Assembly (NCBI GenBank): GCA_963681505.1
Contig: OY811989.1
Coordinates: forward strand, 4,368,736-4,432,735
Length of the DNA: 64,000 bases
Origin: Eunapius fragilis
Taxonomy: Eukaryota > Porifera > Demospongiae > Spongillida > Spongillidae
Direction of reading: 5' to 3'
In this document: in pieces, positions 1-64,000 of the stretch
How positions within the stretch are numbered: the stretch's first letter is position 1
Layout of the letters: each line of letters begins with the position of its first letter
The notes under the pieces: model-generated
Database searches by the model: none
Seen by the model: the letters and a program-made list of their open reading frames with translations, nothing else
Told to the model about the DNA's origin: nothing
Position numbers and translations under genes: made by a program

Positions 1-1709
1 AGTACTACCACATGCTGCAAACCTCATAAGGGGTATGGTTACAGCTACAGTACTACCACATGCTGCAAACCTCATAAGGGGTATGGCTACAGCTACAGTA
101 CTACCACATGCTGCAAGCCTCATAAGGGGTATGGCTACAGCTACAGTACTACCACATGCTGCAAGCCTCATAAGGGGTATGGCTACAGCTACAGTACTAC
201 CACATGCTGCAAACCTCATAAGGGGTATGGCTACAGCTACAGTACTACCACATGCTGCAAGCCTCATAAGGGGTATGGCTACAGCTACAGTACTACCACA
301 TGCTGCAAGCCTCATAAGGGGTATGGTTACAGTACTACCACATGCTGCAAGCCTCATAAGGGGTATGGTTACAGTACTACCACATGCTGCAAGCCTCATA
401 AGGGGTATGGCTACAGCTACAGTACTACCACATGCTGCAAGTCTCATAAGAGGTATGGTTACAGTACTACCACATGCTGCAAGCCTCATAAGGGGTATGG
501 CTACAGTACTACCACATGCTGCAAGCCTCATAAGGGGTATGGTTACAGCTACAGTACTACCACATGCTGCAAGCCTCATAAGGGGTATGGTTACAGTACT
601 ACCACATGCTGCACGCCTCATAAGGGGTATGGTTACAGTACTACCACATGCTGCAAGCCTCATAAGGGGTATGGCTACAGCTACAGTACTACCACATGCT
701 GCAAGTCTCATAAGGGGTATGGTTACAGTACTACCACATGCTGCAAGCCTCATAAGGGGTATGGTTACAGTACTACCACATGCTGCAAGCCTCATAAGGG
801 GTATGGCTACAGCTACAGTACTACCACATGCTGCAAGTCTCATAAGGGGTATGGTTACAGTACTACCACATGCTGCAAGCCTCATAAGGGGTATGGCTAC
901 AGCTACAGTACTACCACATGCTGCAAGTCTCATAAGAGGTATGGTTACAGTACTACCACATGCTGCAAGCCTCATAAGGGGTATGGTTACAGTACTACCA
1001 CATGCTGCAAGCCTCATAAGGGGTATGGTAACAGTACTACCACATGCTGCAAGCCTCATAAGGGGTATGGCTACAGTACTACCACATGCTGCAAGCCTCA
1101 TAAGGGGTATGGTTACAGCTACAGTACTACCACATGCTGCAAGCCTCATAAGGGGTATGGCTACAGTACTACCACATGCTGCAAGCCTCATAAGGGGTAT
1201 GGTTACAGTACTACCACATGCTGCAAGCCTCATAAGGGGTATGGTTACAGTACTACCACATGCTGCAAGCCTCATAAGGGGTATGGGTACAGTACTACCA
1301 CATGCTGCAAGCCTCATAAGGGGTATGGTTACAGCTACAGTACTACCACATGCTGCAAGCCTCATAAGGGGTATGGTTACAGTACTACCACATGCTGCAA
1401 GCCTCATAAGGGGTATGGTTACAGCTACAGTACTACCACATGCTGCAAGTCTCATAAGAGGTATGGCTACAGTACTACCACATGCTGCAAGCCTCATAAG
1501 GGGTATGGCTACAGTACTACCACATGCTGCAAGCCTCGTAACGGGTATGGCTACAGTACTACCACATGCTGCAAGCCTCATAAGGGGTATGGCTACAGTA
1601 TTACCACATGCTGCAAGCCTCATAAGGGGTATGGCTACAGTATTACCACATGCTGCAAGCCTCATAAGGGGTATGGCTACAGCTACAGTATTACCACATG
1701 CTGCAAGCC
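1..1709 (+). repeat. 42/48-bp minisatellite, about 39 copies
   Basis: A tandem array whose units are either 42 bp or 48 bp. The longer form carries an extra CTACAG-type hexamer next to the TACAGTACTACCACATGC core. Both lengths are multiples of three and the unit has no stop in one plus frame, so a 588-codon frame stays open and runs on to 1801. Unit variants include silent changes (AGC/AGT, AGG/AGA, CTA/TTA) and amino-acid changes (GTT/GCT, AGC/AAC, AGC/CGC). The array lies downstream of exon 5 of the minus-strand MYCBP2-like gene, very probably inside its next intron, so translation of the plus strand is doubtful. The left edge is cut by the window. Confidence 0.95.
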
Positions 1710-1851
1710 AATTTTTCGTAACCCTCTGGACAATAACTAGAGACGCTGGCAAAGCCAGGTTACAATACACCAATAAGATGTCGACTAAAAGTCTAACGTA
1801 AAAGCATAATTTTTTTCAGTTCCGAGGGGAAAGCACACATGCACAGCTTAC

Positions 1852-2229
1852 TGGCATCAACACCATCTCTTGGTCCTGTGTGAGCATTGTGGTTAAAGCC
1901 TGAAGCATCTTGCCGGTGTCTCCCACGGCGATCACAAGGCTCAACAAACACGCACTGGCCACACTGTCAAGGTCGCTGTGAAGTTTGTTTCCACGACTAG
2001 TGCGAACCATTTCCATCAGCAGGTCAAAAAGAGCAGCTGAGTTGGGTGTGCGTGTGTGTGTGTATGTGTGTGATATGTATAAATAATCATATGCATTGCA
2101 TACATATGTGTGGAGGAGGTGTGACTGAATGCATCAGCAGAGGCATTACCTAAACACCTCATGAAAGATGGAATCCAGTGTGCTTAGCAACAATACCAAT
2201 ACACACTGGACAGTCAACCTAGACCACAC

Positions 2230-2271
<42 letters not shown>

Positions 2272-3048
2272 ATTCTACATTACACCATTACCAGTGGTCT
2301 CCTTTGGTTCATTCTTCAAGCTGAACGGCTCCTGTCCTTCCAAGATGTGCAGGAATTCTCGCAGCGCACGCACACATAGCTCTGAGTTAGTGTGCCACAC
2401 ATCCCGGATGATAGCAAAGACACCCTTCACTCCCAGTTCCACAATCTGTGTGTGTATGTGTGTGTGTGTGTGTGTGTGATATTATACATTATAAACAAGG
2501 GTACATACCACAGGCAGCTTGTTCAGCTCTTTCTTTGAAGTTTCTCCCTTCTCCGCCACCTCTTCCTCGTCCCCAGTGCCTAGGCGGGCATTGTACGTCT
2601 CACACAACTGGTTCTGCAGCACGATGTGCCGGACGTGGGAGAAGACAGAGTAACAGGAAGCATTGGGGTGAGTTATAAGCGAGTTGTATCCTTCGCGAAC
2701 GACTCGCTTTTGCTCCACTTCCTTCTTCGCGGGAGTCTGACGTTTAGGATGAAGTGTTAGAAGCGAACCACACCCAAAACCAAACGAACCACAATGCTAC
2801 GTGCTTGCATAAGTACCTTCTCCTCCTTCTTTTCACCTTTCTTTGGCTTTTTTATCTCTGACTCACGGTCCTTCTTTTTTCTGGATAAGATAAAGCAAAA
2901 TGAGATGGTAACCAATTTGAATTTTACTATCAGGTTATTCGTACTCCGATTCTATTTCTCGCTGAAAGTCCTTCCTCAGGATGTCACCAAACGCTCTCCC
3001 CAGAGAGTCTAGCAACAACGAACCCCTAGACGGGAGGGTGTCCGCCAT
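1852..3048 (-). CDS. MYCBP2: MYCBP2/Highwire (PHR)-type E3 ubiquitin ligase, N-terminal exons (partial)
   Basis: Five exons can be read with GT-AG borders and consistent phase: 3048-2945, 2880-2817, 2736-2509, 2445-2292 and 2036-1852, together 245 codons; the gene continues beyond the window. The start is ATG in AAAATGGCGG at 3048. A lysine-rich stretch comes first. It is followed by a segment containing HVRHIVL, then LPV-IVELGVKGVFAIIRD, then a helical segment with LFDLLMEMVRTS and ACLLSLVIAVGDTGKMLQAL. These match the order of N-terminal segments I know from animal MYCBP2/PAM/Highwire (CNVRHCVLEW, LPKIIEVGLCEVF, ACLFSLVASWGETGRTLQA). Family members are giant RING ligases that act in synapse and axon development; the RCR1, RCC1-like and RING parts lie outside the window. 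The gene is head-to-head with the histidyl-tRNA synthetase gene. Confidence 0.88.
2230..2271. repeat. (CA)n microsatellite in MYCBP2 intron 4
   Basis: About 21 CA repeats lie just inside the 5' end of intron 4 on the minus strand. A (TG)n tract at 2447-2478 abuts the 3' splice site of exon 4, so this exon is bracketed by dinucleotide repeats. Confidence 0.95.
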
Positions 3049-3264
3049 TTTGACAGCTCGAGCCCCTTATACTCGCAAGAGTAGCAAGCTAGTGTCAATA
3101 AATCCGGAAAAAAACAACGCTGGAAAGTTCTGAAGCAGATAAAACTGGTAGCAGCAGAGCAACTACAATAGTCCTGGTTCCCTCAACTTTCGTTTATATT
3201 ACACCCAAATATGGTCGGCACGAAACAATAACTTCAATTCATTAAACGCACGTGGCTACCCGAG
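3049..3264. promoter_or_regulatory. Divergent promoter between MYCBP2-like and HARS genes
   Basis: Only 216 bp separate the two start codons, which face away from each other, so both 5' UTRs and promoters must fit here. No clear TATA box is visible in either direction at a sensible distance. The space is inferred to be a bidirectional promoter from the spacing alone. Confidence 0.6.
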
Positions 3265-6419
<3,155 letters not shown>

Positions 6420-6560
6420 CTAGAGGCATTCAGATAGCTTAGAATAGAATGTGTTGAAACGCGTGAAAGATGTTATGTGTTCATACATTATGAACGTGGT
6501 GATTTATGTGAGTGGGCCAGTAACACATAACCTTATTTGATAGTAAATATGAACATCTCG

Positions 6561-7119
6561 CTATGTGAGAGCATCTAGAAATCTAAAACAGTCACTTGAC
6601 ACTTTCCATACATCCCCTTGTTTAACAAGAAGGAAGTTCTGTGAAAAAGGTTCTTCGTTGTGTTGTTCACCGGGCTGAACCTCGAAGCTAACGGCTCCCT
6701 CACAATTCACCATCACGGTTGTGCCCTGGGAGTCTGAAGGGCGTGATAGAATGGCAAACATAGTGCTTATACAAATAGTGCAACGCCACTCTTATTGACG
6801 CGCACCTAAAACGGGCTGACAGTCGAAGCATTCTATCGTGTGCTGGCTGTTTGGAAGTGATTGGTAGAAAACGCTGATGTCTTGAACTCCAGAATATGGA
6901 TTGCCATTCCACACTAAAAATGATCCATCGTAGTAAAATCCTGTTAGTTGCTGCGTGAACAAACGCTGGTTCCAAGTACATAATTTATGTCAAAACCATT
7001 ACTTGTCGTCTCTTATCCACAGTATCATAGAACAGCTCCACGAACTTTTCACCCGCTTCGCTAGCCTCGGTCACACGGGTGGAGAAGTCCTGAGCGGTTC
7101 TCTGACTCATTAGAGCCAT
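6561..7119 (-). CDS. NXT1: NTF2-related export protein (NXT1/NXT2, p15), complete, 3 exons
   Basis: Small NTF2-fold partner of NXF1/TAP in nuclear mRNA export. Exons 7119-7003, 6950-6806 and 6733-6561 join with GT-AG borders to give 144 aa (human NXT1 is 140). Family landmarks in order: GEKFVELFYDTVDKRRQ near the N-terminus, YYDGSFLVWNGNPYSG in the middle, then DCQPVL, and the C-terminal VWKVSSDCFRFLD, which matches the family's VWKIASDCFRFQD. The start ATG at 7119 gives an N-terminus of usual length. It lies 141 bp past the HARS stop and is convergent with it. Whether it is NXT1 or NXT2 cannot be decided in an invertebrate with one copy. Confidence 0.95.
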
Positions 7120-7614
7120 GACTCTCCTCGATCGTCAGACGAAATTAAATTTAAATTCAGTATATTAAAAAACATCGGCCGTAGTGATATAATATGTATC
7201 GTGTGCGTGTATTTCGTTAGTTGGCCGTGCATGTACGTACGCGGATAGTTTAGAACTTATCTAAGCTGAGTCAGGTTCGAAAGAATGCAGAAATGAATCG
7301 TATCGACACCATGCATGTGGCGGCCTCGAGTAGAGGTGTGGAGCCTCGGGCGGGACCCGAACTCCTGGTGGGACCAGTCTCAAAACCACAGGTGTTGCCA
7401 GAGACCATTTATGACCCCACCAAGTGATGTCAGGGAACTGAATATCAGTTCAGCCTCGGTTTACTACGCTTATATGTATACAAACGTATGCGATATTTTT
7501 CAATACCATAAATCATCTAGTTTATAGAGGTCCCATGATAGTCTATCACTCTGCTGGGCTGATGTAATTTTCAGCCCCTACTACTAGCTTCCTCATAAGG
7601 ATTAGTACAACAGC
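7120..7614. other. Intergenic, no gene seen
   Basis: Contains the upstream region of the NXT gene and the 3' flank of the zinc-finger gene. Short open frames here show no recognisable protein features. Confidence 0.6.
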
Positions 7615-8613
7615 TCAGTCACTATAGACACTGGAAGACCTGTTACTCTCCCTGTCATGTTTGCAGAACCTGAGATGATACTTTAACCCTTTCATGTATA
7701 AAAATGATCTGGAGCATCCTCTGTTCTGGCATTTCAATCTCTCATCACAATGTATTCGGCAGTGGGTCTTTAATGCAATTATTGATGCAAATGATTTCTC
7801 CCCTGTATGAGTGAGCATGTGTCCTTTCAGGTTTGACTGTTGTGAAAATGACTTTCCACATTGTTCACACTGATGTGACTTCTCCCCTGTATGAGTGAGC
7901 ATGTGTCCTTTCAGGTTTGACTGTTGTGAAAATGACTTTCCACATTGTTCACACTCGTAAGGCTTCTCCCCTGTATGAGTGAGCATGTGTCCTTTCAGGT
8001 TTGACTGTAGTGAAAATGTCTTTCCACATTGTTCACACTGGTAAGGCTTCTCCCCTGTATGAGTGAGCATGTGTCTTTTCAAGTGTGACTGTCTTGGAAA
8101 TGTCTTTCCACATTGTTCACACTGGTAAGGCTTCTCCCCTTTATGAGTGAACATGTGTGTTTTCAGGGTTGACTGTTGTGAAAATGTCTTTCCACATTGT
8201 TCACAATGATGTGGCTTCTCCCCTGTATGAGTGAGCATGTGTCCTTTCAGGTGTGACTGTCGTGAAAATGCCTTTCCACATTGTTCACACTGATGTGGCT
8301 TCTCCCCTGTATGAGTGAGCATGTGTGTTTTCAGGCTTGAGTGTTGTGAAAATGTCTTTCCACATTGTTCACAATGCGGCTTCTGCCCTGTATGAGTGAG
8401 CATGTGTATTTTCAGCTTTGACTGTTGTGAAAATGACTTTCCACATTGTTCACACTGGTAAGGCTTCTCCCCTGTATGAGTGAGCATGTGTGTTTTCAGG
8501 TTTGACTGTCGTGAAAATGTCTTTCCACATTGTTCACACTGATGTGGTCTTGTCCCTAAGGACAATACCTCTCCAACTTGTTCACTCTGATGTGCTTCCT
8601 CTCTATTGGCCAT
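7615..8613 (-). CDS. C2H2 zinc-finger protein, 9 canonical fingers (paralog 1)
   Basis: Probable sequence-specific DNA-binding protein in the nucleus. Starting at MANREEAH there are 332 aa: a short acidic leader, nine tandem fingers of the form [20 protein letters not shown], a degenerate tenth finger and a conserved tail with C-x4-C...H...C-x-H ending SSSVYSD. The open frame extends 27 codons upstream, but that extension is not kept in paralog 2. An acceptor-like ACTAG also sits just before the chosen ATG, so I favour the internal start, possibly with a 5' exon upstream. The tenth finger lacks the ICFCKK cysteine pair present in paralogs 2 and 3, so it cannot bind zinc. Inferred base-contact positions differ between otherwise near-identical fingers. 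No KRAB, BTB or SET domain is visible. Confidence 0.93.
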
Positions 8614-9000
8614 TTCTTCACTAGTGTAATACAGAGGGGGAAATGCAGTGATTAAAGCAGTGAGGTTTGCATATGGGCAGTGTGGGTACAACATACATAC
8701 TTGCTTACATACTAACTGGTAACAAATAATAAACTCTGACTATCAGTCTGTGTTCTTTTCTTGAGGCTGTTTGTGGGCTCTTTCAATACCTTTCTACAAT
8801 ACATAGTGACATGCTCAAGTTCACACATTTTTCTCTAACTGCATGTACGTGCAAACCAAAATGTACCACATTCATTGTGTGTACATTAATGGTGATACTC
8901 AATCTCTATATGAAAATGCATGCAGAGCTGCAATGGGCCTCTAGTAGAGTAAATGCCCTCTGTTATGAAATGCATACATATTAACACATGCTACTTTTTG
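8614..9000. repeat. Conserved upstream flank of the zinc-finger paralogs
   Basis: The sequence after the zinc-finger start recurs beside paralog 3 (about 52,089-52,280) and paralog 4 (about 62,544-63,000). It includes an AT-rich stretch, the string CAAACCAAAATGTACCACAT, and a block ending CTGTTATGAAATGCATACAT that also appears near 45,750. The finger genes therefore spread as a larger duplicated unit. Confidence 0.85.
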
Positions 9001-9084
9001 ACACTTACAGGTTTGGGACTTTATAAAGCACTATAAATACTAGTGACCCACGATACAAAATAAAATAATGTCTAATTAACTTAA

Positions 9085-9354
9085 TGGCCGACAACCAAAG
9101 GACTAGCAATCAAGATTCAAGATGTGTTCAAAAGGAACGCAACAAAGTTTAGAAGCAACATGGAGGCAGCCAAACAATTTCTGAACAACAAAGGAATAGA
9201 GAACGAGTCTGTATGTTATAATCGATGGGTGTATTGTTATCACAGCTTTGAGGGTAGATGGCTAACTGAAGCAAACGGCAGAAGAAGTACAATTAACAAG
9301 CCAACTACACAGCTGCCAATAAAGGCTTTGAAATACATAACCATCCTATTATAA
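9085..9354 (+). CDS. Unrecognised conserved open frame, copy A (possible exon)
   Basis: An 89-codon frame, open from the stop at 9082, reading GLAIKIQDVFKRNATKF ... ENESVCYNRW ... SFEGRWLTEANGR. A second copy lies at 45.9-46.2 kb and is more than 90% identical by eye. Two length differences between the copies are both 3 bp and keep the frame, which suggests past or present coding. There is no ATG near the 5' end of the conserved part, so it would have to be an internal exon or a transposon gene fragment. I do not recognise the family. A remnant (TGTAATCGATGGGT...) appears at about 63,180. Confidence 0.4.
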   Translation, partial: WPTTKGLAIKIQDVFKRNATKFRSNMEAAKQFLNNKGIENESVCYNRWVYCYHSFEGRWLTEANGRRSTINKPTTQLPIKALKYITILL

Positions 9355-9604
9355 GGTACCACTGTCATATGGTTGAATATTCATTCTCCAGAGAACATTA
9401 AATTTGTTCATGTCGAAGAAAGCAAGTTGTACCAAGCCGTTTTCTTCCATTTGATGATACTAAACCAATACATTATATTTATTGTATTAGTTATCCATTT
9501 GTTAATCTTGCTTTGATTTTACTCAACTATTTCTGGAACATTATATAAATTAATTCCTAAATTATTCAGTTCCATGTTTAGTTAGTGTAGCCATTACAAC
9601 CAAT

Positions 9605-9770
9605 CCAGGGGTGGACGCAGGATTTAGAGGTAGGGGGGCGCAAAGGGCAGAGGGTACGAAAGGGTGGGGCCACGCCCCCTCCTGCTCCAGCTAGGGGATG
9701 GGGGAGCGCTGTAAGCTCTCTCCCATTGGTGTTGCATAAATCAAATAAATTTTTCCCCCCAATAAAGTCT
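9605..9770 (+). mobile_element. Fragment of GGGGCGGA-type element
   Basis: Begins GGGGTGGACGCAGGATTTAG and continues with the ACGCCCCCTCC block also seen at 46.4 and 52.4 kb. It matches those longer copies for about 150 bp and then diverges. It has no coding capacity. Confidence 0.6.
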
Positions 9771-9955
9771 CTTATTATGCCCTTTATGTCACTACAAAGC
9801 TATGCATGTAAATAATAATATATAAAAAGCATAGGTTGCATAGAAACACGGTGCCATTACTGGGTCATTTATACGTGGTTCCACTCTACTAAAACCCCCA
9901 AAGTATTCATACATGGCCATAACTTACATGTGGTGACGAAACAGGGCCGGCGGAA

Positions 9956-9980
9956 GGGGGGGGGGGGGGGGGGGGGGGGG
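9956..9980 (+). repeat. Poly(G) tract at terminus of palindromic element
   Basis: Twenty-five G directly follow the CGGCGGAA terminus. The opposite terminus has 18 C at 14,981-14,998, so the homopolymer belongs to the terminal repeat and has changed length since. Confidence 0.9.
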
Positions 9981-10071
9981 TAAAGGGGGCTTTAGCCCCC
10001 CCCAAATTTAGCGATTGATCGGACGACTGATATGCTGCCGTATATAAGTAAACTGATGTACTCCATTAGTA

Positions 10072-10526
10072 TGTCTAATGTATCGGGCGTCCTCCCGGGG
10101 GTACATTTGTCTACCGCTTTGTACATTATTCACGTTCTGCCAGTTTAACATCCCTTTTACATTTGACAATGAATACTAGTCGTTTAGAGCTTGGCCCGAA
10201 TTCCCAGGCTCTAATACTTTTTCTCTGGTCCCAAGCAGACCCAAGCCGGAGCGTCAAAGGGAAGCTATTCGATTGCGGTATGCGTAGTTAGTACAGAAGA
10301 TTACAGATTACCACGCATATCGCGATCTAATAGTTTCACTTTGGAACCCTGGCATGGGACCAAAGAAAAAGAATTATACCTTGGCAATTTCGGGCCAAGC
10401 TCTAAAGGACCTTTACAACGAGCATACACTGTCAAATGTTAAACTGGCTGAACGTGGATAAATTTATTTTCGAAGCACCGCGGTAGGCAAATGTACCCCC
10501 GAGAGGAGGTTCCGGTACATTAGACA
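10072..10526. mobile_element. Nested foldback element in left arm
   Basis: Inverted repeat starting TGTCTAATGTATCGGG and ending CCGGTACATTAGACA, with internal pairs such as GAGCTTGGCCCGAATT against AATTTCGGGCCAAGCTC. It is absent from the right arm of the host palindrome. A half-copy lies at 19,522-19,670. Confidence 0.8.
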
Positions 10527-11175
10527 CCAACGCCACTGATGTTGCTGTTGAATTCTCCACTACTAACGACGAACGCACCAGATACTTTGGTAGTACTGTA
10601 GTTTTACTGGTACTCTGTGACGAAATTCATGTTGCCATGACTATAATTGGGGCAGTGCAAGAGAAAACTGGGCTTATGTGATTTTTAACATTTCTTCAAT
10701 TCAGTTTGCAGTATCGTTGCGACCTTTAAAGCTCTGTCCTTCAAACTTGCTACATATATTACCGGACCATTTTACTACTGCATTTTGTTGTCGAATGTTT
10801 TTATTATTCCCTGGGGGGGTCCTCATGATTAAGCAACCAGAACAGTTAGATTTCAATGGATCTCGATGAAAGAATGCCATTTCGCGTTCAAATTTGCAGC
10901 ACATTTACAACAATGCACCCGCTATTTTTTCCGCCTTTTCGTTTGAGATGTGATGAGCGGTTACAAAACTGCGGCGTTTGAAAGTTTTCGTTCATTTATC
11001 TTCCGATTGCTCCGCCATTGTGCCGTCATTGCTATTTTAACCCCGTGACTACAGACACTGCCCATCAAGTGCCCCACCCTCCCTCGAATTGATAGCCCAG
11101 GCCATCCGGAGGTGGACCTGGCATTTTGCAAGTTGCTTGTCACGTGAGTATCACTTGGTTCACCCTGCGTCTCCC

Positions 11176-11526
11176 ACAGGAAAAAGTTTCAAAATCCCAG
11201 CCTTGGGTTATTAAAAGCCATCCTGGAATTGAGCGTCTAGCATGGGAATATCGCAAAAACCATCCTGGAATTTGGCGTCCAGGGTGGGTAAAGCTTAAAA
11301 ACCATACTGGGTTTGTCGAACAAAAACCATGTTGAAGGAATGAATAAAAACTCAACACGGTTTTTGTTCGACAAACCCAGCATGGTTTTTAAGCTATACC
11401 CACCCTGGACGCCAAATCCCAGATGGTTTTGCGATATTCCCATGCTATAGCTAGTCGCTCAATCCCAGGATGACTTTTTGTTAAAAAACCCAAGGCTGCA
11501 TGGGATTTTGAAACTTTTCCCTTTGT
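11176..11526. mobile_element. Nested 350-bp hairpin element in left arm
   Basis: A near-perfect inverted repeat with arms around AAAAGTTTCAAAATCCCA, meeting near 11,345. The right arm of the host palindrome (about 14,425-14,445) has the uninterrupted sequence GCGTCTCCATCAGTTGCG, so it inserted after the palindrome formed or was lost from one arm. Confidence 0.85.
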
Positions 11527-11832
11527 CCATCAGTTGCGTAAACGAGTTTGGAGGTTACGTGGCGCGTGGCGACATGAAAACGTCGAATTGATCGAGCCTA
11601 CGTGATCCAATGGCTAAGATAACATGCATAAGCTCAAACCCTTTTGCAATCACGTATTGTAGTTGAGCTTGTAGTACGGTTGTTCATTTCTACGAGGGTG
11701 ATTCGTTTTTTTTTTTTCTCGGACACAGGCCACACGTGCTGTCGCTCGTGTATTTGTGACTGAGATATAAACGCTACACGACATCCTACTTAAACTCGCG
11801 ATCGACCGGTGCAGCGTTTGTGTTTACTGCAA

Positions 11833-12115
11833 CTGCAGGGGCGGATACAGAACTTTCCAAAAAGGGGGGGTTGAGACCCACGATACGAAAAGCAGGGTGT
11901 GGGGTGTGTGTGTGTGGGGGGGGTGGGGTGCTGTCCGTTTCAGGCCCGATACGAGGTCGAAAACATGGAGGGGGGAGGGGGGGGTGCTGTCCGCTTCAGG
12001 CCCGATACAAAAGCAGGGGGGCTGCTTAGAAGAAGAGGGGGAGGTACTTTATATGAAAGGGGGGTTTGCAACTCCCAACCCAACCCCCCCCCCCCCCCCT
12101 CTGTATCCACCCCTG
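11833..12115. mobile_element. 280-bp MITE with GGGGCGGATACAG termini
   Basis: Termini CAGGGGCGGATACAGA and CTCTGTATCCACCCCTG are inverted repeats. TGCAA occurs on both sides (11,828-11,832 and 12,116-12,120), and the right arm of the host palindrome keeps the empty site CACTGCAATGTATAC. The interior is G-rich with TGGGGGTGCTGTCCG-like internal repeats. No coding capacity. Confidence 0.8.
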
Positions 12116-15024
12116 TGCAAGGTATACATGAAGACGATTTGGAATGGTACGTTACCCTAGTAGTTTACACCCATGCCAGTTTAAAATCCGGTATTATGGA
12201 GATTGAGCAGCAAAGCGATGACCAATCAGTTTACACCACTGATGGCATAATATACACTATGCCAGTATTAATTGTGCTGTTGACAATACTCAGACCCCCA
12301 AAATTTATGCCTTCAACACATTGGAAATCTTGTACACACAATTGTCTGTATGATGTGTACATTGACTATGTAGTCCCTCACTACAAGTCGCACACAAAAT
12401 AACTGTGAGCACACACTCCCACATAAAAATATCACAGTTCTGGGGTAAGCAGTATGCAGTGTGTCCCTTCATATGGCTTGCTTGCATTCAGACTTCATAC
12501 CACTCGGGTATACTTGCTCAGGACTATTAGATGCACTTGTGTATGCATGTGACATAGATGTATGGATGTGAGTGTACCTGTATGTGTGGTGTGCATATGT
12601 GTGCATGTGTGTATGCATGTGTATTTGTGTGTGCAAGTGTGTATGTGTGTGGAGGGGATATTTTCTGCTGGAGGGGGACAGCATCTGCTAGTGTATTGTG
12701 CCCTTGGAGGACATGATTTGTAAGCCGGTTATGTGCAGATTCTACTAGCAGATTTTGTCCAGGGGAACAATTTCAGTTCACAATGTTGTTGCATAGCTGA
12801 TAGAATACAATGAGCCAATAGGTGTAGTGTTCAAATTGCATTATGTAGTAGTCCATACAATTGTGGTTTGAACAAAACACCAATCCAACAGCCACTGGTG
12901 CTGCCAAACTACTACAGTGCTACTTGTACAGGCCAAGCTTAACTTGTACTCATGTGTTTGTCAGTGGTTGATATGGTAGCATTCTATGGTTGCCTTTGTA
13001 CATAAATTCATAGTGCATTGTGTGTTTGAGGTCAGATACCTGCCCACAGTCAGCCCCCCTTCCCTAAACTGCATAACATAGATCTTGACCTGGATACTAA
13101 AATAATGTGGCCTGTACAAGTAGCACTGTTGTAAGAGCTCTAGGAAATCAAGTTTGGCTGCACCAGTGGCCAATGGATTGGTGCTTTGTATCAAACTTGG
13201 ACTACTACATAATGCAATTTCAGTAACAGCACTACACACCATTCCCTGTTGGCTCATTGTATTTTTAATTACATGCACACATAAACGAAAGCAAACATAC
13301 ACACACACATGCATGCATGCACATGTACACTCACATGCATACACAGGTTCTTTGAACGGATGGGAAAAAGGAGGACATTTTATGAAAGAGGGGGACATAT
13401 TTATTTTGCTTGTGGATGTTTTGTTTGGGGATGGGATCTGCTATGATACCAATATGAGCATGGCATGTGACTTAGAATTGGATGTCTCCCAGCAACAGTA
13501 GAAGTTTTTGAGACTGGTTCCTTAACTCTTTAAAGGGGTAGAACAACAGGCTAAGGCTTTGTGGTCTGTCTAGTGTCCTGCATGTGAATGTAAGCGATGT
13601 GCTTTACCATGAATGCGTGCATACCTGTGTGATTCTACTCGTTTAGGTGTGCTTAGCTTGTATAGATGTTGTGACCATCTATTAATGTAATGAGCCACAG
13701 TTGCAGACACAGGCAACACATACAAGTGCATCTAATAGGAGCAAGCATACCCAAGTGGTATGAAGTCTGAATGCAAGCAAGCCATATGAAGGGACACACT
13801 GCATACTGCTTACCCCAGAACTGTGATAATTTTGTGTGGGAGTGTGTGCTCAGTTATTTTGTGTGCGACTTGTAGTGAGGGACTACGTAGTCAATGTACA
13901 CATCATACAGACAATTGTGTGTACAAGATTTCCAATGTGTTGAAGGTATAAATTTTGGGGGTCTGAGTATTGTCAACAGCACAATTAATACTGGCATAGT
14001 GTATGTTATGCCATCAGTGGTGTAAACTGATTGGTCATCACTTTGCTGCTCACAGGCAACAGTCTCCATAATACCGGATTTTAAACTGGCATGGGTGTAA
14101 ACTACTAGGGTAACGTACCATTCCAAATCGTCTTCATGTATACATTGCAGTGAACACAAACGCTGCGCTGGTCGAGTTTAAGTAGGATGACGTGTAGCGA
14201 TTATATCTCAGTCACAAATACACGATCGACAGCACGTGTGGCCTGTGTCCGAGAAAAAAAAAACGAATCACCCTCGTAGAAATGAACAACCATACAAGCT
14301 CAACTAAATACGTGATTGCAAAAGGGTTTGAGGTTATCTTAGCCTTTGGATCACGTAGGCTCGATCAATTCGACGTTTTCATGTCGCCATGCGCCACCGT
14401 AAACTCCCAACTTGTTTACGCAACTGATGGAGACGCAGACCGGTGTAACCAAGTGATACTCACGTGACAAGCAACTTGCAAAATGCCAGGTCCACCTCCG
14501 GATGGCCTGGGCTACGATTCGAGGGAGGGTGGGGCGCTTGATGGGCAGTGTCTGTAGTCACGGGATTAAAATAGCAATGACGGCACAATGGCGGAGCAAT
14601 CGGAAGATAAATGAACGAAAACTTTCAAACGCCGCAGTTTTGTAACCGCTCATCACATCTCAAACGAAAAGGCGGAAAAAATAGCGGGTGCAGTGTTGTA
14701 AATGTGCTGCAAATTTGAACGCGAAACGGCATTCTTTCATCGAGATCCATTGAAATCTAACTGTTCTGGTTGCTTAATCATGAGGACCCCCCCAGGGAGT
14801 AAATAAAAACATTCGACAACAAAATGCAGTAGTAAAATGGTCCGGTAATATATGTAGCAAGTTTGAAGGACAGAGCTTTAAAGGTCGCAACGATACTGCA
14901 AACTGAATTGAAGAAATGTTAAAAATCACATAAGCCCAGTTTTCTCTTGCACTGCCCCAATTATCGTTTGTTCAGTTTAGCCCCCCCCCCCCCCCCCCAA
15001 TATGATAAGCTTCCGCCGCCCCTG

Positions 15025-15189
15025 CGAAAGAGTTAGAATCAGACACAAAGAACAAGATAACAAAAATCTAAATACGACTTTCGACTATCAAAAGCAATAC
15101 TCATAGACACCAATGGAAACCTCCACAAATACGATACACTCGAGTGGCGTATCCGTTATAATGTGACGTCACTATGCAATACCCATAGC
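15025..15189. other. No gene seen
   Basis: AT-rich spacer between the 5.1-kb palindrome and the dispersed repeat. No coding or repeat signal recognised. Confidence 0.5.
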
Positions 15190-15903
15190 GTTGCCAATCC
15201 AGTAAATGGTAAAATCATGCCTGGTCCTTGCGTGGGCAATCGTTCGACATGTGCATTAATTGGAGCTGCGCCATTACTAGTAATACGCGGTTTGACTAGT
15301 ATGACAGACCTTACAGTACACCTACATACAAACAGTACGCCCAGTTAAAAAAGGAATTCCTCCGTTACAATCAAATGCCACACCTCTATGGCGGCAATGT
15401 CGTAAGGACATCTAATCAAAGATGCCTTCGAACTACGTACCTTGACATTGCAGTAGTCAGAGTCCACGTTCCACGTTACACGTGCTGGACAATAAGATAT
15501 AGAGAAAAAAAATGGAACCGTATATATATATTACCGTTCATTCCTCGGCCCCACTCCCATGTACCTACAAGCTAATCAAGGCAACCTCTGCCATGGTATT
15601 GCCTAGATGTGTAGCTATCTTTGTATATGTTGCTTTGCATTGTACCTTCACAATCAGTGCATCTCAATAACCTGAGGAAGTAAATTTAAGTTGCTGCAAG
15701 ATGGATTTGCCATACCGAATACGCTAGACTGCTGGGATAATGTTGTTGTAGACAGACACCCCCAGAGGCAGTAGCCACAGGATTCAATATATACATGTGA
15801 CTGTGACAATGGTACGGAAAATCCAATTTTTGACAATGTGGAATAATATGACATGCAGAGAGAGGCTGAAGGAGTGAGAGATGGGGGGGGGGGGGGGGGG
15901 GAG

Positions 15904-15947
<44 letters not shown>

Positions 15948-15990
15948 TTTTTGTCTTAGTGAAAATGTCTTTCACTGCGGCTTTGCTGTG
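15190..15990 (+). repeat. Dispersed ~750-bp repeat, copy 1
   Basis: Landmarks: GGGCAATCGTTCGACATGTG, ATGCCACACCTCTATGGCGG, CCTCGGCCCCACTCCCA, TTTGACAATGTGGAATAATA and then a G/GA-rich tail. Further copies are at 48.9-49.9 kb and 61.65-62.35 kb. After the GA tract this copy reads GTGAAAATGTCTTTCAC, a remnant of the zinc-finger coding sequence. In copy 3 the same position holds zinc-finger paralog 4, so the repeat and the finger genes were duplicated together. Confidence 0.85.
15883..15945 (+). repeat. Poly(G) followed by (GA)n
   Basis: Nineteen G, then a short break, then about 20 GA repeats at the end of the dispersed repeat. The (GA)n is much expanded in the 49.6-kb copy and short in the 62.3-kb copy. 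Confidence 0.95.
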
Positions 15991-15994
15991 CACA

Positions 15995-16069
15995 TAGCGC
16001 TTCGTAATCCACGCCTTTTTAAATACATGATGTTCATGTATTTGAAAAGGGGCGGATTACGAAGCGCTA
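15995..16069. repeat. 75-bp hairpin
   Basis: TAGCGCTTCGTAATCC pairs with GGATTACGAAGCGCTA, and the inner part AAATACATGA pairs with TCATGTATTT. The arms are about 36 bp with only a few mismatches. It could be a small foldback element or a structured transcript; no target duplication is obvious. Confidence 0.85.
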
Positions 16070-16111
16070 CGTACGCGTGGTGAATTCCAATTAGAGAGGA
16101 GGGTTGCTATA

Positions 16112-16150
16112 GTCTCGTTCCCAGACCCTATTTATTGAGAACAGGGACGA
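16112..16150 (+). repeat. GTTCCCAGACCCTATTTATTGAG motif, copy 1 (inverted relative to 17.7 kb)
   Basis: This motif recurs in the opposite sense at 17,683-17,725 and 37,540-37,585, where it forms a small hairpin. It is a short dispersed element of unknown type. Confidence 0.6.
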
Positions 16151-16343
16151 GCTACGTAAGGAATTTAATTATATACATTCTTCACATCAATTAACTCAGA
16201 AATGTCACGTTGCCGAGTTTGTCGAAAGATACAAGGATTCTAAATCCGGTGGTACACTCCTTCCTGCTTAGATAGGGCATGGGAAGCATGTAGTGTGTTG
16301 AAAGGGGCTTTGTCTAGGGTTATCAGGTCAACCTCTAAACAAA

Positions 16344-16770
16344 CTATCCATTGTCTCTTAGTCTGGTTCCATACAATGAGGACAAAAGCATTTCGAGGAC
16401 AGAAAGCATGCGCTCAGGTCCAAAAAGAAGCACTTGATATTCTCCTTGTATAACGTTGCCGCCACCGTAATCACTTCCTACGTACGCCGCACGTATCCCC
16501 TTCTGATTAAATAGTCTAACCTGATCCTTCATCAGAGCTATTAAAGGTGATATAACGATCACAATCGAGCCTTTAGTCTTCCTGATGGTATCAAACAGCA
16601 GGGGAAGTATGGCGTAGCAGATAGATTTTCCGGCACCAGTTGGAAGGTACACAAATACATCTCTTCTCTTATAAATAATGCTTGTGACTGCTGCCTCTTG
16701 TTCTGGACTCAACTGGATTCCTAGGATTCTGCAACAGCTCTCCAACGCTTTGACTTCAACAACACTATGC
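16344..16770 (-). pseudogene. RecQ-like helicase fragment, truncated before DEAH box
   Basis: About 140 codons with LSPEQEAAV (motif 0 region), LPTGAGKS (Walker A) and VIVISPLIALMKDQV (motif Ia), ending ERMLSVLEML...TRLRDNG and a stop. Motifs II to VI are missing. Upstream the frame runs into a CAGGGGCGGACGCAGG-type element (from 16,771), which supplies a false N-terminus. It resembles the helicase of the 52.7-61.5 kb transposon in layout but not closely in sequence. It is probably a remnant of a related element. Confidence 0.85.
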
Positions 16771-17576
16771 AGGGGCGGACGCAGGATTTTGGCGAGGGGG
16801 GGGGGGGTCCGACATGAATAATTGATGAGAGGAGGGGCGCGCGCGTAGCGCGCGAAAGATTTTGTGGTGCGCATTCCAATTTTTCCACAGATTGTACATG
16901 TAAGGGGGCCGGGGATTGGAAACTAAGCCAATCAACACCAAAAATGAAACTCCGTTGTATTCTGCCGGGGTTCCAGGCTATTGTAGTCTTATGGATTTAA
17001 ATGGCTGCGTTGTTACTTGCATGCGCTTTCCTTTGCTATTTGAGCCACTTAAAATTTACCATCACATGGCTAGTGTGTTTCGTCGCAGATTTGCATTGTA
17101 CGTTACATGCGCCGGCTTAGTTTCTTTGCTATGTTAAAATTTAAAATTTAAAATTTAAATTGGCAATGGTCTTGGAGCAAGGTGCATTCAACCTTGATGG
17201 GTACTAATAATAGAGCACGAAAATAACTGCGGAAAGAATGCTCTATATTATACAACCGTGGGTTAGCATTTTGGAATACATTTACCCTTACGTATAAATA
17301 CCAGCCTACTACGTATCTCGCAATATACAGAACTAAAATATAGTACTACTAATGAATAAGCAATAAGAATAAGCTATTTAGCAACTTCACGAAGTGCACT
17401 CCGTAGACATGTATATCTCACGTGCGACACGTCATACGCTAATTATATTCATATTCAGGTTCGAGGGGGGGGTCCAGACACCCTGGACCCCCCCTCTGGA
17501 TCCGCCACTGCTAAGCGTACACGTAGCCATGTACACGTGCACTCGGCGTATTAGACACGCCCTTATATTACATTCC

Positions 17577-17871
17577 ACGCATACCTGAAATCTGATTGGT
17601 GCCGCCGAGATTCCAGCGCTTGCAACCGAAATTTGGTCGCGTTGTACCATAGATACTTTAAGTATCTATGGTTGTACCAGACCCTGTATCTCAATAAATA
17701 GGGTCTGGGAACGAGACTAGGTTTACTTACCCCCGTTAGTAGCGCCACGTTTGTACATGTTCCCTGCGCTCTTACCATATTATGGGCATAGATTTTGCAC
17801 ATTGTAATGTGCGGTATACGTACCCGCATCAACCACGAATATAGTTTTCAATTTCTATCTAACAAGGGAAT
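17577..17871 (+). repeat. Direct repeat A, left copy
   Basis: Runs from CACGCATACCTGAAATCTG to AACAAGGGAAT. A copy in the same orientation occupies 37,489-37,755. The two copies lie immediately outside the inverted termini of the 19.6-kb structure. The left copy carries an extra ~40-bp mini-palindrome (CCATAGATACTTTAAGTATC). Confidence 0.85.
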
Positions 17872-18183
17872 CTATGAAGCGCCGTTTGGGACAAAATTCA
17901 CATTTTTCTGTCGATGCGATACTTTTTTATCGATGTGTACTTTATCAATCGTGGCGACCGCTTTTCCTATCTCATCGATCGATCTTATCTTCGATCTGGT
18001 AATAATTTGTCGTAGTGGCTGACTTCCGTCGCATTTTTTTTTTCTATCGCCTTATTAATCCACCACGCGGCTAAAACATCGCCTTCGACGAACAATCTAC
18101 GTTATCGAGGGTACAGCGATCGATCGGATACATGTATATAGCTGGACTCGAGCATCGATTCAGTGGTAAATCATACATAGGCC

Positions 18184-18189
18184 TATTTC
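18184..18189 (+). repeat. 6-bp target-site duplication TATTTC, left
   Basis: Identical hexamer at 25,921-25,926. The uninterrupted site with a single copy is at 37,168-37,173 in reverse complement (GAAATA). Confidence 0.9.
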
Positions 18190-18746
18190 TATGGAACGCC
18201 GTTTGGGTCAAAATTAATCACATCTGTAATTCGATCAAATTTTTTTAGATCGATGTAATTTTCTAATCGATCATTTGCATTCGACGCTATATCTCATTCG
18301 ATCATGCGGGTTCGACACAAAATTCTTTTTGATGGGATCAAATCGATGGACATGGATTGATGATCGATCGATTGACCATTCGTCGATTGACGATCGTCGA
18401 TCGATCACCGATCTGGATCATTCGATGGGGAACGAGGTGGTACGAGGATAGGCTGTTACCAGTATAGGTATACAGAGACTTGGACTGGAGTAATAATAGT
18501 CTTCTTCGTTGCACAGGAGTGAGATTTTGCATCTATGAAACCAGTGGGGCGGCAGAGAAGCTTTCTTAAGCGGAACATCCTAAACTTATATAAGCGCCTC
18601 GTTTCGACGAAGAATGGGTATGGAGGAGGTGTGAGCATATAGTTTAGCGTAGCTCTAGAGCTCTACGTGTTTTTGTGTGCGCCCGTTCAAGTGTTGTAGG
18701 CCAAAATGTGTGTACAATTAAAGGTCTGTAATTTAGGGTTGCATGC

Positions 18747-18916
<170 letters not shown>

Positions 18917-19521
18917 CTGTGGGTTGGTACCTCTAGGTATGTGTATATTAGTGTATAAAGCTCGGTATGCATTTTAATGGGAGCCATAACATGTAGAGCC
19001 TATTGGAGCATGTGTTCAAAATGTCCTATGGGAAGTGTTATTCATTTGATTGCCAAAGCTGAAAGCATAATATTTTGTGTGAGTTGTCTCTGCTTTGTAA
19101 TTTCGGAGAGGTGTTATGCCCAGCTAGGAATATACATGTTCATGTGGTTCAGGTGTCCACTACTTAGTGGAGGGTAAGATTAGACAGTCCATGATTATTG
19201 CTTTTAGAACACCTATCGAACTGCTGTAAAACCAGGCATACCCTGATTTGTATGCTCCTAGGGCATGTGGCTGTAATAGAGGGCGACCACAACAGGTCAT
19301 GGATTAGAAACCTAAATATGGAATGTTCCCACCTTCGTTGGTGTGTTATTGTGCAATGCATGAAAGCATCCATGGAAGTCGGTTCAAGCCTATCATTTTA
19401 ATATTGATCTCCACCTATATCCTTGGGTGTATGTTCAGGCTCTCGTCCCCTCAACGTTTGGGCAGAGAATCCATCATATATGAAAGCATCTAACTAGCAG
19501 ACTGTACCCCATCCAGACAAT

Positions 19522-19786
19522 TGGCAATTCGGGCCAAGCTCCAAAGGACCTGTACAACGAGCATGCGCCGACAAAATGTAAAAGGGGGCTAAACTAGCAG
19601 AACGGGAATTGATTTATTTTCTGTACACCGCGGTAGACAAATGTAACCCATTAGACATTATAATGAGCAAATGTCATTAACAACGCTTAAAAGTATCATC
19701 ATGCAGCGTCTGAAAACATATTTACGTGAAACTATGAGAAAAGAGAGAGATGAGACATTTTTGGTTAGGCAACATCCTGGTAGGGT
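19522..19786. mobile_element. 265-bp insertion in the left arm only
   Basis: AGACAAT flanks it on both sides (19,515-19,521 and 19,787-19,793), and the right arm near 24,645 has the empty site. Its first ~140 bp resemble one half of the foldback at 10,072-10,526 (CGGGCCAAGC..., CACCGCGGTAGACAAATGTA). Confidence 0.75.
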
Positions 19787-21045
19787 AGACAATGGGTATA
19801 ATCAGAGGTTACACGCATGCTGCCAAATATACTAATCCAAACACAAAGTTCCTCTCTGATTATTAATAGTCAACTCACATAGCATCACATATTGCACAGA
19901 TTCCAGCCATACACCAGGAAGAGCTACCTTTTGAAGGTACATGTACTTTAAATTTTATACCTGTCAAGTTATTAAGGTTAGGGTTAGCGAAATATATACC
20001 CTTTATGTCTGGAGAAGTTGATGGATGTGTTAGCTATACATGAATCTGTCTATATGGAATGGGTTTGGCAATCATCATGCAGACATTTGAGAAAGACCAA
20101 TACAAAATATTCTAAGACTATTGTGCCACACCTCTTCATTTGGGTCTTTGTTGCAATACTGTCCATCTTTCAACTGATACACGATACAACTGTAATATTG
20201 TTGTAGGTCATATTCTATCAACCTCCCAATTCTCACCAAGGAAACATTTAGCATATTCTGTATGCTTGTCTGTGCAATAGATGTCCTTCCAGTATTTCAT
20301 TTATTACCATACATATTGACACTAACTGAAATTCAGTGGAAAACAATATAAGCTATGTTAACTAATTAGCATCATACAATTGCAACAGCACAAATATTCA
20401 GGTATACAAGCAAGTAAATTGTTCTTTTCGATGACTGACATAATCACAAGATATATCAGCCCACAGATTGCACTGCTGAGTTCTGTAACAAGGACCAACA
20501 AGGTATCCCTTTCCCCAGGCACAAGAAAACCACAGACATGGCAGCAGATGTACATTTCACATCAAGGTTATAAACCTGCTTAATGAAGTGGTTCAAACTT
20601 CTGATCTGCAGTAGGGTATTGAATTTTTTTACCCAAACTCTGAGTTTATTTTGTCAACCTTACCCTCATGAAACAGAATGAATGGGCAATTGCAGGTAGC
20701 AGTGGTGCCTCACCTGCTCCTCCTACATCATCATCTGTGCAGACAACATTAACAATTGCAATTTACATACATGTAAGTAGACAAAATCTAACAAATAATT
20801 ATTTATTGTAACAAACAGTTAGTTGGTTGTCACAATGCTGAACTTTATTGGTATTAGGAGAAAGCCTTATAAGAATATAACTGCATTTTAAAGTGTCCAG
20901 CAAAATCACCTTTGTGGGGGTTATAAATTTATCATCTAAAGACAACAAGCTAAAAGATGAGATCTTTAATAATAGGTAAATTATTAATTTAATTTCTCAT
21001 GCCATTTATATAGTTAGCAAAAAATACATTCATGCTACAAAGATA

Positions 21046-23394
21046 ATCGTTATTGAACGGTCGACAATATATGTATAATGGGGTATACAAACACCGAGTG
21101 GTCCATTGCGGATATCGTGTGGTCCCCAGTCTATTGTGAATCGATTGTTGTGCCGTGCAATAGTGAAGCACATGTAACAGTATATAGTAGGTCTGGCCAT
21201 AGATAATTACTCTAATATCTATGGTCTGGCAAGCGAGACTGAAGCGAGTAATATGCGCAAATAAAGCTAGGTTTTGTGACTTCAAAAGTGCTGAAGTTGC
21301 AGGGCTCTGCCCCAGACCACGTTGGCCGGGGGGGGGGGGGGGGGGGCAGCTTGTGCTAGACGCTTAAATTTGCCCCCACCCCTTCCCATATAATGGCCCA
21401 CCTTGACAATTATGTAGTAATTTTGTACATATTGAAAAGGAAAGACAAACTGTTGATTATCAAAGCTTCATTGCAAGAATACAAAGAAATGAAGATTATA
21501 ATAATTAATCTTGGCCCATACCTAATAAGAAACTGGCATGCAAAAAAAAACATTCCCACCACCTAGCTCAAATGCATGCATTCCAATGTTATTATCAGTG
21601 TATCAAAATTGTCATGCACATGCCAACACAAAGCCACTCATGCCACTAATCTCAAAAGTAGGAATAGTATTAAAAATCTAGAAATACCTTACAATGACAC
21701 ACAGTTAATTGTCATTAGTATTTTTGTTATGCATATAAATTTTGTATTAGCATTCATTACATTGTAAATTTAAATTTAAATTTATAAAAATTGATGATCG
21801 TATAGTGAAATTGTGTTTTATGGTTTGTGCTAACATAATTTCTACAATCAGTCTTGGGTGTTTAAAAGTACAACTATGCAGCCACAATTACGTTTTAAAA
21901 TATATATATATATATATATACTTAACTCCATTAACTTTGCTCTTTAGGTCATTCAAACTTGATTAGTTGTTTCTCGGGCAAACGTATAATATAATTCAGT
22001 CGGTAGGTAAAGAGATAAATGATAATTATCACATACACACTGCTCGGTTCAATTCGTTGCCTCTTGACAACGTTGTTTGTGCGTTTTGTCATCTGATTGA
22101 CACATGAAGCATAGGAGACGTACAACAGCATACTGCCTTTGCAGCTCCGCTATGTTTTCAGTTAAAAAAAAAAACTTCTGCATGCCATACCTCAGCATTA
22201 TGCATTAATATTTCGAGTGCATTTGGCGGCTACTGCTGTGCTTGTGAGATGGTGATGACATTTTTGACGTAGTGACAGCCATAAGCTCAAGCAAAGTGAT
22301 TGGAGCATCTGAAGGAGCTGTGTGCGCTTAATGCACGGACATATCGTCTGATGGGATTGCGACCGTTTCGCTACTGAATTCACTTCCATGCAACCTTTCC
22401 ATCAGGGCAGCAACATTTGATGATGCTTCTCTTGCCAAATACACCACCGGACTGCTACATTCAAATCAGCTAATTTTTTGGCAAAGTATATTTGGGCCGA
22501 GAAACTACTAATTGAGTTTGAATGGTCATAGTGGAGAAGTGGTTAGTTGAACCATTTGCAAAATAAAGGGGTTAGTTGAGCTAACTGCGATCTTATATGG
22601 CATTAAAACAATGTTTTTTTACTCATCTAACAGAAAAATAGTGAGTGAGCTGGGCTTATTTGGCTATGCAGCAATCTCAGAGGCATTCTGTTTTTATTTG
22701 TAAAATGGAGTTGTGAATCATGTTAAAACACTTGCGAAGGACTCTCGTTGGTGAGGTGTCATGAATTACAATGTAATGTATGAATTTGCTTCCATCATAA
22801 TTTGACAATACCTAGCAATTGGACAAGAAACGGGAAGGCCTAGGCCTACCCATGCTAGCATACGCACCAAAATTTGGCTTAAGACAGCATATGGCTCCAA
22901 CTGACCCAATTGGCTGGGTTAGTTGTGCAATTTGACACCTGTTGATTTTTAAAATAATGTTCCTTGTAAATCTTCAGTCTCTAACATTCCTATGACATGT
23001 TACATGTGCTCAAGTGATGCCCCTTTATATCAGACTATAAACCTTTCCGTCAAACCAAACCCCAGAGGTATAAATCTTATCCTAAAATTTGACTCAAATA
23101 ACCCACTTCTCCCCTACTTGTTATACATTTTTCCCCCCATCCCTGCGAATTATTTGTTTTTCATTTTTACTATGTTAAAATCAAAGAATGGCACAAAATT
23201 CAGTAAAAATTCTGCAATATGCAGTGAAAATAGCATAAAGTACATTCATTACAGCATTGGGTCAGTTATCAAAGTCACTACCAAAGTCGGCCTAGGCCAG
23301 ATGTCTATTTAAAACTAACCGAAAATATAAATAATTTAATTTGTCTGTCTGAAGTGAAGCATGTAGCAGAAATGCTCTTGCGATGATAGGAGAC
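21046..23394. other. Spacer of the 7.7-kb palindrome, no gene recognised
   Basis: AT-rich, with a 19-G run at 21,328-21,346, an (AT)n tract near 21,900-21,920 and several open frames under 110 codons that show no family features. If the element ever encoded a transposase it is not visible here. Confidence 0.6.
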
Positions 23395-25223
23395 AGATCT
23401 TTGTAGCATGATTGTATTTTTGCTAACTATATAAACGGCATGTGAAATTAAATTAATAATTTACCCATTATTAAAGATCTCATCACTTAGCTTGTCTTTA
23501 GATGATATATTTATAAACCCCATAATAGTGATTTTGCTGGACACTTTAAAATGCAGTTATATTCTTATAAGGCTTTCTCCTAATACATATAAAGTTCAGC
23601 ATTGTGACAACCAACTAACTATTTTTTACAACAAATAATTATATGTTAGATTTTGTCTACCTACATGTAGGTAAATTGCAATTGTTAATTTTGCATGCAC
23701 AGATAATGATGTAGGAGGAGCAGGTGAGGCACCACTGCTACCTGCAATTGCCCATTCATTCTGTTTCATGAGGGTAAAGTTGACAAAATAAACTCAGATT
23801 GTGGGTAAAAAAATTCAATACCCTACTGCAGATCAGAAGTTTGAACCACTTCATTTAGTAGGTTTATAACCTTGATGTGAAATGTACATCTGCTGCCATG
23901 TCTGGTTTTCTTGTGCCTGGGGAAAGGGATACCTTGTTGGTCCTTGTTACAGAACTCAGCAGTGCAATCTGTGGGCTGATATATCTTGTGATTATGTCAG
24001 TCACATCCAAAAGAACAATATAGTTTGTTTGTATACCTGAATATTTGTGCTGTTGCAATTATATAATGCTAATTATTTAAATTAGTTAACATAGCTTAAA
24101 TTATTTTCCACTGAATTTCAGTTAGTATGGTAATAAATGAAATATTGGAAGGACATCTATCGCACAGACAGGCATACAGAATATGCTAAATGTTTCCATG
24201 GTGAGAATTGGGAGGTTAATAGAATATGGCCTACAACATTGCAGTTTGTATCGTGTAGCAGTTGAAAGATGGACAGTATTGCAACAAAGACCAATATGAA
24301 GAGGCGTGGCACAATGATATTTTGTATTGGTCTTTATCAGATGTCTGCATCATGATTGCCACACCCATTCCATATAGACAGATTCATGTATAGCTATATA
24401 TATAACACATCCATCAACTTCTCCAGACATAAAGGGTATATATTTCGTTAACCCTAACCCTAATAACTTGACAGGAATAAAATATAAAAGTACCTCCAAA
24501 AGGTAACTCTTCCTGGTGTATGGCTGGAATCTTTGCAACATGTGTGCTGTGTGAGTTGACTATTAATAATCAGAGAGGAACTTTGTGTTTGGATTAGTAT
24601 TTGGCAGCGGCATGCGTGTAACCTCTGATTATAACCATTGTCTGGATGGGGTACAGTCTGCTAGTTAGATGCTTTCATATATGATGGATTCTCTGCCCAA
24701 ACATTGAGGGGAGGAGAGCTCTGAACATACACCCAAGGATATAGGTGGAGGTCAATATTAAAATGATAGGCTCGAACCAACTTCCATGGATGCTTTCTTG
24801 CATTGCACAAGGTTTCTAATCCATGACCCGTTGTATGAGTAGCCCTCTATTGCAGCCACATGCCCTAGGAGCATGCAAATCAGGGTATGCCTGGTTTTAC
24901 AGCAGCTCAATAAGCGTTCTAAAAGCAATAACCTTGCTACTCAAATCATGGACTGTCCAATCTTGCCCTTCACTCAGTAGTGGACACCTGAACCACATGA
25001 ACATGTATATTCCTAGCTGGGCATAACACCTCTCCGAAATTACAAAGCAGAGACAACTCACACAAAATATTATGCTTTCAGCTTTGGCAATCAAATGAAC
25101 AACACCTCTCATAGGACATTTTGAAAACATGCTCCAATAGGCTCTACATGTTATGGCTCCCATTAAAATGCACACAGAGCTTTATATACTAATATACACA
25201 TACCTAGAGGTACCAACCCACAG

Positions 25224-25225
<2 letters not shown>

Positions 25226-25263
<38 letters not shown>

Positions 25264-25274
25264 GCGCACACGCA

Positions 25275-25354
<80 letters not shown>
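25226..25354 (+). repeat. (CA)n microsatellite in right arm
   Basis: Mirror counterpart of the left-arm (TG)n, with the same CACGCACGCGCACACGCACG interruption but fewer units. Confidence 0.95.
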
Positions 25355-25357
<3 letters not shown>

Positions 25358-26296
25358 GCGCGCGCATGCAACCCTAAATTACAGACCTTTAATTGTACAC
25401 ACATTTTGGCCTACAACACTTGAACGGGCGCACACAAAAACACGTAGAGCTCTAGAGCTACGCTAAACTATATGCTCACACCTCCTCCATACCCATTCTT
25501 CGTCGAAACGAGGCGCTTATATAAGTTTAGGATGTTCCGCTTAAGAAAGCTTCTCTGCCGCCCCACTGGTTTCATAGATGCAAAATCTCACTCCTGTGCA
25601 ACGAAGAAGACTATTATTACTCCAGTCCAAGTCTCTGTATACCTATACTGGTAACAGCCTATCCTCGTACCACCTCGTTCCCCATCGAATGATCCAGTTC
25701 GGTGATCGATCGACGATCGTCAATCGACGAATGGTCAATCGATCGATCATCAATCCATGTCCATCGATTTGATCCCATCAAAAAGAATTTTGTGTCGAAC
25801 CCGCATGATCGAATGAGATATAGCGTCGAATGCAAATGATCGATTAGAAAATTACATCGATCTAAAAAAATTTGATCGAATTACAGATGTGATCAATTTT
25901 GACCCAAACGGCGTTCCATATATTTCACGTTCAATAGAAAGCCCTATATTTAATAACCTTCGTACAGGATATGTTCAGGGTCCAGGCAGGAAGGGAGTGT
26001 GTATGTATGTGCATATGTTTGTGTGCGTGGTGTGTGTGTGTGTGCAGTGTGCGTTCGCACGTGTGATCAAAGCATGTGTGTGAGTTTGTGTGTGTGTTTG
26101 TGTGTGTAGGTGCCCCTCCCCTCCCCTTGGTAAAACTGATCCTTTGCTAGTCACTATGCCCCCTACATAGAAATTGATAGTATAACGTTTACTCGCCAAG
26201 CTAGGGGAAGCTATGCTAATTGTGCAGTTCCAATCGTCAGACCCATATAAGAGATTTTCTTGCGTGTGTGGGTGTGTGTGTGCAGTGTGCGCTCGA

Positions 26297-26947
26297 TGTG
26301 GCCTCCATTGGCCTGCTCCAGTTAAGGCACAGGCTCCAGAGAAAGCCATCACTGCCAGCCTTTATAAGGCAGAGGTAGACCTTGGAAAGGTCTAGCTGTG
26401 TGCGTGCATGTATGTATGTGAGTGTGTGTGTATGTGTGTGTGTGTGTGTGTGTGTATGTGTGTGTGCACTATAATAGCAGCCTGCAGTGAGCAGTACTCA
26501 CTTGATTTCATGAGCATAGGGTGCCCGTGGGAAGGAGGATTGAACTTGGAGAGCTCTCAGAGGCCAGTCATGGTGCCATCACGTGGTAAGTAGGTCTGCA
26601 TAGCATGTGTGTGTGCTCATTTTATATTAGATTGTACAATGTGGACCCTTTTTGCTAGCATCTGGTGGTGAGTGATGGAAGGGTACTTTTTAATGTTCTA
26701 CAGGTATAATGCAAGGAAGTGACAGTTAGGCTTGGTTTTTGCCTTTATATGGGGACATTCCACAGGGGAAAGGACACCCTTTTTAAATAGTGTAGCTAGG
26801 ATGCTTCCTGCTTAGATACATATATTTATCTAGTTAGACAGTGGCACCAATTATATTTAATGATCATTTGAGACCCTGTGTTAACAATACCCATGTGCAA
26901 GATTACAGTTCAGCATCTAATATTTAAGGAGGTAGTTGGAATTGTGT

Positions 26948-26990
<43 letters not shown>

Positions 26991-27172
26991 TTTGCAAGTG
27001 TGTGTGTGCATGTGTGTGTGCATGTGTACTGTTTGCGTGTGTGCTTTAGTTTTATCCAGCATCCAGGTGACAATGTGAGGATAATCAACACAGCCAGAAA
27101 TGTCTCAGAATTGCGCCAACTTGTTAGAAATTTCAGACACACACAGCTTTATATAGGAAGAACTGCAAAATG
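26297..27172 (+). CDS. Putative spliced gene fragment, unrecognised
   Basis: Three blocks look like exons: about 26,297-26,391 (HWPAPVKAQAPEKAITASLY), one ending 26,582 before GTAAGT (YSLDFMSIGCPWEGG ... PVMVPSRG), and 27,068-27,172 after a CCAG acceptor (DNVRIINTARNVSELRQLV ... RTAK, stop). The last two join in phase. The donor of the first is uncertain (GAG|GTAGAC or a weaker site). I do not recognise the product. It starts just where the inverted repeat of the outer structure ends. Confidence 0.4.
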
Positions 27173-28389
27173 ATGTGGCACAAGTGTAACACTTAACCTT
27201 ATGTTATTTTTTACACTGGTTGTGTATGCAAGTTAAAACAATTACTGTTTTGCATTTTAATCGAATACATTGGATTTGTACATGTACTGCTTAACAACTC
27301 AATGTTATAGGTTTTTCGGAAAGATTCACATGTGCACACATTTAGTTTGCATTTATAATGGGCAATGTACATGTAACGTGTATAACTATATAATTTCAGT
27401 TTTCAAAGATTGAAGAGGGCGTGGTGTGGCGACCTTTGATTGTACCCTTCCACCCTCTTCACAAAATGCTGGATCCACTATTTATAGAGCTAGATCTAAA
27501 GTGAGCTAGTTAGGGGACTATCTCTCACAGCCTACAACATTGGTTTTGTGTAAGTGTGATTGAAGAATCAAAATGTAGGGACATCGCGCACTATATGTAG
27601 ACCAAACGTCTATACACACCAACACATATCACCATCACATAAAAACGTATAAACTAACCTAATTAGGCCTGGTGACAGGGACTCACCCAAGATGCATTCT
27701 CACATCACCTCTGTCCACAATGACACCACGTACCATTGTCACATACTGGGTCCTAGTGATGAATACTATGTGGTACAGGAATGGGTTTGTGTTACTAGCT
27801 AGTTATTGACTCCTTTATGTGATGCACCTATTGTTCTGCATAACCATAAAATCTTTCACCAATGATGGAGTATGAGGTGTATTCAGTACATTTACCAAAT
27901 TCTGGTCACTTTGGACAGCTAGTTCAGACCCTTAGCTTCTTACGTAACTGTTCATCAACCACAATGGTACAGTTTATCAGTCACACATCAAATAGCAAGA
28001 TCTTCTGTTAGTTCCATATGAGTGAAGCCCAGGTTCCATTTTGTTAAGAGATAATTAATTGAATTGGTAAGTGCAAATGTGCATGTCAAGATTTATGATT
28101 GAGCACTCTTGGTAGATGAACTTTAATGCACAATAACTTGATACGAGTGGCCCAAATATTCGTGTTGTGTAGGGGTCAATATGCACTCACTACTAAAGAA
28201 ATATCAGTTAGCTTCAATATTTGCTTTCTAATAATATTTATGATAGGTCATTGTAGATGCACTAGAGAATGTTGAACAGAACTTTCATTTGCAACCGATG
28301 CTACATAAAAACTATGTGGTATGACAAATTAGAATACTGTTATCATTACTTAAAAATTACTTAATCATTTGTTTGTCTGCCAATAGAGT
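27173..28389. other. No gene seen
   Basis: AT-rich, without long open frames, recognisable repeats or RNA signals. Confidence 0.5.
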
Positions 28390-28960
28390 CTTCTATCAGC
28401 CTTCCCCCTCATGCGACGAATGATCCTATCCATTGGCTTGGGCTTACACTTTGAGCCCAATGAGTACAAGGTGGTGGTTGGATTTGGACACTGGGTGCCA
28501 ATGACATAATACCCTCATTCCCCTCAGCCACCATGCAGTGACCTGCAGGCATGGGGAAGATGTTGTCATATGCCACCACCTGGCAATGTGGTTGTCAAAC
28601 TATGTATTCATGCTCATCTGATCATAAGTTTCTGTGTGGAGAAGGGCACAGCCATACTGAGCAGTGCTAACCACTGGTTGGCATAGAGACAAGCCAGCTG
28701 TTCCCTACAACCTTGGGCAAGCCATGTCACAAGGCTGGTGCTAGCAGCCCTTCCTGCAAAGGCCTGTAAGCTCCACGCCAATGGACCCAAATACCAGGAG
28801 TTAGGTTGGTCCTGCATTTGATTGGCATGGAGACATACAGCCATTGGGACAAGGAGGCTTGGGACCCCCCTCCATGCTGGCATCTTACCCGGCCTATTAC
28901 CAGTCCTCCTCCGAGCCAATGGTACTATCAATCACACTGAAACCTATATTACTGCATAAT
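28390..28960 (+). pseudogene. Retroelement ORF fragment (C-terminal region after reverse transcriptase), decayed
   Basis: Plus-strand pieces in shifting frames read LGLHFEPNEYKVVV, HHAVTCRHGEDVV and GPKYQELGWSCI, then a stop and a further frame change. These strings match the region downstream of the reverse transcriptase in a common class of invertebrate retroelement proteins (typical wording GHHAVTCRHGGDVV and DPKCRELGW). The reverse transcriptase itself is not present. Stops and frameshifts mark it as dead. Confidence 0.65.
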
Positions 28961-29084
28961 AATTTGGATTTACATTGTATTTACTCTTTTTTTTTGTGGT
29001 AATGAAAAAAAGATAAACACTAATGTCCAACTACATTAAACTAGATACACTAAATAATAAATTTATACAAAAAACACTTCATCT

Positions 29085-29580
29085 TCACTGTCCACCTTCA
29101 TTGCCCCAACATGGAAGCTGCATTGCCCCGTTGGACGGCAACTGATAGAGGCAAGCATAGGAGTTAGCTTCACCAGACACTGCCTCAACCGATGGCCCAA
29201 ATGTTTAAGGAACTCAGTTGTCCTTGGTCCAAACACTCCAGTTGTCTCTATTGTCACTGGAGTGAAAAAGTGGCATGAGTCAAGTTATTCATCTTCTTAT
29301 CTTCTGCCTGTTGAGCAACTGCTCCAACTTGCTGTGCAGAAATTGTAGAGTAAGATGGTGCAAAAGTATCTGGACACATTGCATCCCACACTAGAAGTTG
29401 GCCACATTTCCAAGGGACAATTGAGACACCATCAGGTCGCTTCCTATCTGAGTGATACAAACCCGAAGGCTCCAGACGTAATGGAAATGTGCCGCAGCCA
29501 AAGCTCTGTGTATGATGTCATTGACAGCTGAATGACGGTGGTACCGTCCTGTGCTCTTTCTGCAGCTTAAGCCACTCTTA
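29085..29580 (-). pseudogene. Second retroelement C-terminal fragment, decayed
   Basis: Minus-strand frames read CRKSTGRYHRHSAVNDIIHR, then after a frameshift DRKRPDGVSIVPWK, LLVWDAMCPDTFAPSYS and QQVGAVAQQAEDKK, and further down SVAVQRGNAASMLG. These are hallmark strings of the same broad retroelement protein class as the neighbouring fragment but from a different subfamily. The two point at each other. A hairpin MITE interrupts the upstream end at 29,583. Confidence 0.75.
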
Positions 29581-29583
29581 TTC

Positions 29584-29860
29584 AAACAAGTAAATAAAAA
29601 CATTCTCTCTGAGAAAGTTGGTGGGATATAGGTTTTGCAGGCAAATAGTATACTGGTGTAAAAAGCAAGGAAACAGAAGGGAAAATGTAATAGTCCTATA
29701 TTTAGCACACTTCGACTAAGGCATATGCTATTTCTGTGCTAAATATAGGACTATTACATTTTCCCTTCTGATAAAACTTTTTTACACCAGTATACTATTT
29801 GCCTGCAAAACCTATATCCCACCAACTTTCTCAGAGAGAATGTTTTTATTTACTTGTTTC
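29584..29860. mobile_element. Hairpin MITE, copy 1
   Basis: Almost perfect inverted repeat: arms of about 125 bp from AAACAAGTAAATAAAAACAT to GTGCTAAATATAGGACTATT, with a ~25-bp loop. Related copies are at 35,890-36,155 and a half-copy at 41,236-41,311. Confidence 0.9.
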
Positions 29861-31021
29861 CTTAATTTTTTTAAACACCCAAATAGGTACTTTTGCTTAA
29901 TTAGACTTGATAAGACCGTATAGGCTTTTAGGCTTTTGTGTATCAAAGCCTAAAAGCGAGTCCTCCAGCAAATTCTAAAGCTATTGGTGCAATTTTCATT
30001 GCTTAAAAGTGTTCCTGTCCCGAGTTATAAGTTCCCAAGAAGCAGACGACCCGCCCATTAGTTTTGGAAGGGGAACGAGGACAGCAGTATTTTTCGTTCT
30101 CGACAACCACGCGGTTCTACGACGTGAAACATAAACGAAACTACTCAGTTTTGACTTCTAGATCGATTGTCGTAACAAGTTTGACGATCCGATCGTCGGG
30201 AGCGAAGCTACGGTAGGGTCGCGGGATTTTAATTAAATTCATAGTCGGGGTCAAAACCTCTAGCGAGACTTCCGATAAAAGATGCTGCGGAGGTTACCTC
30301 ATCCCAAGACCCAATGATACAATCATTTGTCATGTGGGCAGGGGACAAGACTACCTTGGAGACGTTGACCATATAGTAAGCCAAATTGATCTTATAAAAA
30401 TGGTATGACAGGGAATTTGCTACTCATCTTTAACCTTACCATGCACGGTTGTTTTCAATGCACGGTCTCATACCATAGATAATGTATAGAGGGATTGGAA
30501 ATGAAGTCACGTGCGCTTCTGGAATGGATACGTGGATATCTCAAGTGATGGGACAGTCTAGCCTTTGTTTGAGTCAAATAAAGAATTGTCGGCAAATGCT
30601 CCAGCATGTATAAAAGTGTTGCCTGTTGTGTGGCGTACATGTACTTTTATGAACCAAAGAAATTTGTTTACACACGAAGTAATTCAGTTAGACATATCAG
30701 GCTAGGACAATCAAATTAATCAGAGCTCCAGCCAGGATAGCCCTGGCCATTAGAGACAGTTAAAATTACGAGTTGCTGCCTTTGATTTAGACACACTGTG
30801 ACTTTGCAGCACGAAAAGAGGTTAGCTGGAGAAATATGTCCATATCACCAAAGTCTCACAACTTTGGCACCACCGCAAGGCTGCTACCGCAAGCTCTCGC
30901 ATGGGAGAGTCACATTAAGTGTGTACTTATTATTATCGCCCCATACTTCTCATGGTCTACTGAGCGATGTCAGGGAGACGGGAAATTTATTGCCACGAAC
31001 TATGTACACGCAAGCACATTT
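29861..31021. other. No gene recognised
   Basis: Mixed sequence with short open frames in both strands (for example around 30,800-31,000) but no family signature. Confidence 0.45.
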
Positions 31022-31478
31022 CTACACCTTCTCACCTGAATGTGGAGTTGTACGTTGATGAGCAAGTAGCCGAATAGGTCTGTCGCATCCATAAACGTTT
31101 ACAGACGAGATAACAACAGTCCTCAGTCCGTAGAGATGGAGGGAGTGTAGGTTTTTGTTGCGTTGGAGGAACTGAACGAGCACGACACACGCGATGACGT
31201 GCTTCCAACAATAGACAGGGAAAGGTCCGTGGCGTTCACGAAGACAGGCGTGGTGAGGGAGTGGTCTCCATCTAGGAGGTCCACCTTGACGCACTTCCCG
31301 GGCCCCTGGCGGGAGGAGAGGTTACGAAGATGTCTTCGAGGGACTGGCAAGATGGGTACGAGGCACTGGAGCATCCCGCAGAGGCTTGTACGGACACACA
31401 CGAGTTTTGTGTCGTCATTGTACATACAGCAGTGAGAAATAAAAGAACCTGTGAGTGTAGGTCTACACGGGACATCAT
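31022..31478 (-). pseudogene. Possible secreted beta-helix-like protein fragment, frameshifted
   Basis: A hydrophobic start (VLLFLTAVCTM) like a signal peptide is followed in overlapping frames by CQSLEDIF, then CVKVDLLDGDHSLTTPVFV, LSLSIVGSTSSRVSCSF and, after a frame change, LHLYGLRTVVISSVNVYGC. The spacing of G-x-H-x-L, hydrophobic triplets and C resembles the first coils of parallel beta-helix surface proteins common in sponges. At least two frame changes are needed. This is a pattern call only. Confidence 0.3.
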
Positions 31479-32004
31479 TGGCAGTTCACTCTCGGTCCCA
31501 GGCCCAGTTCACCGAGCATCCGGTGTTGTGTAATAGCGGATGGATTACATCATCGGTACAGAAACCTGGGCCTGGGTACGAGATAACCTCAGAAAGATTT
31601 GTTCTATTGACAGGGGATCGGTGAGAAACCTCGTGTCTTAGAAAACAGCCTCTTACATTTTGAAATGGACAATGAAACACCATCGCAAGCAAACATAGCT
31701 TGCGTTTGACAGGAGCAAAGCCAAATCCAGGACCGATTTGCATCATTAATAATTCGGCACCGTCGGGGTATCCTCGCTGAGACGGGGTCTCGCCGAGGAT
31801 GTCAGGCACCGTAGGTGCTCAGTCCCATTGGGGCCGTTCCACAGCGCTAAGGGCGGAGTCCCTGAGGCTCTAGCCTGATAGCAGACTATGTCGGTCCACC
31901 ATATAAGGCGATATGACGTAACTCCTAGCCAGCGCCTCGAGGTGCCGCACGTAGTGCGTGGCCTAGCGAGGTGGCTTCTGGGCTATAGCAGGGAGCCCCT
32001 AAGA

Positions 32005-32078
32005 TTTACCCAATAGGATTTGAACCTACAACCTCTTACTTAGAAGGTAAATGCTCTCCCAAATTGAGCTATGGGTAG
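32005..32078 (-). tRNA. tRNA-Arg(UCU)-like sequence, possibly a SINE head
   Basis: Read on the minus strand it folds as a cloverleaf. Acceptor CTACCCA/TGGGTAA has one mismatch at the outer pair. The D arm is GCTC...GAGC, the anticodon stem TTTAC/GTAAG with loop CTTCTAA gives anticodon UCU, and the T arm is GTAGG-TTCAAAT-CCTAT. The A box (TAGCTCAATTTGGG) and B box (GGTTCAAATCC) are intact. No run of four T follows closely, and GC-rich sequence continues for about 200 bp, so a tRNA-derived SINE or relic is as likely as a working gene. Confidence 0.6.
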
Positions 32079-35000
32079 ATTCGCCAACGGCTCCGGCTTA
32101 TATAATTAGACTGAATAGCACTCGGGGTGGAACCCCAACACCGGAGGTGCGAGGGCGGGCTAAGATCGGCGGGGATAGGGATACCACCCTAACTAGGGTG
32201 GTAAGCCATACCAATTAATGCAACAGATTTTAACCCAATCCAAGGGTTATTCAGAGCTAGTTGCTACTTCCACAGCTTGGCATGCATGTACCTGAGGTGT
32301 AGAATCCTAGATGTGGTTGATGGTAAATAAAGATTACATTTGACGACCCAGATTTGGAGATGGGAGGGGGGGGGGGGGGGGGGGGGGGGGGGCCTTTGAG
32401 CGGCAGGATGCATTGCACGTTCACTTGTGTAATTATTGAAGCCATTTAACACGGACTAAAATTTCATGTAAGCCGTAACCCGAACAATATTTCATGGGAT
32501 CAGAAACTAGAATTTAACCAACTCTGCATGGCCTTACATGCAAAAAATAAGACGCCCAGCACGATCTAAATTCTAATAGTTAATATCTTGTGACAATGCA
32601 ATTACTGATGTTATAGTTAACGTTATAATATGACGGTTATTTCCCGTCAATATGTCCGCTTTTGCAACACTCACCAACCTACCAGCCCCACCCCTCGACA
32701 TTTTAATTGAAATTTCACACACAAAGTACAAAATATATGCATTAAAACTGTTACAGTAGTTCTTCCTCAGGGTCTGCTGCAGCAACAACAACAAAAAAAA
32801 ATCTGAGCCCGTCACAACACCAAGGTTAGTATAATCCTCACTTTCAAATCTAGGCCCAACGAATCGAGGAGTAAGAATCTTTTGCGCTGGGCAGTAGGGT
32901 AAAAATCAATTAGAAATACATGATTTCGGGGAATTATTAAAAGGAGGCGAGCCCACCATTTTTGCCAACCAATTACCATATTTTGCCCTCCAATTACAAA
33001 TTCAAAGCTAATTACCGTACGGTACAATTATGGTACAGCTACGGTACAGCTAGCAAGCCCCCGTTTAATAATTCATCTATATAGAGCTATAATCATGGCG
33101 CATAAATTTACTCAAACCAGTGTCAGCAGGTGCACGGACTATTAATGGGATCGAGGCAGCGAAAGGGCATATTTTTTCAAGTTTTTATATTCAAAGAGAC
33201 ACCTATGACCTCTATAACATATTTCTTACGCACTGGAAATTAGTCTGTCCATCATGGAGTTACAGGGTCCTGTCGGAATTTTTTACATTTTTATTGCACG
33301 CGTGTATTTTGATGCCCCTTCCTTTCCTGAAAACTTTTGTAATATGCGCTAGGTCCCTTTTCGCTGCTTCGACCCCCCATATTTAGATCTATTCTTAATG
33401 ATTAGACAATGCATAGGTTGAGGATGTCTTTCATTTGTGTTAACAGTTTTATAAAACAACTAACGAATAATACATGCGGCCTACGAGCATTACGGACTGT
33501 TGAAGCGATTCTGACTGTACAGGCGCCGGACAATGCTCTGGTCTACACAGGCGGTGCTGGGCAACTGCTCGGGAAGCAACAGCGAGATAACCAGTGTCGT
33601 GGCCCAATAAGTACCAATACAAACATGTAGGTACGAACTGAGTAGTTCAAAGTCACACCAAAGTAGCTCGCAGTGGATGTACGGGTGTTTGTAACACACT
33701 GCATGGGGATTATACCCAGGAGTGTTTACGGACAATGAATGACATGCTGGCTATGCTGAAGGCAGCGCTAACAGATTGCAATCTCAGCGGTTCCCTGGCG
33801 ACCAGAGACATTTGTGTGACCCTGCAAATCCCAACAGGTTCTCGAGACAAGGTCCCACCAGCACCACACGAAGCAGTAACCGATGTTTTAATGCTCTTTC
33901 AATACAAATGACGGTTTTAGGAACTATACTGAAGAAGACATTCTCTAAATGAAGCTGCATCAACCTAATACACACGCTTTCAACTGAAATACTACACATG
34001 AAATGCAGTCAGACGGAGTACAACTCGCCTTATCATTAGATCCGTGGGTACATGAAACCTGTGGCTTGCTTTCGGTTGCATCGCTTCCCAGTAAAACTAA
34101 GATTCACGAGGGACACAAATTTCAAATCTAATCACGATGTGCGATAAAAGGAATATTTTGCGCATGCGCGTAGGTTGCATCGTAAAGTTTTTTAACGTGT
34201 GTACGTGTTTAACGACAATTTGTGCGTAAACTTATATCCCAATCCTAACTTTCATATGTATACAAAAGAAAATATCACTGAATCCAAGTACCAGCTGGGT
34301 CGATGGCGTGATGGAGGGTCACATACCGGCATGAAATGGCTGATCAAAAGCTTGTCAATCCTTGCATTATTGAGAAGACAGATTATGAAATATATGGTAG
34401 ACAACCACTGAGTATAGCAGTTCTCTATACTGATCTCAATTTATTTATTTTGAAATCTTGATCATTGACAATCACTGACATGGCTGGCATGAACAACAAG
34501 CCTGTGGATGTAAACTTTTTTTTAACTGCTATTCTTGACTTCATGATCACTGCTCTGCTATAAATATTAGCTTGTAAGTGGGTGTGGCTGATGGGTCAGC
34601 AGCCAAGGTATGCCACCTAATGCATACGGGTCATGTTCCTTAATCCATTCGCAACTGTGATGTTATCTGTCTAGTTTAACAAATAGATGTGAGGTCTGAT
34701 CGTGAAACTATGCTTTGCTGCTTGGTGCTCTTTGTTGAAAGAGTATGAGTGGTTTACCGTATGTCGGCAATACTGTATGGCCTGATTTCTGTTTATCCAG
34801 CTCTATATCAGTCTCGGCCCCAGACCCAATGACTAAAATCCTGCCTATAATCATTTTATTAATTATTCATTGATGGCATTGGCTTTCGTTAAAAATAGGT
34901 CGAGGCAAATTATTAATTAACACAGGAATATATTGTGTATACAGTCGTGTATGAGATATGTTGCGTGTTGGTCCACTTGATGTTATTTAGTACTCATTTT

Positions 35001-35160
35001 CATGACCAGAATAAATAACTACATGTATGTACATACCAGAAATGTTATGCATTGGATACATACATGTAAGAATACATATGCGAGTATATATATCTGAACA
35101 TAATGATTGTACGTATAAGTGAAGTGAGCAGTGTTATAATGCACTGTGCAGACATGTATC
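32079..35160. other. No gene recognised; contains poly(G) tract
   Basis: A 27-G run sits at 32,366-32,392, and a short hairpin ACCACCCTAACTAGGGTGGT lies near 32,185. The rest is AT-rich with scattered open frames below 90 codons that show no family features. Confidence 0.5.
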
Positions 35161-35184
35161 GGTTGAAAGGGCAGAGGAGGTTCC

Positions 35185-35801
35185 TACACTATCAACGTTC
35201 CAGCCATCTTGATGTCACCAGTGCTCCCTACATCCACTCCACTGTCTCTTAGGCTGCACAGAGAGAGGGAGAAAAATAGCCACATTTAAAAAGTAGCAAG
35301 CACCTTAATTCATGATTTTTATTGTGATGTTCACTCTGGCCCTAACAACCTCTCCTTCTCCCACCTCCCACACACAGAATTTTTCGTGGACCTCTTCTCC
35401 ACCACGGTTCTTTACTAACCACCATCCTCTGTGGTAGGTCCCTCCACCCCACCTCGCTCCTCCTATTCTTGCAATGTCCTTGGAATGAAGCTTGGTCCTT
35501 GCGACTTCAAGATGGACCGGGCTGCTACTGGTGCACTTACAAGGGGTCTGAGCCCCCACTGCTTCTTTAAGAGGGGTCGCACTCCTGCTGTCTCCAAGGG
35601 GATTGTGCTTCCAGAATCTTCATCGCTCGAGGTTCTTCTGCTGTCCTCTAGGACGTGTGGGAGTTCCAACATTTCAAGGTGGCTTGCATCATTGGGGCTA
35701 TCTGTACTCCGCCTTGTGTCTTTTAAGAGGCTCTGATTAGACTCTGTTACAGCAATCTGCTTTAAGCTTACATCGATAGAGCTGTATATTAAACGGAACA
35801 C
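35185..35801 (-). CDS. Putative minus-strand exons, product unknown
   Basis: A frame from about 35,801 reads SLLKDTRRSTDSPNDASHLE ... RTSSDEDSGSTIPLE ... ARSILKSQGPSF and is acidic and Ser-rich. An overlapping frame reads DIARIGGARWGGGTYHRGWW ... EKFCVWEVGEGEVVRARV. After a TGTGCAG acceptor near 35,255 a terminal exon could read LRDSGVDVGSTGDIKMAGTL and a stop. Splicing between these cannot be fixed by eye and I do not recognise the family. Confidence 0.35.
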
Positions 35802-35865
35802 TCAAACCCACTGGAGAACAGGACAGGATGTATGGTCACACAAATATGTACCATGCAAGCAGGAT

Positions 35866-36155
35866 GGGGGGGGGGGGGGGGGGGTGGGGGTGGGAATGGC
35901 ATATAGGATTTGAAGGCAATGGTGGTGTAAAAAGGAAGGAAACACGGGTCTAATAATAAGGGAAAATGGAATAGTCCTATATTTAGCACATTTCTATATG
36001 TAGGATATAGTATGTTGTTCGTGTGCTAAATATAGGACTATTCCATTTCCCCTTATTATTAGACCCTTGTTTCCTTCCTTTTTACACCACCATTGCCTTC
36101 AAATCCTATATGCCACCAACTTTCTCATAGAGAATGTTTTTTATTTACTTGTACA
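35866..36155. mobile_element. Hairpin MITE, copy 2, with poly(G) at one end
   Basis: Same family as 29,584-29,860: the centre is ...ATAGTCCTATATTTAGCACA and its mirror, and outer arms carry GGCATATAGGATTTGAAGGC. The left outer arm is replaced by a 19-G run (35,866-35,884) where the intact arm would continue TTGGTGG. Confidence 0.85.
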
Positions 36156-36439
36156 CATACAGATGCAATACACATGATACAATAATAGTTGTTTATTCTT
36201 ACCAAAGAAATGGACCAGCAAAGTCAATCAACACTCCAGCCATGAAATGGCCACCAAGCTAGCCACTGGTAGGAGGACAGGCTTATCAAGTGGGGGACAT
36301 TACCAAAGACCAAAAGCAGCTGCCTCATTAATTCTATAAGTTGTCAATGGTGCAAAAATGAATAAATCTCTTAGATTAAAACTGCAAAGCTAAAACCCAT
36401 TATATAATGTTATTAATTTCAATGTTGGGTGCAGTCTTA

Positions 36440-36678
36440 TCTTTTGGAGGACAATACTGGGGCATAGTGTGTCTAGCAAAGGATCAGTTTTACCAAGGGG
36501 TGGGGTAGGGGAGGGCACCCACCCACACACACCCACACACACACACTCACAAGAATTTTAAGATAATCTCATATCACACATGCGAGCGCTCACTGCACAC
36601 ACACCTCCACACACCCATCTACGCAAAGTGCGCGTACGCACGCACACCCAATCGCGCGCGCGCGCACACACACACACT

Positions 36679-36711
<33 letters not shown>

Positions 36712-37018
36712 ACACAAACATATACACATGAGTTTTTAGATAATTCCATATCCTTAGATCACACATGCGAGCGCACACTGCACACACACCCACACACGCA
36801 AGAAAATCTCTTTGGGGTCTGAAGATTAGAATTGCACAATTAGCATAGCTTAATTCCCCTAGCTTGGTGAGTAAACATTATATGATCAATTTCTATGTAG
36901 GGGGCATAGTGACTAGCAAAGGATCAGTTTTACCAAGGGGAGGGGAGGGGCACCTACACACACACACAAACACACACACAAACTCACACACATGCTTTGA
37001 TCACACATGCGAACGCAC

Positions 37019-37074
<56 letters not shown>

Positions 37075-37140
37075 AACATATGCACATACATACACACTCC
37101 CTTCCTGCCTGGACCCTGAACATATCCTGTACGAAGGGTA
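36440..37140. repeat. CA-rich tandem units in the right inverted repeat
   Basis: Three imperfect repeats of a unit containing GCAAAGGATCAGTTTTACCA, a G-rich stretch and (CA)n with CGCACACTGCACACAC. The counterpart on the left side (25,990-26,296) is in reverse complement and holds fewer units. Confidence 0.8.
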
Positions 37141-37488
37141 TTAAATATAGGGCTTTCTATTGAACGTGAAATAGGCCTATGTATGATTTACCACTGAATC
37201 GATGCTCGAGTCCAGCTATATACATGTATCCGATCGATCGCTGTACCCTCGATAACGTAGATTGTTCGTCGAAGGCGATGTTTTAGCCGCGTGGTGGATT
37301 AATAAGGCGATAGAAAAAAAAAATGCGACGGAAGTCAGCCACTACGACAAATTATTACCAGATCGAAGATAAGATCGATCGATGAGATAGGAAAAGCGGT
37401 TGCTACGATTGATGAAGTACACATCGATAAAAAAAGTATCGCATCGACAGAAAAATGTGAATTTTATCCCAAACGGCGCTTCATACAC

Positions 37489-37755
37489 GCATACCTGAAA
37501 TCTGATTGAGATTCCAGCGCTTGCAACCGAAATTTGGTCAGACCCTGTTCTCAATAAATAGGGTCTGGGAACGAGACTAGGTTTGCTAAGTACTGTCTTC
37601 CCCCGTTAGTAGCGCCACGTTTGTACATGTTCCCTGCGCTCTTACCATATTAAGGGCATATATAGATTTTGCACATTGTAGACATAGATAATGTGCGGTA
37701 TACGTACCCGCATCAACCACGAATATAGTTTTCAATTTCTATCTAACAAGGGAAT
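37489..37755 (+). repeat. Direct repeat A, right copy
   Basis: Same orientation as 17,577-17,871. It lacks the mini-palindrome of the left copy and includes a ~20-bp extra near 37,680. Confidence 0.85.
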
Positions 37756-37893
37756 GCGCTACTAACGAGTGTGTCAGTTCTTAATTCTCTGCCCGGTGAA
37801 ATAATCATATTCATCCGTTGCGGCGAATGTGATAATTACCGCTGGAGCAAGCGGCAACCGTATACGACTTTTAAAAAAAATTTCAAATCATCA

Positions 37894-40800
37894 CACTGTA
37901 AAAAAAAAAGGCCCGAGGGGTGTTAGAGCCCAGGGGTGTTACAGCCCAGGGGGTGTTTTGGTAACACACAAGGGTGTTCAGCTTACATCTATGGGTGTTT
38001 GGCAAAGTATGGTAGGGTGTTAGCAACGAACCCCACCAATAATAGGGTGTTAAGACATTATAAAGGTGTGCTATCATAACACTGATTTACCGCATTACGC
38101 CCCAGTATATGGGGTTCCCAGCTTTTTTTATAATTACTTTTTGACGGATTGAGGGCGTTGTTTGCGAGATGACATATGGCAGCCGATCTGGACTTATAAA
38201 GCCGAACGTTATCTTAACGGTATGCACGCACACAACTTACCAGTACTAAACGTCTAATCTAACATACGCTGGCCTTGGCCCACGGGCGTTCGTCGGTATG
38301 GATTTGTAGACTATGTTATACATGCATGTTAACTTCGCTTTGTCAACGTGAAATTATGATATAAAGCCTCGCTGTGTTTATGAAGTCTTGCATGCAGTGT
38401 TCATGTATGTGCCGCGCGCGGTGTTTATACAAAGGTGACCGGTACTTGCGTATACCATAACTTAAAATGCAAAGCAGCATGCAAGCTCGTTTATTATCCT
38501 GCATACCGCTTTGTGTTGAGAGTGAATGTTTTAAGTGGCACGGCTTGGCCAGTAACGGTGTATTAAAATCCATCTGGATTCTATTTAGACCACACTCTAG
38601 TAAAATGACATGGGAACATATACTTAATACATTGTCAGACACAAGTATTTTTTATATGCCAATGCTTGAGGAGGAACTAGCTTCTCAGTAGCAACCTTTG
38701 GACAAGGAACAAAGCCCATTCTGTTAAACGATGTAGGATGTACTGGAACTGAGGCAAGACTGTGGGATTGTCGAAACAGAGGTGTTGGACTCCACTCATG
38801 TAGAAGACGCATATGCATATGTTATCACATGTAGCTCAAGGTAGGCCTCAAATTATTTTACTAGTCAGCTTGACATGGCTGTATGCTAACAGTTATGCAG
38901 CTACATATGTCTACTTAAGACAAACATGAAATATGAAATCGAATGCTACCCACCTGCTTTAAGAGTAGGCTACCAGTGACAGTTTGGACACATTTTTTAG
39001 TGACTCTCTTGTACAGGGTTAAAAATTGTTGTCATGGCAATGCTGAAGGTTGCCATGGGGGAATCGGGATTCGGATGTGTGGGTCTCCATGGAGATCATG
39101 TGATGGGTGTGATCTCATTGAAAGGTGAGTCAATAGCTGGGTAGGTTCTCATTTTTTACGTGTACAGAAGACTGTCACCCTATTCATCACTAAAGGTAGC
39201 CATGGAGGGGATCATGTGACTTGGATGTGTATGGTCTCCATGGAGATCATGTGGTTGTGTGGGCATATTGGTTAGGGGACTGTGGGTGCGTTTGTGTTGT
39301 TGAACTGGTTAGGAGACTGTATAGGTGTGGTTGAGTGTCTCAACGCTCCCTCCACAGGGATTCATGCTGCGGAGGTCATCCCCTCCAAGACCAAGGATCC
39401 CTACCCCCAATTGCATATGGAGGGAGTTGGTGTGGATGGTGTCGCCGTCAACTCCACCCTCAAGGAGAACAGGTGTTGGCCACCTCCTAACCTCAGGCCC
39501 ATAAGCTCCAAGTCGGCTGCCTTGCAATGCCCTATGGTCCAGGTGTACCAGCGAAGTCTAGGAACCTCCTGTAACATCACGACCCACGTGGACAACCGTG
39601 CACCCCTCACCTCCACCTCTGAAAAGCAAGCGGAGCCTGTTCAAAAGAGATTCCCTCCTCCCTAGGTGGTCAACTGTGAAACCCTCAGGTCGACGGCCAA
39701 AGGATTCCACCAACAATCCCTCCTCATACTTGAGGATACCCCCTCCACTGTCACCACTTGATCATGCCCCCCTCTGAGAGCCTTTCTTCATGCAGGGCAT
39801 CTGGGGGCGTGGCTTTCTTCATGCGTCCAAGATCTCACAGTCTAGACAATGACAACTATGACCACCTCCCAGGGTGTCGTGAAGACTCTCCCTCCTCCTC
39901 CTCCTCCTCCACTTCACCTCCCACGACAGAGGGAGGAACCAATCACTGAGTCCACTGAAGACGTGTACTGGTTAGGGTGGTAGTGTGGGTCAACTTGTTC
40001 GTATGTGTGGGCATGCTGGTTAGTATGTGTGGGCTAGGAGACTGGGTGTGGTTGTGTAGGTGAACTGGTTAAGTGACTGTATGGGCGTGGTTGAGTGACT
40101 TCTTCCTCCTCCCCATCTCACGGGGATGCCCCCTTCATGCAGCGTAGCCCATCCCCCTCCAAGAGCTTGGCACCAGCATGATGTGATAATTGGATAAACT
40201 TTTTATCTGAATCCATGTTGTGGGTTAGGCTTTTTTTTTTTTTTAAATGATAAAAAACATTGAGCTGGATATCATCTGGCTGTGTCTATTTCATTGCGCA
40301 TGCGTTACCCTTAATAGCACGCGTACGTTCGTGACCCTTTTAATGGCGCTGTTTGTGAAAGGTATGTTTGCATTGTATTTTTTTGGCTTGGTTTATACCC
40401 AGTTGTTTTCTTACCACGTTTAGCGATGTCTCGTTCGAGTAAAAAAAAAGTTGAGCGCTTTGGAGAGAGTGTGTCGATTTTTTCGTGGTGAGTATACTAG
40501 TGCAGCAGTTCGGAATGCCTGTATAACTCCACTTCTTTGTAGACTGCCAAATATACGCAAATAAAAATTTTACTACCGACTACTACAGCGTATGCTACCG
40601 CACCATAGATTATAATCTATGACCGCACTATATGGCCACTGCGTAAGGAAACGTGTAAGTTACTAATACGCCCCGCCCAGAGTTAATAAGACTAAAAGGA
40701 CATGCCCTACCAAGCTTTCGAGGTAAGCTTCACGCTTAGTACGGCTGACATTGTTATTGTTACAGAATGGTCTCCTTTGCTTCGCGAACGTGACGGCTGC

Positions 40801-41233
40801 ATGCACCCAAGAATTTAAGGTCAGAGATGTCTCGTACTGTAACCTGTCCTTTATTAGTTTTCTTGATTTTCTAGTGTCTGAACAGAGAAACAACCTGCTC
40901 GATCGTTATACAGTAGCGTGTAAAGACATCTACTTTTCTTTATGTGTTCTTTTTATGGGTTGTATGTATTTATCACCATTTTATTAAAATCAATTGAACG
41001 TGTTGTTGTATAGTTTATCAATATCAATTTATGTTGGGACCATCAATTTACGGTAAATATACGTGATATTGTTACCTCTGTCAACACCCAATAGAGTGTA
41101 CTGGCTACACTTCAGGGGTGTTGGCCATAACACTCCTGAGCGGTAACGACTACACCCCAGGGAGAGTGTTATTTTTAAACATGCGCACAAACACCCCTAA
41201 GTGTGTTGCGGTAACACTTTTTTTTAAACAGTG
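37894..41233. mobile_element. Candidate 3.3-kb element with CACTGT termini and GGGTGTT subterminal repeats
   Basis: The left end reads CACTGTAAAAAAAAAGGCCC and the right end is the reverse complement of CACTGTTTAAAAAAAAGTGT. Close to each end the heptamer GGGTGTT or its complement recurs: about seven times at 37,917-38,060 and several times at 41,085-41,205. Such clusters resemble transposase-binding sites. No target duplication is clear and no transposase is recognised inside. Confidence 0.55.
38950..40000 (+). other. Exon-like blocks, product unknown
   Basis: After a TTGTACAG acceptor, a frame reads LKIVVMAMLKVAMGESGFGC to a GTGAGT donor near 39,124. A second block after CTCCACAG (39,357) stays open in two frames (IHAAEVIPSKTKDPYPQLH or LRRSSPPRPRIPTPN), and a Ser-rich frame follows near 39,780-39,950. 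A homologous short block with GGTCTCCATGGAGATCATGTG is repeated at 39,085 and 39,230. It lies within the 3.3-kb candidate element. I cannot join a transcript. Confidence 0.25.
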
Positions 41234-41235
41234 CA

Positions 41236-41311
41236 TTGATCCCTTGTTCCCTTTCTTTTTACATCTCATTGCCTATAAACCACCAACTTTCTCAGAGAGA
41301 ATGTTAAGTTT
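41236..41311. mobile_element. Half-copy of the hairpin MITE
   Basis: Matches the outer arm of the 35.9-kb copy (CCTTGTTCCCTTTCTTTTTACA ... CCACCAACTTTCTCAGAGAG) directly next to the end of the 3.3-kb element. Confidence 0.75.
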
Positions 41312-42023
41312 GTTTGTAATCTTGTTAGATGTGAGCTCTTTAGTCACAATGACCTATCAGCATGCAGTGATAACGAGTTCTCATGTGCCATACTTCAAGA
41401 TACCACATTATTGTATATTTAATTACAATACCAGCGAAAGGGGGGGGGGGGGTGCAAAAAACAAAGTGTAAGACACCATCCCCAACTTTGAAGAGCTCAT
41501 TGAGAGCATCACAAATATGCTATTTATTTTTTGCAGGGGGGTATGGGGAAAAAAGTTATGAGGTGTCAAAGTTTGGGGGGAGGGGGGGGGGTCTTTGCCT
41601 TAAATAAATTTTTAGAAAAAAAATTAATAGCATTTACGATTTTTTTTTTGCAACATAATGACAACGTCATACTGTTCGCAGTGTCCATAGGTTTTCTATG
41701 CGTGCGAGGATATGGTTTAACTGCCTATCAGCACGATTCTATATTTATTATTTGTACGGAAATTAGTGAGGGGCCAACTGTACGATTGAGGCTTATTTGC
41801 AAAACCACACGCTTTCATATGAATATAACTATTTGCGATCGTTGCAACGCTCAGCTTCAAATACCGCTGATAGACGAGATCAATCTACGACAGCATCAAC
41901 AAGCGCTAGTCAGCCAAAAATAACTACGTTGTTAAGACACGTTTTGGAGCAAGTTAATGCGAGAGGAATGGCAATTACTACAACTGTTTATAAGCGCAAT
42001 GCGGCAATGGGTAGTATAGTGTA

Positions 42024-42259
42024 CATAGGCGGCCCCTGAGCTTACCGAAAGGAGGGGCCAACCCCACGAAGGGCGCCAAAGGGGGAGGGGCATTATCGAT
42101 TTTGCAATCTTAGTCATTTGTTAATCGCTATTTGAACGCTCAGATGAGTGTTAGTAGCTATTATACTCATAGTTACATGTAGTAATCATTTTGCAACGCT
42201 ACAGCAAAAATTACTTATAGGGGTTGGGGGGGTGCCATGGCCCCCTGGGGCCGCCTATG
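42024..42259. mobile_element. 236-bp MITE with CATAGGCGGCCCC termini and 5-bp target duplication
   Basis: CATAGGCGGCCCCTG at the left pairs with CTGGGGCCGCCTATG at the right. GTGTA flanks both sides (42,019-42,023 and 42,260-42,264). No coding capacity. Confidence 0.85.
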
Positions 42260-42502
42260 GTGTATCTATGCAAGTTTGTGCGCGATTTCATTCTTATTTT
42301 TAATAGGGGTGCGATCAATTGTCGATTGCGCAATGATTTTAAGGGGCGAGGTCTAAAAATGGGCGTGTTTATAGGCGGAGAGGTTGACCTGGACCTTGAT
42401 TTTCAGAATTTTTGGGACGGTGTCTATAACTTTTTTTTTTTGCCCCCCCCCCCCCCCCCTCGAATACCAGGAAGAAAAAAAAAGACAAAATACAACAACA
42501 GT

Positions 42503-43528
42503 TCAGTCACTATAGACACTGGAAGACCTGTTACTCTCACTGTCATGTTTACAGAACCTGACATGATACTTCAACCCTTTCATGTATAAAAATGATCTGG
42601 AGCATCCTCTGTTCTGACATTTCAATCTCTCATCACAATGTATTCCACAGTGGGCCTTTAATTCAGTTATTGATGCAAATGATTTCTTACAGAAACAGAT
42701 AAATGGTTTCACCCCCGAATGAGTGAGCATGTGTCCTTTTAGGGTTGACTGTCGTGAAAATGCCTTTCCACATTGTTCACACTGATAAGGCTTCTCCCCT
42801 GTATGAGTGAGCACATGTCTTTTCAGGGTGCCCTGTCGTGGAAACTTCTTTCCACATTGTTCACACTGATGTGGTTTCTCCCCTGTATGAGTGAGCATGT
42901 GTCCTTTCAGGCTTGACTGTACTGAAAATGTCTTTCCACATTGTTCACACTGATAAGGCTTCTCCCCTGTATGAGTGAGCATGTGTGTTTTCAGGTGTGA
43001 CTGATCTGAAAATGACTTTCCACATTGTTCACATTGATATGGCTTCTCCCCTGTATGAGTGAGAATGTGTCTTTTCAGGTGTGACTGATCTGAAAATGAC
43101 TTTCCACATTGTTCACATTGATATGGCTTCTCCCCTGTATGAGTGAGCATGTGTCTTTTCAGGTTTGCTGGTTGTGAAAATGTCTTTCCACATTGTTCAC
43201 ACTGGTAATGCTTCTCCCCTGTATGAGTGACCATGTGTATTTTCAGGCTTGACGGATATGAAAATGTCTTTCCACATTGTTCACATTGATATGGCTTCTC
43301 CCCTGTATGAGTGAGCATGTGTCTTTTCAAACTTGCTGCTTGCGAAAATGTCTTTCCACATTGTTCACACTGGTAAGGCTTCTCCCCTGTATGAGTGACC
43401 ATGTGTATTTTCAGGTGTGACTGTCGTGAAAATGTCTTTCCACATTGTTCACACTGATGTGGTCTTGTCCCTAAGGACAATACCTCTCCAACTTGTTCAC
43501 TCTGATGTGCTTCCTCTCTATTGGCCAT
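42503..43528 (-). CDS. C2H2 zinc-finger protein, 9 canonical fingers (paralog 2)
   Basis: 341 aa from the same MANREEAH start as paralog 1: nine fingers of the CEQCGK...[12 protein letters not shown] type, then a variant finger [21 protein letters not shown] and the [10 protein letters not shown] tail finger ending SSSVYSD. Inferred contact residues (-1, 2, 3, 6) vary from finger to finger: R-S-H-I, Q-A-S-R, Y-S-S-I, Q-A-N-R, D-S-H-R, D-S-H-T, V-S-S-G, R-G-T-R and R-S-T-G. Fingers 5 and 6 are near-identical neighbours, a sign of recent tandem duplication. The upstream extension seen in paralog 1 is out of frame here, which supports the MANREE start. The function is inferred to be DNA binding; the target is unknown. 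Confidence 0.95.
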
Positions 43529-43940
43529 TTCTTCACTAGTATAATACAGGAAATGCAGTGATTAAAGCAGTGGTTTACAAATGGGCAGTGTGGGCACAAC
43601 AGACACCCTTGCTTACATACTAACTAGTAAAATAAAACATATCCAGAAATGGCCCATACATAGGTGGTCATCTTGCTTTTTTTTTTCAAATGGGACTCTA
43701 TAATGTACTATAAATTGGTCCGATTATCATAAATGTACTTCAAAAAATTATACCATTAACCATTCAGTAACTAAATTCAAGACAAAACATTAATTTCTAC
43801 TGCGCATAATTTATTCATAAAGGTATGTCATTGCATTCAATAAAATTGTTAATAATGGCGAGAGCTAGCTCACGAGATTATGTCTATACATATAATAATT
43901 ATGCTAATACATTATTAATAAATGTCAAATACAGGGTGTG

Positions 43941-43962
43941 CCCCCCCCCCCCCCCCCCCCCC
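43941..43962 (+). repeat. Poly(C) tract
   Basis: Twenty-two C followed by TTGGCTCCCCTTATCTACGG, a wording typical of the end of a decayed element. Confidence 0.95.
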
Positions 43963-44220
43963 TTGGCTCCCCTTATCTACGGCCTTGCAAACATCGGTCT
44001 GGTTCTTTTTTTTCTTTTCTTACTCCTTATAGTGAACGGAATTCGTTAAGCGATTGAAATGTGTGGCCGGCCATATTCAGCTGCCATCTGCCATCGCCTT
44101 ATGCAATGCGGTATGTACTATATAGCAGTAGTGAATACGCGCGCACATAACATACGCAGATTTCTAAATGGCCCATTTATCAGTGTACAATGCTATAACA
44201 GATCCATGAGATAAAGTCGA

Positions 44221-45770
44221 GTTAAAGTCACAGCTGGGCTGAAAAGTTTACACTCTGCACGCATAGATGCATTAACCAACCACCATATCTCTCAGTTTTT
44301 CATTTCATCTACATGTTACACCCACTTGCAGATATATGTAACCCCCCCCTCACACACACACACACACACACCACACATGTTTGTGTCTCATTACATGCTT
44401 GTGCCTTCAGTACATGCCAATGTTTCATAGCCTCTATACTACCTGCTGGTGTCACATAACCTCCACTACATGGTCCTGGCTTATAGCATCCATTACAAGT
44501 TTATGTCTCATAGCCTGGACCATTACATGGTCCTGTCTCATACATTTTTGTGTCACATAGCCTCCACTACATGCTCATGTCCCATGTCCTTCCTTCACTA
44601 TACATTCAGTGTGGGGGGAGGTGCGGTTGAGTTAAACCACAGCTGAGCTCTTCTTTTGTGTTGGGATTCACTCTCTGAAAGCAGATGCACCATATTTTAA
44701 TTTCATCTGCATGTCACACCCGTGAAGCTACATGAAAATACACACACCATTAACTTCCATAAATCCTTACATGTGTGTCTCTTAACCTCCAGTACATGGT
44801 CCTGTATTATAGCCTCCACTACATTTTTGTGTCACATAGCCTCCACTACACGCTCATGTCCCATGCCCTTCCTTCTCTATAAGTTCAGAGTGGGGGGGAG
44901 GTGTGGTCGAGTTAAAACCACTGCTGGGCTGATAGCAACCCTTCTTTTTACGCACTGCACGCACAGATGTATGAACCCCCATCATATATAAACTTTTCCC
45001 ATGCAGGTCTCCTAGTCCCTCCCTAATGGATCCCGAGTGGGGGGCCTGTACCCCTTAGCTCCCTCCCCTTAAAATAGATAGTATCCATTGCAGTTTGATG
45101 AGGTTTTTAATGCCGAAAGCACCACAAACGCAAAGGCATATGGGGCATAGCCTCACCCGATGGGTGAGCTTAGAGTGCCCCCCCCCCCCCCCCCCAAATC
45201 CACCACTGTTTTGTGTCTCATCGCCTCCACTACATGCTCATGTGACCATGCCCTTGACCATGTGCTCTGGTTGGGGTACGAGGAGGGAGGCGTGGTCAAG
45301 TTAAAACCAAACCGGAGGTGAAATGCGACCCTTGATTTATGCTCTGCACACACAGCTGTATTAGCCACTCACCATATTGTTTTTTTTTTTTCAACTGCAT
45401 GTCACACCTTCACACACAGACAAACACAAACCATTCATGCTTGTGCTTCTCCACTACATGTTCCTATCTGTCTGCACTACATGCTCATGTCTCATAACCT
45501 CCACTGCATGCTCTTGTCTCATGCTTTACAACATGTTTGTGTCTCATAGATCACTATATACTTGCGCCTCATGCTACATGGTCCTGTCTCATACATGTAC
45601 ATTTTTGCATCTCATAGCCTCCACTACATGCTCACGTCCCATGCCCTTCCTTCACTATAGTTTCAGAGTGGGGGGGGGGGGGGGGGGAAGAGCAGTTGAT
45701 TTAAAGCCACAGGTGAGGGGGGCGTGGACCACAGGTGGGCTGATAGAAGCCCTCTGTTATGAAATGCATA
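44221..45770 (+). repeat. Degenerate tandem repeat, 4-5 units of roughly 250-450 bp
   Basis: Each unit holds several short repeats of the type CATAGCCTCCACTACATG(C/G)TC, then CCCATGCCCTTCCTTC, a GTGGGGGGAGG run with GAGTTAAA, and a block CTGCACGCACAGATGTAT. Poly(C) (45,178-45,195) and poly(G) (45,670-45,687) tracts sit inside. No coding signal. Confidence 0.75.
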
Positions 45771-46370
45771 CATATTAACACGCATATGCTACTTTTTGAC
45801 ACTTACAGGTTTGGGATTTTATAAAGCGCTATAAACACTAGTGACCCATGATAAAAATAATGTCTAATTAACTTAATGGCCCAGCAAGCGAAGGATTAGC
45901 AAAGATTCAAGATGTGTTCAAAAGGAACGCAACAAAGTTTAGAAGCAACATGGAGGCAGCCAAACAATTTCTGAACAACAAAGGAATAGAGAACGAGTCT
46001 GTATGTTATAATCGATGGGTGCATTGTTATCACAGCTTTGAGGGTAGATGGCTAACTGAAGCAAACGGCAGAAGTACAACTAACAAGCCAACTACACAGT
46101 TGCCAATAAAGGCTTTGAAATACATAACATCCAATTATAAGGTACCACTGTCAAATGGTTGAATATTCATTCTCCAAAGAACATTATATTTGTTCATGTT
46201 GAAGAAAGCAAGTTGTACCAAGCAATTGTCTTTCATTTGATGATACTAAACCAATACACTCATGATTATATGTTGTATTAGTTATCCGTTGTTTATCTTG
46301 CCTTGATTTTACTTAACTATTTCTGGAACATTATTAATTCCTAAATTATTCAGTACATGTTTAGTTAGTG
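45745..46370 (+). repeat. Duplicate of the 8.97-9.6 kb flank
   Basis: Starts at CTGTTATGAAATGCATACAT and matches 8,970-9,600 over its length, including the conserved open frame. Confidence 0.9.
45879..46162 (+). CDS. Unrecognised conserved open frame, copy B (possible exon)
   Basis: Counterpart of the 9.1-9.35 kb frame. It reads GLAKIQDVFKRNATKF ... WLTEANGRSTTNKP ... SNYKVPLSNG before its stop. Relative to copy A it lacks one codon near the start and one in the GRR/GR segment, both in frame, and its C-terminus differs through a small length change. Function unknown. Confidence 0.4.
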
Positions 46371-46394
46371 TAATATAAGTTTGCCATTACAGCC

Positions 46395-46685
46395 AATCCA
46401 GGGGCGGACACAGGATTTAGAATTACGAGGGCACAAAGGGCAAATGGTACAAAAGGGGTGCCCCTGGGGGATCGCTGTAAGCTCTTCCCCATTGGTGTCT
46501 GGGGCAAAGCCCCAGAAGCTTTGCAAGTTCTGCGTTATGAAGCTTCAGAACGATAAAGAATTTCACCACAAAAATTTTTTCTTATCCGTATATTAGGGGG
46601 GGGGGGGGGGGCATACGCCCGCCCCCTCCCCCCCCCAACTGTAAGTACAATGGAGATGTAACAAAAAGCAGGTCAATGCGTACAG
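46395..46685 (+). mobile_element. GGGGCGGACACAGG-type element, copy
   Basis: Matches 52,390-52,725 closely: GGGGCGGACACAGGATTTAG, the AAGCTTTGCAAGTTC block, TATGAAGCTTCAGAA, then G/C tracts and AACTGTAAGTACAATGGAGAT. Just beyond it, 46,686-46,694 carries the single uninterrupted CTGGCGCCT that is duplicated around the 52.7-61.5 kb transposon. Confidence 0.8.
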
Positions 46686-46699
46686 CTGGCGCCTACACG

Positions 46700-47560
46700 A
46701 CTGGGAATGTACACTGATTAGTACCCTCCACCTCCGATTACGCTATATATTACATAACTATCGTGGCATATCACGGCTGTTTCGCATGGGCATTAAGTAT
46801 ACAATTAGAACGCAATATGATATTTACGGTTCATCCAACATGGCTACGCTTGGAAAACTCATTAAAATTTTGACAATAACATTTCTACAGCCATCGTATG
46901 GCATGTGCATTTGAAAAAGGGACTAAATATATCCTTCTATTTAACTTTAACTCTACGCATGCTGTCGCATCTGCTACTGGGCTGTTTTTTCTTACGCGCA
47001 TACGAAGGTTCCAAATTGGCGCGAAATAATCCTTTCAGTCAGGGCTTTGTAACTCTTTCTGCCCTTATAAGTCCCCTTCAAAACAAAAGAATCAAGTAGT
47101 ATCATCCTATCCTCGTAAGTACATATCTTTATCCTGTGGTATAAATCAAAATAACATACAACCTAAATCATGAATAATTCGTTCCGCGCACATAATTCAG
47201 AGGCTTTGGAATCATATGTGGGGTTAAAAAAAAGGAATTCAAAGCTCTATACAGCTGCTGCTCGTTTGATGACTTGTTAAAAGAGATCCTCTTACAACAG
47301 TTTTGTATGCCATGGGCAGTTGTAAAATGGTGCATACCTGATGCTGGTATATGAGTCAGTGTGAACTCTTTTGAGGTTCAAGCAAACTAGGACAATGGCA
47401 CAAAGAAAATGTTGAATGTTCTGGTTAAACAAAGGTGGAGCTGTCCTTTTATTATGGTATGATATCTTGGGAGGGGAACAATATGTTAGAAAAGTCTGCC
47501 GCTATATATACATCATGCATGCAGCCAATAGAAATGTATGTTGCACGGCACATACTTGAT
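46700..47560. other. No gene seen
   Basis: AT-rich, with short open frames only. Confidence 0.5.
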
Positions 47561-47960
47561 CAATGTAACACTAACCTTATAGGCCATCCAGTATAAGCAT
47601 CCTTTTCTATTTATTCCGTGCAATCATACACAAACCATTCTGCCCATTCTTAGGCATGCCTTTATAAGCACTCTTCCTATTTATACCACTCACCAGGTCA
47701 GGTTTAGCTGCCTATGTTATTCCTATCACAGACATGCCATGTAGCATGATCTCTCTAGCTACATTCATACCACTCTTAGGCATGCCTGTAGAAGAAAACT
47801 CCCTATTTATTCCAAGCACAGACATGCCAGCATAACCATTCTGTCTATGTACACTACTATCCATCAAAATGCCAGTGCATCCATTTATACCAGCCATGTG
47901 TATTTTTATACTGACCACTATATGGACATGCCAGTATAACAATTCTGTCTCCTGTTTCGT
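47560..47960 (-). repeat. Degenerate short tandem repeat
   Basis: Imperfect units of about 45-60 bp built around GACATGCCAGTATAAC and CTATTTATTCC(AG) strings. They create a 91-codon minus-strand frame that looks repetitive (GMSVIGI, GMSVLGI) but is best explained by the DNA repeat. Confidence 0.5.
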
Positions 47961-48830
47961 ACAGTAGGCATTGCTGGATAACCACAATCTTACTTACACT
48001 TTTTTGGGGGTGGGGGTGGGGGGTGGGGCTTATATGTGGCTAGACTTCTGCTACACAAGACCACCATTTTCACATTCAACACCAGAAATATTCTTATAAC
48101 AGAGTTATTTCTCATCTTATCACTGTGCAAGCTCAAGATATGGGCGCTTGAATTTCCGGCAGGTCCACAACCAAGGCCATGACTTTGGTAGTATATTTAT
48201 TGTATAACTTGTAACGCTTACAGCTCTCACCCATACCCTCCTAAGGCCCCTTTAGCCCCTCACCAAGCCCAAAGTGGCTTGGGTGGACACTGAGACCTAT
48301 TGCGATGGTGTGATGGACTGTAAGAGGCAGAAACATATGTGAGTACAGCGAACTTGAATAATAAAATGGCGTCAAAACAGCGATAATAAGCAATACTCCA
48401 AAGACAAAAATATTCCGTTAGACAACGCGGCACCACGAGCTCTAAATAAAAACTAACTGGAAAACCTACCGCGGTCATATTATAAAAATTTCAGCGGACC
48501 TTATAAGAGCGGAAACTTTAGTAGAGCACGGTTTATCTCCCCTACTCCAAAAACACCCACCGTATTAGCGAGCTAATAGCATGCTTCCAGTAGAACGGTA
48601 GTGCCTGTCTTTCAAGTAGTTCGGTGCGTGAAGTTCAGTAGAAACAAATACTCAATAGCCCAGACTAAAAGACTAAACACCTTTTGCCAAAAAGGCTTCG
48701 TTCTCTGAACAGGTAATTGCTAAGGACGTAATTAGCCCCGTTGCTATGGAAAAATTTTCGTTAGGAGGCGTAGGGCTTTTTCAATGGTGAGTGAATACAA
48801 ATTAAATTCATATTTTTGGATTGGTTTGTT
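47961..48830. other. No gene recognised
   Basis: Low-complexity T/G run near 48,001-48,030; otherwise unremarkable. Confidence 0.45.
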
Positions 48831-48834
48831 AGGG

Positions 48835-49578
48835 CGGGCGTACGCCCCTTCCGCCCCTCCTGGATTCGCCACTGACAGGGCTGCTGGGCCAGTCCTTGTG
48901 GGCAATCGTTCGACATGTGCATTAATTGGAACTGCGCCATTACTAGTAATACGCGGTTCGACTAGTCTTTACGGTACACCTACATACAAACAGTACGCCC
49001 AGTTAGAATAAAGAAAAAGAGTGTTTCCATTACTATCAAATGCCACACCTCTATGGCGGCAATGTCGTAAGGGTATCACTGACCAAAAATGCCTTCTAAC
49101 TACGTACCTTGACATTGCAGTGGTCAGTCCACGTTCCACGTTACACAATATTAGAAATGGAACCGTATATTATATATCGCTCGTTCCTCGGCCCCACTCC
49201 CACGTACTTAAGCTAATGGCCGGGAACTGGGGTTCCTCTGAAGGTACAACCCAAGGCAATCTCAGCTATGGTATTGCCTCTGGGGGTGTCTGTCTACAAC
49301 AACACTATCCAGCAGTCTAGCGTATTCGGTATGGCAAATCCATCTTCAGCAAATTGAAATAACTTCCTTGCGCTAGGTTATAGAAAATTACTTCCTTAGG
49401 TTATTGAGCTGCACTGATTGTGAAGGTACAATGCAAAGCAACATGACCATCAATAAACAAAGAAAGCTACACATCTAGGAGTAGCCACAGGATTCAATAT
49501 CTACATGTGACTGTGACAATGGGTACAGAAAATCCAATTTTTGACAATGTGAAATAATATGACATGCAGAGCAGAACC

Positions 49579-49580
<2 letters not shown>
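48835..49580 (+). repeat. Dispersed ~750-bp repeat, copy 2
   Basis: The preceding end TCCTGGATTCGCCACTGACA is shared with the 61.6-kb copy. The same landmarks follow (GGGCAATCGTTCGACATGTG, ATGCCACACCTCTATGGCGG, CCTCGGCCCCACTCCCA), and it ends in (GA)n. Confidence 0.85.
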
Positions 49581-50295
<715 letters not shown>

Positions 50296-50371
50296 ACTAG
50301 TATTGTTGCCATGACATATTAGGGCCGTAGCAACCACTATGGCCCTTATATGTCATGGCAACAATACTAGT
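50296..50371. repeat. 76-bp hairpin
   Basis: ACTAGTATTGTTGCCATGAC pairs with GTCATGGCAACAATACTAGT. The arms are about 31 bp with a 14-base loop (GTAGCAACCACTAT) and only about one mismatch. Possible small foldback element or structured RNA. Confidence 0.9.
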
Positions 50372-51016
50372 ACGGTAAAGCTTCTGGGGCGGAGTCCATA
50401 CCTCCTAGCTGGGGTGGGAGGGTTACCTACCCCAACTATCTTGGCCACGCCTCTAACCATTAGCTGTACAGGTTTTATTCTTGTTCCTATGGCCCTGCAC
50501 ATTACCAACTAACATAGATCACAGGACTTTGAGGGGGTTAAATGGCATACTCCAAATACATCTCAACAGTGACAATCAGGGTGGAGAGTTCTTGGCACAA
50601 GGACTAAGTGAAATGGGCATGGGATGGACTTTCATGTTGAAACAACTTTTGTGTGAATATTAGCCACAAAGCACCAACATTTGGGCCTATGCAGTTAAAA
50701 AGTAGCACCCTTATTTCTGCCTTAATTGGTTGTAATTAATTTCTGCCTGAGGACTGGTACTCAGGCAGCATGCAAGGGTTAATGCACATAAGCAAGGTGG
50801 GCTTGACACTAAAAAACACTTAATTCCCTACCAGTTGATGTATAACAATATCATACTGGCCTCGGCATTTGCTCATGAATTGTATTAATGTTGAGGTATT
50901 GCTGGTCCATGTTTTGCCTGCCATAGATTTTAATGTGATCGCTTGTGTGTAAATAAATCCTCAATGCAATGTACACTACAGGTACACATAAATTTAATTT
51001 GCCCAAATTAAGGAGC

Positions 51017-51136
51017 CATGCAACGTTTTAGGATTTCCAGGTATTCCCATGAATGGGCAAGTGAGTGGCTACTTGAGCAACTCAATATCCATAACTCTCT
51101 ACCACAGTGCAATAAGTTTCCAGCCCAATTCTGCAG
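51017..51136 (+). other. Exon-like open frame with GTATGT donor
   Basis: After GCCATGC a 40-codon frame reads MQRFRISRYSHEWASEWLLE ... NKFPAQFCR up to a good donor (AGG|GTATGT). Unrecognised; it could be a transposon exon. Confidence 0.25.
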
Positions 51137-51214
51137 GGTATGTATTATCATTATTTAAACATGTATCCTTACTACCACATTTATTGTAAACACCAGGAGA
51201 AAAAAGACAACATA

Positions 51215-51389
51215 CAGTCTACCCTCGATAGTGTCCGCTTCGATACAGTCCATCCGCGATAATGTCCGCTATTTTTCTTGCCAACTACTAACCCTTCGTA
51301 AGCTAAACTTCGCATCGCTATTATCCGTTTGTCCTACTGTCCGCTAGTTTGGGGGTTCCCGTAGCCCGGACTATATCGAGGGTAGACTG
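51215..51389. mobile_element. 175-bp pogo/mariner-like MITE at TA
   Basis: The left end CAGTCTACCCTCGATA matches the reverse complement of the right end TATCGAGGGTAGACTG. TA is duplicated on both sides. It lies directly at the 3' flank of zinc-finger paralog 3, where paralogs 1 and 2 have no insertion. Confidence 0.9.
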
Positions 51390-51398
51390 TACAACAGC

Positions 51399-52088
51399 TC
51401 AGTCACTATAGACACTGGGAGACCTGTCACTCTCACTGCCATGTTTACAGCTCTTGAGGTGATACTTCAACCCTTTCATGCATAAAAATGATCTGGAGCA
51501 TCCTCTGTTCTGGCATTTCAATCTCTCATCACAATGTATTCGGCAGTGGGCCTTTAATGCCTTCATTGATGCGAATGATTTCTTACAAAAACAGATAAAC
51601 CGTCTCTCCCCTGAATGAGTGAGCATGTGATTTTTCAGGGTTGACTGTTGTGAAAATTTCTTTCCACATTGTTCACACTGGTAAGGCTTCTCTCCTGTAT
51701 GAGTGAGCATGTGTTTTTTCAGGTTTGACTGTTGTGAAAATGTCTTTCCACATTGTTCACACTGATGTGGCTTCTCCCCTGTATGAGTGAACATGTGTTT
51801 TTTCAGGTTTGACTGTACTGAAAATGTAGTTCCACATTGTTCACACTGATGCGGCTTCTCCCCTGTATGAATGAGCATGTGTGTTTTTAGGGTTGATTGT
51901 ACTGAAAATGTCTTTCCACATTGTTCACACTGATGTGGCTTCTCCCCTGTATGAGCGAGCATGTGTCTTTTCAGGTGTGACTGATATGAAAATGTCTTTC
52001 CACATTGTTCACACTGATGTGGTCTCGCCCCTAAGGACAATATCTCTCCAACCTGTTGACTCTGATGCGCTTCCTCTCTATTGGCCAT
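51399..52088 (-). CDS. C2H2 zinc-finger protein, 5 canonical fingers (paralog 3)
   Basis: 229 aa from MANREEAH: leader, five CEQCGK/CEQCGT-type fingers, the variant finger [21 protein letters not shown] and the [10 protein letters not shown] tail finger ending SPSVYSD. It is the shortest of the three intact paralogs; the loss or gain of whole 84-bp finger units explains the length differences. As in paralog 1, 27 in-frame codons precede the chosen ATG but are probably untranslated or part of another exon. Confidence 0.94.
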   Translation of the reverse strand: MANREEAHQSQQVGEILSLGARPHQCEQCGKTFSYQSHLKRHMLAHTGEKPHQCEQCGKTFSVQSTLKTHMLIHTGEKPHQCEQCGTTFSVQSNLKKHMFTHTGEKPHQCEQCGKTFSQQSNLKKHMLTHTGEKPYQCEQCGKKFSQQSTLKNHMLTHSGERRFICFCKKSFASMKALKAHCRIHCDERLKCQNRGCSRSFLCMKGLKYHLKSCKHGSESDRSPSVYSD

Positions 52089-52389
52089 TTCTTCACTAGT
52101 ATAATACAGAGGGGGAAATGCAGTGATTAAAGCAGTGAGGTTTGCATATGGGCAGTGTGGGTACAACATACATACTCGCTTACATACTAACTGGTAACAA
52201 ATAATAAACTCTGACTATCAGTCTGTGTTCTTTTCTTGAGGCTGTTTGTGGGCTCTTTCAATACCTTTTTACAATACATAGAGTGACAAGCTTAATTTTT
52301 TTTCTAGTTCCCACATTTTATTTCAATTAATTCCTAAATTATTCAGTACATGCTTAGTTAGTGTAATAAAAGTTTGCCATTACAACCAA

Positions 52390-52725
52390 TTCAGGAGTGG
52401 AAGCAGGATTTAGAGTTAGGGATGCGCAAAGGGCAGAGGGTACGAAAGGGGTGGGGCCACGCCCCCTCCCACTCCTACTAGGGGTATGGGGGAGTGCTGT
52501 AAGCTCTCCTCCATTGGCAAAGTCCCAGAAGCTTTGCAAGTTCCGTGTTATGAAGCTTCAGAATGATAAAGAATTTCATACCGTTTCAGCCACAAAATAT
52601 TTTTCTCATCGGTATATTATGGGTGCATATGCCCCCCCTCCCCTAAATCTGCCACTGTACGCCACCCCTCAAATCCGCCACTGTAAGTACAATGGAGATA
52701 ACAAAAAGCAGACCAACGCGTACAG
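52390..52725 (+). mobile_element. GGAAGCAGGATTTAG-type element, copy
   Basis: Close relative of 46,395-46,685. The 3' half contains two CCGCCACTGTA/TGCCACTGTA ends in tandem. The 9-bp target of the large transposon begins one base after it. Confidence 0.75.
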
Positions 52726-53085
52726 CTGGCGCCTTAGTTGGGCGTAGCCCGACCTTCGCGTATTGGCGGAAGGTTGGGTATTAAGCCTATACCTGGATTT
52801 GTACCCATCTGATAGTGCTGTGGGCTATTAACACCTGCTTGGTCTGACTGTTGATTGCGTGATAACTACGCGTTGGTCGCGTGGCAGGCTATGAATCTTT
52901 TTTAAAGGCTCAGAGAAGTCAGGCTACAAGTGTAATATCTGTTGGTGAACATTCGTCCCAAGAGAATGACTACACCTGAAGTAGCGGTATGTGACTAGTA
53001 CGTAGTAAAAGAAAAACGTACGGTTGTCATTATAGATACAAGTTGGTTACAAGAGAAAAGCCAAAACTTATGTATTGACTCCAAA

Positions 53086-55960
53086 ATGGCAGCACATAGG
53101 CAGGGCAATTGCTCGAAAAGCAAAAAGGTCATAGCTTCAGAGGCGTTAAAGGACCCGAAGACAAAGAACTATGTAGTGGAGATGACTGGGAGAGAATTGG
53201 TCAAAGAGGTGAAAGTCATGGCTTCTGATGGAGCCCACTCCATTCTGCAAAGCCAAAATCCATCACACTTAAAGGAGTTCTCATGGAACATGCTACTGAA
53301 TGAGGTCTCACAGTTTGCACCTGTACTGAGAAGTTTGCTGTTCTCAGCCACACACACCAGGGTTCCCCGCATCAATACTGATGCCACAGTTGGGATGTGT
53401 GTAGCTATGCTCGTCAATAATCGAAATCCGAAGATGAATTTGGTGCAAAAAATTAATTCACTGCTTCTTTATGCTGCTTATACTTACAAGCAGGTATATG
53501 TTGATAAAAATCTTTCAAATTACATGGCATCTTCGCATACATGCACGTGTGTATTTTCATTTTGGATGCTCATGCACGATTCTTGTATACATGTAGATCT
53601 ACCAGTGATTTAAACAGCTAAATCTAACTGTGTCCTATCCAAATTGTAAGTGTTTAATGGTACATGTATTCCATATTATAAGGAAACGTATTACCATTTT
53701 CAGATAATGCAGAAAGCCCCATGGTTTTCATCAGAGGATAGTGGTGTCCAATCATCCTCTGACACAGACTCTGATGGAGGTTCAGATTCAGACTATACAT
53801 GGAGGAGCTACTCACCTGTCACCTGTGACGAAGAGTATGAGTACATGCTTAGGGATCAAGAGGATGCCAATGAGTCTGTTAGAAGTGGCTGATGGCTGCT
53901 GAACCAATGCAGTATGACCCAGGCAACACACAATCTACTTGTCAACTGCAATAGCCAGCAAATTTAGCCCTTCTATCAAGCTCTACCCCATCAAAGCATC
54001 TTGAGGAACAAGGTAGATGAAATGGTATTTCAGTTCAGTTCCGTGTGAATGTGCTTGTGAATATATACTGTGTGTTGATAGTTCATTGTCCTTGATACTA
54101 GTAACAATGTCTTATTTAAAATAGGTCATCTAACTATGTATCATCTAAGTGCAGACAATATAGATAAGGGGATAAAGCAGCGGTACATGAGGATTGATAA
54201 TGAAAAGCCCGATAGTATCCATTCTTTTGCTGTTGCTGATTGCATTGACTTCAGTAATCTAAGTGAACAGCTTATTCTTACTGAGCAAAGGGATGCCCAA
54301 CTAGTAGCAAAATCCCTCCTACCCACCCTAGAGGATGATACGGCTTTTCGTACCAACATCTGCATCTTGATGTCTTGAAACTATACCAAAACATGGAGTT
54401 CTTCAAGCACTCTTTTGATCCTGTCATTGACTGGCATATCAAACATGAATTTTATGATGAAATGTCCACAAAGTCAACTGTGGTGAGTTCACATTCTATA
54501 AGAGGCGGTGCTGCATTTGTGAGGATTGTTAGGCAATAGACATTATTTTATATTGTTATACTGTATCTTGTGCTAATTATAAAATGCTAGTTTATTAACT
54601 TAAATGTGTATTGGTGAAATCTATGAACACATTCAAATCCAGCATCCAATTGGGATTCAACCCAGAGATGAAAATAAACAGAAGATATGGTTATCATTAT
54701 GAAAGAAATGCAGAAGTATGTCCCAATGGTGGAAACAGTCGAGAATGTATATGTATCAAGCCTGGACAGAACTGTCAAAGTGACAAAAACCCGTGCACAT
54801 CTGATACAGTTTGCTGGGGACCAGAAGACAGCAGCTAGAGGAGAGGAGCGCAAAAAGCAAACGTGTGTGCAGTATCACATACTAACAGGCTTACTAGATT
54901 AGTCCCTGTTGTTGCTCATTGGCACACAAAAGTCAAGCATCTTGAGGTAACAATCATTCATTACATTATACATGTATGTGTGCATGTATGTATGCAGGTG
55001 ATTTGGAAGTTCTTTTACTCCAATCGTTCAGGTGGAGACCATGGTACACTATATCAACTATGAAACAAGCTGAACTGTACAAATGTTGTAAAAGTTCCTA
55101 AGTAAGATGTAAATGCGTGTGAAGATTTCATTGAGATCATCACTTCGTCTAGTCATTGCTACTGCTATGACCACTTTACAACTGAAGTCAGCAAATGATT
55201 TCCCTTCTGATAGTATCTTACCTGGGGCCGAAACGGTTTGGATGCTGTCTGACAACGAGAGACGAGGGTATCTAAATGAGCTTTGTGGACAGTTATATGA
55301 TAGTTTCGTACACACAACTTACAATGACAGCGGGAAAATGTGAGCAAGACATGACAAAAGTCTTTGAATACTCCGTACAGTTATTGCGTCTCTGCTGCAT
55401 TTACATGGAGTTTTCAGATGCAATTAGAGAAGGTGTGATGGTGTGTGTGTCCTTCAGTGCTGGACATACATGTTAACAATTTTCTCAGCTTCTGGTAACA
55501 AAAACTATGCTTGTGAAGCTGCAAACTTCCTTTTTCAGCACACTTATATGCTTTCCCCTCGACTCTCAGCACAGCGTTTGTGGAGTCGTTTTGTAAATGT
55601 ACATGGGAAACCAGGAGAAAATATTCCAGTCAACCTGCATATGGAACATTTGAACTAAATCGCAAAAGGTGCCATTCGCTTTATGGGATCATGCAAATCA
55701 TTAAAGGGGATTCAAAGAATTGGCCAGGCCATAGGCACTCTATCTCCAGTTTTGGAAAATTTTGATAAATAATGTGACTATCAACTCTAGCAGACAAAAA
55801 AAGCCAAACGCAGTAAATGACATTCTAGTTGTAGTCAATGAGCTGTCACATCTAAATGTTTTGCTGCACAAGTAGAAGGAAGAAGGCACTTTGCATTTCC
55901 CAAACCAAAAAATGTGCTTAATGGCAAAGACCCCCAAGAACTATTGGAATGGCTTGTTGG
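53086..55960 (+). pseudogene. DUF6589-type transposon protein, frameshifted
   Basis: Exon 1 starts MAAHRQGNCSKSKK at 53,086 and ends at a GTATAT donor after 53,493. Later pieces carry FFKHSFDPVIDWHIKHEF, EMQKYVPMVETVE, IQFAGDQKTAARGEERKKQ (counterpart of the family GGDQLT-R motif), LVPVVAHWHTKV, VIWKFFYSNRSGGDHGTLYQL and, near the end, NRIAKGAIRFMG. These follow the usual order of DUF6589 proteins found in animal and fungal transposons. At least three frame changes (near 54,357, 54,860 and 55,145) and stops after 55,767 show it is dead. The acidic Ser-rich block at 53,710-53,890 may be an exon or intronic. Confidence 0.85.
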
Positions 55961-56040
55961 AAAATTGCCCAGATATTTTAACTGTGTGTATTTCTTAAAT
56001 TTGGTATTATGTGTAACAATATATTTGTATACACTACAAT

Positions 56041-57507
56041 TTAGTCACAAATAATGAACTTTAAAACAAAACAAAAGGCTGCAGGCAGGTTTGCTTCACA
56101 CAATCCACATACACAAAAATTTGCACAGTAATCACAGCATAGGCACTTTATGCCTACATCTACATACATATAATTCTCCATGTCTCTAAAAAGAATGTGA
56201 CGTCTGCAGTGTGATATGTTTGAAGTCATCATTTACTGTGTGGTAGGTTCTCGAAAGAAGCAATGTGGCCACAGAGGTGCTACCGTCCCTGCCAGCCCGT
56301 CCAGTCTCCTGAATATAACAGCAGACATCATCTGGCAACCCAGTGTGAATTATTTGCCTGACATTTGAGCAATCTACACCCATCCCAAAGGCTACTGCAG
56401 CAATGACAACCCTTAGATTGCTTTCATTTGTGAATAAAGTAAGGATTTGTTGTTTGTGGATGTGTTCAGTGAGACTTGTGAACATATCCACAAGTCGGAA
56501 CTCAGGTATATCAGGTGCATCTTCAGGAATAACAAAACCTGAACCAAGTTGACTCTTTAAGTAAAGGTATATGTCAGCGCAAATTCCAAATGAACATCCA
56601 CAGATTATTGTTTTTGGGAATTTGTTCTTCTCATTCTTCAATCTTTCAGCAAACACTTTGAAGGTCTGAGGTATGGTCAAGAAAGGTCTGACATGATATA
56701 CCAAATTGGCCTTTGTTGGGCACTTAGTTAGGACAAATGGCTTTCTTAGACCCACTGTTTGAGTCACTGCTAAACAGTCACTTCTAGTGGCAGTTGCAGC
56801 CAATGCCATCATATGTACCCCTATATATTAAAGTTAGGAAGAGCAATTCAAAATACATCAGTTATCATATAGCTTGTTAGATTCAGCGCTACTCCTTTAA
56901 ATAAAATCATGATAATTCACCATTTATTAACGCAGTGTGCCTCGTCAATCACAAATGCCCTAAGTCTCACATTGAAGACATCTCCTTGAATCACTCTTCT
57001 CCACTTCTTGCTGGCTAGTACAATCTCAGGTGAGAAAAACACGAACTGGATTTTCCTAGAGACAAGTCACTTAGAATTCTGCTGTCAGACATGTCCCCTG
57101 AGACACAGATGCTCGTGAGGCCTTTTGAGCAATACGTTGTTACCTGTTATTATGAGTAGTGAACTATTGATGTAACACGATGTAGAAGTTGCACAAGCCG
57201 GCATACATACATTTACCTGATCTTCCATTATCGACACAAGAGGGGTCACGACGATAACTATAGAATAACCTCACTCTTTTTTCATAAACTTATCAAACGC
57301 TAGCTGCGAGCAAGTGTAACATTAACTCTTGCCAAAGCCAGTAGGCAGAACTGAAAAAACATCTCTGCCCTCAATGAAAGTAGCAGCTACTTCAAGTTGC
57401 TCTGGTTTCATCTCTGGATAGCCCAACTCCTTAGCCACGTCGGTAATGCACTCTTTAACTCTCTCCATAGTCTGACACATATTATTATACAAATCCAGCT
57501 GTCTCAC
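56041..57507 (-). pseudogene. RecQ-like DNA helicase of the transposon, inactivated
   Basis: Minus-strand motifs in order: MKPEQLEVAATFIEGRDVF and LPTGFGKS (Walker A), VIVVTPLVSIMEDQ (motif Ia), FVIDEAHCV (motif II, DEAH), MMALAATATRSD (motif III), VVIAAVAFGMGVDCSNVRQI (motif V) and QETGRAGRDG (motif VI), then a Cys-rich tail CLCCDYCANFCVCGLC. Introns are small. Damage: in-frame TAA directly after GKS and a TGA 18 codons later, a one-base loss before QFVFFSPE, and a frameshift between the helicase core and the Cys-rich tail. The 5' end lies at the inner edge of the terminal inverted repeat. Confidence 0.9.
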
Positions 57508-57578
57508 TCATAGCCTGACTTCTCTGAGCCTTTAAAAATGATTCATAGCCTGCCATGCGACCAACGCGTAATTATCAC

Positions 57579-57703
57579 CAGTGGTATTTCATCTATCTCC
57601 GTGATTCTCTGTCTATCCCCGTGCATGTTTGTATTGCGATATGTCAAAGATATATCGCGTATCGCGATATATAAAAAATATCGCGATATATTGTGGCGCC
57701 CTG
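57579..57703. mobile_element. 125-bp hAT-like insertion with 8-bp target duplication
   Basis: Ends CAGTGGTATTTC and TGTGGCGCCCTG. ATTATCAC is perfectly duplicated (57,571-57,578 and 57,704-57,711). The interior holds TATCGCGATATA repeats. The empty site is the left inverted repeat of the host transposon near 52,860. Confidence 0.88.
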
Positions 57704-57742
57704 ATTATCACTCAATCAACCATCAGACCAAGCAGGTGTTAA

Positions 57743-58757
57743 GGTGACAGGATACCCTCCTGGATTTTGAAAAAAAATCATACTAGCTTGTAGCCTGAGA
57801 GCATCTTAGAGGACCGTATCATTATGACAGTTATTAAATGAGCAGTAAAAATAGTACAAGTATTCTAAGAATTAAACTTTGTTGAAAACTGCAGTGCTTA
57901 AAAATCACCAAATTAGGAGGATAAATATGAAATAATATCTTCTTTCGTTTGGTGCATTCGTTTCGAAATGGAGCAGTAGGTTTGTGCCAAAGCTTATACT
58001 AACCATCATTTCAGGGTGAACTAATTGGGCTAAACATGGATTACTCACGCTGGGCATTCCAGAACAGCTAGTTTATCGTGAATACACGTTCTTCATTACT
58101 TAATTGACTTTTTGGTGTATCGATAACATTACTATCCTTTTCCACAAATTTACAGCAATTTTTTACAAAGTTACGCATCCCTGGACGCCATATTTGTACC
58201 TTGAAATTGAAATTTTATTAATAGATAGATTTTCGGTTTTCGGCTATTTAGAAAAAAGTAACTTATTTTGAAAACAGGGACTAGATATTTTCCTACACGT
58301 ACGCTCTTCTTGGTGCTTAGCTCCTATCGTAATAATATGCTCAACACTTGATCATAAGGTCTGTTGTCCTGAATGTACAGGAAAAAGAGTTTTTGCCGTT
58401 CGTATTTCAAGGTGCTCGTAAAACTAGCGGTGCTAGTGCTTCTGCGCGTTATTGAAATGCTATCAAGGTGGCATATCTTAAACAATAAGGTGGATTCTCT
58501 CCGAATTATATACGGTACTTGAACAGAACTACCAATTGTTGATGACGTATTTTAATAATTCAGACACCAAATAACATGGCGGACTCAAACTGCGCATGCG
58601 TGCGCGAATTAAAAGATGGAAGATGCGAAAATTCAAAGCACTGCGCTCGGTTAAATACGTTACTTATCCAAATGATATCAAGGTGGCATATCTTGAACAA
58701 TAAGGTGGATCTTACCAAAATTTTTTCTGATAAAACCTCGTTATGGGTACAACTACC
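57743..58757. mobile_element. 1.0-kb TTAA-flanked insertion (piggyBac/Kolobok-like)
   Basis: TTAA duplicated at 57,739-57,742 and 58,758-58,761. Ends GGTGACAGGATACCC and GGGTACAACTACC form a short imperfect inverted repeat. The left inverted repeat of the host transposon shows the empty TTAA site. Inside, a ~45-bp direct repeat (ATCAAGGTGGCATATCTT...) occurs near 58,465 and 58,675. No coding capacity is recognised. Confidence 0.85.
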
Positions 58758-59669
58758 TTAATAGCCCACAGCACTATCAGATGGGTACAAATCCAGGTAT
58801 AGGCTTGATACCCGACCTTCCGCCAATGGGCTATTCCATTATTTAACCGTAGGGTAGCGTCAGGTATGGTCGCCAGTGCAGAAGTGCTCGCCACTCTTCC
58901 TTTCAAACGTGGCGCTAGGGCTTACCTAACATTTGTATGTCTTGGCACAAAACGGAAGCAACAGTCCTGGGACTCTGTGTTTACGGCACGTTGTTCAAGT
59001 TTTATTTACTATTAACGTTTTTGCAAAATAATTATACAAAGTTAGCTACCTCATTTCTAAGTTAAATGGCGCTGTAAACAACGCACAATTGCTAGCGGGT
59101 TCTATTGGTGCAAGTTAGTGTACGCGAGGTATGTAGCACAGATTGACATAATATCGTGCTATTATAGAAGAGTAGTTATTTCTGTACAATGTACTTAGCT
59201 TTGTTTTAAAAGAAACCTTATGACTTGAGAATTAGTGAGGGTGGCGAACACTCCAACGGAATTTACGCTCATAAGGAGTAGTCGCCAGGGGTGGCGACTA
59301 CTCCTACCTCATGAAATTTGTCTTTTGGCTTAAATTGGCAACCATTAGGCTCCCAAATGTTTCCTATATCTTGTGTGCTAAGCGTTTGTGGTCTGTATGT
59401 TGTGGAGGAGTGTTCGCCATAGGGGTACATGCACGGGTCAATTGTGTCTCATTCTGCATGCGGTCATTCAGCCAAAATACTAGGCTATTCTTAAATGTCT
59501 ATCTGCTGTTCTCATCATTCATCAAGCTTAGCTGAAGAGAGTGCAAATACTTCTGCAAATACAGAGAAGTTTATCTTGAACTTATACTTAGCTTACATAT
59601 ATGCTTGTACATGCTCATGTCGTAGTGTATGAAGTAATACATTTTTTAATCATATTGCAGTGTTCTGTA

Positions 59670-60971
59670 ATGGAACGAGAATTATTGAAGTATTCAGCTG
59701 AGAGCATGGATGCAGCTCTGAAGGAAGTGAGGGAGGGTCGTATGACTTGTTTTGCTGCATCTAAAACATTTGGTGTACCACATTCTACACTTCGTGACAA
59801 ACTCTCTGGCAGAAGTCCTGAAGGAAGGCATATGGGTCCTAATCCAGTCCTCACTAGAGCTGAGGAGGCTTCATTAACAACCTTTTGCATCAAGTTGCTC
59901 AAGTGCGGCTTTCCAATAAATCGTGGTGATTTATTGGATATTGTGCAAAAGGTTGTAAAGGAGGATAAAAGGAAAACCCCATTTTCTGACGATAGGCCAG
60001 GTAAATATTGGTTTTATGGGTTTATGCAGCGCAACCCTCAGCTAACAGAAAGGTTCCCTGAAAAATTAACAGGTGGAAGGGCCACGGTAACAGAGGCTCA
60101 TATTCGCAAGTGGTTTGCAGATATAGAGATGTATATAGTTGAAGAGGAAAGGGCTGGGGATGTCCTCTTAGATCCTCATCATGTTTTCAACTTTGATGAG
60201 TCACACTTTCTTCTTGCCAAGAAAAGGGGTACTGTTTTGGGGCCGGTTAATTACAAAAACTTTTTGGAAGTGTCCAAAGAGAATGACAAGGAGGGCCTAA
60301 CTGTACTGATAGGATACTCTGCAAATGGAAATTTGGCCCCACCCATGATTGTGTATTCCTACAAACAGAACATTCCTTGTGATGTTATCGAGTCTGTGGG
60401 AAGTGTAGATCCTAGTTGGGCATTGGGAAAGTCAGAGAGTGGGTGGATGACAACACTGACATTTCTCGATTACATTCCATTAGTTTTCAATCCTTGGCTT
60501 AGTGAGAACCATGTACAAACACCTGTTGTAGTGTTTGCTGATGGTCATAAATCCCATCTGTCTCCTGAAACTGTTGAATTCTGTGCATCCAATGGGATCA
60601 TCTTGGTAGCACTCTATCCAAACTCCACCCATATGATACAACCCTTAGATGTGTCAGTCTTCAAGCCATTGAAGGGGCTATGGGTGAAAGCAAAAAGGAC
60701 ATGGAAGGCTTTTAACTCTGACCAGACCATCATACGGTCGCCTTCCAAAATACTACAATCACAAAGTGAAGCTTTCCTGGGGTTGTTAAAGGCTGCTCCA
60801 TACTTGATAACTTTGATAAGCAATGTTGTGTTACAATCCATCTTCCATGCGCTACGTAACAACCAAATACAGGGGGGTGGCGAACAGTCCAACCATACGT
60901 GGCGAGAGACCAACCGCATTGGCGACTATACCAGAAATCCGCTTAATTGGATAAAACAGTTGTTTTCCTAA
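59670..60971 (+). CDS. Pogo/Tigger-type transposase (psq HTH plus DDE_1), C-terminus possibly altered
   Basis: The exon begins after a TATTGCAG acceptor at 59,660, and ATGGAACGAG at 59,670 gives 433 aa. The N-terminal region has MDAALKEVREGRMTCFAASK followed by VPHSTLRDKLSGR, a pipsqueak-type helix-turn-helix. Middle: YWFYGFMQRNPQLTER, the usual CENP-B/Tigger link. The catalytic triad is visible as FNFDESHF, VVFADGHKSHLSPE and HMIQPLDVSVFKPLK. After about residue 360 the expected GIYPFN-like ending is not found, and the frame runs into subterminal repeat sequence, so the last ~70 residues may result from a frameshift. It is the only transposase in the window with an unbroken catalytic domain. 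Confidence 0.92.
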   Translation: MERELLKYSAESMDAALKEVREGRMTCFAASKTFGVPHSTLRDKLSGRSPEGRHMGPNPVLTRAEEASLTTFCIKLLKCGFPINRGDLLDIVQKVVKEDKRKTPFSDDRPGKYWFYGFMQRNPQLTERFPEKLTGGRATVTEAHIRKWFADIEMYIVEEERAGDVLLDPHHVFNFDESHFLLAKKRGTVLGPVNYKNFLEVSKENDKEGLTVLIGYSANGNLAPPMIVYSYKQNIPCDVIESVGSVDPSWALGKSESGWMTTLTFLDYIPLVFNPWLSENHVQTPVVVFADGHKSHLSPETVEFCASNGIILVALYPNSTHMIQPLDVSVFKPLKGLWVKAKRTWKAFNSDQTIIRSPSKILQSQSEAFLGLLKAAPYLITLISNVVLQSIFHALRNNQIQGGGEQSNHTWRETNRIGDYTRNPLNWIKQLFS

Positions 60972-61137
60972 GTACGAAGCATGCTTTTTGAATAAATGGA
61001 GCCGTAGTAGTATAGAGTGATAGCTGACGATCTCTTGGAATCAGGTATGTTTGTATAATTATCCTTCTTGTTTGCTGTATATTCAAGACAACCGAGATCG
61101 CTACTCACGGGTGGCGAGCACTACCTACGCTACCCTA

Positions 61138-61399
61138 CACCCCTACAGATGACAATAATTGCAAATGTACCCCCCAGGACAATTTATAAAAGCACCCCTG
61201 GACAATCTCATATTATATCTCCACCTCCCCGGGACAGACTTGTAAATGCCCCCTGGACAAGCTTCTGTTTTGTTCCACCCCCCTGGACAAGCTTCTATTA
61301 TGCCTTCTAACTCCCCCCGGACAGGCATTTAAATGACCACTCCCCGAGACATATTCCCTATACCCCCCTGGACACCATTTATTGTCATCTGTAGGGGTG
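61138..61399. mobile_element. 262-bp MITE at TA with CCCCTGGACA internal repeats
   Basis: Termini CACCCCTACAGATGACAATA are inverted; TA is duplicated at 61,136-61,137 and 61,400-61,401. The interior has about eight imperfect copies of a CCCC(T/C)GGACA(A)-type motif. It interrupts the right inverted repeat of the pogo-type element. Confidence 0.85.
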
Positions 61400-61599
61400 T
61401 ATAACTAAATAATGGAATAGCCCAATACGCGAAGGTCGGGCTACGCCCAACTACTGGCGCCTCACTGGACATGTACACTGATTAGTTCAGTGTACATGAC
61501 TGGTCGACCCTCGATTAAACGATATGCGCTATACTACATGTATTGTGGCAATCTGCTGCAGTACTAATTAAATTCATATTTTGGATCGGTTTGTTAGGG

Positions 61600-62345
61600 C
61601 GGCCCTTTCGCCCCTCCTGGATTCGCCACTGACTGGGCTGCTGGGCACAATCATGCCCGGTCCTTGTGGGCAATCGTTCCACATGTGCATTAATTGGAAC
61701 TGTCCATTAATGCGCGGTTCGACTAGCATGACCTAACAGTACATCTACTTACGAACAGTACGCCCAGTAATAAAGAAAAGGAATTCCTCCGTTACAATCA
61801 AATGCCACACCTCTATGGCGGCAATGTCGTAAGGACATCACTAATCAAAAATACTTTCAAACTACGTACCTTGACATTGCAGTGGTCAGTCCACGTTCCA
61901 CGTTACACGTGCTGGACAAGATATTAATATGAAAGAAAAAAATGGAACCGTATATTATATACCGCTCACTCCTCGGCCCCACTCCCACGGAATGTGGGAT
62001 TCCTCTGAAGGCACAACTCAAGGCAACCCCTCTGCTATGCATGGGGATGTATGCCTACATCAACACTATCCAGCAGTCTAGCGTATTTGGTATGGCAAAT
62101 CCATCTTGCAGCAACTTGAGATTAATGTAGGTTATTGAGATGCACTGATTGTGAAGGTACAATGCAAAGCAACATGGCCATCAATATACAAAGAAAGCTA
62201 CATATCTAGGATGTGACTGTGACAATGGGTACGGAAAATCCGATTTTTGACAATGTGGAAAAATATGACTTGCAGAGCAGAACATGAGAGGCTGAGGGAG
62301 AGAGAGAGAGAGGGACAATGAGAGAGAGGAAGGGAGAGAGAGACA
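61600..62345 (+). repeat. Dispersed ~750-bp repeat, copy 3
   Basis: Landmarks as in copies 1 and 2, preceded by TCCTGGATTCGCCACTGACT. The GA tail is short. It joins directly to the broken zinc-finger paralog 4. Confidence 0.85.
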
Positions 62346-62543
62346 TGTTTTGTCTATAGTGAAAAAGTCTCTCCACGTTGGTCACATTGGCATGGCTTCT
62401 CCCCCATATGAGTGATCTTGGGTGTTTTCAGGTTTGGCTGTCATGAAAATGTCTTTCCACTGTTCATACTGATGTGGCTTTGTCCCTGAGGACAATACCT
62501 CTCCAACTTGTTCACTCTGATGTGCTTCCTCTCTATTGGCCAT
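62345..62543 (-). pseudogene. C2H2 zinc-finger fragment (paralog 4)
   Basis: Keeps the [18 protein letters not shown] leader, but the first finger has lost bases (HQYEQW instead of HQCEQCG). A second partial finger is readable only in another frame (KPCQCDQRGE-like toward 62,345). All later fingers and the tail are missing. Confidence 0.9.
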
Positions 62544-63200
62544 TTCTTCACTAGTATAATACAGAGGGGGAAATGCAGTGATTAAAGCAGTGAGGTTTGC
62601 ATATGGGCAGTGCGGGTACAATAGACATCCTTACTTACATACTAACTAGTAAGAAATAATAAACTCTGTCTATCCATCTGGGCTCGTTTCTTGTTGGAGC
62701 ATTTGGCTAGGCCATTTTAGAAAAAAAAGAGGGCTCTTAATTCTTTTCAACAATATGCGGTGACAAACTTCCTTTTTTCAAGTTCACGCATTTTTTCTCT
62801 TGCATGTTGTGTGCATTCAAGTTTTATTACAACTATGTACGTGCAAACCAAAATGTACCACATTCATTGTATGTGGCACATTTTGGTTTTCAATTCGATT
62901 GTGTACATTAATGGTGATACTCAATCTCTATATGAAAGAGCTGCAACGGGCCTCTAGTAGAGTAAATGCCCTTTGTTATGAAATGCATACATATTAACAC
63001 ATGCCACATAAGAGAGGATTTGCACCAACCACCATGCTCTTTAAGTGCGCCGTGACTCTAAGTATATCTTGGATAAGGCTGTCCAGGCTCAGGTTTGGAT
63101 TTTTTTAAACTAGTGGCTTACGATACAAAATATAATAATCTCAACTTAACTTAATGGCATGCAGAACAAGTCTGCTAGTTGTAATCGATGGGTTTATTTG
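62544..63200. repeat. Copy of the zinc-finger upstream flank
   Basis: Matches 8,614-9,000, with a local inverted repeat CCAAAATGTACCACATTCAT / ATGTGGCACATTTTGG at about 62,850-62,890. A degraded TGTAATCGATGGGT piece of the conserved open frame follows near 63,180. Confidence 0.8.
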
Positions 63201-63231
63201 ATCAACACCAAAGGCACGAGATAGCGGACAC

Positions 63232-63624
63232 TTGTTTGGGACACATCACCTTCAAGCTCTAACACCCAATAGAACTCCAGTAAACCATGTGAATTCAAGC
63301 AACGCCTGCATCAATTTAAGCAAGAAACATGCTCTCACCTGTAGATCCACAGCAGCCGCCAGTAATCGCATTGCCTCTAACTTTGCAGCTGCAGACATCA
63401 CCACCATCTTCGTCACTGCGGCGACCTTCATCTCCCCCCCAGCTCTTTTCACCAACCCAACAGCCTCTACCACAACCACCTTCACCACATCCACAGTCAT
63501 TGCTAATGACATCACAAGCACAATCACCACAACCACCGATGCTACAGCCACCACCACAGACACATATCACCAGAAGTGGCTGATCCTTCTGTCAGGAGTC
63601 ACACACACCCCTCTTCTCAGTTAA
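63232..63624 (+). other. Ser/Thr/Pro-rich low-complexity open frames
   Basis: One frame is Thr/Ser-rich (130 codons) and another Pro/Gln-rich (starting MLSPVDPQQPPVIA at 63,329). Both come from CA/CC-rich trinucleotide-like sequence. A disordered exon is possible but cannot be shown. Confidence 0.3.
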
Positions 63625-63654
63625 GTGTATCTTAGCATCTCCTCCACTTCATCG

Positions 63655-63812
63655 ACACAACCAGTGTGACAGACCACACAGGAAGAAGTGTATTGTGCAA
63701 GACTGCACTGAACTTGTAGCCCCTTCAATGTGAAAAAATCACCTCAATTTACATACTCAAGGCGTTCTACCTGGATCAGTTCCTGAATACTGGCTTCAGG
63801 AGAACAATATGG
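63655..63812 (+). pseudogene. Possible exon with one C2H2-type finger, one stop
   Basis: A frame reads RKKCIVQDCTELVAPSM, a TGA where Trp would fit, then KNHLNLHTQGVLPGSVPEYW up to a GTAAGC donor. The Cys-x4-Cys and His-x3-His spacing fits the CPxxGC-type fingers found in transposon-encoded proteins. The TGA makes it broken unless this is a sequence error. Confidence 0.35.
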
Positions 63813-64000
63813 TAAGCTGTTCGCACTGTCATCATTTGGTGGCATACATTACAAAAAACTGTTAAGGATAACTTTTTGCATCTGGAAAGGTTCCTAAGTT
63901 CCTAGCAGGTAGTAACCTCATCATCCTAGAATAAACCTGGCTCCCCTCCAGATATTCGCCCGATCACTGTTGGAAAAACATTGAGACGTTTGTCAGCAAA

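What the first reader, a model, noticed from the sequence alone, without database searches (positions are those of the whole stretch)
52735..61453. Helicase-bearing DNA transposon with convergent DUF6589 and RecQ-like genes, 9-bp target duplication and an empty site in the same window
Both termini (TAGTTGGGCGTAGCCCGACC) and the duplicated CTGGCGCCT are seen directly, and the undisturbed target occurs at 46,686-46,694 in a related flank. The pairing of a DUF6589-type protein with a RecQ-like helicase in one element matches what I recall of AcademH transposons. The 9-bp duplication and separate convergent genes may mark a distinct lineage.
Basis: partly seen in the sequence, partly recalled or inferred. 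Interest (0 to 1): 0.88.

Follow-up and report, generated by a model that had tools for sequence, protein, structure and literature searches.

The report
Worn-out helicase-carrying AcademH-type DNA transposon
This stretch holds a decayed copy of a cut-and-paste jumping gene that carries its own DNA-unwinding enzyme, of a kind already described in animals and fungi; it is a real and well-bounded element, but not a new kind.

Summary
In detail: the element at 52735-61453 has 20/20 termini and a perfect 9-bp duplication, with an empty paralogous site at 46686-46694. A DUF6589 gene (+) and a RecQ-type helicase gene (-) converge inside it, both broken. Two corrections. First, three later insertions sit in the right inverted repeat (a hAT-like MITE, a TTAA-type element, an AAT-flanked MITE holding a pogo-type transposon); without them the transposon is about 4.97 kb, not 8.7 kb. 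Second, the 9-bp duplication marks no new lineage: AcademH is on record with 9-10 bp. The gene pairing is the rule here: 75 of 89 DUF6589 loci have a convergent RecQ-like helicase within 4 kb, none divergent, and the two proteins diverge in parallel (r 0.79, 0 of 9999 permutations). The terminus occurs 692 times. Of 34 distinct two-ended sites examined, 30 have a 9-bp duplication at 7/9 or better, 15 perfect. That DUF6589 is the Academ transposase is recalled, not tested. Verdict: a degenerate AcademH-type element, a new member of a known kind.

The parts
52726..52734 (+). 9-bp target site duplication, left copy (CTGGCGCCT)
61454..61462 (+). 9-bp target site duplication, right copy (CTGGCGCCT)
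46686..46694 (+). undisturbed target in a paralogous flank (empty site)
   Evidence: alignment of the joined flanks with 46465-46722
52735..52941 (+). left terminal inverted repeat, about 207 bp
61422..61453 (-). right inverted repeat, outermost piece (32/32; its first bases 61422-61426 overlap the end of the later MITE and its AAT duplication)
58758..58827 (-). right inverted repeat, second piece (97%)
57705..57742 (-). right inverted repeat, third piece (92%)
57496..57578 (-). right inverted repeat, innermost piece (89%)
53176..55967 (+). degenerate DUF6589 gene (putative Academ-type transposase): pieces in three frames with stops and shifts; limits are those of the matches to relatives; the N-terminal Cys-rich exon of relatives was not found
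   Evidence: profile hit 55272-55778 E 2.5e-13; tblastn against relatives
56186..57486 (-). degenerate RecQ-type SF2 helicase gene, convergent with the former: TGFGKS, DEAH and QETGRAGRDG still readable, stops in the N-terminal half, zinc-binding end missing; limits approximate
   Evidence: Helicase_C E 2.7e-9
57579..57703 (.). later insertion: hAT-like MITE, 125 bp, 8-bp duplication ATTATCAC
57743..58757 (.). later insertion: 1015-bp element between TTAA copies (piggyBac/Kolobok-type target)
58828..61423 (.). later insertion: MITE (about 310 bp of its own) with 3-bp AAT duplication, holding the pogo-type element
58852..61135 (+). pogo-type transposon at TA inside that MITE; 459-aa frame with HTH_psq and DDE_1

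Best explanation
52735-61453 is one degenerate copy of an AcademH-type DNA transposon of about 4.97 kb, later lengthened to 8.7 kb by three independent insertions into its right inverted repeat, one of which had itself received a pogo-type transposon. In relatives a DUF6589 protein, taken to be the transposase, and a RecQ-type helicase are encoded face to face between inverted repeats that begin TAGT. The inferred mechanism: the transposase binds the terminal repeats, excises the element and joins it to target DNA with cuts staggered by 9 bp; the helicase, carried by the same element, works as its partner, opening DNA at the ends, at the target, or during repair. Shown: termini, 9-bp duplications, gene pairing and orientation, parallel divergence of the two proteins, and short copies that share termini and inner sequence with coding copies. 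Inferred: transposase chemistry and the helicase's step. The window copy's genes are both broken, so any movement of this family now would depend on other copies.
For: Ends and 9-bp duplication; empty site. DUF6589 and RecQ-type helicase (the profile's best solved relatives are WRN, RecQ, RECQ1, RECQ5 and BLM). 75 of 89 DUF6589 loci have a convergent helicase within 4 kb, using all 139 helicase hits (76 of 89 with three further hits); 0 divergent, 1 same-strand, 13 (12) with none. Parallel divergence in 10 non-redundant pairs, r 0.788, 0 of 9999 permutations. Two-gene elements with both ends and a 9-bp duplication: L082 5301 bp (9/9) and L084 5074 bp (9/9) with other termini; C17:3198166-3204240, 6075 bp, with this very terminus (7/9, read by eye). 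692 copies of the terminus, reversed-pattern control 0. 30 of 34 distinct two-ended sites have a 9-bp duplication at 7/9 or better; in 90 mispaired controls the best was 5/9. A published passage gives 9 or 10 bp for AcademH.
Against: Of the five DUF6589 loci first fetched whole (L080-L084), only two gave ends with a 9-bp duplication; L081 and L083 gave none, and the pairs listed for L080 lie inside one long inverted repeat and are not credible ends. For the C21 relative one end was found but not the other in the piece searched. 4 of 34 sites do not fit a plain 9-bp duplication: L051 has 8 bp, L071 7/8, L102/L103 has 9 bp offset by three bases, L058 has none. Nine C2 loci that share flanks have none and were set aside as copies of one insertion. 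13 of 89 DUF6589 loci have no helicase hit nearby. The 34 sites are those that came to hand, not a random sample.
Confidence: 0.87

Rival explanations
1. A separate, undescribed lineage of helicase-bearing transposons, outside AcademH, marked by convergent genes and 9-bp duplications.
For: Convergent arrangement in 75 of 89 loci; no text with the word DUF6589 in the held library; an N-terminal Cys2..Cys2 exon in four relatives that may or may not be in described AcademH proteins.
Against: The duplication length is the AcademH one; helicase beside an Academ transposase is what the held papers give as AcademH.
Confidence: 0.08
2. A chance neighbourhood: an ordinary transposon that happened to capture a host RecQ gene here.
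For: In this copy both genes are broken and the region is full of nested repeats.
Against: 75 of 89 DUF6589 loci show the same pair, convergent, with one same-strand case; about 0.006 per locus is expected by a rough chance estimate; the proteins diverge in parallel.
Confidence: 0.01
3. KolobokH or Helitron, the other helicase-carrying DNA elements named in the held papers.
For: All carry helicases.
Against: Duplications are 9 bp of varied sequence, not TTAA, and elements have long inverted repeats and target duplications. The TTAA and Helitron signatures are recalled.
Confidence: 0.02
4. The whole 8.7 kb moved as one composite transposon with three genes.
For: Outer ends and outer 9-bp duplication enclose everything.
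Against: Each inner block has its own duplication (ATTATCAC, TTAA, AAT, TA) and the three outer blocks split the right inverted repeat where the left arm is continuous; three two-ended two-gene relatives are 5.1-6.1 kb.
Confidence: 0.01

Closest known systems
AcademH (Academ superfamily; Kojima 2020, Mobile DNA 11:15, not held; described in a passage of PMC10045372 that was read)
   Same: SF2 helicase beside the transposase; 9- or 10-bp target duplications. Kojima's title places it in animals and fungi (reference lists).
   Different: Nothing tested departs from it. Convergent gene order, the TAGT start and the N-terminal Cys-rich exon could not be compared with the original description.
AcademX (the other Academ lineage, same passage)
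   Same: Same superfamily as AcademH.
   Different: Linked there with a nuclease and 3- or 4-bp duplications; here a helicase and 9 bp.
KolobokH and Helitron (named in PMC10799480, passages read)
   Same: DNA elements with a helicase.
   Different: Duplication length and inverted repeats do not fit (their signatures are recalled).

Membership tests
AcademH | Encodes an SF2 helicase beside the transposase | tested here: met
   Helicase_C E 2.7e-9 in the window; DEAD in L082, Helicase_C in L082 and L084, RecQ_Zn_bind above its cut-off in L084 and just below in L082; RecQ/WRN/BLM as best solved relatives; pairing in 75 of 89 loci
AcademH | 9- or 10-bp target site duplication | tested here: met
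   Window 9/9; 30 of 34 sites at 7/9 or better; definition
AcademH | Terminal inverted repeats | tested here: met
   About 207 bp; that AcademH has them is recalled
AcademH | Transposase homologous to Academ transposases | not testable with these tools
   DUF6589 profile is met; that DUF6589 is the Academ transposase is recalled, no Academ profile at hand
AcademX | 3- or 4-bp duplication | tested here: not met
   9 bp; definition
KolobokH | TTAA target duplication (recalled) | tested here: not met
   9-bp varied duplications
Helitron | No target duplication, no terminal inverted repeats (recalled) | tested here: not met
   Both present

The most novel reading that the evidence does not exclude
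The convergent, two-gene, TAGT-ended elements of this genome, with an N-terminal Cys2..Cys2 exon and a terminus whose built-in repeats let copies collapse to 57-bp palindromes, form an undescribed clade within or beside AcademH that left hundreds of termini in one host.
Probability: 0.2. Interest if true: 0.45.

Novelty: new member of a known kind. Interest (0 to 1): 0.32.

Why it matters
Few papers in the held library treat helicase-carrying cut-and-paste transposons (seven texts hold the word AcademH; at least one, an intensive-care paper, is unrelated by its title), and why the transposase would need a helicase is open as far as I know. One genome with 75 convergent pairs, two-ended coding copies of more than one family and many short copies with readable 9-bp duplications is good material for asking what the helicase does and how little sequence the ends need.

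Tried and rejected
Kojima 2020 could not be read under DOI, PMC or PubMed id, so the original AcademH gene order was not checked. Paper searches: AcademH (7 papers), DUF6589 + transpos, Academ + superfamily + helicase + target site duplication, AcademX, Academ + transposon + sponge, DUF6589. Of these, passages of PMC10045372 and PMC10799480 were read; the rest were seen only in listings.

A profile of the DUF6589 core found no solved relative (best E 0.41, a ribosomal protein), so an RNase H-like fold was not shown. No structure was predicted: the window's own gene is broken, and loci from whole-genome searches are not among the sources that tool names. The host organism was not identified.

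I considered the 57-bp copies as proof that about 26 bp per end suffices for transposition and rejected it. The left end holds CCCGACCTTC (52748-52757) and the right arm holds the same ten bases further in (58811-58820), so one deletion between these direct repeats gives exactly the 57-mer in place. Five matches at four distinct sites (L088 and L089 share flanks) keep duplications of 7/9 to 9/9, which fits both in-place collapse and transposition.

The first co-occurrence count used a hand-shortened helicase list and gave 76 of 89. It was redone with all 139 hits (75 of 89) and with three hits added (76 of 89). DUF6589 hits on one strand less than 6 kb apart were merged (116 hits to 89 loci). 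Both hit lists are lower bounds: 102 of 215 DUF6589 candidates and 136 of 266 helicase candidates were scored.

Rows set aside before the 34-site count: nine C2 loci (L062-L070) with flanks shared on at least one side and no duplication; L078, L079, L085 and L089 as repeats of other rows; the outer pairing in L071. In one search, 26 of 27 sequences with both proteins were kept (L015 left out for a short helicase match); six of the 26 are second fetches of the same place, and all were collapsed to 10 at 5% distance before the correlation.
Full report
What was claimed and whether it is there. The two 20-base termini, their position and the 9-bp duplication are exact. The empty site at 46686-46694 is real in the sense that the two flanks, joined, align across it. 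It lies in a diverged paralogous stretch, so it shows the target without the insertion, not an excision.

Anatomy. The left inverted repeat is continuous for about 207 bp (52735-52941). The right arm is present in four pieces (61422-61453, 58758-58827, 57705-57742, 57496-57578), which match successive parts of the left arm. The gaps are three later insertions, each with its own target duplication. The first is a 125-bp hAT-like MITE at 57579-57703 (8-bp ATTATCAC). The second is a 1015-bp element at 57743-58757 between TTAA copies. The third is a MITE at 58828-61423 between AAT copies, which itself was hit at TA by a 2284-bp pogo-type transposon at 58852-61135 with a 459-aa HTH_psq plus DDE_1 frame. 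Class names for these insertions rest on duplication length and end letters and are recalled. Taking off the three insertions and one duplication copy each (133, 1019 and 2599 bases) from 8719 leaves 4968 bases, close to two-ended relatives of 5074, 5301 and 6075 bp.

Genes. The DUF6589 profile matches 55272-55778 on the plus strand with E 2.5e-13, across five stops. Further pieces upstream match relatives in other frames. The Cys2..Cys2 exon at the N-terminus of four relatives (only sub-threshold zf-AD scores, in two of them) can be read in L110 but was not found in the window copy. On the minus strand 56186-56827 is a 213-aa frame with Helicase_C, aligned with RecQ-type helicases of relatives but without their zinc-binding end. 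The DEAD-type half has stops, with TGFGKS and DEAH still readable. Both genes are broken.

Do the genes belong together? The genome search gave 116 DUF6589 hits (a lower bound), merged to 89 loci. Using all 139 hits of a helicase query, 75 of 89 have a helicase within 4 kb pointing towards the DUF6589 gene, 1 has one on the same strand (a piece on C22, apparently rearranged), 13 have none and none is divergent. In 26 of 26 fetched sequences with both proteins (window included; 20 distinct places) they lie on opposite strands. In 10 non-redundant pairs their distances correlate (r 0.788; 0 of 9999 permutations). So the pair looks like an old, co-inherited unit.

Do other copies share termini and duplication? 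The terminus occurs 349 + 343 times at up to 2 mismatches, with 0 for the reversed pattern; some of these lie in an amplified repeat on C2. Of 34 distinct sites with both ends that were examined, 15 have a perfect 9-bp duplication, 13 have 8/9, 2 have 7/9, and 4 are irregular (8 bp; 7 of 8; 9 bp offset by three bases; none). Mispaired flanks never exceed 5/9 in 90 pairs. A two-gene element with this same terminus at both ends lies at C17:3198166-3204240; its alignable inner parts are 65-71% identical to the window copy. Three two-ended short copies (L030 743 bp, L032 567 bp, L036 496 bp) hold inner stretches 83-88% identical to the window copy, and the 318-bp group shares a 160-column stretch at 93% with the C17 copy. 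Against this, three of the five whole DUF6589 loci (L080, L081, L083) gave no credible ends with a duplication, and the C21 relative gave one end only.

What it works like. A cut-and-paste transposon whose integration staggers the target by 9 bp, with a helicase as obligate or helping partner. The conserved acidic residues in GDNxD, GGDQxT and HMEHLN are candidates for a DDE site; this is inference, and no fold was shown. The helicase's step is unknown. PMC10045372 says that the difference in duplication length between AcademH and AcademX seems related to helicase versus nuclease (passage).

Membership and novelty. The AcademH features that could be tested are met; the transposase homology could not be tested directly. 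The 9-bp duplication is the published AcademH value, so it is no mark of a new lineage. Convergent gene order may or may not be in the original description, which could not be read. I file it as a new member of a known kind.

Noticed in passing
window 58852-61135: Pogo-type transposon with an open 459-aa frame (HTH_psq, DDE_1) inserted at TA within a 310-bp MITE that has a 3-bp AAT duplication.
   Followed up: partly
window 52748-52757 and 58811-58820: The ten bases CCCGACCTTC lie in direct orientation in the left end and in the inner part of the right arm; deletion between them gives the 57-bp palindromes found at four distinct sites.
   Followed up: partly
L062-L070 (C2:7.83-10.31 Mb): Nine fetched two-ended copies (eight of 66-74 bp, one of 2455 bp) share flanks on at least one side and have no duplication, over 2.5 Mb of one contig: apparently one insertion carried along by another amplified repeat.
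   Followed up: partly
window 7796-8556, 42704-43471, 51605-52032, 62349-62693: Related tandem repeats with a period near 84 bases at four places; one array lies about 700 bases to the left of the element.
   Followed up: no
L058 1386-1581: A two-ended copy whose flanks are inverted, not direct, repeats (AACTGAAGTGCCAC / GTGGTACTTCAGTT), perhaps nested in another palindrome.
   Followed up: no
G000 C22:1747666-1747941: A DUF6589 piece inverted next to another DUF6589 gene, probably a rearranged element and the only same-strand case.
   Followed up: no
window 32005-32078: A tRNA gene on the minus strand (Rfam 62.5 bits).
   Followed up: no
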